The notes under the pieces: generated by a model
Told to the model about the DNA's origin: nothing
Database searches by the model: none
The model's input: only the letters and a program-made list of their open reading frames with translations
Position numbers and translations under genes: made by a program
Shown: in pieces, positions 1-64,000 of the stretch
Position numbering within the stretch: the stretch's first letter is position 1
Layout: the number at the start of each line of letters is the position of its first letter
Assembly (NCBI RefSeq): GCF_013149785.1
Contig: NZ_JABEZU010000001.1
Coordinates: forward strand, 1,488,001 to 1,552,000
Direction: 5' to 3'
From: Isoptericola halotolerans
GTDB lineage: Bacteria; Actinomycetota; Actinomycetes; Actinomycetales; Cellulomonadaceae
DNA length: 64,000 nt

Positions 1-54
1 TACCGGCACGTCGGGTTCGAGCGGGTCGGCACCTTCTCCACGGTGCTGTTCTGA
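1..54 (+). CDS. C-terminal end of a GNAT-type acetyltransferase (partial)
   Basis: Only the last 17 codons and the stop lie in the window. The peptide ends GFERVGTFSTVLF, the usual ending of actinobacterial GNAT proteins of the DUF4081 type, in which an aromatic Y-x-x-x-GF segment near the C-terminus closes the acetyl-CoA fold. Genes of this kind commonly sit just upstream of proS in actinobacteria, which fits the position here. The substrate cannot be guessed from the fragment. The family call rests on the short tail and on context. Confidence 0.6.
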   Translation, partial: YRHVGFERVGTFSTVLF

Positions 55-79
55 GCGCCGCGGTCCTGCTCACGCCTGG

Positions 80-985
80 TCAGCGCAGGAACTTCGACGT
101 GCGTCGGTCGGCCAGCGCCTGCCCGCCGGTCTGGCACGTCGCGCAGTACTGCAGGGAGCTGTCAGCGAAGCTCACCTCGCGCACGGTGTCCCCGCACACG
201 GGGCAGGTCTCGCCGGTGCGGCCGTGCACACGCATCGCGGTGCGCTTGGCGTCCTTGAGCTGCTCGGCGGGCCGGCCCACCGACGCGGCGACGGCAGCGC
301 GCAGGGTCTCGACGACCGTGACGTGCAGGGCGGCGACGTCGTCGTCGGTGAGCGACCGGGTGAGCCGGAAGGGCGACATGCCGGCCGCGTGCAGGATCTC
401 GTCCGAGTAGGCGTTGCCGATCCCTGCGATCGCGTGCTGGTCGCGCAGCAGCCCCTTGACCTGCTGGTTGCGGGCGTTCAGCAGGTCCTCGAGCGCCTCC
501 GGGGTGAACTGCGCGGACAGCGGCTCGATCCCGAGGGTGCGCACCTGCTCGACCTCCTGCGGGTCGCGGACGACGTGCACCGCGAGGCGCTTGCGGGTGC
601 CTGCCTCGGTGAGGTCGATGCCCGACCCGTCGTCGAGGCGCAGGCGGAGCGCCAGCGCCGCGCCTCTCGACGAGCCTCCGAGGCGGGGACGCACGGGTGT
701 GGTCGGGGCGGTCTCGTGCCAGCGCACCCAACCGCCGCGTGCCAGGTGGAAGACGAGGTGCAGGGCGCCGGGCTCCGACGCCCGCGGGTCCGGCGCGACG
801 GCGAGGTCCAGCCACTTGCCGTGCCGGACGGCGCCGTCGACCGTCCCACCGACGAGAGCGGTGACCGGCGGGTGGTGGGTCTTGAGCGCCGCGATCGCCG
901 CGACGTCGGCGGACACGACGGTTCGTCCGGTCGTCCGTTCGTCGAGGAACCGGGCGAGCGCCTCGACCTCGGGCAGCTCGGGCAT
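80..985 (-). CDS. Fpg/Nei-family DNA glycosylase / AP lyase
   Basis: This 301-residue protein should excise oxidised bases and cut the resulting abasic site. It starts MPELPEVEAL, so after Met removal Pro2 is the Schiff-base nucleophile and Glu3 the catalytic acid. The conserved Lys57 lies in RHGKW. A C-terminal zinc finger has CPVC at 261-264 and CATC at 281-284 and is followed by the QTGGQ motif of the FPG finger. The ATG at 985 gives the required MPEL start; the frame runs much further upstream, but that part is antisense to proS. It is divergent from proS, 48 bp away. Whether the main substrate is 8-oxoguanine or oxidised pyrimidines cannot be decided here. A second, more distant paralogue lies at 40396-41205. 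Confidence 0.9.
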   Translation of the reverse strand: MPELPEVEALARFLDERTTGRTVVSADVAAIAALKTHHPPVTALVGGTVDGAVRHGKWLDLAVAPDPRASEPGALHLVFHLARGGWVRWHETAPTTPVRPRLGGSSRGAALALRLRLDDGSGIDLTEAGTRKRLAVHVVRDPQEVEQVRTLGIEPLSAQFTPEALEDLLNARNQQVKGLLRDQHAIAGIGNAYSDEILHAAGMSPFRLTRSLTDDDVAALHVTVVETLRAAVAASVGRPAEQLKDAKRTAMRVHGRTGETCPVCGDTVREVSFADSSLQYCATCQTGGQALADRRTSKFLR

Positions 986-1021
986 GCACCCAGTGTCGCC
1001 GAAGCACCCGGTGCGCGCCGC

Positions 1022-1027
1022 TAGGCT
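1022..1027 (+). promoter_or_regulatory. -10 box of proS, predicted leaderless
   Basis: TAGGCT ends 6 nt before the ATG at 1034, so transcription should start at the A of the start codon. No ribosome-binding site precedes the ATG. The TAGGCTGGGCG context recurs before pgsA. Confidence 0.6.
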
Positions 1028-1033
1028 GGGCGC

Positions 1034-2881
1034 ATGTCGATCGCGTCCCCCCGCAGCGCCGCCCGTCGTGGTGACCTGCTGAGGCTCTCCTCCTTGTTCG
1101 TCCGTACACTGCGCGAGGACCCGGTTGACGCCGAGGTCGCCAGCCACCGGCTGCTCGTGCGGGCCGGCTACATCCGCCGTGCGGCTCCGGGGGTCTACTC
1201 CTGGCTGCCCCTGGGGCTGCGGGTCCTGGCGAAGGTCGAGGCCGTCGTCCGCGAGGAGATGAACGCCATCGGCGCCCAGGAGGTCCACTTCCCGGCGCTG
1301 CTGCCGCGCGAGCCCTACGAGGCGACCGGACGCTGGAGCGAGTACGGCCCGAACCTCTTCCGGCTCCAGGACCGCAAGCAGGCGGACTACCTGCTCGCCC
1401 CGACGCACGAGGAGATGTTCACGCTCCTGGTCAAGGACCTGTACTCCTCGTACAAGGACCTCCCGCTGGCCCTGTACCAGGTCCAGACGAAGTACCGCGA
1501 CGAGGCGCGCCCGCGCGCCGGCCTGATCCGCGGCCGTGAGTTCATCATGAAGGACGCCTACTCCTTCGACATCGACGACGAGGGCCTGGCGCAGGCGTAC
1601 GAGCGCCAGCGCGGCGCCTACCAGCGGATCTTCGAGCGGCTCGGCCTGGACTTCGTCATCGTCTCGGCGACCTCGGGGGCCATGGGCGGGTCGCGCTCGG
1701 AGGAGTTCCTGTCGCCGTCGCCGATCGGTGAGGACACGTTCGTGCGGTCCGCCGGCGGCTACGCGGCGAACGTCGAGGCCGTGGTCACGACGGTGCCGGA
1801 CCCCGTGCCCTCCGACGACGCCCCGGCGGCGCACGTCGAGGACACACCGGACACGCCGACCATCGCCACGCTGGTGGACGTCGCCAACTCCGCGCACGCG
1901 CGGCCGGACCGGGCCTGGACGGCCGCCGACACGCTCAAGAACGTCGTGCTCGCCGTGAGGCAGCCCGACGGGTCGCGCGAGCTGTTGGTCGTCGGCCTGC
2001 CGGGGGACCGTGAGGTCGACGTCAAGCGGCTCGAGGCCGCCCTCGCGCCCGCCGAGGCGGAGCCCGCCACCGACGCCGACTTCGCGGCCCATCCCGAGCT
2101 GGTCAAGGGCTACATCGGCCCGGGCGTGCTCGGACCTCAGGGCAAGCAGCTGATCGACGCGGAGACCGGCGAGCCGCGTTCCGCGATCCGGTACCTGCTC
2201 GACCCGCGTGTGGTGGCGGGGACCCGGTGGATCACCGGGGCCGACGCACCCGGCAAGCACGTCTTCGACCTCGTCGCGGAGCGCGACTTCACCGCCGACG
2301 GCACCATCGAGGCCGCCGAGGTCCGGGCGGGCGACCCTGCTCCGGACGGCTCCGGGCCGCTCGAGCTGGCCCGTGGCATCGAGATCGGCCACATCTTCCA
2401 GCTCGGCCGCAAGTACGCCGAGGCGCTCGACCTCAAGGTCCTCGACCCGAACGGCAAGCAGACGGTCGTCACGATGGGCTCGTACGGGATCGGCGTCACC
2501 CGGGTGCTCGCCGCGCTCGCCGAGGCTCACCACGACGATCGCGGCCTGGCCTGGCCCGCGCACGTCGCCCCGGCCCACGTGCACGTGGTCGCGACGGGCA
2601 AGGGCGCCGAGGTGTTCGACGCCGCCGCCGACATCGCCGAGGGCCTGGCCGACCGGGGGGTCGAGGTCATCTACGACGACCGGCCCAAGGTGTCGCCCGG
2701 CGTGAAGTTCAAGGACGCCGAGCTGTTCGGCGTGCCGCTGCTCGTCGTCGTGGGCCGCGGGCTGGCAGACGGCGTGGTGGAGGTGCGCCCGCGGGCCGGT
2801 GACGCGGTGCAGGTGGCGGTGGCCGAGGCCGTGACGACGGTCGTCGACCGGGTCGAGGAGATGCTGTCCCGGAACGGGTGA
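1034..2881 (+). CDS. proS: Prolyl-tRNA synthetase
   Basis: This 615-residue class II synthetase charges tRNA-Pro. It is the bacterial-type enzyme: an N-terminal catalytic core (ADVAGYIRR-like segment followed by [13 protein letters not shown] and the motif-2 stretch [17 protein letters not shown]), an inserted editing domain at roughly residues 225-390 that clears mis-charged Ala-tRNA, and a C-terminal anticodon-binding domain ([13 protein letters not shown] onward). Motif 3 is visible as [13 protein letters not shown]. The ATG at 1034 lies exactly 6 nt after a TAGGCT box, supporting a leaderless start. The gene is flanked by the convergent DUF4439 lipoprotein gene and the divergent glycosylase gene. 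The length is normal for the family. Confidence 0.97.
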
Positions 2882-2903
2882 CGGCACCGGCCCAGGACTG
2901 GCG

Positions 2904-4073
2904 TCAGTCCTGCTGCTCGGGCAGGCCGGGGAACGGTACGGGGTCGGCGCCCCAGTCGTCGAGGACGACGGCGGACTCCACGAGGAGGTCGACCAGGATC
3001 GCCCGCGTGCTCGGGGCCGTCGTCCCGATCAAGGTGGCGTAGCCGGTGGCCAGGTCGTTCTCGACCGCCCGCACCAGGGCGGCGTCGCCGGGTTCGCGCG
3101 GCACGGCGTAGGCGACCTGGCGTGGGTCCTGGTCGGTGCGGCTGGTCCCGGCGACGTCCGCCCACGCCTGCGCGCGGGCGGTGTGCTGGTCGGCCCGGTC
3201 GGCCAGGCGCTCCCGCTCGTCACCGGACGTCAGCGCGGCGCGGAGCCGCAGCGCGTAGCCGGCGGAGTCCTCGGACTCGACGAGCGTGCGCAGGTCGCTC
3301 GCCGTGAGCCCGCGAGGCACCACCGCCGGCTCGTCGGAGTCGGGCACGGTGCTCGAGATCCCGTCCGGTGCCACGTCCTCGGAGGGCTCGTCCGAGGGCT
3401 CGACCTCGGCCGGCGCGGCGAGCAGCGACAGGGCCGAGGCGGCGTCGTCCGAGGGCTCGGCCGCGCTGTCGTCCTCCTCCTCGTCGCCCGGGGCGATCTC
3501 GGCCGGCCGGGGGACGACCGGGACGACCGGGGGCGGCAGGTCACCGTCGACGTACTCCACGACGCGACGCGCCGAGACGGCCTGTGCGGCACCGACGGAG
3601 GCCAGGAGCCGGGCGAGCGGACCGTCGCCGGTCGTACCGGCGGCGGTGCGGCTGCGGCCGGAGGCGTCCACGAGCGCGTCGACCACGTCCTGCAGGCTCG
3701 TCCGCTCCTCGTCCGCGGAGGTCTCCGGGGACGACTCGGGAGAGCCTTCCGGCTCCAGCCCGGAGTCGTACTCGCCGCCGAGCTCGTCGGCCTGCTCGCG
3801 TGACTCGGTGGCGACCCGCTCGAGCTCGGCCGTGAGCCTCGGCCGGCGACCGTCGAGCCGGTCGATCGCGACCTCCGCCAGCTCGGCGACGTAGAGGGCG
3901 TCGGAGACCGCTGTCCTGCGCACGATCTCGATGGTGTCGGGGACGGGCTCCCCCGGCGGGGGCGTCTCGAGCCGCAGCCCGCAACCCGACAGCACGACGG
4001 CGACGACCAGGCCGACGACGGCGACCCGGCCACGACGTCGGGTCGCCGGGGCTGGGGTGGGGTGCGGTTCCAT
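2904..4073 (-). CDS. Lipoprotein with DUF4439 (ferritin-like) domain
   Basis: The protein has 389 residues from the ATG at 4073. A basic N-terminus (TRRRGR) and a hydrophobic stretch end in the lipobox LSGC, so Cys31 should be lipidated and the protein anchored outside the membrane. The middle is low-complexity and acidic. The last ~130 residues (SAGYALRLRAAL... to ...ESAVVLDDWG) match the helical DUF4439 domain, found next to proS/rimP in many actinobacteria. Its role is unknown. A GTG six codons upstream (4091) is possible, but the ATG gives the better signal peptide. The gene is convergent with proS and divergent from rimP. Confidence 0.75.
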   Translation of the reverse strand: MEPHPTPAPATRRRGRVAVVGLVVAVVLSGCGLRLETPPPGEPVPDTIEIVRRTAVSDALYVAELAEVAIDRLDGRRPRLTAELERVATESREQADELGGEYDSGLEPEGSPESSPETSADEERTSLQDVVDALVDASGRSRTAAGTTGDGPLARLLASVGAAQAVSARRVVEYVDGDLPPPVVPVVPRPAEIAPGDEEEDDSAAEPSDDAASALSLLAAPAEVEPSDEPSEDVAPDGISSTVPDSDEPAVVPRGLTASDLRTLVESEDSAGYALRLRAALTSGDERERLADRADQHTARAQAWADVAGTSRTDQDPRQVAYAVPREPGDAALVRAVENDLATGYATLIGTTAPSTRAILVDLLVESAVVLDDWGADPVPFPGLPEQQD

Positions 4074-4158
4074 CGTGCCTGATCTTGCCACGTCGCGATG
4101 TGACGTTCCTCCACCTGGTGGCGCGGGTCGTTCGGCACGCGTGCCCTGCGGCGTTCGT

Positions 4159-4164
4159 TAGGCT
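4159..4164 (+). promoter_or_regulatory. -10 box for the rimP-nusA-infB operon
   Basis: TAGGCT lies about 74 nt before the rimP start, in the divergent gap to the lipoprotein gene. No convincing -35 is seen. It is a candidate start for the translation-factor operon. Confidence 0.4.
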
Positions 4165-4237
4165 GGACGACGCACGACGTACAACGACACACCGGCCGCG
4201 GGACGTCCCGGCGCGGGAGAACCCACGGGAGGCATCC

Positions 4238-4762
4238 ATGGCAGCAGAGCGGAGCCATACCTCGGACGATCGTGTCCGGTCGGTGGTGGGCCCGGTCGTC
4301 GATTCCGCCGGGCTGTACCTCGAGGACGCACGCGTGGTGCGGGCGGGAAACCGGTCCGTGGTGCGGATCACGATCGACCTGACGCAGGACGAGCTCGGGA
4401 GCCTGGACTCGGACCGGCTCGGGGACGCCTCGCGCGCGATCTCGGCCGCCCTCGACGAGGCCGACGTCGTCCGGGGCCAGTACACGCTCGAGGTGTCGAC
4501 GCCCGGCGCCTCGCGCCCGTTGACGGAGCCTCGCCACTTCCGCCGCGCGCGGACGCGCCGGGTCGTCCTGACGCTGGTCGACGGCGGTGCGGCGTCGGGC
4601 CGGCTGCGCGACGTGGTCGGCGCGGCGGGCGACGAGGAGCTGGTGCTCGACGACGGGACGCACATCGCGCTCGCGCAGGTGCGCCGGGGCAAGGTCGAGG
4701 TCGAGCTGAAGCGGCTCGAGGACGAAGATGCGGGCGCCGCCCGCGACGGTGAGGAGGGCTGA
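4238..4762 (+). CDS. rimP: Ribosome maturation factor RimP
   Basis: This 174-residue protein assists 30S subunit maturation. It has the two RimP modules: an N-terminal alpha/beta domain with [22 protein letters not shown], followed by the segment [28 protein letters not shown], a signature of the family, and a C-terminal SH3-like barrel ending [10 protein letters not shown]. The start is the ATG at 4238, preceded by GGGAGG at a good distance; the frame is open further upstream without a better start. nusA follows after 2 nt, so rimP and nusA are co-transcribed, as in most bacteria. Confidence 0.93.
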
Positions 4763-4764
4763 CG

Positions 4765-5805
4765 ATGGACATCGACATGAGTGCGCTGAGACTTCTGGAG
4801 CGCGAGAGGGAGATCAGCCTGGACGTCCTGGTCGGGGCCATCGAGGAGGCGCTCCTGTCCGCCTACCACCGGACGCCGGACGCCTATCAGAACGCCCGGG
4901 TCGAGCTCGACCGGCGTTCCGGACACGTCACGGTCCACGCCCGCGAGGCGATCCGCACCCCGGACCCCGAAGATCCCGAGGGACGCGACCTCGTCGAGCT
5001 CGGACCGGAGTTCGACCACACACCGGCGAACTTCGGCCGCATCGCGACCGCCACGGCGCGCCAGGTCATCGTCCAGCGACTGCGTGACGCCGAGGACGAC
5101 CAGGTCCTGGGCATGTTCCGCGGCAAGGAGGGCGAGGTGCTCGCGGGCGTGATCCAGCAGGGCCGCGACCCCCGGGTCGTCCTCGTCGACGTCGGCGGTA
5201 CCGAGGCCGTGCTGCCGCCGCACGAGCAGGTGCCGGGTGAGGACTACACCCACGGCGAGCGCCTGCGCGGCTACGTGGTGGAGGTCTCACGGGGGATGAA
5301 GGGCGCTCAGGTCACCCTGAGCCGCACGCATCCCGGGCTGGTGCGCAAGCTGTTCGAGCTCGAGGTCCCGGAGGTCGCCGACGGGTCGGTGGAGATCACC
5401 GCCGTGGCGCGCGAGGCCGGGCACCGCACGAAGGTCGCGGTGCGTTCGAAGGTCAGCGGGCTCAACGCGAAGGGTGCCTGCATCGGTCCGATGGGTTCGC
5501 GTGTCCGTGCCGTGATGGCTGAGCTGCACGGCGAGAAGATCGATCTGGTCGACCACAGCGACGACCCGGCCCGCTTCGTGGCCAACGCCCTGTCGCCTGC
5601 TCGTGTGAGCTCGGTCACGGTCGTGGACGCCGACGCCCGGGCGGCGCGTGCCGTCGTCCCGGACTACCAGCTGTCGCTCGCGATCGGCAAGGAAGGGCAG
5701 AACGCCCGCCTTGCGGCCAAGCTCACCGGGTGGCGGATCGACATCCGCTCGGACGAGGAGTCGACGGGGTCGGGCGCCGAGGGTGCGCCGGACGAGGACG
5801 CCTGA
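4765..5805 (+). CDS. nusA: Transcription termination/antitermination factor NusA
   Basis: This 346-residue RNA polymerase-binding protein modulates pausing, termination and antitermination. The order is an N-terminal polymerase-binding domain (to about residue 120), an S1 domain ([13 protein letters not shown]... to ...QVTLSRTHP) and two KH domains ([20 protein letters not shown] and [20 protein letters not shown]). It lacks the C-terminal acidic repeats of the E. coli protein, which is normal in actinobacteria. The ATG follows the rimP stop after 2 nt, so translation is probably coupled. Confidence 0.96.
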
Positions 5806-5819
5806 GCTGGTCGAGAGCC

Positions 5820-6179
5820 GTGAGCAGTCACGTTAGACTGGCCAGGACCGGGTCACGCGACCAGGGTCCGACGCGCCCGCACCATTCCACGCCCACGTCG
5901 GCGGGACCGGTGCGCACCTGCGTCGGATGCCGGGACCGTGACCTGCGGTCGGACCTCCTGCGGCTGGTGCTCGCGGCGGCCGACGGCGTACCCGCGGGGG
6001 AACCTCGGGTGGTCGTGGACGTCCGTGGGAGCCTGTCGGGGCGAGGGGCCTGGATCCATCCGGTCCTCGCCTGCCTGGATCTCGCCGTCCGGCGGCGAGC
6101 CGTGCCGCGCGCTCTGCGTGCTGCCGGCCCGCTCGACCTGACGGCGGTCCGGGCATATCTGGAGCAGCAGGACCGTTGA
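5820..6179 (+). CDS. ylxR: YlxR family RNA-binding protein
   Basis: This small basic protein of the YlxR/DUF448 family carries the signature [19 protein letters not shown] and later GRGAWIHP, with cysteines in CVGC. Family members bind RNA and sit between nusA and infB; some affect RNase P activity, which cannot be inferred here. The start is uncertain. GTG 5820 follows nusA closely, but a TAGACT box at 5834-5839 lies inside that version, and GTG 5910, five nt before the RTCVGC codons, would give a shorter protein typical of the family. The stop at 6177-6179 is firm. Confidence 0.85.
5834..5839 (+). promoter_or_regulatory. Possible internal -10 box before ylxR/infB
   Basis: TAGACT lies just after nusA. 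If used, ylxR would be read from GTG 5910 and infB would have its own promoter within the operon. No clear -35 is seen. Confidence 0.35.
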
Positions 6180-6186
6180 ACGACCT

Positions 6187-6207
6187 GGCGGCACCGTCGG
6201 TGCCGCC
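6187..6207 (+). terminator. Perfect 9-bp hairpin after ylxR
   Basis: GGCGGCACC and GGTGCCGCC flank a 3-nt GTC loop, 7 nt after the ylxR stop. No T-run follows. It could be a weak terminator or attenuator, or protect the upstream 3' end; it is the first element of the unusual infB leader. Confidence 0.45.
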
Positions 6208-6279
6208 CGGCTGACACGACCGGACGCCATCGTCCGGCCGCACCACGCGTACATCGACAAGGAAGCGGGTCAGAAGCCG

Positions 6280-6294
6280 ATGGGCACCCGATGA
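6280..6294 (+). CDS. Leader mini-ORF 1 (MGTR) before infB
   Basis: ATG GGC ACC CGA TGA encodes four residues. Its stop overlaps the start of the next mini-ORF by the bases ATGA. A purine-rich AAGGAAG lies about 14 nt upstream of the ATG, rather far for a ribosome-binding site. Translation is inferred only from the arrangement. Confidence 0.4.
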   Translation: MGTR

Positions 6295-6308
6295 GTCCCC
6301 AGCGATGA
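6291..6308 (+). CDS. Leader mini-ORF 2 (MSPQR) before infB
   Basis: ATG AGT CCC CAG CGA TGA encodes five residues. It starts inside the stop of mini-ORF 1 and its own stop overlaps the start of mini-ORF 3, both by ATGA. Like mini-ORF 1 it ends in the arginine codon CGA. Confidence 0.4.
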   Translation: MSPQR

Positions 6309-6322
6309 GTACTCGGTACTAA
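6305..6322 (+). CDS. Leader mini-ORF 3 (MSTRY) before infB
   Basis: ATG AGT ACT CGG TAC TAA encodes five residues and ends the chain. Its stop is 43 nt before the infB GTG and 11 nt before the hairpin that covers the infB ribosome-binding site, so a ribosome terminating here would stand next to that hairpin. Confidence 0.4.
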
Positions 6323-6333
6323 CGACGGTCCTG

Positions 6334-6363
6334 CCTGTTCTCGGTGGGGCCGAGACAGGAGAG
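6334..6363 (+). promoter_or_regulatory. Hairpin sequestering part of the infB ribosome-binding site
   Basis: CCTGT-T-CTCGG (6334-6344) pairs with CCGAGACAGG (6350-6359): 10 bp with one bulged T and a TGGGG loop. The infB Shine-Dalgarno sequence AGGAGAG runs from 6357 to 6363, so its first three bases are in the stem. This is a plausible on/off element for infB translation. Confidence 0.5.
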
Positions 6364-6365
6364 AT

Positions 6366-9251
6366 GTGGCGAAGATCCGCGTCCACGAGCTGGCGAAGCA
6401 GCTCGGAGTGGAGAGCAAGACCTTGATGGCCGAGCTGAAGGCGTCGGGCGAGTTCGTCCGATCGGCCTCCTCGACCCTCGAGGCACCGGTCGAGCGCACG
6501 ATGCGCGACAAGTTCCAGGGCGGCGCCGGCGGTGAGCAGGGTGCGAAGAGCGCTCCGGCCGCGGCGAAGAAGCCCGCAGCGCCCAAGCCGGGCGCTCGGA
6601 ACGCGCCGGCGAAGCCTGCCCCGGCCGAGCCCGCGGCCGCACCGGCCGATGAGCCCGCGGCGGCACAGCCCGCGCCCGCACCCGAGGCCACGCCTCGGGC
6701 GGAAGCCGAGCCCGCGGCCGAGGCGTCGAAGGCGGCCGCACCTCGCTCGGGTGGTGCGCCCAAGCCGGGTGCCGCCCCGAAGCCGGGTGCTGCGCCCAAG
6801 CCTGCGGCTGCGCCCAAGCCTGCTGCGGGGCCGAAGCCGGGCTCCAAGCCCGCGGGCCAGCAGCGGTCCGGTGGCCGCGGTGGCAGCCCTCGACCGGGCA
6901 ACAACCCCTATGCCTCGCAGCAGGGCATGCAGCGCTCGGGCGGTCCCCGCCCGGGCAACAACCCGTACGCGTCGCAGCAGGGTATGCAGCGCCCGCAGCG
7001 GGGCGAGTCCGGACCGGCCGCCCAGGGCGAGCGTCCTGGTGGCCCCCGCCCGGGTGGCCCGCGCCCCGCGGCTCCGCGCCCCGGCGGTCCGCGCCCCAAC
7101 CCGGGCATGATGCCCGGCAAGACGAGCATGCCCCGCCCGGGCGAGCGTCCGGCCGCGGGCGGTCGCGGTGGTGGCGGCGGTCGTGGTCGTGGCGGTCAGG
7201 GCGGCGGTCCCGGTGGCCCCGGTGGTGCCGGTGCGGCCCCCGGTGGTCGCGGAGGCGGCATGCGTCCTGGCGGCGGCGGTGGCTTCCGCGGTCGCGGTGG
7301 TGCCGGTCGCGGCAGCACGCAGGGTGCGTTCGGTCGTGCCGGCGGTCGTCCCGTCCGGGGACGGAAGTCGAAGCGGGCGAAGCGCCAGGAGTTCGAGGCG
7401 ATGCAGGCTCCGTCGCTCGGTGGCGTCAGCGTCCCGCGCGGCAACGGTCAGACGGTCGTCCGCCTGCGCCACGGCGCCTCGCTGAACGACTTCGCCGACA
7501 AGATCGACGCGAACCCTGCGTCGCTCGTCACCGTGCTGTTCCACCTCGGTGAGATGGCGACGGCGACGCAGTCCCTCGACGAGGACACCTTCGCGACGCT
7601 GGGCGTCGAGCTCGGCTACCGGATCGAGATGGTCTCCGCCGAGGAGGAGGACCGCGAGCTGCTCGGGGCCTTCGACATCGACCTCGAGGCCGAGGAGGCC
7701 GCCGAGGACGACGAGGACCTGTTCCCGCGTCCGCCGGTCGTGACCGTCATGGGTCACGTCGACCACGGTAAGACCAAGCTGCTCGACGCCATCCGTTCCA
7801 CCGATGTGGTGGCCGGTGAAGCGGGCGGGATCACCCAGCACATCGGTGCCTACCAGGTCCACACCGAGCACGAGGGTGCGGACCGTGCCGTGACGTTCAT
7901 CGACACGCCGGGCCACGAGGCGTTCACCGCCATGCGTGCCCGTGGTGCCAAGGTCACGGACATCGCGATCCTCGTGGTGGCCGCGGACGACGGCGTGATG
8001 CCGCAGACGATCGAGGCGCTGAACCACGCCCAGGCGGCCGATGTGCCGATCGTGGTCGCGGTCAACAAGGTGGACAAGGAGGGCGCGAACCCGGACAAGA
8101 TCCGTCAGCAGCTCACCGAGTACAACCTGGTGGCCGAGGAGTACGGCGGCGAGACGATGTTCGTCGACGTCTCCGCCCTGCGGCGTCAGGGCATCGACGC
8201 GTTGCTGGAGGCCGTGCTGCTCACGGCGGACGCGGCGCTCGACCTGCGGGCCAACCCTGAGAAGGACGCCCGCGGTGTCGCGATCGAGGCACACCTCGAC
8301 AAGGGCCGCGGCCCGGTGGCCACGGTGCTGGTGCAGTCCGGCACGCTGAGCGTCGGTGACGCGATCGTCGCGGGCACGGCGCACGGGCGCGTGCGCGCCA
8401 TGTTCGACGAGCACGGCGAGTCGGTCCGCGAGGCGGGCCCGGCGCGCCCGGTCCTGGTGCTGGGGCTCGCCTCGGTGCCGGGTGCCGGGGACACCTTCCT
8501 GGTGGCTCCGGACGAGCGGACCGGTCGGCAGATCGCCGAGAAGCGCGAGGCGGCCGAGCGTGCTGCCCTCCTGGCGAAGCGTCGCAAGCGCATCAGCCTC
8601 GAGGACTTCACCAAGGCGCTGGAGCAGGGCAAGGTCGAGACCCTCAACCTGGTCCTCAAGGGCGACGTCTCCGGTGCCGTGGAGGCACTCGAGGACGCGC
8701 TGCTCAAGATCGACGTGGGCGACGAGGTCGACCTGCGGGTCATCCACCGCGGTGTCGGCGACATCACGCAGAACGACGTGAACCTGGCCACGGTGGACAA
8801 CGCCGTGATCATCGGCTTCAACGTCCGTTACGGCGAGCGTGTCGAGGACCTGGCGGAGCGCGAGGGCGTGGACGTCAAGTTCTACTCGGTCATCTACCAG
8901 GCGATCGACGACATCGAGGCGGCCCTCAAGGGCATGCTCAAGCCGGAGTTCGAGGAGGCGAAGCTCGGCAGCGCCGAGATCCGCCAGGTCTTCCGTTCCT
9001 CCAAGTTCGGCAACATCGCCGGTTCGATCGTCCGGTCCGGCACCATCCGACGGAACTCCAAGGCGCGCGTCCTGCGCGACGGCAAGGTCGTCGGGGACAA
9101 CCTCACGGTGGAGTCGCTGCGACGCGAGAAGGATGACGTCACCGAGGTCCGCGAGGGCTTCGAGTGCGGTATCGGTCTCGGGTCGTTCAACGACGTCACC
9201 GAGGGTGACATCATCGAGACCTTCGAGATGCGCGAGATCCCGCGCGACTGA
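6366..9251 (+). CDS. infB: Translation initiation factor IF-2
   Basis: This 961-residue GTPase delivers initiator tRNA to the 30S subunit. Residues 1-52 form the IF2 N-terminal domain ([19 protein letters not shown]). A long Ala/Pro-rich then Arg/Gly/Pro-rich linker (about 60-335) contains two copies of the 15-residue block [15 protein letters not shown], 20 residues apart. The G domain has GHVDHGKT at 463-470, DTPGHEAF, and NKVD at 567-570, followed by the IF2 beta-barrels and the C-terminal fMet-tRNA-binding domain. The GTG at 6366 has AGGAGAG just upstream. The leader carries mini-ORFs and a hairpin that may control expression. Confidence 0.97.
6890..7010 (+). repeat. Tandem 20-codon repeat inside infB
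   Basis: Two adjacent copies of a 60-nt unit encode [15 protein letters not shown] plus a variable tail. The copies differ mainly at third positions (for example CCCTATGCC against CCGTACGCG), so the duplication is old and kept at protein level. It lies in the disordered linker. Confidence 0.8.
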
Positions 9252-9261
9252 GGTCGACAAC

Positions 9262-9321
9262 CGCCGACGGCGTCCCGCCCGTCCCGCTGACCGCAGCGGT
9301 GGCGGCGGGGCGCCGTCGGCG
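9262..9321 (+). terminator. Large stem-loop between infB and rbfA
   Basis: Bases 9262-9279 pair with 9304-9321 over 18 bp with one T.G pair. A second hairpin (CCGCTG/CAGCGG, loop ACCG, 9284-9299) sits inside the loop. The structure starts 10 nt after the infB stop and ends 18 nt before rbfA. There is no T-tract, so it may be a processing or attenuation element, not a full terminator. Confidence 0.6.
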
Positions 9322-9339
9322 TCACGAGAGGGAGCACGG

Positions 9340-9762
9340 ATGAGTGAGAACCCCAGGGCCCGCAAGCTGGCGGACCGCATCAAGGAGATCGTCGCGCAGC
9401 TGCTCGACACCCGGATCAAGGACCCCCGGCTCGGGTTCGTCACGATCACGGACGTGCGCGTCACCGGTGATCTGCAGCAGGCGTCGGTGTTCTACACGGT
9501 GTACGGCGACGAGGAGGCGCACGCCGGGACCGCCGCGGCGTTGGAGAGCGCCAAGGGCATGATCCGTTCGGAGGTGGGCAAGCAGACCCAGATGCGGCTG
9601 ACCCCCAGCATCGAGTTCCACCTCGACTCGGTTCCGGAGACCGCGGCCCACCTGGACGCAGCACTGATCGAGGCGCGTCGGCGGGATGCCGAGCTGGCGG
9701 CGCTGCGTGAGGGCAAGCAGCCGGCCGGCGACGCGGACCCGTACCGCACCGACGACGACTGA
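9340..9762 (+). CDS. rbfA: 30S ribosome-binding factor RbfA
   Basis: This 140-residue, KH-type protein acts late in 30S subunit assembly and in cold adaptation. Family features are [41 protein letters not shown] near the N-terminus, then ASVFYTVYG and a C-terminal helix rich in Arg and Ala. The ATG at 9340 has GAGAGGGAG upstream. It follows infB after the large stem-loop and precedes truB by 19 nt. Some actinobacteria have a DHH phosphodiesterase gene between rbfA and truB; it is absent here. Confidence 0.93.
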
Positions 9763-9781
9763 CCGCGGGACGGGAGCACAC

Positions 9782-10744
9782 GTGGTGGACCAGCGGCGCG
9801 AACGGCCGCCTCGGCGACCGACGGCACCGGACGGCTTCCTCGTCGTCGACAAGCCTGCCGGGCTGACGAGCCACGACGTCGTCGCGCGGTGTCGGCGCCT
9901 GGCCGGGACACGCAAGGTGGGGCACGCCGGCACCCTCGACCCGATGGCCACGGGAGTGCTGGTCGTCGGCGTCGGTCGGGCCACCCGTCTGCTGACCTAC
10001 GTCGTCGGCGCCGACAAGGAGTACGACGCCACGATCCGGCTGGGCGTCGGCACGACGACGGACGACGCCGAGGGTGCTGTCGTCTCCGCACCCGGGGTCG
10101 GGCAGGGCGTGGAGCGCGCTGCGCTCGAGTCCGCGGTGGCGGCCCTCACCGGTGAGATCGAGCAGGTGCCGACCACGGTCAGCGCGATCAAGGTCGACGG
10201 GAAGCGTGCCTACGACCTGGCCCGCGCGGGCGAGGAGGTGCAGCTCGCGGCGCGCCCGGTCATCGTCAGCACCTTCGACGTCCTCGCGGTGCGCCCCGGC
10301 CTGTCCGACGACGGCACGTCCGTGCTCGACCTGGACGCCCGGGTGGTCGTCTCGTCGGGGACCTACGTCCGGGCGCTCGCCCGCGACCTCGGTGCGGCCC
10401 TGGGGACGGCAGGGCACCTCACCGCGCTGCGGCGCACGCGGGTGGGCGGCTACGACCTCGCCCGGGCCCGGAGCCTGGAGCAGCTCGAGCACCAGGCGGA
10501 CGACGACGGTGTGCTGGCCACGACGCCGCTCGCCGACGCCGCGCGCGCGACCTTCGCCGTGCGTGACCTGACCGATGCCGAGGCCAGAGCGCTCGGCTAC
10601 GGGCAGTGGGTGGCGCCGTCGGGCACGGACGGCACGGTGGCCGGCGTGGGGCCCGACGGTGCGCTCGTCGCGCTCCTCGAGGACACGTCACGTCGCGGCG
10701 AGCAGCTCGCCAAGCCGGTCCTCGTGCTCGCGCCGGCGCCCTGA
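9782..10744 (+). CDS. truB: tRNA pseudouridine(55) synthase TruB
   Basis: This enzyme converts U55 of the T-loop of tRNAs to pseudouridine. The protein has about 320 residues. The catalytic aspartate is Asp53 in HAGTLDPMATGVL, and the KPAGLTSHDVV and KEYDATIRLG motifs of the TruB family are present. A C-terminal extension from about residue 260 fits the actinobacterial PUA-like domain. The start is GTG 9782 (or the adjacent GTG 9785), with GGGAG upstream. It belongs to the rimP-to-truB operon. Confidence 0.94.
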   Translation: MVDQRRERPPRRPTAPDGFLVVDKPAGLTSHDVVARCRRLAGTRKVGHAGTLDPMATGVLVVGVGRATRLLTYVVGADKEYDATIRLGVGTTTDDAEGAVVSAPGVGQGVERAALESAVAALTGEIEQVPTTVSAIKVDGKRAYDLARAGEEVQLAARPVIVSTFDVLAVRPGLSDDGTSVLDLDARVVVSSGTYVRALARDLGAALGTAGHLTALRRTRVGGYDLARARSLEQLEHQADDDGVLATTPLADAARATFAVRDLTDAEARALGYGQWVAPSGTDGTVAGVGPDGALVALLEDTSRRGEQLAKPVLVLAPAP

Positions 10745-10792
10745 GGAGGAGAGCTCGCACGAGGCGGGTCGGCTCCTCGAGGGCGCCGGGGC

Positions 10793-10798
10793 TACTCT
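10793..10798 (+). promoter_or_regulatory. -10 box for ribF
   Basis: TACTCT lies about 55 nt before the ribF start in the gap after truB. It could give ribF its own promoter. Confidence 0.35.
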
Positions 10799-10852
10799 TG
10801 ACGGTCGGCGCCCCACCGGGCGTCGACGGCTGAGCGGATGGGAGCGGCGCGC

Positions 10853-11842
10853 GTGCAGGTGTTCACGGACCTGAGCGAGGTCCCCGACGGCTTCGGGCCG
10901 TCTGCGGTCACGATCGGGAACTTCGACGGCGTCCATCGCGGTCACCAGGCGGTGCTGCGCCGTCTCGTCCGGCTCGCCCAGGGCGACGAGCGCGCTGCCG
11001 TCGCCGTGACCTTCGACCCGCACCCGGCCGCGGTGCACCGGCCGGGTTCCGCGCCCGAGCTGCTCACCGGGCTGCACGACCGGCTGGACCTGCTGGCCGC
11101 GACGGGCCTGGACGCCGTCCTGGTCATCTCGTACTCGCTGGAGTTCGCCGCGCAGAGCCCCGAGGAGTTCGTCACCCGCTACCTCACCGGCGCCCTGGGC
11201 GCGCGCAGCGTCGTGGTGGGGCACGACGTGCGGTTCGGGCAGGACAACGTCGGGACGCTCGCGACCATGGTCGAGCTGGGCGGCGAGCACGGGTTCGAGG
11301 TCGTGGCCATCGACGACGTGGGGGAGTGCCTGGCGGAGTCGCCCGGCGCGCGGCAGCGCTGGTCGAGCTCGGCGGCGCGCGCGCTGCTCGCCGAGGGCGA
11401 CGTCGCGCAGGCCGCGGACGTCCTCGGCCGCCCGCACCGTCTGCGCGGCACCGTGGTCCACGGCGACGCGCGCGGACGCGAGCTCGGGTTCCCGACGGCG
11501 AACCTGGGGGCGATCGCGGGCATGGTCCCGGCGGACGGCGTGTACGCGGGATGGCTCAGGCGTCCGGTCCTGGCCGCACGGGAGCCCCAGCACCCTGACG
11601 CGCGGCTGCCTGCCGCGATCTCCATCGGCACCAACCCGACGTTCGACGGGGTGGAGCGCCGCGTCGAGGCCTACGTGCTCGACCGCACCGACCTGGACCT
11701 GTACGACGAGGAGGTCGTCCTCGAGCTCGTCGAGCACCTGCGGCCCACCCTGCGCTTCGACGGCATCGACCCGCTCGTCCGCCAGATGCACGACGACGTC
11801 GCCCGCGCCCGCGAGATCCTCCGGCCGGGTGGCGGTCGGTGA
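10853..11842 (+). CDS. ribF: Bifunctional riboflavin kinase / FAD synthetase
   Basis: This enzyme phosphorylates riboflavin to FMN and adenylates FMN to FAD. The N-terminal adenylyltransferase domain shows VTIGNFDGVHRGHQ (the HxGH-type nucleotide site) and later GHDVRFG. The C-terminal kinase domain has RGRELGFPTANL and SIGTNPTFDG. I prefer GTG 10853 because the family usually starts MQV-W/F, and GGGAG lies 10 nt upstream; an in-frame ATG at 10838 would add five residues. The following rpsO has its own promoter-like sequence. Confidence 0.93.
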   Translation: MQVFTDLSEVPDGFGPSAVTIGNFDGVHRGHQAVLRRLVRLAQGDERAAVAVTFDPHPAAVHRPGSAPELLTGLHDRLDLLAATGLDAVLVISYSLEFAAQSPEEFVTRYLTGALGARSVVVGHDVRFGQDNVGTLATMVELGGEHGFEVVAIDDVGECLAESPGARQRWSSSAARALLAEGDVAQAADVLGRPHRLRGTVVHGDARGRELGFPTANLGAIAGMVPADGVYAGWLRRPVLAAREPQHPDARLPAAISIGTNPTFDGVERRVEAYVLDRTDLDLYDEEVVLELVEHLRPTLRFDGIDPLVRQMHDDVARAREILRPGGGR

Positions 11843-11880
11843 CGCCGGTCACGCGCCACCGTCGTGACCGTCCGCGCTGG

Positions 11881-11886
11881 TAGCAT
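11881..11886 (+). promoter_or_regulatory. -10 box for rpsO
   Basis: TAGCAT lies about 85 nt before rpsO in the gap after ribF. No good -35 at standard spacing is visible. Confidence 0.4.
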
Positions 11887-11970
11887 GAGGGTGCCGTAGT
11901 TCGGCCGCGGACCCAGAGCGCCCGGTGAAGAAGTCCCGGAGCACCGCGCAACGACACCAGAAGGAGAGCC

Positions 11971-12240
11971 ATGCCGCTCGACGCTGCCACCAAGCAGTCC
12001 ATCATCACCGAGTACGCCACTCACGAGGGCGACACCGGCTCGCCGGAGGTGCAGATCGCGCTGCTCACCCAGCGCATCAACGACCTGAACGAGCACCTCA
12101 AGGAGCACAAGCACGACCACCACTCGCGTCGTGGCCTGCTGCTGCTCGTCGGCCAGCGTCGCCGCCTGCAGGGCTACCTGCAGAAGGTCGACATCGTGCG
12201 CTACCGCGCGCTCATCGAGCGCCTCGGTCTGCGCCGCTGA
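11971..12240 (+). CDS. rpsO: 30S ribosomal protein S15
   Basis: This 89-residue primary 16S rRNA-binding protein shows the S15 signature: [39 protein letters not shown], followed by [11 protein letters not shown]. The ATG at 11971 has AAGGAGAG upstream. The order rpsO-pnp is conserved in many bacteria and the two genes are often regulated together at RNA level. A strong hairpin follows directly. Confidence 0.97.
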
Positions 12241-12253
12241 CACCACCGGGCCG

Positions 12254-12280
12254 GCCCGGTCCCTCTCGCAGGGGCCGGGC
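12254..12280 (+). terminator. Hairpin after rpsO
   Basis: GCCCGGTCCCT pairs with AGGGGCCGGGC over 11 bp (one T.G pair) with a 5-nt CTCGC loop, starting 13 nt after the rpsO stop. No T-tract follows, as is common in high-GC actinobacteria. Confidence 0.65.
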
Positions 12281-12303
12281 TGGTCTGATGTGATGTCCTG
12301 GTA

Positions 12304-12348
12304 ACTACCACCATCGCGCTGCCGGACCGTCGTCCGGTCCTCGGTAGT
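12304..12348 (+). promoter_or_regulatory. Branched stem in the pnp leader
   Basis: ACTACC (12304-12309) can pair with GGTAGT (12343-12348), enclosing a perfect hairpin CCGGAC-CGTC-GTCCGG (12322-12337). In Streptomyces the rpsO-pnp spacer forms RNase III-cleaved hairpins that control pnp; the same role here is inferred from position. Confidence 0.45.
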
Positions 12349-12450
12349 GGCTCCCCGAACCGCCCGGTCCGTCCGGTGCGCGGCTCCGTGGGCCTCGATC
12401 GAAGACCGTCGCACGGAGGGGCGGCGCCTTCGAGAATCAGGAGGGCACCC

Positions 12451-14706
12451 ATGGAGGGTCCCGAGATCCAGTTCGCCGAGGCCGTCATCGACAACGGTCG
12501 CTTCGGCACCCGTACCGTCCGCTTCGAGACGGGCCGTCTGGCCCGGCAGGCTGCCGGCGCCGTCGCCGCCTACCTCGACGACGAGACCATGCTGCTGTCG
12601 ACCACCGCGGTCGGCAAGCACCCCAAGGACCACTTCGACTTCTTCCCGCTGACGGTGGACGTCGAGGAGCGCATGTACGCCGCGGGGCGCATCCCCGGGT
12701 CGTTCTTCCGCCGCGAGGGTCGCCCGTCGACCGAGGCGATCCTCACCTGCCGCCTGACCGACCGGCCGCTGCGTCCGCTCTTCGTCAAGGGTCTGCGCAA
12801 CGAGGTCCAGATCGTCATCACGGTCATGGCCCAGCACCCCGACGACGCCTACGACGTGCTGGCGATGAACGCCGCGTCCGCGTCCACGCAGATCTCCGGC
12901 CTGCCGTTCTCCGGTCCTGCCGGCGCCGTGCGGATCGCGCTCATCGACGACCAGTGGGTCGCGTTCCCGAAGTACTCCGACAAGGAGCGCGCCGTCTTCG
13001 AGATGGTCGTGGCCGGCCGCAAGGTCGTCGCCGCGGACGGTTCCGAGGACGTCGCCATCGCGATGATCGAGGCAGAGGCCACCGACGACGCGTGGAACCT
13101 GGTCAAGAACCAGGGTGCCACCGCACCGACGGAGCAGGTCGTCGCCGAGGGCATCGACGCGGCCAAGCCGTTCATCGCCGCGCTGTGCGACGCCCAGGCC
13201 GCGCTGGCCGCCCAGGCGACCACCGAGGTGCGCGAGTTCCCGCTGTTCCCGGACTACGCCGACGACGTCTACGCCGCCGTGGAGTCCGCCGTCTCCGCCA
13301 CCACCACCGAGGCGCTGACCATCGGTGACAAGCAGGAGCGCAACGACCGTCTCGACGAGATCAAGGCGGGCCTGAAGACCGAGCTCGCCGAGCAGTTCGA
13401 GGGGCGTGACAAGGAGGTGTCGGCCGCCTTCGCCGCGCTGCAGAAGCAGCTCGTGCGCCGGCGCGTGCTCACCGAGGGCGTGCGCATCGACGGGCGTGGG
13501 CTCGCCGACATCCGCACCCTGTCGGCCGAGGTCGAGGTGCTGCCCCGCGTGCACGGCTCCGCGATCTTCGAGCGCGGCGAGACCCAGATCCTGGGTGTGA
13601 CCACGCTGAACATGCTGCGCATGGAGCAGCAGATCGACTCGCTCGGGCCGGTCACGCGCAAGCGCTACATGCACAACTACAACTTCCCGCCGTACTCGAC
13701 CGGTGAGACCGGCCGCGTCGGCAGCCCGAAGCGTCGCGAGATCGGACACGGCGCTCTCGCCGAGCGTGCCCTGGTGCCGGTGCTGCCGAGCCGCGAGGAG
13801 TTCCCCTACGCGATCCGTCAGGTCTCCGAGGCGCTCGGCTCCAACGGGTCGACGTCGATGGGCTCCGTCTGCGCCTCGACCCTGTCGCTGCTCAACGCCG
13901 GTGTGCCCCTCAAGGCGCCCGTCGCGGGCATCGCGATGGGGCTCGTCTCCGACACGGTCGACGACGAGACCCGCTACGCGGCCATGACCGACATCCTGGG
14001 CGTCGAGGACGCGTTCGGCGACATGGACTTCAAGGTCGCCGGTACCCGCGAGTTCGTCACGGCGATCCAGCTCGACACCAAGCTCGACGGGATCCCCGCC
14101 TCGGTCCTGACGGCCGCTCTCGGTCAGGCCCGCGACGCGCGCCTGACGATCCTGGACGTGCTCGCCGAGGCGATCGACACCCCGGACGAGATGTCCGTCA
14201 ACGCCCCGCGTGTCATCGCCGTCAAGGTCCCCGTGGACAAGATCGGCGAGGTCATCGGGCCCAAGGGCAAGATGATCAACCAGATCCAGGAGGAGACCGG
14301 CGCCGACATCTCCATCGAGGACGACGGCACGGTCTACATCGGTGCGACGGACGGCCCGTCCGCCGAGGCCGCGCGCGCGGCGATCAACGCGATCGCCAAC
14401 CCGCACGTGCCGGAGGTCGGCGAGCGCTTCGTCGGCACCGTCGTGAAGACGACGTCGTTCGGCGCCTTCATCTCGCTCTCCCCGGGCAAGGACGGGCTGC
14501 TGCACATCAGCCAGCTCCGCAAGCTCGTGGGCGGCAAGCGGGTCGAGAACGTCGACGACGTGCTGTCCATCGGCCAGAAGATCCAGGTCGAGATCGGTGA
14601 GATCGACCCGCGCGGCAAGCTGTCGCTCGTGGCGGTCACCGAGGACGACGACAAGGCCGACGCGGAGCCGGACGCCGAGCAGGCCGAGCAGCCGAGCGAG
14701 GCCTGA
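12451..14706 (+). CDS. pnp: Polyribonucleotide nucleotidyltransferase (PNPase)
   Basis: This 3'-5' phosphorolytic exoribonuclease has 751 residues. Two RNase PH-like domains are seen (first with [11 protein letters not shown] and FFRREGRPS; second with [11 protein letters not shown] and [23 protein letters not shown]), separated by a helical linker. A KH domain ([19 protein letters not shown]) and an S1 domain ([28 protein letters not shown]) follow. The ATG at 12451 has CAGGAGGG upstream; upstream codons in the same frame are leader. The M16 protease gene follows after 8 nt, a conserved actinobacterial pair. Confidence 0.97.
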
Positions 14707-14714
14707 TCGACCGC

Positions 14715-16043
14715 ATGAGCCAGCACCTCCCGCTCGTCGGAGCGGGCCAGCCGGGTGCCGAGCTGACCGCCGGGCAGGACGGCGCGACGATCCGTCGCAG
14801 CGTCCTGCCCGGCGGTGTGCGTGTGCTCACCGAGCACATGCCGGGGCTCCGCTCGTCCACCGTCGGCGCCTGGGTCGGCGTCGGGTCCCGGGACGAGACC
14901 GACGGCCACCACGGGTCGACCCACTTCCTGGAGCACCTGCTCTTCAAGGGCACGCAGCGACGCAGCGCGCTCGCCATCGCCGAGGCGTTCGACGCCGTCG
15001 GCGGCGAGGCCAACGCCGCCACCGGCAAGGAGCACACCTGCTACTACGCGCGGGTGCTCGACGAGGACGTCCCGATGGCGGTCGACGTCATCGCGGACAT
15101 GGTCACCTCGGCACGGCTGGACGCCGACGAGCTCGAGACCGAGCGAGGGGTGATCCTCGAGGAGCTCGCGATGACCGACGACGACCCGAGCGAGGTCGTC
15201 CACGAGGAGTTCGCCGCGGCCGTGCTCGGCGCCCACCCGTTGGGACGCCCGATCGGGGGGACCCCGGACACGATCCGCGCCGTCCCTCGTGACGCGGTGC
15301 TGGAGCACTATCGCTGGCACTACCGCCCGGAGACCCTGGTGATCGCCGCGGCGGGTGGTGTCGACCACGACCAGATCGTCCAGCAGGTCGGCGAGGCGCT
15401 CGTCGCGGGCGGCTGGTCCCTCGAGCCGGCAGGCCTGCCCCGCCAGCGCCGCTCCGGGGTCCCGGAGTGCGACGGCGTGCCGACCGAGGGCGTCGAGCTG
15501 ACGGTCCACCGGCAGGTGGAGCAGGCCAACGTCGTCGTCGGCGGGACCGGCCTGAGCGCGTCGGACGAACGGCGCTACACCCTGACGGTCCTCAACGCGG
15601 TCCTGGGCGGCGGCATGTCGTCCCGGTTGTTCCAGGAGGTCCGGGAGAAGCGTGGCCTCGCGTACTCCACCTACTCGTTCAGCCAGGGGCACGGCGGGCT
15701 GGGCCTCTTCGGCCTGTACGCCGGGTGCACCCCGGCGAAGGCCGATCAGGTGACCACGCTGATGATCGCCGAGCTGGAACGGCTCGCCGCGGACGGGATC
15801 ACCGACGACGAGCTGCAGCGGTCGGTCGGTCAGCTCTCCGGCGGCCTCGTCCTCGGCCTGGAGGACTCCGGCTCGCGCATGAGCAGGCTGGGCCGTGCCG
15901 AGCTCGTGCTCGGCGAGCTCCTGACGGTCGACGAGTCCTTGGAACGTGTTCGTGCCGTGACCGCGGCCGACGTGCGCGACCTGGCCGCCGACCTCGCGTC
16001 GCGACCTCGCTCCGTCGTGCGGGTCGGCCCCTTCGGAGAGTGA
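14715..16043 (+). CDS. M16 family zinc metallopeptidase
   Basis: This 442-residue protein resembles the processing-peptidase and PqqL-like M16 family. The inverted zinc motif HFLEH has His70, Glu73 and His74; the third zinc ligand should be a Glu near residue 150 in ERGVILEELAM. The C-terminal half has the second family domain, with LNAVLGGGMSSRLFQEVREKRGLAYS. There is no signal peptide, so it is probably cytoplasmic. The ATG is 8 nt after pnp, and dapB begins 10 nt downstream. Its substrate is unknown. Confidence 0.9.
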   Translation: MSQHLPLVGAGQPGAELTAGQDGATIRRSVLPGGVRVLTEHMPGLRSSTVGAWVGVGSRDETDGHHGSTHFLEHLLFKGTQRRSALAIAEAFDAVGGEANAATGKEHTCYYARVLDEDVPMAVDVIADMVTSARLDADELETERGVILEELAMTDDDPSEVVHEEFAAAVLGAHPLGRPIGGTPDTIRAVPRDAVLEHYRWHYRPETLVIAAAGGVDHDQIVQQVGEALVAGGWSLEPAGLPRQRRSGVPECDGVPTEGVELTVHRQVEQANVVVGGTGLSASDERRYTLTVLNAVLGGGMSSRLFQEVREKRGLAYSTYSFSQGHGGLGLFGLYAGCTPAKADQVTTLMIAELERLAADGITDDELQRSVGQLSGGLVLGLEDSGSRMSRLGRAELVLGELLTVDESLERVRAVTAADVRDLAADLASRPRSVVRVGPFGE

Positions 16044-16053
16044 GGAAGCGACT

Positions 16054-16833
16054 GTGAGCAGCAACGCCATCAGGGTGGCCGTCATCGGTGCCGCCGGACG
16101 GATGGGCGCACAGGCCTGTGCCGCGGTGGAGCAGGCCGCCGGCCTGGAGCTCGTGGCACGTCTGGACGCCGGCGACGACGTCGGCGCCGGCGTGCGCGAC
16201 TCCGGCGCCCAGGTCGCGGTGGACTTCACCGTGCCGGCCGTCACCGAGGCCAACGTGCACGCGGTCCTGGACGCCGGCGCGCACGCGGTGGTCGGCACGA
16301 CCGGGTGGGACGACGAGTCGCGCGGTCGGGTCGTCGAGCACCTCGCGCGCGTCAACGCCGACCGGTCGGACGACTCCGCGCTCGGGGTCCTCATCGCACC
16401 GAACTTCGGTCTGTCGGCCGTGCTGGCCATGACGTTCGCCGCGAAGGCGGCTCGCTACTTCGAGTCCGCCGAGGTGGTCGAGCTGCACCACCCGAACAAG
16501 GTCGACGCGCCGTCCGGCACCGCCCGGCACACGGCGGCCGCGATCGCTGCCGCTCGGGCGGACGCCGGCCTCGGGCCGTCGCCGGACGCCACCGAGGTCG
16601 GCTGGGAAGCGCGCGGCGCCGACGTCGACGGTGTGCGGGTGCACGCGGTCCGTCTGCGTGGCCTCGTGGCCCACGAGGAGATCCTCTTCGGCAACGAGGG
16701 AGAGCAGCTCACCATCCGCCAGGACTCGTTCGACCGGGCCAGCTTCATGCCCGGCGTCCTGCTGGCCGTTCGAGAGGTCGGGTCGCGGCCGGGGCTGACC
16801 GTCGGGCTCGAGAACGTGCTGGACCTGTCGTGA
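16054..16833 (+). CDS. dapB: 4-hydroxy-tetrahydrodipicolinate reductase
   Basis: This 259-residue enzyme of the diaminopimelate/lysine pathway reduces the DapA product using NAD(P)H. The nucleotide-binding motif is GAAGRMG near the N-terminus. The catalytic segment is ELHHPNKVDAPSGTA, with His145, His146 and Lys149, plus the DapB hinge VGTTG. GTG 16054 follows GAGGAAG. Its stop overlaps the next start (GTGA), so the downstream small gene is probably translated with it. dapA is 14 kb away and dapF 41 kb away. Confidence 0.96.
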   Translation: MSSNAIRVAVIGAAGRMGAQACAAVEQAAGLELVARLDAGDDVGAGVRDSGAQVAVDFTVPAVTEANVHAVLDAGAHAVVGTTGWDDESRGRVVEHLARVNADRSDDSALGVLIAPNFGLSAVLAMTFAAKAARYFESAEVVELHHPNKVDAPSGTARHTAAAIAAARADAGLGPSPDATEVGWEARGADVDGVRVHAVRLRGLVAHEEILFGNEGEQLTIRQDSFDRASFMPGVLLAVREVGSRPGLTVGLENVLDLS

Positions 16834-17318
16834 CCGACGAGGGCGTGCCGACGCCACCAGCCCGGCGTCGGCTTCCGCGCGGCCTGGTCGGTGCCGTGGC
16901 GGTCACGGCTCTGCTCGCCCTGTACGTGTGGGCCATCGCCGGTCGGGGGGCGGCGATGCTGACCAGCGGCGAGCCGGTGCTGATCGGCATCGGGGCGGCC
17001 GTGCTCGTCATCCCGCTGCTCGTCCTCGGGCTCGTCGCCCGCGAGTTCTGGCTCGCCGCCAGGGTGCAGCGGATGGCCGACGAGCTGGCCGCGGCGGGCG
17101 AGCTGCCGGTGGACGAGCTGCCCCGGTCGCCGGGTGGTCGGATCGACCGCGTGGCGGCGGACGAGGCCTTCGGCGGCGCACGTGATGCCGTCGACGCCGC
17201 TCCTCAGGACTGGCGGGCGTGGTACCACCTGGCGTTCGCCTACGACGCGGCCGGAGACCGCCGCCGTGCCCGAGGCGCGCTGCGGCGGGCCTCGGCGCTC
17301 TTCACCCCGTCGCGCTGA
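16830..17318 (+). CDS. Small membrane protein with a C-terminal TPR-like segment
   Basis: This 162-residue protein has two predicted membrane helices (GLVGAVAVTALLALYVWAI and PVLIGIGAAVLVIPLLVLGL). The C-terminal sequence DWRAWYHLAFAYDAAGDRRRARGALRRA resembles one tetratricopeptide repeat. GTG 16830 overlaps the dapB stop by four bases. The gene overlaps the convergent gene at 17302-17766 by 17 bp at the 3' ends. Similar genes follow dapB in other actinobacteria; the function is unknown. No enzymatic motif is seen. Confidence 0.75.
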   Translation: MTDEGVPTPPARRRLPRGLVGAVAVTALLALYVWAIAGRGAAMLTSGEPVLIGIGAAVLVIPLLVLGLVAREFWLAARVQRMADELAAAGELPVDELPRSPGGRIDRVAADEAFGGARDAVDAAPQDWRAWYHLAFAYDAAGDRRRARGALRRASALFTPSR

Positions 17319-17766
17319 GCCCGGGCAGCACCGCCCAGCAGTAGAGGGTGTGCCGGACGGATCGAGCACGCCCGGCCAGCTCGCCGAGCTCGCGCAGGGC
17401 GTCCGCGAGCACGGCGGCGCGGTGGTCGTCCTCGTCCGTCGTGCGCGCGACGGCGGTGAGCCGGGCCGGGGCGGCGCCGGCGAGCTCGGTGGTGACGAGC
17501 TCCGAGACGGTGACGACCCAGGGCCCCTCCGTGCCGCCGCTGATCACCTGCGCGTGCCGGGGGAGCGCCGTGACCTCGGCGTAGGTTCGCCCGCTGAGCA
17601 GTCCGCCGAGCGTGGCCAGCGCGACGAACGGGTCCGTCGACGGCACCCGGACGGTGTCGAACAGGGGCTCCCCGGAACCGCGGGCCGGCGTCGACGGCCC
17701 GTCGAGCTCGCGACCGACGGTGGCCGCCAACGCATCCGTCGGCGCGGCGAAGTAGTCCGTGACCAT
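17302..17766 (-). CDS. Uncharacterised actinobacterial protein (MVTDYFAA-type)
   Basis: This 154-residue cytoplasmic protein begins MVTDYFAAPTDALAATV. Actinobacterial hypothetical proteins starting with VTDYF have a similar layout, but I know no assigned function. It is mildly acidic and has no signal peptide, membrane helix or metal motif. The ATG at 17766 is preferred because upstream residues in frame are Arg-rich and look non-coding. The 3' end overlaps the convergent TPR-like gene. Confidence 0.65.
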   Translation of the reverse strand: MVTDYFAAPTDALAATVGRELDGPSTPARGSGEPLFDTVRVPSTDPFVALATLGGLLSGRTYAEVTALPRHAQVISGGTEGPWVVTVSELVTTELAGAAPARLTAVARTTDEDDHRAAVLADALRELGELAGRARSVRHTLYCWAVLPGLSATG

Positions 17767-17880
17767 CGAGGTCCCGCGATGGTCACGGGGCGTCCGTCGC
17801 CGACGAGCGTCGGCGCTCCTGCCCTCGTGACCCATGCGGACAGGCTGGCACGTGCGTGCTACGGCCGGGTCACACGACGG

Positions 17881-19086
17881 TTACCGTGCCGGGTCCGGCG
17901 CGGCCGTCGGGTCGCGGGGGAAGGCACCTCGGTCCGTCAGGACGGCCACGGCGGCGAGGGCGACGACCCCGGCCCCGGTCGCCGCCAGCGCCTGCATGCC
18001 CGGCCCGGCGAGCACGACGGCGCCGAGCGCGGCTCCCAGCCCGATCCCGAGGTTGGACGTCGCGTTGACGAAGGCCCCTGCGATGTCGGCCGACGCGCCC
18101 TGGGTGCGCAGGGCGGCGGCCTGGAACGTGGCGGGGATGGCACCGAAGGCTGCGAGCCACAGCCCGCCCGCCAGGAGCACACCCACGGGGTGCGGGAGTG
18201 CGACCGCGAGCAGGGCCAGGGCGACGACGATCGTCGACATCGCGGCGAGCGTGAGGGTGCGCGGAGCCCGGTCCAGGTACCGTGCGGCGGCCCACAGCCC
18301 GAGCAGCCCCAGGGCCCCGAACACGAGCAGCACGGGCCCGACGGACGCCTCGGACAGGCCGGTCGCGAGCAGCAGCACCGAGATGTAGGTGTAGACCGCG
18401 TAGTGGCCGCCGAACAGCAGGGTGTTCGTCCCCACGACCACGCCCAGGCGTCGACGGCCCTGGCGCGCCCCCGAGCGGTCTCGCGCCGGTGCCGCCTCGA
18501 CCTGGACGGCGGGAAGCAGCCGTGCGACGAGCAGAGCCGTCACGGCGCAGACGCCGGCGAGCACGGCGAACGACCACCGCCAGCCCACCGCGGCGCCCAA
18601 CGACGTCGACAGGGGCACGCCGAGGACGAAGCCGAGCGTGCCGCCCGCGGTGACCAGGGTCAGGGCTCGACCGGTGTAGAGAGGGCTCACCAGCCTGGCC
18701 GCGTACGCGATCGACACCGAGAAGAACACGGCGTGCCCCAGACCGCCGAGGGTGCGTCCCGCCGCCACGACGCCGTACGACGGTGCGACGGCGACGAGGA
18801 GGTTGCCTGCCACGTACACCACGAGGGTGACCAGCAGCAGGGGCTTGCGGGGAAAGCGCTGGGTGGCCAGGGTCAGCGGCACCGCGAAGGCTGCGACCAC
18901 CAGGGCGTACACGGTGACGAGCAGACCGGCCGTCGACTCGGTGACCCCGACGCCACGGGCGAGCTGGGGCAGCAGCCCCACGGGCAGCACCTCGGTGGTG
19001 ATGGCGACGAAGTTGGCCACGGCGAGGACCGTGATCCCTGCGGCGGCGTCGCGGACGGTACCGGTGCGGGGGGCAGGTGCGGGCAC
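17881..19086 (-). CDS. MFS transporter, DHA1-like efflux
   Basis: This 401-residue protein has about 12 membrane helices. The first loop region contains TEVLPVGLLPQLARGVGVTESTAG, typical of the sugar-efflux/AraJ branch of DHA1 transporters, and the central loop (about 190-215) is basic. GTG 19086 gives MPAPAPRTG; a CAGGAT box lies 6 nt before it, so it may be leaderless, but the box is weak. It is divergent from the HdeD-like gene. The substrate is unknown; drug or sugar export are both possible. Confidence 0.8.
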   Translation of the reverse strand: MPAPAPRTGTVRDAAAGITVLAVANFVAITTEVLPVGLLPQLARGVGVTESTAGLLVTVYALVVAAFAVPLTLATQRFPRKPLLLVTLVVYVAGNLLVAVAPSYGVVAAGRTLGGLGHAVFFSVSIAYAARLVSPLYTGRALTLVTAGGTLGFVLGVPLSTSLGAAVGWRWSFAVLAGVCAVTALLVARLLPAVQVEAAPARDRSGARQGRRRLGVVVGTNTLLFGGHYAVYTYISVLLLATGLSEASVGPVLLVFGALGLLGLWAAARYLDRAPRTLTLAAMSTIVVALALLAVALPHPVGVLLAGGLWLAAFGAIPATFQAAALRTQGASADIAGAFVNATSNLGIGLGAALGAVVLAGPGMQALAATGAGVVALAAVAVLTDRGAFPRDPTAAPDPAR

Positions 19087-19175
19087 CGACCCATCCTGTC
19101 ATCCGCCGACGTCGGGCCCTGCACGGACGCAGCCCGGGGCGCCACCGTCGTCGTGCGCGCCGGACCGCCACGACC

Positions 19176-19181
19176 TAGCAT
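19176..19181 (+). promoter_or_regulatory. -10 box for the HdeD-like gene
   Basis: TAGCAT lies about 64 nt before the ATG at 19245, in the divergent gap to the MFS gene. Confidence 0.4.
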
Positions 19182-19244
19182 GGCCGCAGGTCAGGGGCGG
19201 CCAGGAGGTCGCCGGATCGTGTGACCGCCGGACGAGGAGATCGC

Positions 19245-20120
19245 ATGGCACGAGCACCGCAGGACGCTCCGGAGCAGGCCGACCCGGCGACGCCCACCGC
19301 GCGGAACCCGTTCCGGCGCGTGTGGTGGTTGCCCGTGGTGCGCGGTACCGCGTTCATCGTCCTGGGGCTGCTGCTGATGATCGAGCCGCTCGGGGAGCTC
19401 GAGGTGCTGCGCCTGCTGCTCGGTGCGTTCCTCGTGCTCGACGCCGTCCTCGTCGCCGTCCAGTGGTTCGTGCACCGACAGCAGGTCGGGTCGGCGTGGT
19501 GGCTCGCCCAGACGGGCGTCAACGTGCTGTTCGGCGTCGCCGTCGCGTTCTGGCCGGACCTGTCCGCGACCCCGCTGTACTACGTGCTGGCGGCGTGGAC
19601 CATCGTGCTCGGGATCGTCACCGTCGTCGGGGGGTCGGCGCTCGCCCGCAACCGCGACCTCGGGTGGCCCTGGATGCTCTCGTTCGGCATCACCGCGGGG
19701 CTGTTCGGGCTGCTTCTGGTGACCCGTCCCCTGGACTCCTTCGACGTGCTGCGCCTGGTGACGGTCGTGTTCGCCCTGTTCGCCTTCGTGGCAGGGGCCG
19801 TCCACATCGTCTCGGGGTTCGCCGTCCGCTCCGTCTCCCGTGAGCTGTGGGGTCTGCGGGAGCAGGCCGAGAAGGTCGGGGTCGTGGTGACCGGTGGCTC
19901 CGTCCTCGGTGCGGCGAACCCGCAGGTGGGGCCCGCTGCTGCCACCGGTCCCGTGCCCGCCGCCGGGGAGGGGGGCGCTACCCGGGCGACGGACGAGGCG
20001 GTCTCCACCCCGGAGGTCGACGAGGCGGCCGCGGTCCCGGAGGTGGCGGGGTCGCCGCCCTCGGCATCGCCCACGACCTCCCCGGCGGACGGGTCCGGGC
20101 GGGAGCGCGGCGCGGACTGA
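19245..20120 (+). CDS. HdeD-family (DUF308) membrane protein
   Basis: This 291-residue protein has about six hydrophobic helices between residues 20 and 190, with the paired-helix repeats of DUF308/HdeD proteins (VVRGTAFIVLGLLLMIEP; WTIVLGIVTVVGGSAL; LFAFVAGAVHIVSGF). A long hydrophilic tail from about residue 195 is rich in Ala, Pro, Glu and Thr. HdeD in E. coli is linked to acid resistance; here the role is unknown. The ATG at 19245 follows GAGGAGA; an upstream GTG (19221) is less likely. The stop codon lies in the loop of a strong hairpin. Confidence 0.75.
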   Translation: MARAPQDAPEQADPATPTARNPFRRVWWLPVVRGTAFIVLGLLLMIEPLGELEVLRLLLGAFLVLDAVLVAVQWFVHRQQVGSAWWLAQTGVNVLFGVAVAFWPDLSATPLYYVLAAWTIVLGIVTVVGGSALARNRDLGWPWMLSFGITAGLFGLLLVTRPLDSFDVLRLVTVVFALFAFVAGAVHIVSGFAVRSVSRELWGLREQAEKVGVVVTGGSVLGAANPQVGPAAATGPVPAAGEGGATRATDEAVSTPEVDEAAAVPEVAGSPPSASPTTSPADGSGRERGAD

Positions 20121-20138
20121 CGCCGTGCTCCCGCCCGG
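20095..20138. terminator. 18-bp stem between HdeD-like gene and GH3 gene
   Basis: CCGGGCGGGAGCGCGGCG pairs with CGCCGTGCTCCCGCCCGG (one G.T pair) around an 8-nt loop that contains the HdeD-gene stop codon. It lies between convergent genes and can act in both directions. Confidence 0.65.
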
Positions 20139-20169
20139 GGTCACCTCGCGGGGACGGGAGATCCCGGCG

Positions 20170-22026
20170 TCAGCCCGTGGCCGAACCGGAACAGCGGGTC
20201 CGCCGTGTCGAACGGGACGTCCTCGCGGGACGCCGCGACGGCGGCGGACGACCGGGGCAGGTCGAAGGGGAGCCTGCCCTCGGGGCGACCGCGCCGGTGA
20301 GGGCGTCGTGCAGGGCCGCGGTGGAGGCGCCGAAGTCCACCACCAGCGTGCCGCGCCCGCCGAGCGCGGAGACGAGCGGCGTGAGGATCGCAGGACGGTC
20401 GAGGTAGACGTCCACGACGGTCGGCACCGCGGCCGCGACCTCGGCGACGTGCTCGACCACCTCGGCGGGGAAGTCGAGCGAACCGGCGTGGAAGAAGCTC
20501 TCGAAACCGGGCCCGCGCTCCTCGAAGGGCGCCTTGAGGCGCAGCAGCGCCACGTCGGCCTCGGCGGGGCTCGGGACGAGGGTCGTCCCCGGCAGGGAGT
20601 CGAGGTCGGCCGCACCTTCGACGTAGACCCGCAGGCCCGGGGCGAGCGGCAGCGCCGCCGGCCCGGTGGTGGCGGTCGCCAGCACCGTCACCGACCGTGA
20701 CTGCGCGCGCCGGCCGGCGGCCACGACGTCGGGATGGCCGACGATCCGCTCGGCGGCGTCGACGTCGACGGTGCGGCCCTCGTCGAACAGGCCGAGCACG
20801 AACTTCTCGCGCAGCAGTCGTGCGACGGACTCATCGACCCGGGCCTCCTCGACCCGGCCGCTCCGGACGAGCTCGACGACGAGCTCCGGGCAGGCCTCCC
20901 CGCCGACCTGGTCGGCTCCCGCGTCGAGGATCCGGGCGAGCCGGTCGAGCGGGCTCAGGTGCTCGACGCCCCACGCGCGCGCGGGGAAGGGCCGACCGAG
21001 GATCTCGGCGTCGTCGACCAGTCCCCAGTCGGTGCAGACGACGCCGTCGAACCCGAGCTGCTCGCGCAGCATGCCGGTGACGACCTGGCGGTTGAAGCCG
21101 AACCCGACGGCCTCGATCGCCTCGCCGTCGACCACCAGGTCGACCGGCATGCCGTAGTAGGGCATCATCTGCCGGGTGCCGGCGGCCAGGAGCTCGGTGA
21201 AGGGTGCCAGGTGCTCGGCGAAGCGCCCGCCGGGGTACACCTGCTCGCGGCCGTACGCGAAGTGTGGGTCCTCGCCGTCGAGCTGCGGCCCGCCGCCGGG
21301 GAAGTGCTTCGTCATGGTGGACACGGACGCCGCGCCGAACTCGCCGGTGAGGCCCGCCTCGCGGGCGACCTCACCGCCGGCCTGGAGGCCGCGCACGTAG
21401 GCGGCGCCCAGGGTCCCGGTGAGGGCCGCGTCCTCCCCGAAGGTGCCGTTGGACCGTGCCCAGCGGGGCTCTGTCGCGAGGTCCACCTGCGGGTGCAGCG
21501 CGGTGCGGATCCCGACGGCGAGGTACTCACGCCGAGCGGTGTCGGCATGCTCCTCGACGAGGCGCTCGTCGCGCGTGGCGGCGAGCCCGAGGGTCTCGGG
21601 CCACTGGGAGAACGGGCCGGACAGCAGGGCCGTGCCGGGGTTGTCGGTGAACGCGTGACGCGGGTCGGACGACACGGTCACGGGGATCCCCAGCCGGGTG
21701 GAGGCGGCGAGGTCCTGGAGCCGGTTGTGCCAGGTGGCGAACTCCCGTGCGGTGGCCGGGGCGGCCAGCACGTTGAAGTGCGTCATGTGACGGTCGAGGA
21801 CCATGTCACCGGTACCGGGCACCCCCATCGCCGACGGGCCCTCGGCGAGCGTGCCGTCCGGGCCCACCTCGATCATGGTGTGGAAGAGCTGCCCGGCCTT
21901 CTCGGCGAGCGTCATGCGCGCCAGGAGGTCCGTGACGCGCTCGTCGACGGGTCGGGCGGCGTCCCGGTAGGGGGCGTCGTCGGGCACGCCGTCGAGGGCG
22001 GTGGGACCAAGGTCGGTGGACGTCAT
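20170..22026 (-). CDS. Glycoside hydrolase family 3 enzyme with frameshifted C-terminus
   Basis: This probable beta-glucosidase-like enzyme has the GH3 N-domain (RVTDLLARMTLAEKAGQLF) and nucleophile Asp333 in VVCTDWGLV. There is no signal peptide, so it works inside the cell on imported sugars. After LTGAVAP (near 20284) the frame becomes Arg/Pro/Ser-rich and unlike any GH3. Shifting by one base restores EGRLPFDLPRS, DTADPLFRFGHGL and a natural stop at 20141-20143. So the gene carries a one-base deletion, or the read has an error; the literal frame ends at 20170 with about 40 wrong residues. The start overlaps the MFS stop (TGATG), indicating an operon. Confidence 0.85.
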   Translation of the reverse strand: MTSTDLGPTALDGVPDDAPYRDAARPVDERVTDLLARMTLAEKAGQLFHTMIEVGPDGTLAEGPSAMGVPGTGDMVLDRHMTHFNVLAAPATAREFATWHNRLQDLAASTRLGIPVTVSSDPRHAFTDNPGTALLSGPFSQWPETLGLAATRDERLVEEHADTARREYLAVGIRTALHPQVDLATEPRWARSNGTFGEDAALTGTLGAAYVRGLQAGGEVAREAGLTGEFGAASVSTMTKHFPGGGPQLDGEDPHFAYGREQVYPGGRFAEHLAPFTELLAAGTRQMMPYYGMPVDLVVDGEAIEAVGFGFNRQVVTGMLREQLGFDGVVCTDWGLVDDAEILGRPFPARAWGVEHLSPLDRLARILDAGADQVGGEACPELVVELVRSGRVEEARVDESVARLLREKFVLGLFDEGRTVDVDAAERIVGHPDVVAAGRRAQSRSVTVLATATTGPAALPLAPGLRVYVEGAADLDSLPGTTLVPSPAEADVALLRLKAPFEERGPGFESFFHAGSLDFPAEVVEHVAEVAAAVPTVVDVYLDRPAILTPLVSALGGRGTLVVDFGASTAALHDALTGAVAPRAGSPSTCPGRPPPSRRPARTSRSTRRTRCSGSATG

Positions 22027-23294
22027 CAGCGGACTCCCTTGATGCGGTAGACGAGGATGGCGCCGGAGAGGGCCACGAGCGCCCCGAACAGGTACCAGGT
22101 GGTGTACCCGCCGATCCCGGCGGCGGAGCCGAGGCCGATGATCGCGGGTGCCATGGCGGGGGCGACGGACTGGGGGAGTGCGTTGGCCATGTTGAGCACG
22201 CCGAGGTCCTTGGCAGCGTCCTCGGGGTTCGGCAGCACCTGGGTGGCGAGGGCCTGGTCGACCGAGAGGAACGCGCCGGCACCGAGGCCGATGATGCCCT
22301 GGGCGACGACGAGCACGGGGATGGACGGCGCCAGGGCCAGGAGCAGCAGGCCGGCGACCATGACCAGGCCGGCGGCGGTGACGAACGGCTTGCGTCGGCC
22401 GATCCGGTCGGACAGCAGGCCACCGAGCGGGCTGGAGACCACCATCGCGACGGTGGAGACGAGGTTGGCCGTGAGGATGACGCCCGTGGCCTCCTGCTCC
22501 ACGAGGCCGAAGTCGGAGGTCAGGTAGTACGGCAGGTAGGTGGCGATGCCCGCGTAGCCGAACATGACGAGGAACTTGGTCAGCCAGGTCCAGCCGAAGT
22601 CCGGGTTGTGCCGGGGGTTGAACACGAAGGAGCCGAAGAACTCCTTGGCTCCGAACTTCTCGGTCGGGGGGACGGTGCGGACCTTGTCCTCCAGCACGAG
22701 GCAGAACGCGACGGCGAGGACGGCGGCCACGGCGGCCGGGATCGTGAAGCGCAGGACGTCGGAGGCGGTCGCGTTGGCCACGACCGATCCGGCAAGGATG
22801 GACAGCGGGGTGCCCACGCCGATGAGTCCGGAGACCTTGCCACGTCCGGCGGGCTCGACCTGGTCGTGCAGCGTCGCGACGACCGCCGACAGCGCGGCGT
22901 TGAGACCGGCCTGGGCGAGGCACCAGCCGGCGAGCACCACGGGCACCGAGGTGGTGAACCCGATGAGGACGAGCGCGGCCGCGCCGACGAGCGTGCCGCC
23001 GAGGACGAACGGGCGACGCTTGCCCCAGCGGGCGGTGGAACGGTCGGAGAGTCGTCCGAACAAGGGGTTCGCGAAGAGGGCGAAGGCCGCACCGGCACCG
23101 AGGACCAGGCCGAGGCTCGCCACGGCGTTCTCGGGGTCGATGCGCTGGATCTTGAACGCCATCGCCACCATCACGGGGGTGAACAGGGCGAAGTAGATGC
23201 CGAACGCGGCGGTGCTCACGCCGACGACGTAGCGCGTGCTCGTGCGTTCGACAGCACCGGTGGTGCTGCTCCGGGTGGTGGGCGACAGGCTCAT
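22026..23294 (-). CDS. MFS transporter, probable glycoside uptake
   Basis: This 422-residue protein has 12 predicted membrane segments. The loop between helices 2 and 3 has GRLSDRSTARWGKRRPFVLGG, and the second half repeats it as GGLLSDRIGRRKPFV, close to SLC45/GPH-like sugar transporters. It is encoded with a GH3 enzyme whose start overlaps its stop, so it probably imports the oligosaccharide or glycoside that enzyme cuts. The ATG at 23294 follows GGAGAC. Two TACCA-N2-TGGTA operators lie 49-88 bp upstream. Direction and substrate are inferred. Confidence 0.85.
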   Translation of the reverse strand: MSLSPTTRSSTTGAVERTSTRYVVGVSTAAFGIYFALFTPVMVAMAFKIQRIDPENAVASLGLVLGAGAAFALFANPLFGRLSDRSTARWGKRRPFVLGGTLVGAAALVLIGFTTSVPVVLAGWCLAQAGLNAALSAVVATLHDQVEPAGRGKVSGLIGVGTPLSILAGSVVANATASDVLRFTIPAAVAAVLAVAFCLVLEDKVRTVPPTEKFGAKEFFGSFVFNPRHNPDFGWTWLTKFLVMFGYAGIATYLPYYLTSDFGLVEQEATGVILTANLVSTVAMVVSSPLGGLLSDRIGRRKPFVTAAGLVMVAGLLLLALAPSIPVLVVAQGIIGLGAGAFLSVDQALATQVLPNPEDAAKDLGVLNMANALPQSVAPAMAPAIIGLGSAAGIGGYTTWYLFGALVALSGAILVYRIKGVR

Positions 23295-23342
23295 GGGGTC
23301 TCCGGTGAGGTGAGGCGCGCAGCTCTGCGCGACCGACCAATA

Positions 23343-23358
23343 CCTACCAGGTGGTAGG
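23343..23358. promoter_or_regulatory. Operator 1 (CCTACCA-GG-TGGTAGG)
   Basis: This perfect 7-bp inverted repeat with a 2-nt centre lies between the divergent MFS and TetR genes, 48 bp before the MFS start. It is probably bound by the adjacent TetR repressor. Confidence 0.7.
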
Positions 23359-23368
23359 CGGTGAAAGG

Positions 23369-23382
23369 CTACCAAGTGGTAG
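23369..23382. promoter_or_regulatory. Operator 2 (CTACCA-AG-TGGTAG)
   Basis: This perfect 6-bp inverted repeat shares the core of operator 1, with centres 25 bp apart. It lies in the same divergent promoter region. Confidence 0.7.
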
Positions 23383-23445
23383 GCATCATGCCAACCCTGC
23401 ACGTCAGCGGTGACGGGCCCCGCCCGAGCGGGTGAGAATGGGGGT

Positions 23446-24081
23446 ATGACCGCCACGACCGCCGCCGCCGGGCGCGGCTACGCCAAGGGGCGCGCCAAGC
23501 GCGAGGAGATCGTCCAGGCCGCGATCGGCTTGTTCGCCGAGACCGGCTACCACGGCACCTCCCTGCGGGAGATCGCCGGGCGGGTGGGCATCTCCCACCC
23601 CGGGCTCCTGCACCACTTCCCGACCAAGGCCGCCCTGCTGGAGGCCGTGCTCGAGCACCGCGACGTCGTGGACCGCGCCGACTTCGAGGACGACCGCGAG
23701 CAGGGCCGATCGGTCCCGGAGTCGCTCGTCCGCCTGGTCCGGCGCAACGCCCTGCGCCGTCCCATCGTCGAGGTCTTCGCCGTCCTCGCGGCGGAGGCGA
23801 CGTCGCCCGACCATCCTGCGCACGAGTACTTCGTGCGGCGATACGCCGAAACGCTGGCGGACTCGAGGATCGACCTGGAGCGGGCCGCTGCCGAGGGACG
23901 GCTGCGGCCGGGGGTCGATCCCGCCGCCGCGGCGCGCGCGATCGTCGCGCTCATGGACGGCCTGCAGGTGCAGTGGCTGTACTCGCTGGACCACCCGAAG
24001 GAGGCGCGGGTCGACATGGCCGCCGACCTGGAGGCCTACCTGGCCACGGTCTACACGGACAGGGGTGACCTCCGGGCCTGA
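23446..24081 (+). CDS. TetR-family repressor of the glycoside locus
   Basis: This 211-residue regulator has a helix-turn-helix at about residues 38-58 (TSLREIAGRVGISHPGLLHHF) and a C-terminal ligand domain (AARAIVALMDGLQVQWLY). It is divergent from the MFS-GH3 operon and convergent with the beta-glucosidase gene. Three inverted repeats TACCA/G-N2-TGGTA lie before both transcription units, so it probably controls all three genes and itself, with a sugar or glycoside as inducer. The ATG at 23446 is 6 nt after GAGAAT, possibly leaderless. Confidence 0.88.
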   Translation: MTATTAAAGRGYAKGRAKREEIVQAAIGLFAETGYHGTSLREIAGRVGISHPGLLHHFPTKAALLEAVLEHRDVVDRADFEDDREQGRSVPESLVRLVRRNALRRPIVEVFAVLAAEATSPDHPAHEYFVRRYAETLADSRIDLERAAAEGRLRPGVDPAAAARAIVALMDGLQVQWLYSLDHPKEARVDMAADLEAYLATVYTDRGDLRA

Positions 24082-24089
24082 CCGCGACG

Positions 24090-24130
24090 CACGACGGCCG
24101 CCGCCCCGGTCAGGGGCGGCGGCCGTCGTG
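24090..24130. terminator. Perfect 18-bp bidirectional terminator stem
   Basis: Bases 24090-24107 pair without mismatch with 24113-24130 around a GGTCA loop. It lies between the convergent TetR and beta-glucosidase genes and can end both transcripts. Confidence 0.75.
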
Positions 24131-24152
24131 GGTGGCTGCGTGGGAGGGGTGG

Positions 24153-26453
24153 TCAGCGACCTGTGCTCGCCGCCTCGACCAGCCGTTCGAGCCCGGACCG
24201 GTCCAGGCCCGCCATGCCGAAGTCGGCGACGACGGCGAGCGGCATGTCCGTGGCCATCGCGAGCAGGCCGGGGTCGACCGGGTGCGCCGCCAGGGCCGCC
24301 TTGAGCTCGTCGCCCACGACCGGGTGGGCGAGGGCCTCGCCGAAGGTCGACAGCTCGTGCAGCGGGAGCGTCACGTCCTCGCCGTCGACCTGCACCCGTA
24401 CCTCACCCCGCAGGTCACGGGACGACGCCCCCACCGCGACGACGAACTCGCCGCCCTCGACCACCCAGCGACGCAGCACCGGATGCCAGTAGGACAGGTC
24501 GCGGGCGTCGAGGTCGAACGTCACGACCTCGCTCGCCCCCGGGGCCAGCTCGACCTTGGCGAACGCCCTGAGCTCGCGGACCGGGCGCTGCACCTGGGAC
24601 CGCGGGTCGCCGACGTACACCTGCACGACCTCGGCGCCGCTCCGGTCGCCCGTGTTGGTGATCCGGGCACGGACGCGGACGCCTGCCTGCGCACCGGAGC
24701 CCGTCACCTCGGCCGTGACGTCGTCGTGGGTGAAGGTCGTGTAGGACAGCCCGTGCCCGAAGGGGTAGGCGACCTCGGCGCGGCGAGCGTCGTACCAGCG
24801 GTAGCCCACCAGGACGCCCTCGCCGTAGCGGACGTGGCCCAGCTCGCCCGGGAAGTTGCCGAACGACGGGTTGTCCTCCAGGCGCAGCGGGATCGTCTCG
24901 GTGAGCTTCGCGGACGGGTTCACCGCACCGGTGAGCACGTCGACGACGCCCGAGCCGCCGGCCTGGCCGCCGAGCCATCCCACGACCAGCGACGCCACCT
25001 CGTCCTGCCACGGCGAGACGGACATGACCGACCCGCCGCTGAGCACCACGACGACGCGGCGGTTCGCCGCGGCGACGGCGCGCAGCAGGGCCACCTGGGC
25101 GGCGGGCAGGTCCATGTGCTCGCGGTCGTAGCCCTCGGACTCGTCGGCGGCGGGCAGGCCCAGGAACACCACGACGGTCCCGGCGTCGCGGGCGATGTCG
25201 ACGGCCTCGGCGACCAGCGCCTCGGCGGGGCGGTCGTCGGCCGGGCCCTCGGCCAGCGTGTATCCGGGGGCGAACGGGACTTCGCCGAGCGTGTCGCGCA
25301 GGCTCGACAGGGCGTCGTCGAGGCGGGTGGGGTTCACCTGCGAGGAGCCCGCGCCCTGGTAGCGGGGTGTGCGGGCGAGCTCGCCGACGACGGCGACGTC
25401 ACCGGCGAGGGGGAGCGACGGCGAGCCGTCGACGAGGTCGTTGCGCAGCAGCACGGTGCCGGCCGCGGCGGCCTCGCGGGCGAGGGCGTGGTGGGCGTCG
25501 ACGTCGACGGTGCGGGCGTCGGTGGGGGTCATGGCGGGCAGCGACCGGGCCACGAGGTGCAGGACGCGGCGCGCGGCCTGGTCGAGCACGGCCTCGTCGA
25601 GCTCGCCGGCGCGCACCGCCGCGACCACCTCGGCGTCGGTGCGCCCTCCGCTGGCGGGCATCTCGAGGTCGAGCCCGGCGGCGACGCCCGCGACACGCTC
25701 GCGCACGGCGCCCCAGTCGGACATGACCAGGCCCTCGAAGCCCCACTCGTCGCGCAGGACGGTGGTCAGGAGCCAGTCGTGCTGGGAGGCGTAGACACCG
25801 TTGACCTTGTTGTAGGCGCACATCACGGTCCATGGCTGGGCCTTGGTGACCACGCGCTCGAACGCGGGCAGGTAGATCTCCCGCAGGGTGCGCTCGTCGA
25901 CGTCCGCCGAGACGCGCATCCGGTCGGCCTCCTGGTTGTTGGCCGCGAAGTGCTTGAGGGACGTGCCGACCCCCTGGGACTGGATGCCCTGGACGAGCGC
26001 TGCCCCGAGCTCGCCGGCGACCACGGGGTCCTCGGAGACGTACTCGAAGTTCCGGCCGCACAGCGGGGACCGCTTGATGTTCACACCGGGTCCGAGCAGC
26101 ACCGCCACGTCGTGGGCGCGGGTCTCTCGGCCCAGCGCCTCGCCGACCCGGCGGAGCAGCCCGAGGTCCCAGCTCGAGCCCAGGGCGGTGGCGGTGGGGA
26201 AGCAGGTCGCGGGCACGCTGCCGCCGAGGCCGAGGTGGTCGGCGCTCGCCTCCTGCTTGCGCAGCCCGTGGGGGCCATCGGTGACCATGACGGGCGGGAC
26301 GACGACCGTGCCGTCGCGCTCGACGGCCTGGGTGTGCCAGAAGTCCTGCCCGGAGAGCAGGGAGGCCTTCTCCTCGAGGGTGAGGTCGGCGAGCACGCGC
26401 TCGACGTCGAGGGTGGAGGTGAGGGTCTGGGGGGTCTCCGGCAGGGCGGTCAT
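24153..26453 (-). CDS. Family 3 beta-glucosidase
   Basis: This 766-residue enzyme is complete: GH3 N-domain (ADLTLEEKASLLSG, TDGPHGLRKQ), nucleophile Asp246 in LVMSDWGAV, C-domain with the acid/base region DESEGYDREHMDLP, and a C-terminal fibronectin III-like domain starting near residue 590 (NTGDRSGAEVVQVYV). KHFAANNQE is the conserved substrate-binding stretch. No signal peptide is present, so it acts in the cytoplasm. An operator matching those at the TetR gene lies about 55 bp upstream, and the gene is convergent with that regulator. Beta-glucosidase is the likeliest activity; xylosidase or other aryl glycosides are possible. Confidence 0.92.
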   Translation of the reverse strand: MTALPETPQTLTSTLDVERVLADLTLEEKASLLSGQDFWHTQAVERDGTVVVPPVMVTDGPHGLRKQEASADHLGLGGSVPATCFPTATALGSSWDLGLLRRVGEALGRETRAHDVAVLLGPGVNIKRSPLCGRNFEYVSEDPVVAGELGAALVQGIQSQGVGTSLKHFAANNQEADRMRVSADVDERTLREIYLPAFERVVTKAQPWTVMCAYNKVNGVYASQHDWLLTTVLRDEWGFEGLVMSDWGAVRERVAGVAAGLDLEMPASGGRTDAEVVAAVRAGELDEAVLDQAARRVLHLVARSLPAMTPTDARTVDVDAHHALAREAAAAGTVLLRNDLVDGSPSLPLAGDVAVVGELARTPRYQGAGSSQVNPTRLDDALSSLRDTLGEVPFAPGYTLAEGPADDRPAEALVAEAVDIARDAGTVVVFLGLPAADESEGYDREHMDLPAAQVALLRAVAAANRRVVVVLSGGSVMSVSPWQDEVASLVVGWLGGQAGGSGVVDVLTGAVNPSAKLTETIPLRLEDNPSFGNFPGELGHVRYGEGVLVGYRWYDARRAEVAYPFGHGLSYTTFTHDDVTAEVTGSGAQAGVRVRARITNTGDRSGAEVVQVYVGDPRSQVQRPVRELRAFAKVELAPGASEVVTFDLDARDLSYWHPVLRRWVVEGGEFVVAVGASSRDLRGEVRVQVDGEDVTLPLHELSTFGEALAHPVVGDELKAALAAHPVDPGLLAMATDMPLAVVADFGMAGLDRSGLERLVEAASTGR

Positions 26454-26505
26454 GGGTGCACTTCCTCGCGTCGGGATCTTTCGACGACGAGCCTAACTCA
26501 ATTTT

Positions 26506-26517
26506 TACCGGGTGGTA
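26506..26517. promoter_or_regulatory. Operator 3 (TACCG-GG-TGGTA)
   Basis: This slightly imperfect copy of the TACCA-N2-TGGTA operator lies 52 bp before the beta-glucosidase start. The wider TTACC...GGTAA (26505-26522) is also symmetric. It links this gene to the TetR regulator. Confidence 0.6.
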
Positions 26518-26560
26518 GGTAATTGATGCGTCGTCCCGACGTGCGCCGGGTTCGCCGACG

Positions 26561-27067
26561 TCAGATCGCGGCGGACCAACGACGTTCGACGACGTCGCGC
26601 ACCCCGGTCGCGAGTGACCGCTCGGGGCCGTCCGGACCCAGCCCGGACGAGGACAGGAAGCGCTCGCGGCCCTCGTCGCCGTCGAGCACCCAGGTGACCA
26701 CGTCGGTGGCACCGTCGGTGCGCAGACGGTCCACGGCGGCGGCCAGCAGCCGCGAGCCGTGGCCGGCGAGCCGGTGCCCGGGCGAGACCTCGAGCGCCAT
26801 CACCTGACCGGGGGCGACCGCGGCGAACCCGACGACCTGCGGGCCGTCCAGGGCGACGAGCACCGCGAACCCCGGTCCGGGCGGGCGGTTGATCGCGTCG
26901 CTCCACCGTCGCTGCATGGCCTCCACGTCCAGGGCGTCGACGACGTCGCCGAGCGTCTCGACGTGGGTGGCGCGCCAGGCCTCGACCTGGACGCGGGTCA
27001 CGGCCTCCTCGTCGCCGGGGACGGCAGGACGGACGGAGACGTCGGCGGTCTCGCGGAACAGAGCCAT
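26561..27067 (-). CDS. GNAT-family N-acetyltransferase
   Basis: This 168-residue protein has the GNAT fold: VRPAVPGDEEAVTRVQVEAWRATH at the start, GFAAVAPGQVMALEVSPGHRLAGHGSRLL around the acetyl-CoA site (the Q/R-x-x-G-x-G/A loop appears as RLAGHGS), and a final GVRDVVERRWSAAI. It follows the MFS gene by 9 nt. The ATG at 27067 lies 6 nt after TAGGGT and is predicted leaderless; a GTG two codons upstream is in frame. Substrate unknown. Confidence 0.85.
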   Translation of the reverse strand: MALFRETADVSVRPAVPGDEEAVTRVQVEAWRATHVETLGDVVDALDVEAMQRRWSDAINRPPGPGFAVLVALDGPQVVGFAAVAPGQVMALEVSPGHRLAGHGSRLLAAAVDRLRTDGATDVVTWVLDGDEGRERFLSSSGLGPDGPERSLATGVRDVVERRWSAAI

Positions 27068-27073
27068 GACCAC

Positions 27074-27079
27074 ACCCTA
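27074..27079 (-). promoter_or_regulatory. -10 box of GNAT gene, predicted leaderless
   Basis: TAGGGT (minus strand) ends 6 nt before the ATG at 27067. It overlaps the last codon and stop of the MFS gene, so the GNAT gene may have its own start inside the operon. Confidence 0.5.
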
Positions 27080-28303
27080 GAGGGCGGTCCGGGACTCCTG
27101 GGGCGGCCGGACCTGGCCGGCGACCGACAGGCTCAGGACGACGGCGCCGCAGAGCACGAGCAGGGCGGAGCGCACCCCCACCTGGTCCGCGAGCAGGCCG
27201 AGCAACGGTGGTGCGGCGAGCATCGCCACCGTGGTGAACGACGTCGCGACCGCCACCCGCGGGGCTGCGTGGAGCGGGTCGTCGGAGGCGGCGGAGATCG
27301 CGACCGGGTTCGCCAGCGCAGCGCCGCAGCCCCACAGGACGATCCCGACCCAGGCCAGCACGAGCGACGGGCCCAGGCCGAACAGCAGCAGGCCGACCAG
27401 GGCGGCGGCACCGGAGGCGCGCAGGACGACGACGCGTCCCCACCGGTCGATCAGACCGGTCCCTGCCAGCCGGACGACGGTCATCGAGGTGACGAAGGTG
27501 CCGTAGGCCACGGCGCCGACGGCCTCGCGGGCGGCGAAGCCGTCGACGACGGCCAGGGACAGCCACGTCCCGGCGGAACCCTCCGACAGCGAGGCCGCCA
27601 GCAGCACCAGGCCGATGAGCAGGGTGCGAGGCTCGCGCCAGGCGCCGAGCGCGGCCCGGATCCCGCTGCGGGGAGTCCTCGACGCCGGCGCCGAGCCGTC
27701 GCCGAGCGCGGTCGCCGGGACGATGAGGAGCGCCCGGACCACGGTCACCACGGCGACCACGGAGGCGAGCTGGACGGCGACGTGCAGCCCTGACCACGCG
27801 AAGGCTGCTGCGACGAGAGCACCGAGCGCCGCCCCGATCGAGAACGCCGCGTGGAAGTGCGGCAGGACGGCCCTGCCGACCGCACGCTCCACCCCGGCGG
27901 CGCAGATGTTGATCGGGATGTTGGTCAGGGCGCCGCTCATGCCGTTGAGGCACGCCCCGACGGCGAAGAGCGCCACGTTGCCGGTGCTGGTCGCCGCCGC
28001 GAGGAGCCCGAAGCCGACGACGTTGCCCGTGGTGGCCGCCACGAGCGTGGTCCGGCTGCCGAACCGGGCCACGATCCCGCCGGTGACCAGGACCGCGACC
28101 AGGGTGCCGGCGCCCCCGACGACGAGGAGCGAGCCGAGCTGACCGGCGCTGAGCCCCAGCTCGGTGCGGATCGACGGCAGCCGACTCATCCAGGACGTCC
28201 CCAGCACGCCGAACAGGGCGAACTGGACCAGCAGGGACCAGCGGGCCGCCTCGACCGTCGCGCGGGCGCGCGCACCACCGGGCACGGCATCGGGGGAGGG
28301 CAT
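27077..28303 (-). CDS. MFS transporter
   Basis: This 408-residue protein has about 12 membrane helices. Helix 1 is preceded by EAARWSLLVQFALFGVLGTSWMSRLPSIRTELGLS, and helix 4-5 contains PHFHAAFSIGAALGAL, typical of FucP/YbjJ-like sugar or multidrug MFS proteins. The ATG at 28303 lies 6 nt after TACGCT, a predicted leaderless start. The GNAT gene follows closely. No substrate can be named. Confidence 0.83.
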   Translation of the reverse strand: MPSPDAVPGGARARATVEAARWSLLVQFALFGVLGTSWMSRLPSIRTELGLSAGQLGSLLVVGGAGTLVAVLVTGGIVARFGSRTTLVAATTGNVVGFGLLAAATSTGNVALFAVGACLNGMSGALTNIPINICAAGVERAVGRAVLPHFHAAFSIGAALGALVAAAFAWSGLHVAVQLASVVAVVTVVRALLIVPATALGDGSAPASRTPRSGIRAALGAWREPRTLLIGLVLLAASLSEGSAGTWLSLAVVDGFAAREAVGAVAYGTFVTSMTVVRLAGTGLIDRWGRVVVLRASGAAALVGLLLFGLGPSLVLAWVGIVLWGCGAALANPVAISAASDDPLHAAPRVAVATSFTTVAMLAAPPLLGLLADQVGVRSALLVLCGAVVLSLSVAGQVRPPQESRTAL

Positions 28304-28309
28304 CGCCCC

Positions 28310-28315
28310 AGCGTA
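28310..28315 (-). promoter_or_regulatory. -10 box of MFS gene, predicted leaderless
   Basis: TACGCT on the minus strand ends 6 nt before the ATG at 28303. Confidence 0.55.
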
Positions 28316-28360
28316 GGGGAGGCGAGCAGCCGGCGACGCGCCCGCTGCGGCGCGCGGAGC

Positions 28361-28681
28361 TCAGCCCCAGCCGAGGGCGCGCAGCGCGGCGGCCGAACCG
28401 GCCGCGAGCACCACCACCAGGATGAACGGCGCGCGCAGGGCCAGGGCGACGGCTGCGACCGCGAGAGCCGGGACGCGCGCGTCGACGACGACCGACGACC
28501 CGTCGGTGAAGGTCTGCACCACCACGAGCGACACGAGCAGCGCGACGGTCACGAGCGTCGACGTGCGCTGCACCCGTTCGGTGGCCAACCAGTGCTCGGG
28601 GACCAGGTGTCCCGCGAGCTTCAGGCCGAAGCTCGCGGCAGAGGCGACGAGCACGGTCACCCAGAGCACGGTGGTGGTCAC
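28361..28681 (-). CDS. azlD: AzlD-family branched-chain amino acid exporter subunit
   Basis: This 106-residue membrane protein has three to four helices. Its start GTG overlaps the azlC stop by the bases GTGA, the usual AzlC-AzlD arrangement. AzlD is the small partner of the AzlC/BrnF permease that exports branched-chain amino acids. Identification rests on size, hydrophobicity (APFILVVVLAAGSAAALRALGWG at the end) and pairing with azlC. Confidence 0.8.
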   Translation of the reverse strand: MTTTVLWVTVLVASAASFGLKLAGHLVPEHWLATERVQRTSTLVTVALLVSLVVVQTFTDGSSVVVDARVPALAVAAVALALRAPFILVVVLAAGSAAALRALGWG

Positions 28682-29397
28682 GCTCCGCCTCCTGTGCGGA
28701 GGGAGGGACGCGCCGGCGGGGCGACGAGCCCGACGACGACGGCGACCGCCGCGGCCGCCAGCACCGGCACGCCCGCCGGGGTCACCGGGACCAGCGCGAG
28801 CGAGACGACGACGGCCAGCCCGGCGACGAGCTGGGCGGTGCGTGCGGCGAGCCGCGGCCACACCAGCGCGAGGAACGCAGCCCCCGCGGCGGCGTCCAGC
28901 CCCCAGGCGCGCGGGTCACCGAGCGCGTCTCCCGCCAGCGCGCCGACGAGGGTGAACACGTTCCACAGCACGAACACCCCGATGCCGGTGGCCCAGAACC
29001 CCGCGCGGACCGCGGCGGGGGTGCGTTGGCCCACGGCGACCGCCGTCGACTCGTCGATCGTGAGCTGCGCGGCGCCCAGCCGGCGCCACCCGGACAGCGA
29101 CAGCAGCGGGGAGACCACGGCGCCGTAGAGCATGTTGCGCGCCCCGAGCAGGGTCGACGTCGCCACGGCCGCGACCGGTGAACCACCCGCGGCGACGACG
29201 CCGATGAGGGCGAACTGCGACCCCCCGGAGAAGAGCAGCAGGCTCAGTGCCGCGGTCTGCGCCACGGACAGCCCGGCGACCACCGCCAGCGCGCCGAAGG
29301 AGATGCCGTACAGGCCGGTCGCCACGGCGACGCTCGCTCCTTGCCGGACGGCTGCCGAGACCTCGGGGGAGGCCCGTGCGAAGAACTGTCGTGTCAC
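28678..29397 (-). CDS. azlC: AzlC-family branched-chain amino acid exporter, large subunit
   Basis: This 239-residue permease has the AzlC signature GISFGALAVVAGLSVAQTAALSLLLFSGGSQFA and ARNMLYGAVVSP, plus TIDESTAVAV. With AzlD it should export leucine, isoleucine, valine or methionine across the cytoplasmic membrane. The start is GTG 29397 after GAGGG. The pair lies between an MFS gene and an aldehyde dehydrogenase gene; no regulator gene is next to it. Confidence 0.88.
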   Translation of the reverse strand: MTRQFFARASPEVSAAVRQGASVAVATGLYGISFGALAVVAGLSVAQTAALSLLLFSGGSQFALIGVVAAGGSPVAAVATSTLLGARNMLYGAVVSPLLSLSGWRRLGAAQLTIDESTAVAVGQRTPAAVRAGFWATGIGVFVLWNVFTLVGALAGDALGDPRAWGLDAAAGAAFLALVWPRLAARTAQLVAGLAVVVSLALVPVTPAGVPVLAAAAVAVVVGLVAPPARPSLRTGGGA

Positions 29398-29439
29398 GCC
29401 CTCAGGAGAACACGGCGGCGGGGACGTGCGGGGCCGGTC

Positions 29440-30903
29440 TCACATCGCGACGTACAACGTCTCCAGGTACTCCTCCAGCCCGGCCGCCCCGCCCTCCCGG
29501 CCGAGCCCGGACTGCTTGACACCGCCGAACGGGGCGCTCGCGTCGGAGACCATCCCGCGATTGATGCCGATCATGCCGGCGTCGATCTCGTGCGCCGCGC
29601 GCATCGCCAGGTCGACGTCGCGGGTGTACGCGTACGCGGCGAGGCCGTACTGGGTGCCGTTGGCCAGCACGAAGGCCTCGTCGACGTCGTCGAAGGCGAC
29701 GACGGGCGCCACGGGGCCGAAGATCTCCTCGGTGACGCAGCGGGCGTCGGCCGGTGCGTCGGCGAGGACCGTGGGGGAGTAGAAGTAGCCCTTGCCCTCG
29801 GGACGCGAGCCGCCGGCCAGGACGCGTGCGCCGCGGTCCGTCGCGTCCGTCACGAGCTCGTCGACCTTGTCGACGGCGGCGGCGGAGATCAGCGGGCCGA
29901 CGTCGTGGCCCTCGGCGCCCGGCCCGACCGACAGCTCGGCGAACCGTGCCGCGAGCCGCTCGGCGAACCGGCTCGCGAGCGAGCGGTGCACGAGGAACCG
30001 GTTGGCCCCCACGCAGGACTGTCCGCCGTTGCGGAGCTTGGCGACCATCGCGCCGTCCACGGCGGCATCGAGGTCCGCGTCGGCGAAGACGACGAACGGG
30101 GCGTTCCCCCCGAGCTCCATCGAGCAGTTGAGCACCTGGTCGGCGGCCTGACCCAGCAGGACCTGTCCCACACCGGTCGACCCCGTGAACGACAGCTTGC
30201 GCAGCCGTCCGTCGCCGATGACGGGGCCGGTGACGGTCTTCGCCGAGGACGTCGGGACGACGTTGACGACGCCGGTCGGCAGGTCACGTGCGGCCAGCTC
30301 GGCACGGAGTATCTCGGCGACGGCCATCGTGGTCAGCGGGGTGAGCTGGGCCGGCTTGATGACGACCGGGCAGCCCGCGGCGAGCGCCGGGCCGATCTTG
30401 CGTGTCGCCATCGCGATCGGGAAGTTCCACGGGGTGATGAGCAGCGCGGGCCCGACGGGGCGGCGGTGGACGAGCTGGCGGTTCGCACCGGCCGGCGCGG
30501 TCCTCGACAGCCCGGGCGCCCGGACGGCCTCCTCGGCGAACCAGCGGAAGAACTCGGCGCCGTAGGCGACCTCCGCCCGTGACTCGGCGAGAGGCTTGCC
30601 ACCCTCCGCGGTGATGAGCGCGGCCAGCTCCTCCGTGCGGTCCACGATCGACTCGAAGCATGCCCGCAACAGCTCGGAACGCTCCCTCGGTGCGACCGCT
30701 GCCCACGCCGGCGCGGCGTCGTGCGCCGCGGTCAGGGCCGCGAGACCGTCCTCGCCGGTGCCGTCGGCGACCTGCGCCACGAGCTCGGTCGTGGCGGGGT
30801 CCACCACCTCGAAGGTGGATCCACCCGTGGCCGGGCGCCACTCGCCGGCGACCAGGATCCCGGTCGGTACGTCGTGGGCGGAGGCGGCAGTCGTGGCAGT
30901 CAT
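29440..30903 (-). CDS. NAD(P)-dependent succinate-semialdehyde dehydrogenase family
   Basis: This 487-residue aldehyde dehydrogenase has the catalytic Cys297 in NGGQSCVGAN, the general-base Glu in MELGGNAPFVVF and the coenzyme site segment PWNFPIAMATRKIGPALAAGC with FTGSTGVG. The overall sequence is closest to succinate-semialdehyde dehydrogenases (GabD), but the substrate is not certain. The ATG at 30903 is used. It is divergent from dapA and has no evident operon partner. Confidence 0.88.
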   Translation of the reverse strand: MTATTAASAHDVPTGILVAGEWRPATGGSTFEVVDPATTELVAQVADGTGEDGLAALTAAHDAAPAWAAVAPRERSELLRACFESIVDRTEELAALITAEGGKPLAESRAEVAYGAEFFRWFAEEAVRAPGLSRTAPAGANRQLVHRRPVGPALLITPWNFPIAMATRKIGPALAAGCPVVIKPAQLTPLTTMAVAEILRAELAARDLPTGVVNVVPTSSAKTVTGPVIGDGRLRKLSFTGSTGVGQVLLGQAADQVLNCSMELGGNAPFVVFADADLDAAVDGAMVAKLRNGGQSCVGANRFLVHRSLASRFAERLAARFAELSVGPGAEGHDVGPLISAAAVDKVDELVTDATDRGARVLAGGSRPEGKGYFYSPTVLADAPADARCVTEEIFGPVAPVVAFDDVDEAFVLANGTQYGLAAYAYTRDVDLAMRAAHEIDAGMIGINRGMVSDASAPFGGVKQSGLGREGGAAGLEEYLETLYVAM

Positions 30904-31033
30904 ACCGACCAGTATGTGGGGGTGTCGCGGCTACGCAACAGCCTCGCGCGACGACGGCGGCACCCTGGGACGACGTCTCACGACACGGGCGCGACAGGCG
31001 TGGACGACGGCCCGCAGCAGGGCCCCCGAACGG

Positions 31034-31039
31034 TACGGT
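31034..31039 (+). promoter_or_regulatory. -10 box of dapA, predicted leaderless
   Basis: TACGGT ends 6 nt before the ATG at 31046. No ribosome-binding site is present. Confidence 0.6.
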
Positions 31040-31045
31040 TGGCCC

Positions 31046-31969
31046 ATGACGCTGCCCGGTACCCCTGCGCGCCCGTTCGGCGCCGTCCTCACCGCGATGG
31101 TCACGCCGATGACGACCGCGGGCGAGATCGACCTGGAAGCCGCCGCGACGCTCGCGCGTCGCCTGGTCGCGGAAGGGAACGACGGTCTCGTGCTGTCGGG
31201 GACGACGGGCGAGGCGCCCGCCACCCACGCCCCCGAGAAGGCGGCGCTCGTCCGGACCGTCGTCGACGCCGTCGGCGACCGCGCCGCGGTGCTCACGGGG
31301 GCCGGTTCGAACGACACGGCGCACGCCGTCCGCATGGCCGAGCAGGCCGCCGAGGCGGGCGCCGACGGCCTCCTGGTCGTCTCGCCGTACTACTCACGTC
31401 CCACCCAGGAGGGGCTCTACCGGCACTTCGCGACCGTCGCGGACGCCACCGAGCTGCCCGTCATGCTGTACGACATCCCCGGGCGTGCCGGGGTGCGGAT
31501 CGCCCCGGCGACGTACGAGCGCATCGCTGCGCACCCCCACGTCGTCGCCACGAAGGACGCCACCGGGGACCTCACCGACGTCCCGGCGCTGCGCGCCGCC
31601 ACCGGGCTCGCGTGGTACTCCGGTGACGACACCCTCCTGCTGCCGTTCCTCGCCCACGGCGCGACGGGGATCGTGTCCGTCTCCGCGCACGTCGTCGGCG
31701 GTGCCTTCGCCGAGGTGGTGCGCCGTTTCGACGCGGGGGACCACGCCGGCGCGCTCGAGGTCTTCACCACGACGCTGCCCGTCGTCGCCGCCATTAACGG
31801 GGCCGGTGCGCAGGCCGTCATGACCAAGGCCGCGCTCGAGGTGCTCGGGGTCCTGGGCAACCGTGAGCTGCGCCTGCCCAACGTCTCGGCCACGGACGCC
31901 GACGTCGATGCGGTCCGCGCCGCCCTCGTCGCCGGTGGCGTCCTGGACGCCGCCCCAGCCCTCCCGTGA
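31046..31969 (+). CDS. dapA: 4-hydroxy-tetrahydrodipicolinate synthase
   Basis: This 307-residue enzyme condenses pyruvate and aspartate semialdehyde, the first step of the diaminopimelate/lysine branch. The Schiff-base lysine is Lys170 in ATKDATGDL, the proton relay Tyr lies in SPYYSRPTQEG, and the GTTGEAP loop is present. The RNase J gene follows after 22 nt, a pairing seen in other actinobacteria. The start is the ATG at 31046, 6 nt after TACGGT; longer in-frame versions start in non-coding sequence. Confidence 0.95.
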   Translation: MTLPGTPARPFGAVLTAMVTPMTTAGEIDLEAAATLARRLVAEGNDGLVLSGTTGEAPATHAPEKAALVRTVVDAVGDRAAVLTGAGSNDTAHAVRMAEQAAEAGADGLLVVSPYYSRPTQEGLYRHFATVADATELPVMLYDIPGRAGVRIAPATYERIAAHPHVVATKDATGDLTDVPALRAATGLAWYSGDDTLLLPFLAHGATGIVSVSAHVVGGAFAEVVRRFDAGDHAGALEVFTTTLPVVAAINGAGAQAVMTKAALEVLGVLGNRELRLPNVSATDADVDAVRAALVAGGVLDAAPALP

Positions 31970-31991
31970 CACCCGTAGGCCAGGAGCACAC

Positions 31992-33677
31992 GTGAGCCAC
32001 CCCCACCCCGAGCTGCCCCTCCCTCCCGAGCTGCCGGCGGGAGGGCTGCGTGTCGTGGCGCTCGGCGGCCTCGGTGAGGTCGGTCGCAACATGGCCGTCC
32101 TGGAGTACGACGGCAGGCTCCTCGTCATCGACTGCGGGGTGCTGTTCCCGGAGGACCACCAGCCCGGTGTGGACCTCATCCTGCCGGACTTCGAGTACAT
32201 CGCCGACCGGATGGACGACATCGAGGCGATCGTGCTCACGCACGGCCACGAGGACCACATCGGAGCGGTGCCGTATCTGCTGCGCCGACGCCAGGACATC
32301 CCGATCTACGGCTCACGGCTGACGCTCGCCTTCCTCGAGGCGAAGCTCAAGGAGCACCGGATCAGGCCGGTGACCCGGGTGGTCGCCGAGGACGACACGG
32401 TGCGGCTCGGGGTCTTCGACCTGGAGTTCGTGGTGGTGAACCACTCCATCCCGGACGCGCTCGCGGTCGCCGTCACCACGGGTGCGGGCACGGTGCTGCA
32501 CACCGGCGACTTCAAGATGGACCAGCTCCCGCTCGACGGCCGCGTGACCGACCTGCGCGCCTTCGCCCGCCTCGGCGAGCGGGGGGTGGACCTGTTCATG
32601 GTCGACTCGACGAACGCCGAGGTGCCCGGCTTCGTGACGAACGAGATCGAGATCGGACCGGTGCTCGACAGCGTGTTCGCCCAGGCGGAGAAGCGGGTCG
32701 TCGTGGCCTCGTTCTCGTCGCACGTGCACCGCGTCCAGCAGGTCCTGCACGCCGCGCACGCGCACGGCCGGAAGGTCGCGCTGGCCGGGAGGTCGATGAT
32801 CCGCAACATGGGCATCGCCGCGGAGCTGGGCTACCTCGACGTCCCCGAGGGTGTGCTGGTCGACCTGAAGCGCACCGGCGACGTGCCGGACGACCGGCTG
32901 GTGTACATGTGCACGGGATCCCAGGGCGAACCGATGGCGGCGCTGAGCCGGATGGCGAACGGCGACCACCGGGTCACGATCGGGCACGGCGACACCGTGA
33001 TCCTCGCGAGCTCGCTCATCCCGGGCAACGAGAACTCCGTCTTCCGTGTCATCAACGGCCTGACACGCCTCGGCGCCCGGGTGGTGCACTCGGGCAACGC
33101 GAAGGTCCACGTGTCCGGCCACGCCAGTGCCGGCGAGCTGCTCTACTGCTACAACATCCTGCGGCCGAAGAACGTGATGCCGGTGCACGGCGAGGTGCGC
33201 CACCTGGTCGCGAACGCCGCCCTGGCGGTGCGGACCGGGGTCCCGGCGGACCGTGTGGTGCTCGCCGAGGACGGCGTGGTCGTGGACCTGGTGGACGGCA
33301 AGGCGTCGGTCGTGGGCGCGGTGCCGTGCGGTTACGTGTACGTGGACGGCTCCTCGGTCGGGGAGGTCACGGAGAACGAGCTGAAGGATCGCCGCACCCT
33401 GGGCGAGGAGGGCTTCGTCTCCGTGTTCGCGGTCGTGGACACCGCGACCGGGAAGGTGCTGGCCGGCCCGCAGATCCTGGCCCGCGGGATGGCCGAGGAC
33501 GACGCCGTCTTCGCGGAGATCCACCCGGACGTGGTCGCGGCCCTCGAGGGCGCGGTCGCGGGCGGTGCGACGGACACGCACCAGCTCCAGCAGGTGATGC
33601 GTCGCGTCATCGGGCAGTGGCTCAACCGCAGGCTCCGTCGCCGTCCGATGATCGTCCCCGTCGTCGTCGAGGCCTGA
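31992..33677 (+). CDS. rnj: Ribonuclease J
   Basis: This 561-residue metallo-beta-lactamase-fold RNase has both endo- and 5'-3' exonuclease activity in the family and is important for mRNA decay and rRNA maturation. The metal motif HGHEDHIGA gives His84, His86, Asp88 and His89. The beta-CASP region has VDSTNAE and SFSSHVHRVQQV, and later HVSGHAS and PVHGEVRH supply further ligands. GTG 31992 follows AGGAG. The stop lies inside the first copy of a 45-bp direct repeat. Confidence 0.95.
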   Translation: MSHPHPELPLPPELPAGGLRVVALGGLGEVGRNMAVLEYDGRLLVIDCGVLFPEDHQPGVDLILPDFEYIADRMDDIEAIVLTHGHEDHIGAVPYLLRRRQDIPIYGSRLTLAFLEAKLKEHRIRPVTRVVAEDDTVRLGVFDLEFVVVNHSIPDALAVAVTTGAGTVLHTGDFKMDQLPLDGRVTDLRAFARLGERGVDLFMVDSTNAEVPGFVTNEIEIGPVLDSVFAQAEKRVVVASFSSHVHRVQQVLHAAHAHGRKVALAGRSMIRNMGIAAELGYLDVPEGVLVDLKRTGDVPDDRLVYMCTGSQGEPMAALSRMANGDHRVTIGHGDTVILASSLIPGNENSVFRVINGLTRLGARVVHSGNAKVHVSGHASAGELLYCYNILRPKNVMPVHGEVRHLVANAALAVRTGVPADRVVLAEDGVVVDLVDGKASVVGAVPCGYVYVDGSSVGEVTENELKDRRTLGEEGFVSVFAVVDTATGKVLAGPQILARGMAEDDAVFAEIHPDVVAALEGAVAGGATDTHQLQQVMRRVIGQWLNRRLRRRPMIVPVVVEA

Positions 33678-33769
33678 CCCGGAGCGAGCCTGCGAGCGCA
33701 GGGGCGGGCCGACCGGGGGTGCTGGGCCTGACCCGGAGCGAGCCTGCGAGCGCAGGGGCGGGCCGACCG
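33671..33769. repeat. Perfect 45-bp direct repeat, period 54
   Basis: Copies at 33671-33715 and 33725-33769 are identical over 45 bp and separated by 9 bp. Copy 1 contains the rnj stop codon. Each holds the palindrome CCTGCG-AG-CGCAGG, so each copy could fold. It resembles a small intergenic palindromic element or a recent local duplication. Confidence 0.9.
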
Positions 33770-33789
33770 ACGGCCTGCTGCGAGGGCGC

Positions 33790-33795
33790 TACCCT
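33790..33795 (+). promoter_or_regulatory. -10 box for the DUF4328 gene
   Basis: TACCCT lies 31 nt before the ATG at 33827, allowing a short leader with the GGAGG site. Confidence 0.4.
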
Positions 33796-33826
33796 GGGGC
33801 GACTTGTCCGTTTGATGGAGGATGTC

Positions 33827-34570
33827 ATGACCGTTCCTGACCCGTTCGCACCACCGTCCGGCGCTCTCGGGGGGCGCCCCGGCCCTGTCGGCGCGACGTG
33901 GGATCCGGCGGCGGACGTGCACGCGGTGCGACGACCGGGGGCGGAACCGTGGGCCGTCGATCAGGCGGCACCGCAGCCTCCGGTGACGTTGGCGGCGTGG
34001 ACGGTCGGACTGGCGTCGGTGTGGGCGGCGCTCCAGGTGGTGCTCTTCGCGCTGGCCCCTGCGGCCGCCGACGAGTACGCCCGGGCGATCGCCGTGGGCA
34101 CGAGCCCGCTGTACGTCGACACGTGGTACGACACGGTCGGGGCGTTCCTCCTGCCGGTCCAGGTGGCGGTGTTCGTGGTCGGTTGCCTGTGGCTGCAGCG
34201 CAGCCGCGAGATCGCGGTCCGGCGGTCGCCGCACGTGCGACAGGTGCGAGGCGCCGTATGGGTGTGGCTGGGTTGGGTCGTGCCGATCGTCCTGCTCTGG
34301 TTCCCGTTTCAGGTCGTGCGTGACGTGCGGGCGGGGACGGTCGGGTCGACCCGCGGTGCCGGTCTGGGGCTCTGGTGGACCTGCTGGCTGGTGTACCTGG
34401 TGGCGGCGAACCAGACGGGTCTCGTCTCGCTGAGCGTCGGTTCGCGAGGGCCGGAGTCGCTGCCGTGGTGGGAAGGGGTCGCCACCCTGGCGTGCGTGGT
34501 CGGGCTCGTGGTGTGGGCCCGCACCGTGCGCGCGATCACCGCGTCCCAGGTCTCCGGCCAGATCCGCTGA
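33827..34570 (+). CDS. DUF4328 membrane protein
   Basis: This 247-residue protein has a Pro-rich cytoplasmic N-terminus and about five membrane helices. The DUF4328 pattern is visible in WYDTVGAFLLPVQVAVFVVGCLWL, then ending in a VW-x-GWVVPI-x2-LWFPFQVVRDV stretch. The ATG at 33827 follows GGAGG. The function of the family is unknown. It lies alone between rnj and ftsK and has its own promoter-like box. Confidence 0.75.
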   Translation: MTVPDPFAPPSGALGGRPGPVGATWDPAADVHAVRRPGAEPWAVDQAAPQPPVTLAAWTVGLASVWAALQVVLFALAPAAADEYARAIAVGTSPLYVDTWYDTVGAFLLPVQVAVFVVGCLWLQRSREIAVRRSPHVRQVRGAVWVWLGWVVPIVLLWFPFQVVRDVRAGTVGSTRGAGLGLWWTCWLVYLVAANQTGLVSLSVGSRGPESLPWWEGVATLACVVGLVVWARTVRAITASQVSGQIR

Positions 34571-34648
34571 CAGGTCCGTGACGGGGCTCACCACCGGAGC
34601 GGCGGGACACGCGTTCGCGACCTGCGGCGTCGTCCGGGCCCGCCCGGG

Positions 34649-34654
34649 TACGGT
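34649..34654 (+). promoter_or_regulatory. -10 box for ftsK
   Basis: TACGGT ends 9 nt before the ATG at 34664, giving a leader of a few bases at most. A GGAGG lies between box and start. Confidence 0.45.
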
Positions 34655-34663
34655 GGAGGCATC

Positions 34664-37435
34664 ATGGCGACCCGGACGACCGCCCGGAGCAGCTCCGGGA
34701 GACCGCGAGGTGCGGCACGCACGGGACGGAGCCCTGCGGTGTCCGCCCCGGGCCGCCGCGCGTCCACGGGGCGTGGTGGCGGGGCCGGGCAGGGCACGAA
34801 CCGGTCGCCGGCGTCGAAAGGGTCGGGCAGACGTCCGGCCAAGGGTCGGCGTCCGGCGAGGACCGGGCCGCCGTGGCCCGTGCGCATGGTGCGCGGCGCC
34901 TACCTGGGTGTCGCGCACGGCCTGGGGGCCGTCACCCGCACGATCACCAAGGGAGCGAGAGACCTGGAACCCGAGCACCGCCGTGACGGCGTCGCCTTCT
35001 TCCTCATCGCGCTCGCGCTCGTCGTGGCGGCGCGGGAGTGGTGGGGGATCCCGGGCACGTTCGGCGACGTCGTCCACGCCGTCGTGGCAGGGACCGTCGG
35101 CCTCGCCGGCGTCGCGGTGCCGGTCCTGCTGCTCTGGCTCGGGGTGCGGATCATGCGCCACCCCGAGCGTGGTCGCGCGAACTCCCGCGTCGCGATCGGC
35201 CTGAGCCTCATCGTCGTCTCCGTCTGCTCCCTCGTGGCTGTCGCCGAGGGCACGCCCTCGCCGCGTGACGGGTTCGCCGGCGTGCAGGACGCCGGGGGGA
35301 TCATCGGGTATCTCGCCGGGACACCCGTGGTCACCGGGGTGACGGAGTGGGTCGCCGTCCCGTTGTTCCTCCTGCTGGGCTTCTTCGGGCTGCTCGTGGT
35401 CACGGCGACGCCGGTGCATCGCATCCCGGAACGGGTGCAAGGGCTCTACGACCGTCTGACGGGCAACCACCACGAGGTCGACGAGAGCGACGACGGTCTG
35501 CGGCTCGCGGACGGCGTCTCGGCGCACGACGGGTCGGACGCGCCGGCCCCCCGCAAGCGGCGCAAGCGGCGCACCAAGGCGGAGCGGGCGGCGGACGCCG
35601 CTGCGGCGGAGCTCGACCAGTACGCGGGGGACGAGGCCTTCGAGAAGGCCGCCACCCTCGACCCGGTCGACGACGACGGTCAACCGGTGGACCGCGCCGC
35701 CGCCACGCAGCGGGTGCCGTCGGGGACGAAGGCGGCCCCGGCCGTCCCCGCCGCCCCGGTCGAGCGGGCCGCTCCCGAACCGTCTCCCGCCCCGCCGGGC
35801 CGGGCGGAGCAGCCGATGCTCTCCGGCGACACCGTCTACCTCCTGCCCAGCGAGGAGGCGCTCGTCGAGGGCGCCCCGCACAAGACCCGTTCCGCGGTGA
35901 ACGACCGCGTCGTCGAGGCGCTCACGAAGGTCTTCGCGGACTTCGGGGTGGACGCCGAGGTCACGAACTTCACCCGAGGCCCCACGGTGACCCGTTACGA
36001 GGTCGAGGTGGGTGCCAAGACCAAGGTCGAACGCATCACCTCGCTGTCGAACAACATCGCGTACGCGGTGGCCAGCGCCGACGTGCGGATCCTGTCGCCC
36101 ATCCCGGGGAAGTCGGCGATCGGCATCGAGATCCCGAACTCGGACCGCGAGACCGTCGTCCTCGGGGACGTGCTGCGGTCCTCGGCCGCGCGCCGGACCG
36201 AGCACCCGATGGTGATGGGCGTCGGCAAGGACGTCGAGGGCGGCTTCGTCGTGGCCAACCTGGCGAAGATGCCGCACATCCTGGTGGCCGGTGCGACGGG
36301 CGCCGGGAAGTCGAGCTTCATCAACTCGATGATCACCTCGATCCTCATGCGCGCGACGCCGGAGCAGGTGCGCCTGGTCCTCGTGGACCCGAAGCGGGTC
36401 GAGCTGACCATCTACGAGGGCATCCCGCACCTGATCACGCCGATCATCACGAACCCGAAGAAGGCGGCCGAGGCGCTGGAGTGGGTGGTCCGGGAGATGG
36501 ACGCCCGGTACGACGACCTCGCGGCCTTCGGGTTCAAGCACATCGACGACTTCAACGCGGGGGTGCGGTCGGGCAAGGTCAAGCCGTTGCCCGGCTCGGA
36601 GCGCAAGATCGCCCCGTACCCGTACCTGCTCGTCGTCGTGGACGAGCTGGCCGACCTGATGATGGTCGCACCGCGTGACGTCGAGGCCTCGATCCAGCGC
36701 ATCACCCAGCTGGCCCGTGCAGCGGGCATCCACCTGGTGCTGGCCACGCAGCGGCCGTCGGTGGACGTCGTCACCGGTCTGATCAAGGCGAACGTGCCCT
36801 CGCGGCTGGCCTTCGCGACGTCGTCGCTGGCGGACTCGCGGGTGGTCCTCGACCAGCCGGGCGCCGAGAAGCTCATCGGGCAGGGTGATGCGTTGTTCCT
36901 GCCGATGGGCGCGGCCAAGCCGATGCGCGTGCAGGGGGCGTGGGTGACCGAGTCCGAGGTGCACTCGGTCGTCGAGCACGTGAAGTCCCAGCTCAAGCCC
37001 GTGTACCGGCCGGACGTCACGGCCCCCGCGGCGGCGAAGAAGCAGATCGACGAGGACATCGGTGACGACCTCGACCTGCTGCTGCAGGCTGCCGAGCTCG
37101 TGGTCTCCACCCAGTTCGGCTCGACCTCCATGCTGCAGCGCAAGCTCCGGGTCGGCTTCGCCAAGGCCGGCCGGCTGATGGACCTGCTCGAGTCCCGCGA
37201 GATCGTCGGCCCCTCCGAGGGGTCCAAGGCGCGCGAGGTGCTGGTGCAGCCGGACGACCTCCCGGCGGCGCTCGCGCTCATCCGGGGCGAGACCACGCCG
37301 ACGGAGGCCTACGACCAGGAGTCGGCGCAGGCGAGCGCGGACCCGTACGCGGACGGGACGGACGGGCATCGTCCTCCTCCCGCCGCCGAGTACCACGACG
37401 GTGCCGACACCGACGCCGAGAACCCGGTGCGCTGA
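34664..37435 (+). CDS. ftsK: DNA translocase FtsK/SpoIIIE
   Basis: This 923-residue ATPase pumps chromosomal DNA through the closing septum. A basic, Gly/Arg/Ser-rich N-terminus is followed by four predicted membrane helices (residues 105-255), an acidic and basic linker to about 380, and the motor. Walker A is GATGAGKS at 543-550; Walker B lies in YLLVVVDELADLMM. A C-terminal winged-helix gamma domain (STQFGSTSMLQRKLRVGFAKAGRLMDLLE) should bind the polar KOPS-like sequences. Its 3' end is 4 bp from the convergent CapA gene. Confidence 0.96.
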   Translation: MATRTTARSSSGRPRGAARTGRSPAVSAPGRRASTGRGGGAGQGTNRSPASKGSGRRPAKGRRPARTGPPWPVRMVRGAYLGVAHGLGAVTRTITKGARDLEPEHRRDGVAFFLIALALVVAAREWWGIPGTFGDVVHAVVAGTVGLAGVAVPVLLLWLGVRIMRHPERGRANSRVAIGLSLIVVSVCSLVAVAEGTPSPRDGFAGVQDAGGIIGYLAGTPVVTGVTEWVAVPLFLLLGFFGLLVVTATPVHRIPERVQGLYDRLTGNHHEVDESDDGLRLADGVSAHDGSDAPAPRKRRKRRTKAERAADAAAAELDQYAGDEAFEKAATLDPVDDDGQPVDRAAATQRVPSGTKAAPAVPAAPVERAAPEPSPAPPGRAEQPMLSGDTVYLLPSEEALVEGAPHKTRSAVNDRVVEALTKVFADFGVDAEVTNFTRGPTVTRYEVEVGAKTKVERITSLSNNIAYAVASADVRILSPIPGKSAIGIEIPNSDRETVVLGDVLRSSAARRTEHPMVMGVGKDVEGGFVVANLAKMPHILVAGATGAGKSSFINSMITSILMRATPEQVRLVLVDPKRVELTIYEGIPHLITPIITNPKKAAEALEWVVREMDARYDDLAAFGFKHIDDFNAGVRSGKVKPLPGSERKIAPYPYLLVVVDELADLMMVAPRDVEASIQRITQLARAAGIHLVLATQRPSVDVVTGLIKANVPSRLAFATSSLADSRVVLDQPGAEKLIGQGDALFLPMGAAKPMRVQGAWVTESEVHSVVEHVKSQLKPVYRPDVTAPAAAKKQIDEDIGDDLDLLLQAAELVVSTQFGSTSMLQRKLRVGFAKAGRLMDLLESREIVGPSEGSKAREVLVQPDDLPAALALIRGETTPTEAYDQESAQASADPYADGTDGHRPPPAAEYHDGADTDAENPVR

Positions 37436-37439
37436 GTCC

Positions 37440-38744
37440 TCACCCGTTCGTCGGGTCCGTCCGGGGCAGGACGACCGGCTCGTCCCCGGTGGACGCGGGC
37501 GGTCGCCTGCGTTCGGCCGCGGCGTCCTGGACTGCTGCGGCGACCTGGTCCTGGCGCAGGGCGAGCTGTTCACCGGAGAGCGTCGTCGAGCCGGGGTCGT
37601 CCAGGACGTCCGGCAGCGCGTGGACCCGGTGACCGGCCGCGATGTCGACCGTCGTGGCCGTCCAACCGACGTCGGTGACGAGCGTGGGACCGGAGCGGCG
37701 CTCCTGGGTGAAGGTCGCCGACAGCAGCACGCCGTTGCTGGTGCGCGAGTCGCAACAGGCCGCGCTCTGGTTCGACAGCAGGTTCCCGAGCCCGTACGCG
37801 ACCCACATGCCGTCACCGGCAGGTCCGCCGTCGACCCGGTCGATGCGCTGCGGCACGTGCGCATGGTGCCCGATGACCAGGTCCACGGCTCCGGAGGCCC
37901 CCAGCTCGGCGACCACCTCGACCTGCTGGTCGGTGAGCTGCTCGGTGTACTCCACGCCGGCGTGGAGGCTGACGAGCACGGCGTCGGCACCGTCCTCGCG
38001 CGCCCGCCGGGCGTCGGCCACCAGGCGGTCGGCGTCGATGAGGTCGACCGCCCAGGGCGCCTCGGCCGGCATGGGCAACCCGTTGAGGCCGTAGGTCGCC
38101 GAGAGGTGCGCGACGCTGATCGTGCGGCCGGACCGGTCGAGCTCGTAGCGTTGGGGAGCCGACTGCTCCTCGGCCGAGCGGGCGGTCCCCACGTGACCCA
38201 GCCCGGCGTCGTCGAACGTGTCCAGGGTGGTGACGACACCGGCGTAGGCGCGGTCCACCGAGTGGTTGGACGCCGTCGAGCAGCCGTCCCAGCCCTGCAC
38301 CGCCAGGGCGTCGACCATGCCCGCGGGGGCGCCGAACATCGGGTAGCCGCTGGGTGAGGTCCCCTCCGGCGCGACGGGGACCTCCATGTGGCACAGCGCC
38401 AGGTCGGCGCCGTCGACCCACGGGTCGAGACCGGACAGCAGCTCCCCGAAGTCGCTGCCGCCGCCGGCGGAGCGGACCACCGGCCCGTGCGGCAGGAGGT
38501 CGCCCGCCGCGAGGACGGTGAAGGTGGCCGGTGGGAGGGGTTCGGGCGGGGCGGCCTTCGGCGTACCCACGTCGGGTGACGCGGTGACGGTGGGTGGTGG
38601 TTCGGTCGTCGGGCCGGTGAGCGCCTGGCAGGCCCCTGCGGTCGCCAGCACGGCGACCACGAGCGCGAGCAGGGCGCCCAGCGGTCGCGGCCTGCGGGGC
38701 AGGCGGCGCGCGTGCGCGGGTCGGTCCGGCGTCCGGTGCTGCAC
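37440..38744 (-). CDS. CapA-family (poly-gamma-glutamate synthesis-like) exported protein
   Basis: This 434-residue protein has a basic N-terminus and hydrophobic segment ending ATAGAC, a possible lipobox, so it is probably exported or anchored. The CapA/PgsA metallophosphatase domain is seen in LAAGDLLPHG, ALCHMEVPVAP, STASNHSVDRAYAG, VSLHAGVEYTEQ and GHHAHVPQ. Related proteins affect poly-glutamate capsules, but most actinobacterial copies are uncharacterised. GTG 38744 lies 6 nt after TAGTCT on the minus strand (leaderless). It is divergent from pgsA. Confidence 0.85.
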   Translation of the reverse strand: MQHRTPDRPAHARRLPRRPRPLGALLALVVAVLATAGACQALTGPTTEPPPTVTASPDVGTPKAAPPEPLPPATFTVLAAGDLLPHGPVVRSAGGGSDFGELLSGLDPWVDGADLALCHMEVPVAPEGTSPSGYPMFGAPAGMVDALAVQGWDGCSTASNHSVDRAYAGVVTTLDTFDDAGLGHVGTARSAEEQSAPQRYELDRSGRTISVAHLSATYGLNGLPMPAEAPWAVDLIDADRLVADARRAREDGADAVLVSLHAGVEYTEQLTDQQVEVVAELGASGAVDLVIGHHAHVPQRIDRVDGGPAGDGMWVAYGLGNLLSNQSAACCDSRTSNGVLLSATFTQERRSGPTLVTDVGWTATTVDIAAGHRVHALPDVLDDPGSTTLSGEQLALRQDQVAAAVQDAAAERRRPPASTGDEPVVLPRTDPTNG

Positions 38745-38750
38745 CTCGCG

Positions 38751-38756
38751 AGACTA
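38751..38756 (-). promoter_or_regulatory. -10 box of the CapA gene, predicted leaderless
   Basis: TAGTCT on the minus strand ends 6 nt before the GTG at 38744. Confidence 0.55.
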
Positions 38757-38811
38757 TCGGGGACGGCCCCCGGACGGGAGGGCTGAGCGCAGAACCGTGC
38801 GACGCCCCCAG

Positions 38812-38817
38812 TAGGCT
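38812..38817 (+). promoter_or_regulatory. -10 box of pgsA, predicted leaderless
   Basis: TAGGCT ends 6 nt before the ATG at 38824, in a TAGGCTGGGCG context nearly identical to that of proS. Confidence 0.6.
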
Positions 38818-38823
38818 GGGCGG

Positions 38824-39417
38824 ATGACCGACCCCGCTCCTTCACCGTGGAACATCGCGAACGCCGTGACCATGGTGCGCATCGCCCTCGTGCCGGTCTT
38901 CGCGTGGGCGTTGCTCGTGGACGACGGCCAGTCCGTGACGTGGCGCCTGGTGGCCACGGGGATCTTCGCCGCGGCGGCCCTGAGCGACCAGATCGACGGC
39001 CACCTGGCCCGGTCGCGGGGGCTGGTCACCGATCTCGGCAAGATCCTCGACCCGGTCGCCGACAAGGCGCTGGTCGGCGCGGCACTCGTCCTGCTCTGGT
39101 GGCCGTTGGCCGAGCTGCCCTGGTGGGTGCCTGCCGTGATCCTCGTCCGTGAGCTCGGGATCACCGTGATGCGCATGGCGATGCTGCGGTACGCGGTGAT
39201 GCCGGCGTCACGGGGCGGCAAGATCAAGACCGTCCTGCAGATCGCGGCGATCCTGCTCTTCCTGCTCCCGCTGGCGCACCTGCCCGAGGCTGTCCTGGTG
39301 GTGGCGTGGGTGGCGATGGGTGCGGCGATCGTGGTCACGGTGGTCACCGGGGTCGACTACGTGGTCCAGGGCTGGCGGATCCGGCGCGACGCACGCCGTA
39401 CCGGGGAGCGCCGATGA
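38824..39417 (+). CDS. pgsA: CDP-diacylglycerol-glycerol-3-phosphate phosphatidyltransferase
   Basis: This 197-residue membrane enzyme makes phosphatidylglycerol phosphate. The CDP-alcohol phosphotransferase motif D-x2-DG-x2-AR-x8-G-x3-D-x3-D is complete at Asp55, Asp58, Gly59, Ala62, Arg63, Gly72, Asp76 and Asp80. Several membrane helices follow. The stop overlaps the cinA start (ATGA), so the two are translated together. The order pgsA-cinA-clgR is conserved in actinobacteria. A related CDP-inositol transferase is less likely given the neighbours. Confidence 0.93.
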   Translation: MTDPAPSPWNIANAVTMVRIALVPVFAWALLVDDGQSVTWRLVATGIFAAAALSDQIDGHLARSRGLVTDLGKILDPVADKALVGAALVLLWWPLAELPWWVPAVILVRELGITVMRMAMLRYAVMPASRGGKIKTVLQIAAILLFLLPLAHLPEAVLVVAWVAMGAAIVVTVVTGVDYVVQGWRIRRDARRTGERR

Positions 39418-39878
39418 CCGCGAGGCGGATCCTCGAGGCCGCGGGTCGGCACGGCTGGACGATCGGCGTCGCCGAGTCGCTCACCGGCGGGCTGGTGACC
39501 GCCGCGCTGGTCGAGGTGCCTGGCGCATCGTCGGTCCTGCGGGGTGCCGTGGTCGCCTATGCGACCGAGCTGAAGGCGACCCTGCTGGACGTCGACGGCG
39601 ACCTGCTCGCCGAGCGTGGCGCCGTCGACCCTGACGTGGCCCGGGCGATGGCGGACGGTGTGCGACGTGCGACGGGTGCGGACGTCGGGCTCGCGACCAC
39701 CGGCGTCGCCGGCCCGGAACCGCAGGACGGCCGGCCGCCCGGCCTGGTGTACGTCGCGGTCGTCACGCCGGCGGCAGCAGCGGTCCGTCGGCTCGACGTC
39801 CAGGCGGACCGGATGGGTGTCCGTACCGCGGCGGTCGGGGCGGTGCTGGGCCTGGCCACCGAGCTGGTGGACGGGTGA
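39414..39878 (+). CDS. cinA: CinA C-terminal domain protein (nicotinamide-nucleotide amidase)
   Basis: This 154-residue single-domain protein is of the PncC type, which deamidates nicotinamide mononucleotide in NAD recycling. Signature stretches are GVAESLTGGLVTAALVEVPGASSVLRGAVVAYATE, ARAMADGVRRATGADVGLATTGVAGPEP and PPGLVYVAV. The N-terminal domain of full CinA is missing, which is normal for this stand-alone form. The ATG overlaps the pgsA stop by four bases. Confidence 0.93.
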   Translation: MTARRILEAAGRHGWTIGVAESLTGGLVTAALVEVPGASSVLRGAVVAYATELKATLLDVDGDLLAERGAVDPDVARAMADGVRRATGADVGLATTGVAGPEPQDGRPPGLVYVAVVTPAAAAVRRLDVQADRMGVRTAAVGAVLGLATELVDG

Positions 39879-39908
39879 AGGTCCGGTGCGTGCTGAGCGT
39901 CGGTCGTG

Positions 39909-39925
39909 CGCCCGGCGCGCGGGCG
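39909..39925 (+). terminator. Short hairpin after cinA
   Basis: CGCCCG and CGGGCG flank a GCGCG loop, 30 nt after the cinA stop. The stem has only 6 bp and no T-run, so its role is uncertain. Confidence 0.35.
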
Positions 39926-40028
39926 GGAACACCGGGGGCCGACGGGGCGTTGGGCAGGTGTGATCGCAGACAGGCCACGAACCCGTATCGATGCGCGTCC
40001 AGGTCGGCGCGCCCTGCCCGGCACGGGG

Positions 40029-40034
40029 TACGGT
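40029..40034 (+). promoter_or_regulatory. -10 box for clgR
   Basis: TACGGT lies 49 nt before the clgR start. The 204-bp gap after cinA has no other gene. Confidence 0.45.
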
Positions 40035-40082
40035 AGTGCCACTCCTCGACACGGGGTGGCGGACAAGGAAAGGGGGCGCGAC

Positions 40083-40412
40083 ATGATCGTCCTACGACGA
40101 GAGATCGGTGACGTGCTGCGCGACGCGCGGCAACGTCAGGGGCGCACCCTGCGTGAGGTCTCCTCGGCCGCGCGGGTCTCGCTGGGTTATCTCAGCGAGG
40201 TGGAGCGTGGCCAGAAGGAAGCCTCCTCGGAGCTGCTGGCGTCGATCTGCGAGGCCCTGGACGTCCCGCTGTCGCTCGTGCTGCGCGAGGTCAGCGACAA
40301 GATCGCGGTGGCCGAAGGGCTGCACGTCCCGGACACCATCCCCGCGGACGTGCTCGCGAGCATGTACTCCCGGGGCGGCGCCTCGCGCGACGACCTCACA
40401 CCGGTCGGCTGA
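40083..40412 (+). CDS. clgR: XRE-family regulator, ClgR-like
   Basis: This 109-residue protein has a Cro/C1-type helix-turn-helix ([28 protein letters not shown]) followed by a short tail. Sequence and position after pgsA-cinA match ClgR, the actinobacterial activator of Clp protease genes and stress functions; ClgR levels are controlled by Clp degradation in other species. The C-terminus here (DDLTPVG) lacks the Ala-Ala ending seen in some homologues. The ATG at 40083 follows a GGGGGCG stretch. Its 3' end overlaps the convergent glycosylase gene by 17 bp. Confidence 0.88.
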
Positions 40413-41205
40413 GGCGCGTCGTCGCCTGGCACGTCGGGCACCAGAACACCGGCCGTTCGTACGGCGGTGCGTTCGCGGTCCCGACGGCGATCGGGGTGCG
40501 ACAGCGCCGGCACGGTCGCCCCAGCTGACCGTGCACGGCCCGCGGGACGCCCTGGAGGCCGCGGGTTCTGCCGATGTCGACGCTACGGCCCATGAGCCGA
40601 CGGGCGGTCGCCAGCAGGTCACGCCGACGGTCCGGGTCCAGGTGGTCCACCGTCGTCCAGGGGTACAGGCGCAGGGCGAACAAGGTCTCGGCCGTCCAGA
40701 TCGTCCCGAGGCCTGCCACCACCTGCTGGTCGAGCAGGACGTCGCACAGGGGTCGTGAGCGCTGGCGGGCGAGCCGGCGCACCCCTTCGTCGACGCCGGC
40801 GGACGGGAAGTCGTCGCCCAGCACGTCGGGCCCCAGGTGCCCGAGCAGCTGCGGCTCGTCGCGTGTGCGGAGCAGGTCGAGCATCCCCAGGCGCCACCCG
40901 ACGCAGGTCCACCGAGACGTCGCCAGCACCGCTCGCACCTCGGGATGCCGGGCCGCTGCTGAGGGCTCCCCGGTGCGCTCCACGCGCCACGCGCCCTCCA
41001 TCCGCAGGTGCGTGTGCAGGGTGCGGCCGTCGTCGAACCGGGTGAGCAGGTGCTTGCCGTACGCCACGCACCCCGTGACCGTCCGGCCCGTGAGGTCGGC
41101 CCCGCCGGCTCCGGGCCACCGCAGCTCCGACCGGACCAGGGGTGCTTCCTGGAGTGCCTGCTCGAGGCGCTCGGCGGTGAGTCGCAGCACATCTCCCTCA
41201 GGCAC
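40396..41205 (-). CDS. Nei2-type DNA glycosylase
   Basis: This second Fpg/Nei enzyme has 269 residues. GTG 41205 with AAGGAGG upstream gives (M)PEGDVL, so Pro2 and Glu3 are the catalytic residues; Lys51 lies in YGKHLL. The zinc finger is CRRC...CPTC near the C-terminus. The MPEGD start and overall sequence fit the actinobacterial Nei2 (endonuclease VIII-like) group, which removes oxidised pyrimidines. Longer in-frame starts to 41322 have no ribosome-binding site. It is divergent from the DUF998 gene. Confidence 0.9.
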
Positions 41206-41333
41206 CTTGACCTCCTTCGGGGCCCCGTCCTCCCGGGCCCGGCGACGTCCAGGGTGGCACAGTCGACGATCAGGGATCGACCAGGGGGGTACCTGATGGT
41301 TCGACGCGGACTTTTCGGACATGATGGTGCGCC

Positions 41334-42062
41334 ATGCGCCCCGATGCCGAGACCTCTTGCCTGCAACCTGCCGACCGTCCCAGCGTCCGCACGGTCGGCT
41401 GGTCGGGCCTCGTCGCGCTCGCGGCGATGGCTGCCGCCCACCTGCTCGGTGCGGGGGTCGTGGACCCGTTCGTCGACCCCGTGAGCTTCTACGCGTTCGT
41501 CCCCGGGGGAGGCGAGGCCATCCTGCTCGGCGGGACGATCCTGGCGGTGATGGGGGTCGTGCTGGTCGCCCGGGCCTATCGAGCGGGTCTGGTGACGGGT
41601 GCCGCGCCGGCAGTGGCGATGGCGACGTTCGCCGTCGCGATGGTGCTGGTGGGCGTCTTCCCCACGGACCCGCCCGGCGTGCCGACGACGGCCTCCGCCG
41701 TCGTGCACCGGGTCAGCGCCGCCGCGGCGTTCGTGGTGCTCCCGCTGGTCGGGCACTGCGTGGTCCGGCGGACGCACCCGTCGCGTTCCTCGGCGCCCCG
41801 CAGGTTGCAGCGGGCGACGATCGGTCTGGGCATCGTGGTTCTCGCGTTCCTCGCCGTGCATCTTCCCCTGGCGGCCGTCGGCTCGGGCATCGCGGCCTTC
41901 GGCTTCCTCGAGAGAGTCGGCTTCGTGCTCATGATCGGCTACCTGTTCCTGCTCGCGGACACGATCGATCGCGAGGCGGCACCCCGGCCGGCGGTCCGGG
42001 ACGAGCCGCTGCCCGCGGTGCCGCCCGTCAGCGGGTCGCGATCCGTAGACCTTGCGGTGTGA
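41334..42062 (+). CDS. DUF998 membrane protein
   Basis: This 242-residue protein has six predicted membrane helices. The pattern VDPVSFYAFVPGGGEAILLGGTI... FPTDPPG... HRVSAAAAF with loop motifs FPTD and HR-x-SA is that of DUF998 proteins. The function of this family is unknown. The ATG at 41334 is divergent from the Nei2 gene (128 bp gap). Its last 35 bp overlap the 3' end of the convergent Lhr gene. Confidence 0.75.
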   Translation: MRPDAETSCLQPADRPSVRTVGWSGLVALAAMAAAHLLGAGVVDPFVDPVSFYAFVPGGGEAILLGGTILAVMGVVLVARAYRAGLVTGAAPAVAMATFAVAMVLVGVFPTDPPGVPTTASAVVHRVSAAAAFVVLPLVGHCVVRRTHPSRSSAPRRLQRATIGLGIVVLAFLAVHLPLAAVGSGIAAFGFLERVGFVLMIGYLFLLADTIDREAAPRPAVRDEPLPAVPPVSGSRSVDLAV

Positions 42063-45000
42063 CACCGAAACCGCGGTCCAGCAACGCAGCGGCCACCGGT
42101 CCGCGGTCCCGGGCGGCGGCCAGGGCCGGTGTCCCGTCGACGCGCTGGACCAGCACCCGGCCGAGGCGTCCGTCACGTGCCGCGTCGGCGAGCACGGTCG
42201 CCGCCGCGTCGAGGTCGGCCGCGTCGTCGGTGAAGGAGAGCAGGCTGCGGCCACCACGCTCGACGTAGAGGGTCAGTGACCCGGACGTCAGCACGACGAC
42301 GGCTCCCGCCTTGCGGCCGGGACGGTGCCCCGCGCCGTCCGTCGGGTCGTGCGGCGGTCGGGGCCAGCCCAACGCCGCCCCGTAGGGGTTGGCGGGGTCC
42401 GTGGCGGCGAGCAGCACCGACCGGCGAGCTGCGTCCGGGTCGGAGCGCAGGCGGTCGCGTTCCGCCGCGTCGGCACGCAGCTGGTCGACGGCGCCGGGCA
42501 GGGCGAACTGTGACCCTCCGAGCCGCTCGACGAAGTAGCCACGGCGCACGGCTCCGCGGTCCTCCAGCCCGGACAGCACCCGGTAGACGTCTCGGAAGCG
42601 GCTGGTGGCCCCCTCGGACGGCGCCGTCGCGCGGGTGAGCACGCCGTGCCGGTCCAGGAGCACCTGGGTCAGGGCATGGGTGCGCAGCGTCGGGTCGGTC
42701 TCGGGCACCGGCAGCGCGGACCAGCGCCCTCCGCCGCCGCGCGGAGCCGCCGCGCGGGCGACGGCGAAGCGCGAGCGGCGGACCGGGCGGGGACGGGCCG
42801 CAGCCCGTGGCGCGCGGTGCACCCCGCCGCCCGCCCCGAGCCTCTCGCGGAGCACCGCGAGCCCGTCGTTCGTCACGTGACCGGCCCAGACCAGGTCCCA
42901 CAGGACCTCGAGGGTGTCCTGGGCGCTGGCGTCGGCCAGCTCGGCCAGGCGGGGGAGGAAGTGCCCGCCCGTGCCGGTGAGCAGGTCGAGGACGACGCGG
43001 TGCAGGGCCGAGTCGAGCGGACCGTCCGGCTCGAGCTCCGACGGCGTGGCGAGGGTGAGCGGCGCGTCGTCGCTCAGGTGCAGGCTCATCAGGCCGTCGC
43101 CGCCGCCGCTGCCGGTGAGCGGCCCGTGCCCTGCCCACAGCACCTCGCCCGTGGTGGTCAGTGCGTCGAGCATCGACGGGTCGTAGTCCGCCACCCGGGC
43201 GGGGAGCACGAGTGTCTCCAGGGCCGAGGCGGGGACCGCCGCCCCGGCGAGCTGCTCGACCGCCCGCAGCAGACCGTCGGTACCGCGCAGCGCCGTGGAG
43301 GCGACGTTCTGCCACCGGGGCAGGAAGACCCCGAGCGCCTCGGGCTCGACCGGCTCCACCTCGGCGCGCAGCGCGGCCAGCGAACGACGGCGCAGCGACC
43401 GCAGCACCCGGGGGTCGCACAGGTCGTCCCCGGTGCCACCCAGCACCTCGGGGCGCAGCGCCCCGCGGACCAGCAGCCCGTCGGTCTCCAGCCGTGCGGC
43501 CACCGTGGCGACCACCGCGACCCCGAGCCCGAACCGGTGGGCCACGTCCGCCGTCGTGAACGGGCCGTGCGTCCGGGCGTGCCGCCGCACGAGGTCGCCC
43601 AGCGGGTCGGGCACCGGTGTCGTGTGGGCCTCGGCGAGCCCGGTCGGCAGGGCGACGCCGAGTGCGTCACGCAACCGCGCGGCGTCGTCGACGACGGCCC
43701 ACTGCTCGACCCCCGCGATGCGCACGGCGATCACCCGGCGGGCCCGCGCCAGGTCGTCGAGCCAGCCGTCGACGTCGTCGCGCACGTCGGACCGGGTGCG
43801 CTCGCGCAGCGCCGCGACGGGGTGCGGGCCGGTGCGCCGCAGCACGTCCCACAGCCCTTCGGCGTCCTTGGCCTGCCGCTCCGGCACGAGGGACTGCAGC
43901 TCGCCCTCGGTGCGTTCGACGGCGTCGGGGTCGAGCAGGTCGGCCAGGTCGGTGGCGCCCTGCTCGCCGAGCAGCTCGGCCAGCAGCGCGGGGTCCAGCG
44001 AGAGCGCTGCGGCACGTCGTTCCGCCAGGGGGGCGTCGCCGTCGTACAGGAACTGCGCGGTGTAGCCGAACAGCAGCGACCGGGCGAAGGGTGACGGTTC
44101 GGAGGTCGTCACCTCGACCAGCCGCACGCGCCCGGTGGCGAGGTCGGCCATGAGGGTGCGCAGGGCGGCCACGTCGAAGTCGTCCTGGAGGCACTCGCGG
44201 GCCGCCTCGAGCATGATCGGGAACTCGGGGTGCGCCGAGGCCACCTGCAACAGCTGGGCGGCTCGTTGGCGCTGCTGCCACAGCGGCGACCGGCGGTCCG
44301 GTCGACGGCGGGGGAGCAGCAGGGCGCGCGCGGCCGCCTCGCGGAACCGCGCGGAGAACAGCACCGACGAGCCCAGCTCGGCGCGGACGGCGTCGGCGAC
44401 GTCGTCCGGCTCCAGCAGGAGGTCCTCGGTGGTGAGCGCCGGTGCCTGGTGGCCGGGGGACTCGATGTCCCAGGGCGAGTCCCCGGGAAGCCGCAGCACG
44501 ATCCCGTCGTCGCCCGGCATGGCGGCCACGTCGGCGCCGAGGCGCTCGCGCAGCCGCGCGGCCACGACGAGGGCCCACGGGGTGTGCACCCGGGCGCCGA
44601 GCGGCGAGTGGACCACGACCCGCCAGTCCCCGAGCTCGTCGCGGAACGTCTCGACGACGACGGTGCGGTCGTCCGGCAGCCGGCCGGTGGCGGTGCGCTG
44701 CTCGGTCAGGTACTCGGCGAGGTTGTCGGCGGCCCAGGCGTCCAGCCCGGCGGCGCGCAGGTGGGCGCGGCCGGGCTGCGGGCCCTCGACGAGCGCGTCG
44801 TCGGCCTCGCGGACGAAGGCGCCCACGGCGAACCCGAGCGGGACCGGCCGGCCGGGGGCGTCGCCCTTCCAGAAGGGCAGCCTGCCGGGCAGGCCCGGGG
44901 CGGGGGTGACCACGACGCGGTCGGGGGTGATGTCCTCGATACGCCAGGTCGACGAGCCGAGCGTGAACGTGTCGCCGACCCGCGACTCGTAGACCATCTC

Positions 45001-46752
45001 CTCGTCCAGCTCGCCGACCCGCTTGCCGCCGCGTCCGCCGTCGTCCCCGGCGAGGAAGACCCCGTAGAGGCCGCGGTCGGGGATGGTCCCGCCGCTGGTG
45101 ACGGCGAGCCGCTGGGCGCCGGGCCTGGCGGAGAGCCGCCCGGTGGCGCGGTCCCAGACGATCCGTGCGCGCAGCTCGCCGAAGTCCTCGCTCGGGTACC
45201 GTCCGGCGAGCATGTCGAGGACGGCGTGCCAGGTGGCGTCCCCGAGCCCGGCGTAGGGCGCCGAGCGACGGACGAGGGCCAGCAGGTCGTCGCTGTGCCA
45301 CTCGTCCATCGCGAGCGTGGCGACCACCTGCTGCGCCAGGACGTCCAGGGGGTTCGACACCACGTGGAGCGGCTCGATCTCGCCGCTGCGCATGCGCTGG
45401 GTGACCACGGTCGCCGGGACGAGCTCCCCGCGGAAGGTGGGCAGCACCACGCCGTGGGAGACCGCGCCCACCTGGTGCCCGGCCCGGCCGATACGTTGCA
45501 GACCGCTGGCCACCGACGGCGGGGAGCCGACCTGGACCGCCAGGTCGATCGCGCCCATGTCGATGCCGAGCTCGAGCGACGACGTCGCGACGACGGCGGG
45601 CAGCCGGCCCGCCTTCAGCTCCGACTCGGTCCGGGTGCGCTCGGCCCGGCTCATGGACCCGTGGTGGGAGCGAGCCAGGACGGGAGCGTCCTCGGGCGGG
45701 GCGGCCGCCGTGCCGGACTGCCCGGGTGCCTGCGCGGCCTGGGCGGCACCCGGGTCGGCGACGGCGAGGCCCTGGCGTTCGGCCCAGGTCTCGTTGATCC
45801 GCGCGGTCAGGCGCTCCGCCCCGCGCCGGGAGTTGGTGAACACGAGGGTCGAACGGTGCGCGGCGATCAGGTCGACGACCCGGTCGGTGACGTGCGGCCA
45901 GACCGACGCCTGCCGCTGCGGTGCGGCCGCCGGGCCGGACAGGTCGGGCTCCTCGTCGCGGCCCAGGTCCGTCAGGTCGGGGACGGGGACGGCGACCTGC
46001 AGGTCCCAGCGCTTGTCGGCCGGTGGTTGCACCACCGCGACCTCGCGCCCACCCTCGGCCGGCGGGCGGCTGCCCGCGAGGAAGGCGGCGACCTCGTCGA
46101 CCGGGCGGACGGTGGCCGAGAGCCCGACGCGCTGCGCGGGCTTCTCGAGCAGGGCGTCGAGCCGTTCCAGCGTGACGGCGAGGTGCGCGCCACGCTTGGT
46201 CCCCGCCACGGCGTGGATCTCGTCGACGATCACCGTCTCGACCCCGGCCAGTCCGGACCGGGCGGCCGAGGTCAGGACCAGGAACAGCGACTCCGGAGTG
46301 GTGATCAGCACGTCCGGCGGCCGGGTCGCGAACGCCCTGCGCTCGGAGGCAGGCGTGTCGCCCGTCCGCATGCCGACGCGCAGCTCGTGGGCGGTGGCGC
46401 CGTCCCGCGCGGCGGTCTGCCGGATGCCGGCCAGCGGGGTGCGCAGGTTGCGCTGCACGTCTGCGGCGAGGGCCTTGAGGGGCGAGACGTACAGCACCCG
46501 GCAGCGTCGGGCCGGGTCCCGCGGCGGCGGGGCGGAGGTGAGCCGGTCGATCGCCCAGAGGAACGCGGCGAGCGTCTTGCCGGAGCCGGTCGGTGCGACC
46601 ACGAGAGCGTGCCGGTCGGCCCCGATCGCCGCCCACGCGCCGGACTGCGCCGCGGTGGGCCGCTCGAACGCGTCGGTGAACCACGCCCGGGTGGCGGGCG
46701 TGAACGCGGCGAGCGGGTCGTCCGGGGTCGGGGCCACCGCCCCATCCTGCAC
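42028..46752 (-). CDS. lhr: Lhr-type ATP-dependent DNA helicase (long form)
   Basis: This 1574-residue superfamily 2 helicase is in the size range of actinobacterial Lhr. The helicase core has Walker A APTGSGKT at 53-60, the DEIH box in VIVDEIHAVAG, TNSRRGAERL and the QRIGRAGHQVG motif VI. Lhr core winged-helix and beta-barrel regions follow, then a long C-terminal part made of winged-helix repeats. The Lhr family translocates 3'-5' and unwinds RNA:DNA hybrids. It starts at GTG 46752, divergent from the DUF3046 gene. The role is probably DNA repair. Confidence 0.94.
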   Translation of the reverse strand: MQDGAVAPTPDDPLAAFTPATRAWFTDAFERPTAAQSGAWAAIGADRHALVVAPTGSGKTLAAFLWAIDRLTSAPPPRDPARRCRVLYVSPLKALAADVQRNLRTPLAGIRQTAARDGATAHELRVGMRTGDTPASERRAFATRPPDVLITTPESLFLVLTSAARSGLAGVETVIVDEIHAVAGTKRGAHLAVTLERLDALLEKPAQRVGLSATVRPVDEVAAFLAGSRPPAEGGREVAVVQPPADKRWDLQVAVPVPDLTDLGRDEEPDLSGPAAAPQRQASVWPHVTDRVVDLIAAHRSTLVFTNSRRGAERLTARINETWAERQGLAVADPGAAQAAQAPGQSGTAAAPPEDAPVLARSHHGSMSRAERTRTESELKAGRLPAVVATSSLELGIDMGAIDLAVQVGSPPSVASGLQRIGRAGHQVGAVSHGVVLPTFRGELVPATVVTQRMRSGEIEPLHVVSNPLDVLAQQVVATLAMDEWHSDDLLALVRRSAPYAGLGDATWHAVLDMLAGRYPSEDFGELRARIVWDRATGRLSARPGAQRLAVTSGGTIPDRGLYGVFLAGDDGGRGGKRVGELDEEMVYESRVGDTFTLGSSTWRIEDITPDRVVVTPAPGLPGRLPFWKGDAPGRPVPLGFAVGAFVREADDALVEGPQPGRAHLRAAGLDAWAADNLAEYLTEQRTATGRLPDDRTVVVETFRDELGDWRVVVHSPLGARVHTPWALVVAARLRERLGADVAAMPGDDGIVLRLPGDSPWDIESPGHQAPALTTEDLLLEPDDVADAVRAELGSSVLFSARFREAAARALLLPRRRPDRRSPLWQQRQRAAQLLQVASAHPEFPIMLEAARECLQDDFDVAALRTLMADLATGRVRLVEVTTSEPSPFARSLLFGYTAQFLYDGDAPLAERRAAALSLDPALLAELLGEQGATDLADLLDPDAVERTEGELQSLVPERQAKDAEGLWDVLRRTGPHPVAALRERTRSDVRDDVDGWLDDLARARRVIAVRIAGVEQWAVVDDAARLRDALGVALPTGLAEAHTTPVPDPLGDLVRRHARTHGPFTTADVAHRFGLGVAVVATVAARLETDGLLVRGALRPEVLGGTGDDLCDPRVLRSLRRRSLAALRAEVEPVEPEALGVFLPRWQNVASTALRGTDGLLRAVEQLAGAAVPASALETLVLPARVADYDPSMLDALTTTGEVLWAGHGPLTGSGGGDGLMSLHLSDDAPLTLATPSELEPDGPLDSALHRVVLDLLTGTGGHFLPRLAELADASAQDTLEVLWDLVWAGHVTNDGLAVLRERLGAGGGVHRAPRAAARPRPVRRSRFAVARAAAPRGGGGRWSALPVPETDPTLRTHALTQVLLDRHGVLTRATAPSEGATSRFRDVYRVLSGLEDRGAVRRGYFVERLGGSQFALPGAVDQLRADAAERDRLRSDPDAARRSVLLAATDPANPYGAALGWPRPPHDPTDGAGHRPGRKAGAVVVLTSGSLTLYVERGGRSLLSFTDDAADLDAAATVLADAARDGRLGRVLVQRVDGTPALAAARDRGPVAAALLDRGFGVTPQGLRIATR

Positions 46753-46807
46753 CGGGGCACCGACAGGCGCCTGCCGCCGTCGGGCCGGGTCGTGGCACCC
46801 TGGGAGA

Positions 46808-47041
46808 GTGCGCTACTCGGACTTCACCCAGCTCGTCGACGAGGTCTTCGGTCGCGCCCTCGGCCGGACCCTGGTGAGCGAGCAGGTCCTGCCCCGGCTC
46901 GGGGGCCGCACCCCGGCCGAGGCGCTCGACGCCGGTGCGGAGCCGCGCGACGTGTGGCACGCGCTGTGCGACGCGCTCGACGTGCCGGAGGGTCGCCGCT
47001 GGGGCACCGACCGGAACCGGCAGGCACCACCGCCGCGTTGA
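46808..47041 (+). CDS. DUF3046 protein
   Basis: This 77-residue protein begins [15 protein letters not shown] and has the family stretch [43 protein letters not shown]3046 genes lie directly upstream of recA in many actinobacteria; the function is unknown. GTG 46808 is 6 nt after CACCCT. The recA LexA box starts 44 bp after its stop, so the gene itself is not under that box. Confidence 0.85.
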
Positions 47042-47084
47042 TCGCGGCCGACCCGCTCCGACACGCCGTCGGTGGTCGACCACT

Positions 47085-47098
47085 CGAACAGATGTTCG
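47085..47098. promoter_or_regulatory. LexA (SOS) box of recA
   Basis: CGAACAGATGTTCG is a perfect CGAAC-N4-GTTCG SOS box of the actinobacterial/Gram-positive type. It overlaps the recA promoter just upstream of the -10. Confidence 0.9.
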
Positions 47099-47100
47099 GC

Positions 47101-47106
47101 TAGAGT
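47101..47106 (+). promoter_or_regulatory. -10 box of recA
   Basis: TAGAGT lies 2 bp after the SOS box, so LexA would block RNA polymerase. The mRNA leader would be about 140 nt. A second TACGGT at 47183-47188 may be another start. Confidence 0.6.
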
Positions 47107-47252
47107 GTGACCACAGCAGGACTCTCGCGGCCGTCGTCCACAGGGCGACAGGGTGCCGCGGGGCGTTGTCGGTGGCGCCGGGTACGGTCGTCGACAACAT
47201 GAGCAGCAAGCCGAAGGCGCGCGGCCGCGCCCAGAACACGAAGGTGACGAAC

Positions 47253-48407
47253 ATGCCAGCACCGGAAGACCGTGACAAGGCCCTCGAAGCCGCGCTCGCC
47301 CAGATCGACCGCAACTTCGGCAAGGGTTCCGTCATGCGGCTCGGTCAGGAGGGGCGCGCCCCGGTGGACATCATCCCCACCGGGTCCATCGCGCTCGACG
47401 TCGCGCTCGGGATCGGCGGGCTGCCGCGCGGCCGCGTGGTCGAGGTTTACGGCCCCGAGTCCTCCGGCAAGACGACCATCGCGCTGCACGCGGTGGCGAA
47501 CGCCCAGAAGAACGGCGGCATCGCGGCGTTCATCGACGCCGAGCACGCCCTGGACCCGGACTACGCCAAGAAGCTCGGTGTCGACACCGACGCTCTCCTC
47601 GTCTCCCAGCCGGACACCGGCGAGCAGGCGCTGGAGATCACCGACATGCTGATCCGTTCCGGTGCGATCGACATCATCGTCATCGACTCCGTCGCGGCCC
47701 TGGTGCCCAAGGCCGAGATCGAGGGCGAGATGGGTGACAGCCACGTGGGCCTGCAGGCACGGCTCATGTCGCAGGCGCTGCGCAAGATCGCCGGCGCGCT
47801 GAGCCAGTCGGGCACCACCGCGATCTTCATCAACCAGCTCCGCGAGAAGATCGGTGTGTTCTTCGGCTCCCCGGAGACGACCACCGGTGGCAAGGCGTTG
47901 AAGTTCTACGCCTCGGTGCGGATGGACATCCGCCGGATCGAGACCCTCAAGGAGGGGACCGACGCGGTCGGCAACCGCACGCGGGTCAAGGTCGTCAAGA
48001 ACAAGATGGCGCCGCCGTTCAAGCAGGCCGAGTTCGACATCCTGTACGGCGTCGGGATCTCCCGCGAGGGTGGTCTGATCGACATGGGCGTCGAGCACGG
48101 GTTCGTGCGCAAGTCCGGGTCGTGGTTCACCTACGACGGTGACCAGCTCGGCCAGGGCAAGGAGAACGCCCGGTCGTTCCTGCGGGACAACCCCGACCTC
48201 GCCGACGAGCTGGAGAAGAAGATCAAGGAGAAGCTCGGCGTCGGAGCCAAGGTCGACGTACCGGCGGAGAGCGACGACGCCGTGCCGGCGCCGGGCGGCC
48301 CGTCCTCGGCGGTCGCGGCAGCCTCCGCGGACGAGGGCAAGGTCTCGGCCAAGGCGAAGGCGACCGCTCGGTCCACGGCTGCCAAGACCAAGAAGGCGCC
48401 GTTCTGA
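47253..48407 (+). CDS. recA: Recombinase RecA
   Basis: This 384-residue protein drives strand exchange and LexA self-cleavage. Walker A is GPESSGKT at 67-74; Walker B lies in [24 protein letters not shown], with loop 1 following it, and loop 2 is near [23 protein letters not shown]. The C-terminus is Ala/Lys-rich and ends KTKKAPF. The ATG at 47253 follows GAAGGTGA and gives the usual [15 protein letters not shown]; an in-frame ATG at 47199 would add 18 basic residues. recX follows after 13 nt. Confidence 0.97.
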
Positions 48408-48420
48408 CGGGCGCCCGCTG

Positions 48421-49020
48421 ATGACAGCAGGACGGGGCGGTCGCGGCGAGGGGAAGCGCCGCGGCCGCCCGAGCGTGGGCGAACGCCTCGAGGCCGGGGA
48501 GATCGGCACCGAGGAGGCGGTCGAGCTCGCCCGCGAGACGGTGCTGCGCACCTTGACGGCAGCTCCCAAGAGCCGCGCAGAGCTGGCCCGCTCCCTCGCA
48601 CGCAAGGGGTATCCGGAGCATGTCGTCACCCCGGTGCTCGACCGGTTCGAGGAGGTCCGGCTCGTCGACGACGCCGAGTACGCGGACATGATCGTGCGGA
48701 CCCGGCACACCGAGCGCGGCCAGGCCCGCCGGGCGATCTCGGCTGAGCTCTACCGGCGGGGGATCGACGCGGACACGGCAGCCGAGGCGCTCGAGCAGAT
48801 CGACGGCGACGACGAGCGCGAGGCAGCTGCCGAGCTGGCCCGCAAGCACGTCGCGCGCACGCGCGGCCTCGACCGGGACAAGCGGGTCCGGCGGGCCGTC
48901 GGAGCGTTGAGTCGCAAGGGACACAGCCCGTCGGTGGCGTTCGCTGCCGTCAAGGATGCGCTCGCCGCCGAGGGGGAGGGCTCCGACGGCGAGGACGACC
49001 ACCTCGACCTCGACGACTGA
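48421..49020 (+). CDS. recX: RecX regulatory protein
   Basis: This 199-residue protein binds RecA filaments and limits their activity. The three-helix RecX repeats are seen in LARETVLRTLTAAPKSRAELARSLARKGYPEHVVTPVLDRFEEVRLVDDAEYADMI (shown here only by its key parts LARSLARKGYPE and VRLVDDAEYA) and RRAISAELYRRGID. The N-terminus is Gly/Arg-rich and the C-terminus acidic. It is in one transcript with recA and so is SOS-induced. A strong terminator follows. Confidence 0.93.
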   Translation: MTAGRGGRGEGKRRGRPSVGERLEAGEIGTEEAVELARETVLRTLTAAPKSRAELARSLARKGYPEHVVTPVLDRFEEVRLVDDAEYADMIVRTRHTERGQARRAISAELYRRGIDADTAAEALEQIDGDDEREAAAELARKHVARTRGLDRDKRVRRAVGALSRKGHSPSVAFAAVKDALAAEGEGSDGEDDHLDLDD

Positions 49021-49038
49021 GGATCAGAGCGACGACAG

Positions 49039-49076
49039 CGGAGGGGCCCGGGTGATCCGTCACCCGGGCCCCTCCG
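49039..49076. terminator. Perfect 17-bp bidirectional terminator stem
   Basis: Bases 49039-49055 pair without mismatch with 49060-49076 around a TCCG loop. It lies between the convergent recX and gluD genes and should end both operons. Confidence 0.8.
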
Positions 49077-49098
49077 CAGTGCTGTCCGTCGAGCGAGG

Positions 49099-49992
49099 TC
49101 AGGGCGCGGAGGCGCTCTGGTCGCGACCGATGTTGTGGGGAACCGCCACCACGGCGTTCGGGTCCAGCTTGTCGGCCCGCTGTCCACGTTCCGCCAGCCG
49201 GCGGTCGACGATGATAGCCACCCGCGTCAGCGTGAAGTTGACGATGAGGTAGATGGAGAGCACCACCACGAACAGCGGGAACCGGTACTGGTCACCGAAG
49301 AACGAGTAGTTGAGCTGCATCATGCGCAGCAGCTCCTGATACCCCACGATGAAACCTAGGGACGTGTCCTTGAGGAGCACGACGAACTGGCTGATCAGGC
49401 TCGGGAGCATCAGTCGCAGCACCTGCGGGAGCTGCACGATCCGCAGCGTCTGCCAGCGGGTCAGCCCGACGGCGGTCCCGGCCTCGACCTGCCCCTTCGG
49501 CAGTGCGGCCAGGCCTGCTCGGATGATCTCCGCCACGATCGCCGCGTTGTACAGCACCAGACCGAAGATGACCGCTTCGAAGGCCGTCAGGCCCAGTGCG
49601 AGCTGCCCGAAGAACATCATCAACAGCACCGGCAGGCCCCGGAGGAGCTCGATGACGGCGGTCGCCAGTCCACTGACCAGCCGCAGCCGACTGGTGCGCA
49701 GCACCGCCAGGATGATCGCGAGGGCGAAGGCCAACGGTGCAGCGGTCGCCGCAGCCCGGAGGGTGGCGCCGAGCCCGACGACGAGGAGGGAACGCCAGAC
49801 GTCAGCCGCGGACTGGCCCTTGGGCGGGTCGCTGAAGACCTCCCAGCGCGAGTCGAAGAGGCCGCGGTCGACCATGCCCTTGAACACCCAGGCGAGCACG
49901 GCAAGGAGCAGGATCGCCACTCCGATGGATGCGATCCTTTCGATGCGTCGGGTCCTGGGGCCGGGGGCGTCGTAGAGGACGGAGCCGCTCAT
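49099..49992 (-). CDS. gluD: Glutamate ABC transporter permease GluD
   Basis: This 297-residue integral membrane protein is the second permease of an amino-acid importer. The EAA-type cytoplasmic loop, EAGTAVGLTRWQTLRIVQLPQVLRLMLP, contacts the ATPase. Five or six membrane helices are seen, with a hydrophilic C-terminal tail. Its ATG overlaps the gluC stop (ATGA). The order gluABCD next to recA-recX and miaB is conserved in Corynebacterium and relatives, where the system takes up glutamate; glutamate specificity here is inferred. Confidence 0.9.
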   Translation of the reverse strand: MSGSVLYDAPGPRTRRIERIASIGVAILLLAVLAWVFKGMVDRGLFDSRWEVFSDPPKGQSAADVWRSLLVVGLGATLRAAATAAPLAFALAIILAVLRTSRLRLVSGLATAVIELLRGLPVLLMMFFGQLALGLTAFEAVIFGLVLYNAAIVAEIIRAGLAALPKGQVEAGTAVGLTRWQTLRIVQLPQVLRLMLPSLISQFVVLLKDTSLGFIVGYQELLRMMQLNYSFFGDQYRFPLFVVVLSIYLIVNFTLTRVAIIVDRRLAERGQRADKLDPNAVVAVPHNIGRDQSASAP

Positions 49993-50639
49993 CGGCTGAA
50001 CACCACCTTTCGCTCGATGTACCCCGCGAGCGTGCCGGCGGGGATGGTGATGAGCAGGTAGAAGAACGCGACACCGAGAAGCATCCAGAGCACGTCGGCG
50101 GGGTAGTCGCGTGCCAGGCCACGCCCGGTGGCGGTGAGCTCCACGACGGCGAACCCGGCGGCGACCGACGTGTTCTTGGTCAGGGCGATGAGGACGTTGA
50201 TCAGCGGTGGCACGACGGTCCGCAGCGCCTGGGGGAGCACCACGAGGGACAACGTCTGGGTGCTGCCGAGGCCGATCGCACGGGCCGCTTCGGCCTGCCC
50301 GACGCTCACGCTGTTGATGCCGGACCGTACCGCCTCGCAGACGAAGGCCGACGTGTAGACGGTCAGCGCGATGATCGCGGGCACCCGGCCCAGCGGGAGG
50401 ATGTAGCCCATCGAGGGGAGGATGAAGACGAAGAAGATGAAGACGAGCGTCAGCGGGGTGTTGCGGCCGATCTCGACGATCGTCGCCCCGACGATCCGCA
50501 ACGACTTCAGCGGTGAGACGCGGAACGTCGCGAGGATCGTCCCGAACACGAGGGACAGCACTCCCGAGACGACGGCCAGGAAGAGCGTCGTCGTGAAGCC
50601 GTCCCAAAATCTCGGCAGTGCTTCGATCACCGAGTCCAT
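49989..50639 (-). CDS. gluC: Glutamate ABC transporter permease GluC
   Basis: This 216-residue permease pairs with GluD. The family stretch EIGRNTPLTLVFIFFVF and the EAA loop GQAEAARAIGLGSTQTLSLVVLPQALR are present. The ATG at 50639 has AGGAA upstream; a GTG five codons earlier (50654) is also possible. It is separated from gluB by about 115 bp and overlaps gluD by four bases. Confidence 0.9.
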   Translation of the reverse strand: MDSVIEALPRFWDGFTTTLFLAVVSGVLSLVFGTILATFRVSPLKSLRIVGATIVEIGRNTPLTLVFIFFVFILPSMGYILPLGRVPAIIALTVYTSAFVCEAVRSGINSVSVGQAEAARAIGLGSTQTLSLVVLPQALRTVVPPLINVLIALTKNTSVAAGFAVVELTATGRGLARDYPADVLWMLLGVAFFYLLITIPAGTLAGYIERKVVFSR

Positions 50640-50753
50640 GGAGAGTTCCTGCACTTCCTGTGACGGGTGCGGGGAGGGACGGCAGTCCCTCCCCGCACCA
50701 CGAGGGGACGACGCGCTAGTGGGCGCGTCACCGATCTGTCAACGGTCGAGCGC

Positions 50754-51623
50754 TCAGTAGCGGTCGACGGTCGGCGGCTCGGGGGTGTCGAGGACCTCTC
50801 CGGCGGTCGACTCCCACGCGGCGGCCCAGCGGCCGTCCTCGTAGGCGGCCTCGAGAGTGTCGTTGATGAAGGTGCGGAAGTCGTCGTCGCCCTTGGCCAG
50901 ACCGATGCCGTACGGCTCCTCGGTGAACAGGTCGCCCACGATCTGGAAGTCGTCCGGGCTCTCGGCGACGTACCCGGCCAGGATGACGTTGTCGGTGGTC
51001 ACCGCGTCGACCTGCCCGTTGCGCAGCGGGTCGAGGCAGTCGGTGTAGGCGCCGAACGTCACCAGCTCGGCGTCGGGGTAGTTCTGCTCGATGTTGCCGG
51101 CCGGCGTCGATCCGTCCACCGAGCAGACCGTCTTGCCGGCCAGGTCGTCCGGGCCGCTGATCTCGGTCTCGTCGGTGCGCACCAGCAGCGACTGCCCGGC
51201 CTCGTAGTACGGCCCGGCGAAGTCGATGACCTCCTTGCGCTCATCGTTGATCGTGTAGGTCGCGACGACGATGTCGACCTGGCCCTCCTGGATGAAGGGC
51301 TCACGGTTGGCCGAGACGGTCTCGACCCAGTTGATGTCGTCCTCGGCGATCCCGAGCTCGGCGGCGACCAGCTTGCCGATCTCCACGTCGAACCCGACCG
51401 GGGTCCCGTCGGGGCCGACCAGGCCGAACAGCGGCTGGTCGAACTTGGTGCCGATGGTGATCGAGCCGGCGTCGGCGAGCTCGGCCATGGTCGAGCCCTC
51501 GGGGAAGTCCGCGGCCTCGACGTCGGCCGGCTCTGTGGTCGTCTCGCCGTCGTCGCCGCAGGCGGACAGGGTCAGGGCGGCCACGGCGGCGAGAGCCACC
51601 AGCCCGGTGGAACGTCTACGCAT
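50754..51623 (-). CDS. gluB: Glutamate-binding lipoprotein GluB
   Basis: This 289-residue solute-binding protein has an N-terminal MRRRSTGLVALAAVAALTL signal with lipobox LSAC, so it is anchored outside the membrane. The type II periplasmic-binding fold is seen in GSITIGTKFDQPLFGLV, GFDVEIGKLVAAELG and DERKEVIDFAGPYYEAGQ. The ATG at 51623 follows AAGGAG. The distance to gluC is long enough to allow differential RNA stability in favour of gluB. Confidence 0.92.
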   Translation of the reverse strand: MRRRSTGLVALAAVAALTLSACGDDGETTTEPADVEAADFPEGSTMAELADAGSITIGTKFDQPLFGLVGPDGTPVGFDVEIGKLVAAELGIAEDDINWVETVSANREPFIQEGQVDIVVATYTINDERKEVIDFAGPYYEAGQSLLVRTDETEISGPDDLAGKTVCSVDGSTPAGNIEQNYPDAELVTFGAYTDCLDPLRNGQVDAVTTDNVILAGYVAESPDDFQIVGDLFTEEPYGIGLAKGDDDFRTFINDTLEAAYEDGRWAAAWESTAGEVLDTPEPPTVDRY

Positions 51624-51681
51624 GATTTCTCCTTCGTCGGGGCGTCCGGCTCGTGACCGGCGCACAGGGGTTACCGGTGGG

Positions 51682-52458
<777 letters not shown>

Positions 52459-52464
52459 TCCTTG

Positions 52465-52470
52465 AACCTA
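52465..52470 (-). promoter_or_regulatory. -10 box of gluA, predicted leaderless
   Basis: TAGGTT on the minus strand ends 6 nt before the ATG at 52458. Confidence 0.5.
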
Positions 52471-52591
52471 ACCAGTCGTTGTTACACGGGCCAGCACCTT
52501 GCGCCCCAGGTCGGCAACGAATCGGTAACGACCCTTCCGTACCTGTCCCGGAGGTGGCGACGCTGCGTTCCGGGCCCCGGGGCTCGGGTCG

Positions 52592-52597
52592 TACCCT
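52592..52597 (+). promoter_or_regulatory. -10 box of miaB
   Basis: TACCCT ends 8 nt before the ATG at 52606, allowing a leader of zero to two bases. Confidence 0.5.
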
Positions 52598-52605
52598 AGA
52601 GGGCG

Positions 52606-54252
52606 ATGTCCACCACCATGCCTACCCCGAGCGCCACCGACTCGCCCGACCGTGCCGGGACCGATGCGCGCACCTACGTCGTGCGCACCCTCGGCTGCCA
52701 GATGAACGTGCACGACTCCGAGCACATGGCCGGGATGCTCGAGCAGGCCGGCTACAGCCGTGCCAGCGCCTCCGACGACGCCGCGAGCAACGCCGACGTC
52801 GTCGTCATCAACACGTGCGCGGTGCGCGAGAACGCCGCCACGCGGCTGTACGGCAACCTCGGTCAGCTCGCGAGCCTCAAGGCGCAGCGGCCGGGCATGC
52901 AGATCGCCGTCGGCGGCTGCCTGGCCCAGAAGGACCGGGGCGAGATCGTGGCGAAGGCGCCCTGGGTGGACGTCGTCTTCGGGACGCACAACCTTGACGC
53001 CCTGCCCGTCCTGCTGGAGCGCGCCCGGCACAACGAGGCCGCCCAGGTGGAGATCGCGGAGTCGCTGCAGGTCTTCCCCTCCACGCTGCCCACCCGGCGC
53101 GAGTCGGTCTACGCCGGTTGGGTCTCCATCTCGGTCGGCTGCAACAACACGTGCACCTTCTGCATCGTGCCGCACCTGCGCGGCAAGGAGCGCGACCGCC
53201 GGCCCGGCGAGATCCTCGCCGAGGTCCAGGCGCTCGTCGACGCCGGCGCGGTCGAGGTGACGCTGCTCGGCCAGAACGTCAACAGCTACGGCGTGGAGTT
53301 CGGCGACCGCGGTGCGTTCGCCAAGCTGCTGCGCGCCTGCGGGCAGATCGACGGGCTCGAGCGGGTCCGCTTCACCTCCCCGCACCCGGCTGCGTTCACC
53401 GACGACGTGATCGCTGCGATGGCCGAGACCGGCAACGTCATGCCGCAGCTGCACATGCCGCTGCAGTCCGGGTCGGACCGCGTGCTGCGCGCCATGCGCC
53501 GCAGCTACCGGTCCAGCAAGTTCCTCGGGATCCTGGAGCGGGTGCGTGCCGTGATGCCCGACGCCGCGATCACGACGGACATCATCGTCGGCTTCCCCGG
53601 CGAGACCGAGGACGACTTCGCCGAGACGCTGCGTGTCGTGGAGGCCTCGCGCTTCAGCTCGGCCTTCATGTTCCAGTACTCGCCGCGGCCCGGCACCCCG
53701 GCCGCCACGATGGACGGCCAGCTCCCCAAGGAAGTCGTCCAGGAGCGGTTCGAGCGGCTCCTCGCCCTGCAGGAGCGCATCAGCTCCGAGGAGTCCGCCG
53801 CCCAGGTCGGCCGCACGCTCGAGGTGCTCGTCGCCGAGGGCTCCGGCAAGAAGGACGGCGCGACGCACCGCCTCAGCGGGCGTGCCCGGGACAACCGCCT
53901 GGTGCACCTCGCGCTGCCGTCCGGTGTGCTGGCCGACGGCGGCACTCTGCCCGACCAGCCTGTCGGTCTCGACGACCCGCGGCTGGCCGAGGCCGCGGAC
54001 CTCGACCCGCGGCTGCCCCGCCCCGGCGACATGGTCACCGTGGAGGTCACGCGCTCGGCGCCGCACCACCTCATCGCGGACTCGGCCGTCGACGGTGGCA
54101 CCTACGCCGTCCGCCGCACCCGCTCGGGCGACGCCTGGGTGCAGCGGGAGAGGACCCGGCTCGGAGGTGGGGACGACCAGTACGGCCACGGCGCGCCCGC
54201 ACCCGACGGTCCCGTCGTCCTCGGCATGCCGCGCGTCGGCACACCGGGGTAG
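52606..54252 (+). CDS. miaB: tRNA-2-methylthio-N6-isopentenyladenosine synthase MiaB
   Basis: This 548-residue radical SAM enzyme adds a methylthio group to i6A37 of tRNAs, after MiaA. The N-terminal auxiliary cluster cysteines are in TLGCQMN (Cys31), INTCAVRE and VGGCLAQ. The radical SAM motif is [15 protein letters not shown] domain follows ([30 protein letters not shown]). The C-terminus is about 60 residues longer than in E. coli. miaA lies 2.3 kb downstream on the same strand. Confidence 0.96.
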
Positions 54253-54273
54253 GGCGCACCGGGTCAGGGCACG

Positions 54274-54780
54274 TCAGGAGGCGGGGTCGCTGAGCGGGCC
54301 CACGCTCGCGAAGAACTGCGACGCCGTGACCAGCCCGCACGAGACCGTCTCCGCGAGCTGCACGTCGGTGGCCCCGTGCTCCAGGTCGACCGACACCTCC
54401 GTGTACAGCGCGAGGCCGCTGCCCTCCGGACGGGTGTAGACCTTGGGCCAGATCCGCTCGCGGTTCCAGTCGTTGCAGGCCTGCAGGACAGCGGCTCGCG
54501 CGGTGTCCGGCACGGTGCCGGCCCAGCGCCCGCGCACCTGGAGGATCTCGGAGTCGTCGCCGAGCAGCAGGAACCAGAACCGGTTGCCGTCCCACGTGCC
54601 GGTGATGTCGCCGTCGTCGTCGGTACGGAACCGGTACCCGCGGCGTGCCAGGTCGTTGCCGACCCTCGCCAGCGTCACCGGCGTGGGGACCTCGGCGCGG
54701 ATGCCAGGCTGCCCGGCGCGACCCCGGCGGCGGGCGACCTGCAGCACCGCGGCGGTGGCGCGCCGCAGCGGGCCGCTCAC
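54274..54780 (-). CDS. YbjN-domain protein, paralogue A
   Basis: This 168-residue protein is of the YbjN/type III chaperone-like fold. Key parts are LARRGYRFRTDDDGDITGTW, RFWFLLLGDDSEILQVRGRW, CNDWNRERIWPKVYTR and VSCGLVTASQFFASV. The same blocks, in the same order, are in the adjacent gene, so the two are tandem paralogues. The start GTG 54780 overlaps the stop of the upstream paralogue by GTGA, so they are translated together and may form a heterodimer. The function is unknown. Confidence 0.85.
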   Translation of the reverse strand: MSGPLRRATAAVLQVARRRGRAGQPGIRAEVPTPVTLARVGNDLARRGYRFRTDDDGDITGTWDGNRFWFLLLGDDSEILQVRGRWAGTVPDTARAAVLQACNDWNRERIWPKVYTRPEGSGLALYTEVSVDLEHGATDVQLAETVSCGLVTASQFFASVGPLSDPAS

Positions 54781-55343
54781 GGCGCGCTCCGCAGCGGGTC
54801 GGCGAAGACCTCGTCGAGATGCTCGAAGAACATGGCTGCCGTGGACAGCCCGCACTGCAGGTGCTGCCCGAGCTGGTCGTCGTTCGCCCCGTGCTCGACG
54901 CTGACGGTCACCTCCGCGCACACGACGACGGCGCCGTCGTCGCGCACGCGGGCGTAGGTCTTGGGCCAGATCCGCTCGGCGTTCCACTCGTTGCACACGT
55001 CGAGGACCTCCCCGAGCCGCTCGATGGTCGCCTCACGGTGCCACTGCCCGCGGACCTGGAGCACCTCGCCGTCCGGCCCGAGCGGGAGGAAATGGAACAG
55101 CCGGCCGTGCCACAACCCGCCGAGGTCGCCGTCCGTGTCGACGAAGTACGTGAACCCGGACCGGTCGAGCCAGGCGCTGATCCGTTCGCGGGACACCGGG
55201 GCGGGCAGCGCGCCGACGGCGTCTCCGACAGGTCCGGCCAGCAGGACGTTCTGGACGTCGGTGCGCAGCCGGTCCGGTTCGCCGCCGTCGGGAGCGGAGG
55301 ACGTGGTCGACCTGGCGGCCCGACGTGATCCGAAGAACCTCAC
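54777..55343 (-). CDS. YbjN-domain protein, paralogue B
   Basis: This 188-residue paralogue of the next gene downstream has LDRSGFTYFVDTDGDLGGLWHGRLFHFLPLG (key parts FTYFVDTDGD and LFHFLPLG), CNEWNAERIWPKTYAR and LQCGLSTAAMFFEHL. A basic N-terminus (VRFFGSRRAARS) is unique to it. GTG 55343 is 7 nt after TAGCGT on the minus strand, so leaderless initiation is likely. It is divergent from the gene at 55379, with the two -10 boxes 10 bp apart. Confidence 0.85.
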   Translation of the reverse strand: MRFFGSRRAARSTTSSAPDGGEPDRLRTDVQNVLLAGPVGDAVGALPAPVSRERISAWLDRSGFTYFVDTDGDLGGLWHGRLFHFLPLGPDGEVLQVRGQWHREATIERLGEVLDVCNEWNAERIWPKTYARVRDDGAVVVCAEVTVSVEHGANDDQLGQHLQCGLSTAAMFFEHLDEVFADPLRSAP

Positions 55344-55350
55344 AGCACCC

Positions 55351-55356
55351 ACGCTA
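55351..55356 (-). promoter_or_regulatory. -10 box of YbjN paralogue B, predicted leaderless
   Basis: TAGCGT on the minus strand ends 7 nt before the GTG at 55343. It faces away from the box at 55367-55372. Confidence 0.5.
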
Positions 55357-55366
55357 CACGCCCGGG

Positions 55367-55372
55367 TACCGT
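55367..55372 (+). promoter_or_regulatory. -10 box of the extradiol-like gene, predicted leaderless
   Basis: TACCGT ends 6 nt before the GTG at 55379. It is back to back with the minus-strand box, 10 bp apart. Confidence 0.5.
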
Positions 55373-55378
55373 GGGGCG

Positions 55379-56122
55379 GTGTCCGTCCGAGCAGTGGTCC
55401 TGCCCGCCACCGTCCTGCTCGTGCCCGGAGCCGGGGGGACCGGGTCGGGGCTACCCTCGGTGCGATCGGCGGTGCTGGCTCAGCTCGGCCGGTGCACCGC
55501 GGCCGACGGGAGGCCGCCCGTCCGCTGGGGTGTGCTCGGCCCCTCCCCACGGACTCGCACCGGCCGCCGTCGCCCCTCCCTGGCGGCCGCCGGTATCGCC
55601 GACCGGTGGCTCCCGCTGCTGCGCGACGGGTGGGACCCGACCGCTGGTCCCGCAGAGCACACAGAGCCTGGCGGGGTGGCGACGTCGGTGGCCCAGCTGA
55701 TGCTGGCCGAGGCCGTCGGCCCGGGGGCCGCGCGGGAGGCCGTCGTCGTCGAGCTGGCAGCCACCGTCGACGAGGCGGCCCGGCGGGCCGCGGCGGACGT
55801 CCTGGCGTCCTGCGACGCCGTCGTCGTGGCAGGCGGGGACCCCCTCGACGCGCAGGCCGGTCCGACACGCTGCGCGCCCGGCGTCGAGCAGATGCTGGCT
55901 GTGCTCGCCGAGCGGTCGGGGTGGGTGGCCACGACGCGATCGGTCGAGACGGCCGGTCCGCACCTGCCCGTCCGGTACGACGTCGTCACGTGGGGAGCCC
56001 CGGCACCGGGCCCGCGGACCGGTCGGTCCCCCGCTCAGAACGCGGTGTCCGCGAACCAGCCGACACCCGTCAGCAGCAGCCAGAAGCGGACCGTGCGCCC
56101 CACGAGGACCGTCGGCACGTAG
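55379..56122 (+). CDS. Class III extradiol dioxygenase subunit B-like protein
   Basis: This 247-residue protein has AVVLPATVLLVPGAGG, then VLGPSPRTRTGRRRPSLAAAGIADRWLPL and AAREAVVVELAATVDEAAR, which resemble the extradiol dioxygenase B-like proteins encoded between miaB and miaA in actinobacteria. These proteins usually lack a proven enzyme activity. The homology seems to end at VRYDVVTWGAP (about 56010); the last 37 residues are Ser/Thr/Arg-rich and lie antisense to the next gene over 88 bp. GTG 55379 is leaderless by box spacing. The middle is shorter than in relatives I recall. Confidence 0.6.
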   Translation: MSVRAVVLPATVLLVPGAGGTGSGLPSVRSAVLAQLGRCTAADGRPPVRWGVLGPSPRTRTGRRRPSLAAAGIADRWLPLLRDGWDPTAGPAEHTEPGGVATSVAQLMLAEAVGPGAAREAVVVELAATVDEAARRAAADVLASCDAVVVAGGDPLDAQAGPTRCAPGVEQMLAVLAERSGWVATTRSVETAGPHLPVRYDVVTWGAPAPGPRTGRSPAQNAVSANQPTPVSSSQKRTVRPTRTVGT

Positions 56123-56511
56123 ATCGCCATCGGCACCCGCAGGGAGCCGGCCACGACCGCGATGATCATCAGCGGCGGGAAGCCGACGCAGGCCGAGGCG
56201 AGGAGGACGGCGGTCGTCAGGACCGGGCGTCCGGCGATGCGGGCGTGCCACCGCTCGTACATCAGCCGCCACCGCTCCTGGGAGAGCTTGCGCTGCAGAC
56301 GACGCGACTGCATCGACCGTGCCGCCAGGAGGTACCAGGCGACCTTCGCCACCGTCTGGCCGACGCCCGCCGCGAGGGCCAGGCCAGCCAGCACGGCCGG
56401 GGAGCCTGCGGCGTCGCTGGCAGCGGCCACCCCGCCCAGGTACACCTCGACGCTGACCACCGGCACGAGCCCGGACAGCAGGCTCACGGCGAAGGTGGTC
56501 AGGAGCAGCAC
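56035..56511 (-). CDS. Small VTT/DedA-like membrane protein
   Basis: This 158-residue protein has about four hydrophobic helices (LLLTTFAVSLLSGLVPVVSVEVYLGGV; LAGLALAAGVGQTVAKVAWYLLA; VLTTAVLLASACVGFPPLMIIAVVAGSLRVP; VGRTVRFWLLLTGVGW). The E-x-YLGG, G-x-GQ-x3-K and FPP-x5-VAG segments fit the YqaA/VTT group of DedA relatives. Role unknown. GTG 56511 lies 6 nt after TAGGCT on the minus strand (leaderless). It overlaps the convergent extradiol-like gene over 88 bp. Confidence 0.75.
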   Translation of the reverse strand: MLLLTTFAVSLLSGLVPVVSVEVYLGGVAAASDAAGSPAVLAGLALAAGVGQTVAKVAWYLLAARSMQSRRLQRKLSQERWRLMYERWHARIAGRPVLTTAVLLASACVGFPPLMIIAVVAGSLRVPMAIYVPTVLVGRTVRFWLLLTGVGWFADTAF

Positions 56512-56517
56512 GCGCGG

Positions 56518-56523
56518 AGCCTA
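56518..56523 (-). promoter_or_regulatory. -10 box of the VTT/DedA-like gene, predicted leaderless
   Basis: TAGGCT on the minus strand ends 6 nt before the GTG at 56511. Confidence 0.55.
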
Positions 56524-56573
56524 TCCCGGCGCCGACCCGGACGGCACCGCGTCACGGGACGTGCTGAGCCGAC

Positions 56574-56579
56574 TAGCGT
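56574..56579 (+). promoter_or_regulatory. -10 box of miaA, predicted leaderless
   Basis: TAGCGT ends 7 nt before the GTG at 56587. Confidence 0.55.
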
Positions 56580-56586
56580 GGTGCCC

Positions 56587-57567
56587 GTGATCGTCGCCGT
56601 CGTAGGACCCACCGCCACGGGCAAGTCTGACCTCGCCCTCGACCTCGCGGAGGCGCTGAGCGGGGCCGCTGCCGCGGAGATCGTCAACGCCGACGCCTTC
56701 CAGCTCTACCGCGGCATGGACATCGGGACCGCCAAGGTGCCGCCCGCCGAGCGGCGGGGCATCGTGCACCACCAGCTCGACGTCCTCGACCCGCAGCAGG
56801 ACGCCTCGGTGGCGCGGTACCAGACCGAGGCCCGCGCCGACCTCGACGCCGCCGCCGAGCGCGGTGCGCGCGCCGTCGTCGTCGGCGGGTCCGGGCTGTA
56901 CCTCCGGGCGCTGCTCGACCACCTCGACTTCCCCGGGACGGATCCCGCTGTCCGGGCGGCGTTGGAGGAGCGGGCCGAACGGGAGGGGCGGCGCACGCTG
57001 CACGCCGAGCTCGAGCGACTCGACCCGGCCGCGGCGGCGTCGATCGGCCCGTCGAACACCCGACGCATCGTGCGGGCGCTGGAGGTCATCGAGCTCACCG
57101 GCCTGCCGTACACCGCGAACCTGCCGCGCCAGGAGTACGTGCGTCCCACGGTCCAGATCGGGCTCGACTGCGACCGGGCGACGCTGGACGCCCGGGTCGA
57201 GAGCCGCGTCGAGCGGATGTGGGACGCCGGGCTGGTCGAGGAGGTCCGCGGGCTCGCGGCCCCCGCCCAGGGAGGCTCGGGAGCTGGGCTCGGCGTCACG
57301 GCGGCCCGCGCGGTCGGGTACGCCGAGGTGCTGCGCTGGTTCGCCGGCGAGACCACCGAGGCCGAGGCCCGGACCGCCGTCGTCGCCAACACACGACGGC
57401 TCGCTCGCAAGCAGATGGGCTGGTTCGGTCGCGACCCGCGCGTGCGCTGGCTCGACGCGGGGTCTGGGCACCTGCTCGACGAGGCGCTCGCCGTCGTGCG
57501 AGCGGCCGACGCCGGCACCCTGGCGGCGCCGGGCAGCGAGCCGGTACGCCGTAGTCTGGGCTCATGA
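56587..57567 (+). CDS. miaA: tRNA dimethylallyltransferase MiaA
   Basis: This 326-residue enzyme transfers the dimethylallyl group to A37 of tRNAs reading codons that start with U. The P-loop GPTATGKS is at 7-14; VNADAFQLYRGMDIGTAK and GGSGLYLRALLDHLDF are the substrate loops. NTRRLARKQMGWFGRD is near the C-terminus. GTG 56587 is leaderless by box spacing. The stop overlaps the dapF start by ATGA. Its product is the substrate of MiaB, encoded upstream. Confidence 0.95.
   Translation: MIVAVVGPTATGKSDLALDLAEALSGAAAAEIVNADAFQLYRGMDIGTAKVPPAERRGIVHHQLDVLDPQQDASVARYQTEARADLDAAAERGARAVVVGGSGLYLRALLDHLDFPGTDPAVRAALEERAEREGRRTLHAELERLDPAAAASIGPSNTRRIVRALEVIELTGLPYTANLPRQEYVRPTVQIGLDCDRATLDARVESRVERMWDAGLVEEVRGLAAPAQGGSGAGLGVTAARAVGYAEVLRWFAGETTEAEARTAVVANTRRLARKQMGWFGRDPRVRWLDAGSGHLLDEALAVVRAADAGTLAAPGSEPVRRSLGS
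57552..57557 (+). promoter_or_regulatory. -10 box of dapF, predicted leaderless
   Basis: TAGTCT ends 6 nt before the ATG at 57564, inside the last codons of miaA, so dapF can be read leaderless or by coupling to miaA. Confidence 0.5.
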
Positions 57568-58499
57568 CCTTGCGATTCACCAAGGGCCACGGCACCCACA
57601 ACGACTTCGTCCTGGTCGCCGACACCCGCGGAGACCTGGACCTGACACCGGCGCGGGTGCGGCACCTCGCCGACCGCCGCGGGGGGATCGGCGGGGACGG
57701 GGTCATCCGCCTGGCCCCGACGGCGGCTGTGGCCCGCGCCGGAGAGGCGGCGGCCGACGCCGTGCTCGCCGACGAGCCGGGTGCGATCTGGTTCATGGAC
57801 TACCGCAACTCCGACGGCACGGTCGCCGAGATGTGCGGCAACGGGGTGCGCGTCTTCGCCGCGTTCGCCGAGAGCCTCGGCCTCGTCGACCTGGACGGGG
57901 GCGACGAGCTGGCCCTCGGCACGCGCGGCGGGGTCAAGCGGGTGCGCAAGGAGCCGAACGGCTGGTACGCCGTCGACATGGGGCCCTGGTCCTACCCCGG
58001 CGGTCAGGACGCCGTCGCGGCAGGGGCCGACGCGGCGGTCATGGTGGCGGGCTGGGACGCCCCTCGTCCCGCGCTCAGCGTCGACCTCGGCAACCCCCAC
58101 ACCGTCGTCGCGCTGTCGCGGTCGGCCGAGCTCGACGCGCTCGACCTGACCCGCGAGCCCGCCGTCGACCCGCCCCCGCCGCACGGCACGAACGTGGAGC
58201 TGGTGGTGCCGCTCGGCGAGGAGCCGGCACCCGACGGCGGCGTCGTCGGCCGGGTGCGCATGCGCGTGCACGAGCGGGGTGTGGGGGAGACGCAGTCCTG
58301 CGGGACGGGTGCGTGCGCTGCGGCGCTCGCCGTCCGGGCGTGGGCCTCTGCCGGCGCCGACCCCGATCAGGTGCCCACCACCTGGTTCGTCGAGGTGCCG
58401 GGGGGCGAGGTCCGGGTGCGGCTCCTCGACGGCGGTCACGTCGAGCTCGCCGGCCCGGCCGAGCTCGTCTTCAGCGGTGAGGTCGAGCTGCCGCAGTGA
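57564..58499 (+). CDS. dapF: Diaminopimelate epimerase
   Basis: This 311-residue enzyme converts LL- to meso-diaminopimelate for lysine and peptidoglycan. The two catalytic cysteines are Cys91 in MCGNGVRVF and Cys246 in QSCGTGACA. The first domain starts FTKGHGTHNDFVLV. The miaA-dapF-hflX region is conserved in actinobacteria. The start overlaps the miaA stop. A weak hairpin follows, before the convergent methyltransferase gene. Confidence 0.95.
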   Translation: MTLRFTKGHGTHNDFVLVADTRGDLDLTPARVRHLADRRGGIGGDGVIRLAPTAAVARAGEAAADAVLADEPGAIWFMDYRNSDGTVAEMCGNGVRVFAAFAESLGLVDLDGGDELALGTRGGVKRVRKEPNGWYAVDMGPWSYPGGQDAVAAGADAAVMVAGWDAPRPALSVDLGNPHTVVALSRSAELDALDLTREPAVDPPPPHGTNVELVVPLGEEPAPDGGVVGRVRMRVHERGVGETQSCGTGACAAALAVRAWASAGADPDQVPTTWFVEVPGGEVRVRLLDGGHVELAGPAELVFSGEVELPQ

Positions 58500-58504
58500 G
58501 GTGT

Positions 58505-58519
58505 GCCGAGCGCCTCGGC
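58505..58519. terminator. Short hairpin between dapF and the methyltransferase gene
   Basis: GCCGAG and CTCGGC flank a CGC loop, 5 nt after the dapF stop. The stem is 6 bp; bidirectional use is possible but unproven. Confidence 0.4.
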
Positions 58520-58526
58520 GCCCGGT

Positions 58527-59132
58527 TCAGCGTGTCGTGTGCAGGATCCGGAAGCCCTTCGACGACGTCGTCCGCTCGGTGGGCAGGGCGAGCTCCGTCT
58601 CGATCCAGCGGGCCAGCGAGTCCGAGCCGAGATTCTTGCTCACCACCATCCAGGCCCCGCCCGGCGCACCGCCGGGGAGTAGCCGAGGCAACCACCGGCG
58701 CAGCATCTCGTGCAGCACCTGCTTGCCGACCCGGATCGGCGGGTTCGACCACAGCGCGGCGAAGGTGACGTCGTCGGGCACCTCGTCGGGGGTGACCGCC
58801 CGCACCCGGTCCGCGACGCCGAGCCGGTCCGCGTTGCGGCGGGCCAGGTCGAGGGCCCGGCGGTTGACGTCGACCGCCCAGACTGACGCGTCCGGGTTGC
58901 GCAGCGCCATCGTCAGGGCGATCGGACCCCACCCGCACCCGAGGTCCAGCAGGTCGCCGGCAGGCGGCGCGGGCACCTCGTCCAGCAGGACCCTGGTGCC
59001 CTTGTCGAGCCCTCCGGGGGAGAAGACCCCGGAGGCGACCTCCAGCTCGACCGCCGTCCCCGCGAGGTGGACGCTGAGCGTCCGCCGCTCGGCGTCGGAG
59101 GCAGGTTCGGCCGTGAAGTAGTGGTCGCTCAC
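58527..59132 (-). CDS. RsmC-like class I SAM methyltransferase
   Basis: This 201-residue protein corresponds to the C-terminal catalytic domain of RsmC-type 16S rRNA guanine-N2 methyltransferases. The SAM site is LLDLGCGWGPIALTMA, and the catalytic motif is SNPPIRVG. FTAEPASDAERRTLSVHLAG at the start is typical of this short form. GTG 59132 lies 6 nt after TACGAT on the minus strand. The target nucleotide is not known. It is divergent from hflX. Confidence 0.88.
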   Translation of the reverse strand: MSDHYFTAEPASDAERRTLSVHLAGTAVELEVASGVFSPGGLDKGTRVLLDEVPAPPAGDLLDLGCGWGPIALTMALRNPDASVWAVDVNRRALDLARRNADRLGVADRVRAVTPDEVPDDVTFAALWSNPPIRVGKQVLHEMLRRWLPRLLPGGAPGGAWMVVSKNLGSDSLARWIETELALPTERTTSSKGFRILHTTR

Positions 59133-59138
59133 CCCGGC

Positions 59139-59144
59139 ATCGTA
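59139..59144 (-). promoter_or_regulatory. -10 box of the methyltransferase gene, predicted leaderless
   Basis: TACGAT on the minus strand ends 6 nt before the GTG at 59132. Confidence 0.55.
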
Positions 59145-59227
59145 GTGCCGTGCCGATATTCGCTTCGGCCGGGACGAATCCGCATGGGATCCTTGTTGTG
59201 CGGACGTACCCCACCGAGAGGACCACC

Positions 59228-60757
59228 TTGACCCACATCCCGACCGATCCTGAGAACACCCCCGCCGTCACCGAACCCAGCGAGGCGCGTGACGCGCAGT
59301 CGATCGCGAACGACGTCGTCGCGCGGGTGCTGGCGCGGGCCGGGACCGCTCGGGCGGAGGGCACGACGGTCCACACCGCGCACGACGGCGAGCAGCTCGA
59401 CCTCGCCGAGCGCGCAGCCCTGCGCCGGGTCGCCGGGCTCTCGACGGAGCTCGACGACGTCACCGAGGTGGAGTACCGGCAGCTCCGGCTGGAGAAGGTG
59501 GTCCTGGTCGGGCTGTTCCCCGGCGGCGAGGCCGCCGCGCGCGAGGCCGACGTCTCCCTGCGTGAGCTCGCCGCGCTGGCCGAGACCGCCGGCTCCCAGG
59601 TGCTGGACGGCCTGCTGCAGAAGCGTCAGAAGCCGGACCCCGGCACCTTCCTGGGTTCAGGAAAGGCCGCCGAGCTCGCCGGGATCGTCGCCGCCACCGG
59701 CGCCGACACCGTCGTGGTCGACACCGAGCTCGCCCCGTCCCAGCGGCGCGCGCTGGAGGACATCGTCAAGGTCAAGGTGGTCGACCGCACCGCCCTGATC
59801 CTCGACATCTTCGCCCAGCACGCCAAGTCCCGGGAGGGCAAGGCCCAGGTCGAGCTCGCGCAGCTGGAGTACCTGCTGCCGCGGCTGCGCGGCTGGGGTG
59901 AGTCGATGTCCCGGCAGGCCGGTGGTCAGGTCGGCGGTGCGGGTGCCGGGATGGGCTCGCGCGGACCTGGTGAGACCAAGATCGAGCTGGACCGCCGCCG
60001 GATCCGCAACCGCATGGCCAAGCTGCGTCGCGAGATCGCCGCCATGGCGCCGGCGCGTGAGACCAAGCGGCACGACCGCAAGCGGCACGACATCCCCAAC
60101 GTCGCGATCGCGGGATACACGAACGCCGGCAAGTCGTCCCTGCTGAACGCTCTGACCGACGCGGGCGTCCTGGTGGAGAACGCGCTGTTCGCCACCCTGG
60201 ACCCGACGGTCCGTCGCTCGAGGACGGAGGACGGGCGCGTCTTCACCTATGCCGACACCGTGGGCTTCGTCCGTCACCTGCCGCACCAGCTCGTCGAGGC
60301 CTTCCGGTCGACGCTCGAGGAGGTCGGGGACGCCGCGCTGCTGCTGCACGTGGTCGACGCGTCGCACCCCGACCCGGAGGGCCAGATCGACGCCGTCCGG
60401 GAGGTCCTGGCCGAGATCCCCGGCATGGACGACGTGACCGAGGTCGTCGTGCTGAACAAGGCGGACGTCGCCGACCCCACCGTCGTGGGCCGTGTCCAGC
60501 GGCGCGAGCGGCGCACGGTCGTGGTCTCCGCCCACTCCGGCGAGGGCATCGCCGAGCTGCGGGCGCTCATCGCGGACGAGCTGCCCCGACCGGCCGTCGA
60601 GATCGACCTGGTCGTCCCGTACAGCCGCGGCGACCTGGTCCACCGGGTCCACGAGAACGGTGAGATCTCCGGCGAGGAGCACCTCGCCGAGGGCACGCGG
60701 TTGCAGGGACGCGTCGACGCGGCGCTCGCCGCGGAGCTCGAGAGCGTCGCGGTCTGA
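59228..60757 (+). CDS. hflX: GTPase HflX
   Basis: This ribosome-splitting GTPase has about 509 residues from the TTG at 59228, which has GAGAGGA upstream. Other in-frame starts are GTG 59150 and GTG 59198; I cannot exclude them. The N-terminal HflX domain has VLVGLFPGGEAA and TFLGSGKAAELAG, followed by the helical RGPGETKIELDRRRIR segment. The G domain has AGYTNAGKSSLLNAL (P-loop), ADTVGFVRHLP, NKAD and SAHSGEGI. It belongs to the miaA-dapF-hflX cluster. Confidence 0.94.
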   Translation: MTHIPTDPENTPAVTEPSEARDAQSIANDVVARVLARAGTARAEGTTVHTAHDGEQLDLAERAALRRVAGLSTELDDVTEVEYRQLRLEKVVLVGLFPGGEAAAREADVSLRELAALAETAGSQVLDGLLQKRQKPDPGTFLGSGKAAELAGIVAATGADTVVVDTELAPSQRRALEDIVKVKVVDRTALILDIFAQHAKSREGKAQVELAQLEYLLPRLRGWGESMSRQAGGQVGGAGAGMGSRGPGETKIELDRRRIRNRMAKLRREIAAMAPARETKRHDRKRHDIPNVAIAGYTNAGKSSLLNALTDAGVLVENALFATLDPTVRRSRTEDGRVFTYADTVGFVRHLPHQLVEAFRSTLEEVGDAALLLHVVDASHPDPEGQIDAVREVLAEIPGMDDVTEVVVLNKADVADPTVVGRVQRRERRTVVVSAHSGEGIAELRALIADELPRPAVEIDLVVPYSRGDLVHRVHENGEISGEEHLAEGTRLQGRVDAALAAELESVAV

Positions 60758-60768
60758 GTCCTGTGGAC

Positions 60769-60792
60769 GGCCCGGCACGTGCGTGCCGGGCC
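60769..60792 (+). terminator. Terminator hairpin after hflX
   Basis: GGCCCGGCAC and GTGCCGGGCC form a perfect 10-bp stem with loop GTGC, 11 nt after the hflX stop and directly before the -10 box of the next gene. Confidence 0.65.
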
Positions 60793-60794
60793 CG

Positions 60795-60800
60795 TAGGAT
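60795..60800 (+). promoter_or_regulatory. -10 box of the DinG-like gene, predicted leaderless
   Basis: TAGGAT ends 6 nt before the GTG at 60807. Confidence 0.55.
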
Positions 60801-60806
60801 CGTCCG

Positions 60807-62873
60807 GTGAACTCGTCCGCGGCGTCCGCCGAGCCCCCCGACAGCCTGCCCGAGGTCACCGAGCTGCTCGACCGCGCCGTGGCCGCCCTCGGGGGCACGC
60901 GGCGTGAGGGGCAGGACCGGATGGCGCAGGCGGTCACGGAGGCCGTCGAGTCCGGGCGGCACCTGCTGGTCCAGGCAGGCACGGGCACCGGCAAGTCCCT
61001 GGGCTACCTGGTGCCCGCGGTGCGGCACGCGGTCGCCTCGAGGCAGCGGGTGGTCGTCTCCACGGCGACGCTCGCCCTGCAGCGCCAGGTCATCACCCGC
61101 GACCTGCCCCTGGTGGCCGACGCCGTCGCGCCCCTCCTGCCGAGACCCCCCCGCGTCGCGCTGCTCAAGGGGTGGCACAACTACCTGTGCCGCCACAAGG
61201 TCACCGGCGGCTACCCGGTCGACGGCGCGACGTTGTTCGACCTCCCCGCGGACCCTGGCCCCGGTGAGGGTGCGGCGGCCGAGCAGCACCCCGCCGCCGG
61301 CGGGTCCGACGACGGTTCGCGCCTCGCGGACCACGTCCGGCGGCTGCACGCCTGGGCCCAGGAGACCGACACCGGGGACCGTGACGACCTGGTGCCCGGT
61401 GTCCCCGACCGGGCCTGGCGCCAGGTGTCGGTGACGTCGCTGGAGTGCCTGGGCCAACGGTGCCCGCTCATCGACGAGTGCTTCGGTGAGCAGGCACGAA
61501 ACACGGCTCGCGAGGCGGACGTCGTCGTGACGAACCACGCGATGCTGGGCATCGCGGCGTCCGGCAACTCCAACGTCCTCCCGGAGCACGACGTGCTGGT
61601 GGTCGACGAGGCGCACGAGCTCGTCGACCGCATCACGGCCGCGGCGACGGTCGACCTGTCCGGCAGCAGCGTGGAGCACGCCGCCCGGCTGGTGCGCCGG
61701 CACGGTGGCACCCTGACGGACGACCTGGACGCCGCGGCGCAGTCGCTCGCCGGCCTGCTGGCACAGGTTCCGGCTGAGCGCTTCCCGCAGGGACTGCCGC
61801 CGGACCTGCGGTCGGCCGTCGAGGCGGTCCGTGACGCCGCCAGGTCGTTGCTCAGCGACCTGAAGCCGGACAAGGGGGCCGAGCAGGACGCCGGGCTGAA
61901 GATGGCGCAGTCGGCGATGCAGCAGCTCTTCGAGGTCGCCGAGCGGATGGCGGCCCCGGACACGAGCGACGACGTGCTGTGGTGCTCGCGCCCCCCGGCC
62001 GACGCGCCGTGGGGTGACGGCGTCGGGCGTCTGCACGCGGCACCGCTCGCCGTCGCCGGACTGATCAGCACCCAGCTGCTGGGTGAGCGCAGCGGGGTGC
62101 TCACGTCGGCGACGCTGGCGCTCGGGGGCACCTTCGACCCGGTGGCGAGATCGTTGGGGCTCGCCGCCTCGACGGGCGACGACGACGCGGCGTGGCGAGG
62201 CCTGGACGTCGGCAGCCCGTTCGACTACCGCAAGCAGGGCATCTGCTACGTCGCGAAGCACCTTCCCGCGCCGGGCCGGGAGCCGACGACGGCCGCGCAG
62301 CTCGACGAGATCGCGGGACTCGTCGAGGCGGCGGGCGGGCGCACCCTCGGGCTGTTCTCGTCACGGCGGGCGGCGACGGCGGCCGCCGAGGCGATGCGTG
62401 ACCGGCTGGACGTCCCGGTGCTCTGCCAGGGCGACGACCAGCTCCCGACCCTCGTGAAGCAGTTCGCCGAGGACCCGGAGACCTGCTTGTTCGGCACCCT
62501 GTCGCTGTGGCAGGGCGTGGACGTCCCGGGGGACGCCTGCCGCCTGGTCATCATCGACAGGGTGCCGTTCCCGCGCCCTGACGACCCGGTCAGGTCGGCG
62601 CGGGCGCGTGCGGTCGAGGAGGCAGGGGGCAACGGCTTCATGCAGGTCGCGGCGTCCCACGCGGCACTGCTCCTCGCCCAGGGCGCGGGCCGGCTGATCC
62701 GGTCGGCGCAGGACCGAGGAGTCGTCGCGGTGCTCGATCCCCGCCTGGTCACGGCCCGGTACGGCTCGTTCCTCACGCGGTCGATGCCCGACTTCTGGCG
62801 GACCACCGACGGCGACCTGGCTCGGTCGGCGTTGCGTCGTCTGGCGGAGACTCCTCCCTCTGGCGCTCGGTGA
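60807..62873 (+). CDS. DinG/XPD-like Fe-S DNA helicase
   Basis: This 688-residue superfamily 2 helicase has Walker A AGTGTGKS at 57-64 and the DEAH box in VLVVDEAHELVD. Four cysteines (YLCRHK, LECLG, QRCPL, DECF) sit where XPD/DinG helicases bind a 4Fe-4S cluster. C-terminal motifs are GTLSLWQGVDVPG and AQGAGRLIRSAQDRG. The family unwinds DNA 5'-3' and acts in repair. No LexA box was seen before it, although it lies near lexA. The GTG start is leaderless by box spacing. Confidence 0.93.
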   Translation: MNSSAASAEPPDSLPEVTELLDRAVAALGGTRREGQDRMAQAVTEAVESGRHLLVQAGTGTGKSLGYLVPAVRHAVASRQRVVVSTATLALQRQVITRDLPLVADAVAPLLPRPPRVALLKGWHNYLCRHKVTGGYPVDGATLFDLPADPGPGEGAAAEQHPAAGGSDDGSRLADHVRRLHAWAQETDTGDRDDLVPGVPDRAWRQVSVTSLECLGQRCPLIDECFGEQARNTAREADVVVTNHAMLGIAASGNSNVLPEHDVLVVDEAHELVDRITAAATVDLSGSSVEHAARLVRRHGGTLTDDLDAAAQSLAGLLAQVPAERFPQGLPPDLRSAVEAVRDAARSLLSDLKPDKGAEQDAGLKMAQSAMQQLFEVAERMAAPDTSDDVLWCSRPPADAPWGDGVGRLHAAPLAVAGLISTQLLGERSGVLTSATLALGGTFDPVARSLGLAASTGDDDAAWRGLDVGSPFDYRKQGICYVAKHLPAPGREPTTAAQLDEIAGLVEAAGGRTLGLFSSRRAATAAAEAMRDRLDVPVLCQGDDQLPTLVKQFAEDPETCLFGTLSLWQGVDVPGDACRLVIIDRVPFPRPDDPVRSARARAVEEAGGNGFMQVAASHAALLLAQGAGRLIRSAQDRGVVAVLDPRLVTARYGSFLTRSMPDFWRTTDGDLARSALRRLAETPPSGAR

Positions 62874-62883
62874 GCGCGCGCCC

Positions 62884-62889
62884 TAGCCT
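62884..62889 (+). promoter_or_regulatory. -10 box of ldh, predicted leaderless
   Basis: TAGCCT ends 6 nt before the GTG at 62896, in the context TAGCCTGGGCG, like proS and pgsA. Confidence 0.6.
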
Positions 62890-62895
62890 GGGCGC

Positions 62896-63855
62896 GTGAC
62901 CGTACCTCGCAGGCAGACCAAGCTCGCCGTCGTCGGTGCGGGTGCCGTCGGTGCCACCCTCGCCTTCACCGCCCTGAACCGCGGCACGGCGCGCACCGTC
63001 GCCCTGATGGACGTCAACAAGGCCAAGGTGGAGGCCGAGGTGCTCGACCTCCAGCACGGCGCGATGTTCGTCCCGCAGGCCGAGGTGATCGGTTCCGACG
63101 ACGTCGAGGTCTGCCGTGACGCCGACGTGGTCGTCGTCACGGCCGGCGCGAAGCAGCGGCCGGGCCAGTCGCGGCTGGATCTCGCCGAGGCGACGATCTC
63201 GCTGACGCGCGCGATCCTGCCGGGACTGGTCGAGGTCGCCCCGCACGCCACCTTCCTGCTGGTCACGAACCCTGTCGACGTGGTGACGCGGGCCGCCCAG
63301 GAGATCTCCGGCCTGCCTCCCGAGCGGGTGTTCGGTTCGGGGACGGTGCTGGACTCGTCGCGGCTGCGTGCGGCGCTCGCCCAGCACTGCGGCGTCGCGA
63401 CGGCCAACGTGCACGCCTACGTGGCCGGTGAGCACGGGGACTCGGAGATCGCCCTGTGGAGCTCGGCGCGAATCGCCGGGGTGCCGCTGCTGGAGTGGGA
63501 ACCGTTGCCGGGCCGATCGCCGCTGGACGCCGAGGCGCGCAAGCTCATCGCTCGCGACGTCGTCGAGTCGGCGTACCGGGTGATCGCCGGCAAGGGTGCC
63601 ACCAACTATGCCGTCGGTCTGGCCGCCACACGGATCGTCGAAGCGGTGCTCAACGACGAGCACCGGGTGATGCCCGTGTCCACGAGGATCGACGGCTTCC
63701 ACGGGATCAGCGACGTGTGTCTGTCTCTCCCCACCCTGGTCGACGCCCGTGGCGCGACCACCGTCGTGGACACGCCGCTGTCCGACGAGGAGGCGGAAGG
63801 ACTGCGGTCGTCGGCCGCGAGCGTCCGCGCCGTCCAGCGGCGGTTCGACCTCTGA
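62896..63855 (+). CDS. ldh: L-lactate dehydrogenase
   Basis: This 319-residue NAD-dependent enzyme interconverts pyruvate and lactate. The NAD site is VVGAGAVGATLAF. The specificity loop AGAKQRPGQSRLDL has Gln87, the residue that marks lactate rather than malate dehydrogenase, plus Arg93. The catalytic histidine is His180 in GEHGDSE, and LVTNPVDVVT is the usual cofactor loop. GTG 62896 is preferred from box spacing. It is convergent with lexA. Confidence 0.94.
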   Translation: MTVPRRQTKLAVVGAGAVGATLAFTALNRGTARTVALMDVNKAKVEAEVLDLQHGAMFVPQAEVIGSDDVEVCRDADVVVVTAGAKQRPGQSRLDLAEATISLTRAILPGLVEVAPHATFLLVTNPVDVVTRAAQEISGLPPERVFGSGTVLDSSRLRAALAQHCGVATANVHAYVAGEHGDSEIALWSSARIAGVPLLEWEPLPGRSPLDAEARKLIARDVVESAYRVIAGKGATNYAVGLAATRIVEAVLNDEHRVMPVSTRIDGFHGISDVCLSLPTLVDARGATTVVDTPLSDEEAEGLRSSAASVRAVQRRFDL

Positions 63856-63889
63856 GGCCACCGCGAGGGCTGCGGGGCGATCGGTCGTT

Positions 63890-64000
63890 CTAGAGGCTGC
63901 GGAGCACGGCGACCACGCGACCGAGGATCTGCGCCTCGTCGCCGGCGATCGGGTCGTACGCCGAGTTCTGGGGCATGAGCCACGTGTGGCCGCCCGACTG
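63890..64000 (-). CDS. lexA: LexA repressor, C-terminal end (partial)
   Basis: The last 36 residues are in the window; the start lies beyond the right edge. The ending [21 protein letters not shown]...[12 protein letters not shown] is the standard C-terminus of the LexA/S24 peptidase domain. LexA represses recA through the box at 47085-47098 and is cleaved with help from RecA. The catalytic Ser-Lys pair lies outside the window. Confidence 0.92.

Follow-up and report, generated by a model that had tools for sequence, protein, structure and literature searches.

The short interval between ylxR and infB in Isoptericola halotolerans raises the question of why a chain of minute overlapping reading frames should precede the gene for the initiation factor IF2, and what a ribosome passing through it could do to the translation of that gene. 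The window, i.e., the whole 64-kb stretch of DNA that was analyzed, carries what we take to be a nusA-ylxR-infB gene order, the names nusA and ylxR having been assigned from the translations. On its forward strand the ylxR stop codon lies at 6177-6179, and infB starts with a GTG at 6366 and encodes a protein of 961 amino acids (6366..9251), recognized as IF2 by IF2_N profile matches in its own genome. Among the named matches listed for the N-terminus of this IF2, the highest come from two Isoptericola species, at 86 and 90%. Between the two genes, and on the same strand, direct reading gives mini-ORF 1 with 4 codons (6280..6294; ATG GGC ACC CGA TGA, ATGGGCACCCGATGA), mini-ORF 2 with 5 codons (6291..6308; ATG AGT CCC CAG CGA TGA, ATGAGTCCCCAGCGATGA) and mini-ORF 3 with 5 codons (6305..6322; ATG AGT ACT CGG TAC TAA, ATGAGTACTCGGTACTAA). 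The first two share an ATGA at 6291-6294 and the last two at 6305-6308, and a spacer of 43 nt, from 6323 onwards, leads through the SD site AGGAGAG (6357..6363, direct reading) to infB. The same inspection bears out the initial annotation, which had reported three ATGA-linked mini-ORFs at 6280-6322 and a 10-bp hairpin reaching the infB SD. A second ATGA chain, sought as two or more linked ORFs with no more than 8 codons each, is absent from both strands of the 64-kb window. Two plain hairpins 3' of ylxR (6187-6207 and about 6220-6237) lie outside the mini-ORF chain.

The initial annotation had also mentioned similar ATGAG repeats upstream of infB elsewhere among the actinobacteria, and leaders from across the class prove this correct. 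A sample of 148 genomes from the class Actinomycetes contained an infB match in 136, from which 130 leaders were obtained and 6 were not, and these were joined with 80 named loci to give 210 infB leaders. With chains defined by RTGA or TRATG links between ORFs of at most 12 codons within the last 140 nt before infB, and scored with ATG, GTG and TTG starts in such a way that some longer chains include chance members, at least three linked mini-ORFs are found in 207 of the 210 leaders. In this cross-class comparison the chain and the structure downstream of it are both conserved, and the contrary case envisaged in the initial annotation, of relatives lacking them, fails. On the basis of NTGA links alone a chain is present in 120 of 130 leaders vs 37 of 2600 dinucleotide shuffles, and no chain was seen in 2116 real flank windows of the named loci. 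The infB loci of other classes in the same phylum also have none (0/28), a set derived from the 30 best-scoring matches rather than a random draw, with two lacking a hit and with starts set by tblastn. Closer to the window, exactly three mini-ORFs are present in 31 of 31 leaders (the window, 29 leader-matched relatives and L272). The pattern ATGA-11-ATGA-14-ATGA occurs 89 times in the 148 class genomes, 77 times immediately upstream of infB and 12 times elsewhere, according to a matching by hand of pattern sites to infB positions; its reversed control pattern occurs 3 times in these genomes. The window itself misses the strict pattern because its ORF1 begins with ATGG. Judged from these sequence comparisons, the chain before infB is not a product of chance.

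The manner in which the chain varies helps to identify what has been retained. In a non-redundant set of 84 of the 210 leaders, 166 of the 173 distances between consecutive RTGA units equal 2 mod 3. Codon counts, taken from the 82 leaders with a chain of three (L171 and L191, which have a chain of two, were excluded), are 4 for ORF1 in 65, 5 for ORF2 in 69, and 5 or 6 for ORF3 in 67. The encoded peptides are diverse, with 34 distinct versions of ORF1, 53 of ORF2 and 80 of ORF3 among these leaders, a variability too great for peptide sensing, which is thereby ruled out; neither a conserved stalling codon nor a conserved nascent peptide was found in the 82 leaders. Two same-genus relatives illustrate the tolerated changes: L280 has three extra bases within ORF3, and in L293 the TAA of ORF3 is lost and a TGA closes the frame one codon later. 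The frequency of ATGAG and the repetition of the units could also be explained if the CGATGAG units were targets of an RNA-binding protein and merely resembled ORFs. Such a reading does not account for the frame rule with its several lengths (8, 11, 14, 17, 20 and 23), for the start of ORF2 being GTG in 9 of 82 leaders with the overlap kept despite the swap from ATG, or for the AT-rich leaders L076-L079, which have very different letters and still contain three linked ORFs. The frame rule and the start swaps rule out protein-binding repeats as the main reading, and we regard this reading as extremely improbable. Instead, the frame rule, the codon counts, the start swaps, the indels and the AT-rich leaders together point to selection on start-stop coupling, as opposed to a peptide or a motif.

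Given such coupling, the next issue is where ribosomes might enter the chain. In the window a purine-rich, SD-like stretch (AGGAAGCGGG, 6260..6269, forward strand) was identified upstream of ORF1 by direct reading and by its anti-SD duplex, and the 15-mers preceding ORF1, ORF2 and ORF3 form anti-SD duplexes of -5.7, -2.6 and -2.2 kcal/mol, respectively. Among 81 leaders, a duplex at or below -4 kcal/mol precedes ORF1 in 55, ORF2 in 2 and ORF3 in none; infB averages -8.0 and control 15-mers -2.5. The 15-mer of ORF1 beats its own shuffles in just 42 of 81 leaders and its SD-like affinity is therefore attributable to base composition. The idea that the GAG of ATGAG provides the following ORF with a weak SD found no support: ORF2 scores below shuffles of its own 15-mer, being stronger in only 17 of the 81 leaders, and ORF3 is on a par with them (38 of 81). 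From these affinities we infer re-initiation as the main route to ORF2 and ORF3. A sensor of translation initiation, as suggested in the initial annotation, remains the best reading, and, as ORF2 and ORF3 are without an SD, the chain would gauge re-initiation more than initiation generally. In length the chain corresponds to roughly one or two ribosome footprints, and hence ribosomes would pass along it singly.

The spacer downstream of the last stop offers a potential means of reading out such a signal. In the window, folding predicts a helix H1 with its 5' arm only 3 nt past the last stop (6326..6335) and its 3' arm at 6343..6352, the nine pairs of which amount to -15.1 kcal/mol and represent an open form. 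It competes with a helix H3, whose 5' arm (6334..6344) overlaps both H1 arms and whose 3' arm (6350..6359) lies over the AGG of the SD, giving a predicted closed form equal in energy to H1 (-15.2 kcal/mol). H3 is the hairpin of the initial annotation, with 10 bp, one unpaired T and an onset 11 nt past the last mini-ORF stop; the competing helix with its 5' arm directly past that stop had been missed. In other leaders the 5' arm of H1, frequently GACGGTCCG, likewise follows the last stop closely, and the 3' arm is often CCGGACC. This middle segment also matches infB codons 3-6, often GGTCCGGGT, with which it can form a helix H2. The partner of the middle segment is thus infB codons 3-6 in most clades and the SD in the window's clade. 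H2 is absent from the window, where infB reads AAG ATC CGC and the pairing fails to surpass any of 100 shuffles, and it is H3 that takes the SD. The SD-masking hairpin of the initial annotation consequently stands for the window and some other clades (L168, L172 and L175 mask the SD with 10-11 bp helices of their own) and gives way to pairing of infB codons 3-6 in most families. As a general rule SD masking was rejected, being confined to some clades, and scoring the SD and start codon alone yields little net change (see below). The masking partner is variable across clades and the architecture constant, insofar as the predicted folds can be taken as a guide. Two leaders, L166 and L167, have the chain with a short spacer and without the hairpin.

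Covariation was examined in an alignment (A2) of 44 of the 84 leaders, hand-picked for alignability and excluding mycobacterium-like, micromonospora-like, AT-rich and some other leaders, with group labels that are guesses. In these 44 leaders H1 has a paired fraction of 88.6%, 13 double-change cells and a covariation score of 0.187 (0.126 in shuffles); the corresponding values for H2 are 95.2%, 6 cells and 0.164 (0.124 in shuffles). Both helices show covariation in this alignment, with 2 of the 5 measures for each helix (pairs with double change and further types) falling within the shuffle range. RNAalifold gave H2 unprompted. The varying pair of H2 involves the third base of an infB arginine codon, and the 44 leaders comprise 28 with CGG and a leader C, 4 with CGC and G, 1 with CGT and A, 4 with a wobble and 7 unpaired. 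Single cases of pairing are ACACGGACC with GGTCCGTGT in L179, GACGCGGACC with GGTCCGCGTC in L088 and CCCTGAGC with GCTCAGGG in L165. With their own infB start, native spacers pair better than shuffled spacers in 68 of 81 leaders, and the own start is a better partner than synonymous recodings in 65 of 81 and than the starts of other species in 65 of 81. This suggests that synonymous codons at the beginning of the gene are under selection for pairing with its own leader.

The consequence of a ribosome halting at the last stop was simulated by folding the spacer and the infB start with the first 11 nt past the stop either free or unavailable, corresponding to the stop codon in the A site. In a folding set of 81 leaders (without L171 and L191, and also without L166 on account of its short spacer) opening the region from -15 to +16 costs on average 14.5 kcal/mol with the 11 nt free and 18.2 kcal/mol with them covered. 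This mean predicted rise of +3.7 kcal/mol compares with -1.0 in spacers shuffled above the SD, and for 71 of 81 leaders the native value is higher than the shuffle average (p 6e-13). The difference resides in the blocked state, which is tighter than in shuffles in 74 of 81, the free state being ordinary (44 of 81, p 0.36). More demanding nulls reduce the contrast: the changes are +1.3 on synonymous recoding of infB, +2.1 with starts of other species and +1.5 on shuffling the spacer while keeping H1, and are exceeded by the own change in 63, 59 and 56 of 81 leaders, respectively. As these nulls still close by +1.3 to +2.1, part of the closing effect is non-specific. The rise is +4.1 to +3.1 for covered lengths of 8 to 14 nt and only +1.0 for 4 nt. 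When averaged by sequence cluster, the effect is retained by 20 of 23 clusters and by 9 of 10, and at the coarsest cut by 4 of 4 (p 0.125). The window itself goes from 15.7 to 18.7 kcal/mol when the arm is covered, and its kin, 29 distinct leaders, show +3.0 vs -1.5 in shuffles (26 of 29). In the opposite direction, the cost drops by more than 0.5 kcal/mol in 12 of 81 leaders, with L149 reaching -7.5. The SD and start codon scored alone give +0.4 (22 leaders up, 18 down; 56 of 81 higher than the shuffle average). Mutually exclusive folds, one of which closes the ribosome-binding site, are thus present by prediction and covariation, with these 12 of 81 as exceptions. The regulatory sign had been left open by the initial annotation; here, the predicted folds have the infB start closed when a ribosome occupies the last stop.

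This predicted sign bears on the possibility that the chain serves ribosome delivery, i.e., that it holds ribosomes near infB and passes them on by re-initiation, thereby raising IF2, with the hairpin merely shortening the distance. A precedent comes from mycobacteria, in which RTGA-coupled small ORFs are over-represented before genes and have been proposed to deliver ribosomes (parts of PMC4633059 and PMC12548453). The infB leaders resemble these small ORFs in their start-stop overlaps and in the conservation of linkage above that of peptide, but the mycobacterial small ORF is coupled straight to the main gene, whereas the infB-leader ORFs are coupled mutually and none to infB (PMC4633059, in the parts covered, which do not mention infB). 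The overlapping stop and start of termination-reinitiation coupling are present among the mini-ORFs, and neither overlap nor close distance was found between the chain and infB, the last stop lying 43 nt upstream in the window and at a median of 43 nt in 120 leaders. Additionally, infB has a strong SD of its own (-8.0), and a delivering ribosome would, at the last stop, be predicted to close the very start it is meant to supply. Delivery is accordingly unlikely in our assessment.

The mechanism that we prefer, and on which we consider the balance to be even, is that the Actinomycetes infB leader would act as a translation attenuator, gauging IF2 activity through the efficiency of re-initiation and restricting IF2 synthesis accordingly. 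A ribosome would enter at ORF1, terminate, restart first on the overlapping ORF2 and then on ORF3, both re-initiations being without an SD and presumably IF2-demanding, and would end on the last stop. There it would cover the 5' arm of H1, a few nucleotides downstream. With H1 blocked, the middle segment would pair with infB codons 3-6 (H2) in most clades; in the window, it or its neighbors would pair with the SD (H3); either way the infB start would be closed. At low IF2, re-initiation would fail, the 5' arm would stay free, H1 would form first during transcription and infB would be translated from its strong SD. High IF2 would close infB because IF2 is needed for re-initiation and because a ribosome, once through ORF3, would hold the 5' arm; low IF2 would open it, amounting to negative feedback, and starts in series could make the read-out steep. 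Many free leaders are closed at equilibrium folding, and the switch therefore depends on H1 being the first helix to form; pairing of the 5' arm at an early stage is seen in 79 of 81 leaders, yet also in 79% of shuffles. We infer the ribosome occupancy, the formation of H1 first, the sign in cells and IF2 as the signal. A further reading, advanced tentatively and as possible rather than probable, is that of a molecular counter, in which serial SD-less re-initiation along three obligatory mini-ORFs would translate IF2 activity into a steeply varying ribosome occupancy of a single stop codon, and an RNA switch in the same leader would use this for infB homeostasis.

The role of IF2 is consistent with findings in E. 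coli, where efficient re-initiation depends on IF2, perhaps to a greater degree than de novo initiation does (parts of PMC2268962). The same paper reports that excess IF3 lowers re-initiation and that formylated initiator tRNA is required; both would act at the same step, and the switch could therefore respond to ribosome recycling, IF3, the supply of fMet-tRNA or the level of free ribosomes instead of IF2. The regulated gene being infB and the documented IF2 dependence of re-initiation (PMC2268962, parts covered) speak against such another signal, neither point being decisive, and we hold it to be rather improbable. Much less probable still is control at the level of transcription, whereby mini-ORF translation would guard the leader against Rho or influence premature termination, as in the link between translated uORFs and conditional premature termination in M. 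tuberculosis (a review, PMC11550727, in part). The competing helices engage the infB SD or codons, and no U-tract was seen behind the hairpin in the leaders inspected, both of which argue against it.

The known ribosome-controlled RNA switches read, to our knowledge, elongation or stalling, and a leader measuring re-initiation would be a new input for this class of switches. The ermC type exemplifies translation attenuators with a leader ORF. Comparable features of such attenuators, including the E. coli topAI uORF (PMC12121999), and of the infB leader as modeled are short leader ORFs, alternative folds at the main start and a ribosome position that decides between them. The infB leader differs in having three linked ORFs without a conserved peptide, in a read-out that would depend on arrival after serial re-initiation instead of codon stalling, and in a predicted closing instead of opening. 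Leader-ORF attenuation is thus known, and the sensing of re-initiation would be the new principle. If true, the leader would constitute an assay of initiation capacity inside one mRNA, maintained across a whole bacterial class, and IF2 feedback would become directly testable in Streptomyces with simple reporters.

Rfam 15 at its curated threshold reports for the window only Actino-pnp, located elsewhere; at E up to 1 the leader gives 19.1 and 12.6 bits vs thresholds of 55 and 71, outside the chain, and the leaders of 8 relatives give no match. Among the matches listed in full-text literature, mostly from outside subscription journals and confined to main texts, there is no prior description of mini-ORFs or a switch before actinobacterial infB, and the matches listed include no account of how actinomycetes set the IF2 level. 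Supplementary tables of profiling studies may nevertheless already contain these starts. The parts covered of a review of translational coupling (PMC12548453) do not deal with the infB leader. The rimP-leader of rimP-nusA-infB operons is a regulatory RNA in the same operon as infB, but one that forms a transcription terminator before rimP, with no mini-ORFs described in the parts covered of PMC2965389. Another related system is that of IF3, which autoregulates through the rare start codon of infC (parts of PMC5472188). A non-canonical start of the infC type was not found, infB in the window, like that of the leaders inspected, beginning with GTG. The two cases would share an initiation factor that limits its own translation, as proposed here for infB; infC does so by discrimination against a non-canonical start, whereas the infB leader would employ a separate chain as the sensor (PMC5472188, in the parts covered).

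In infB leaders of other class Actinomycetes genomes, the mini-ORF chain is generally followed by the predicted switch, i.e., competing RNA helices formed by the spacer after the last mini-ORF stop and the infB start. Two leaders, L166 and L167, contain three linked mini-ORFs at a distance of only about 20 nt from infB and lack the hairpin before this gene; in this family the chain was apparently retained and the switch lost. The chain is likewise retained in two leaders tentatively described as mycobacterium-like, L149 and L151, with GTG as the ORF2 start. Here, folding predicts that covering the first nucleotides after the last stop changes the cost of opening the infB start with the opposite sign in L149 (-7.5 kcal/mol) and weakly in L151 (+0.9). 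Further, in four leaders (L064, L183, L130 and L142) one chain link is TAATG or TGATG instead of ATGA, and therefore a second overlap type is in use in some leaders.

Upstream of the chain, two strong plain hairpins (6187-6207 and about 6220-6237), neither followed by a 3' U-tract in the window, separate it from the ylxR stop. Folding energies below -20 kcal/mol were obtained for the segment 200-95 nt upstream of infB in 81 of the 84 non-redundant leaders, as computed on native sequences alone and with the segment often including the ylxR end. Additionally, the window contains an Actino-pnp RNA (Rfam RF01688; 12333-12410; 51.4 bits).
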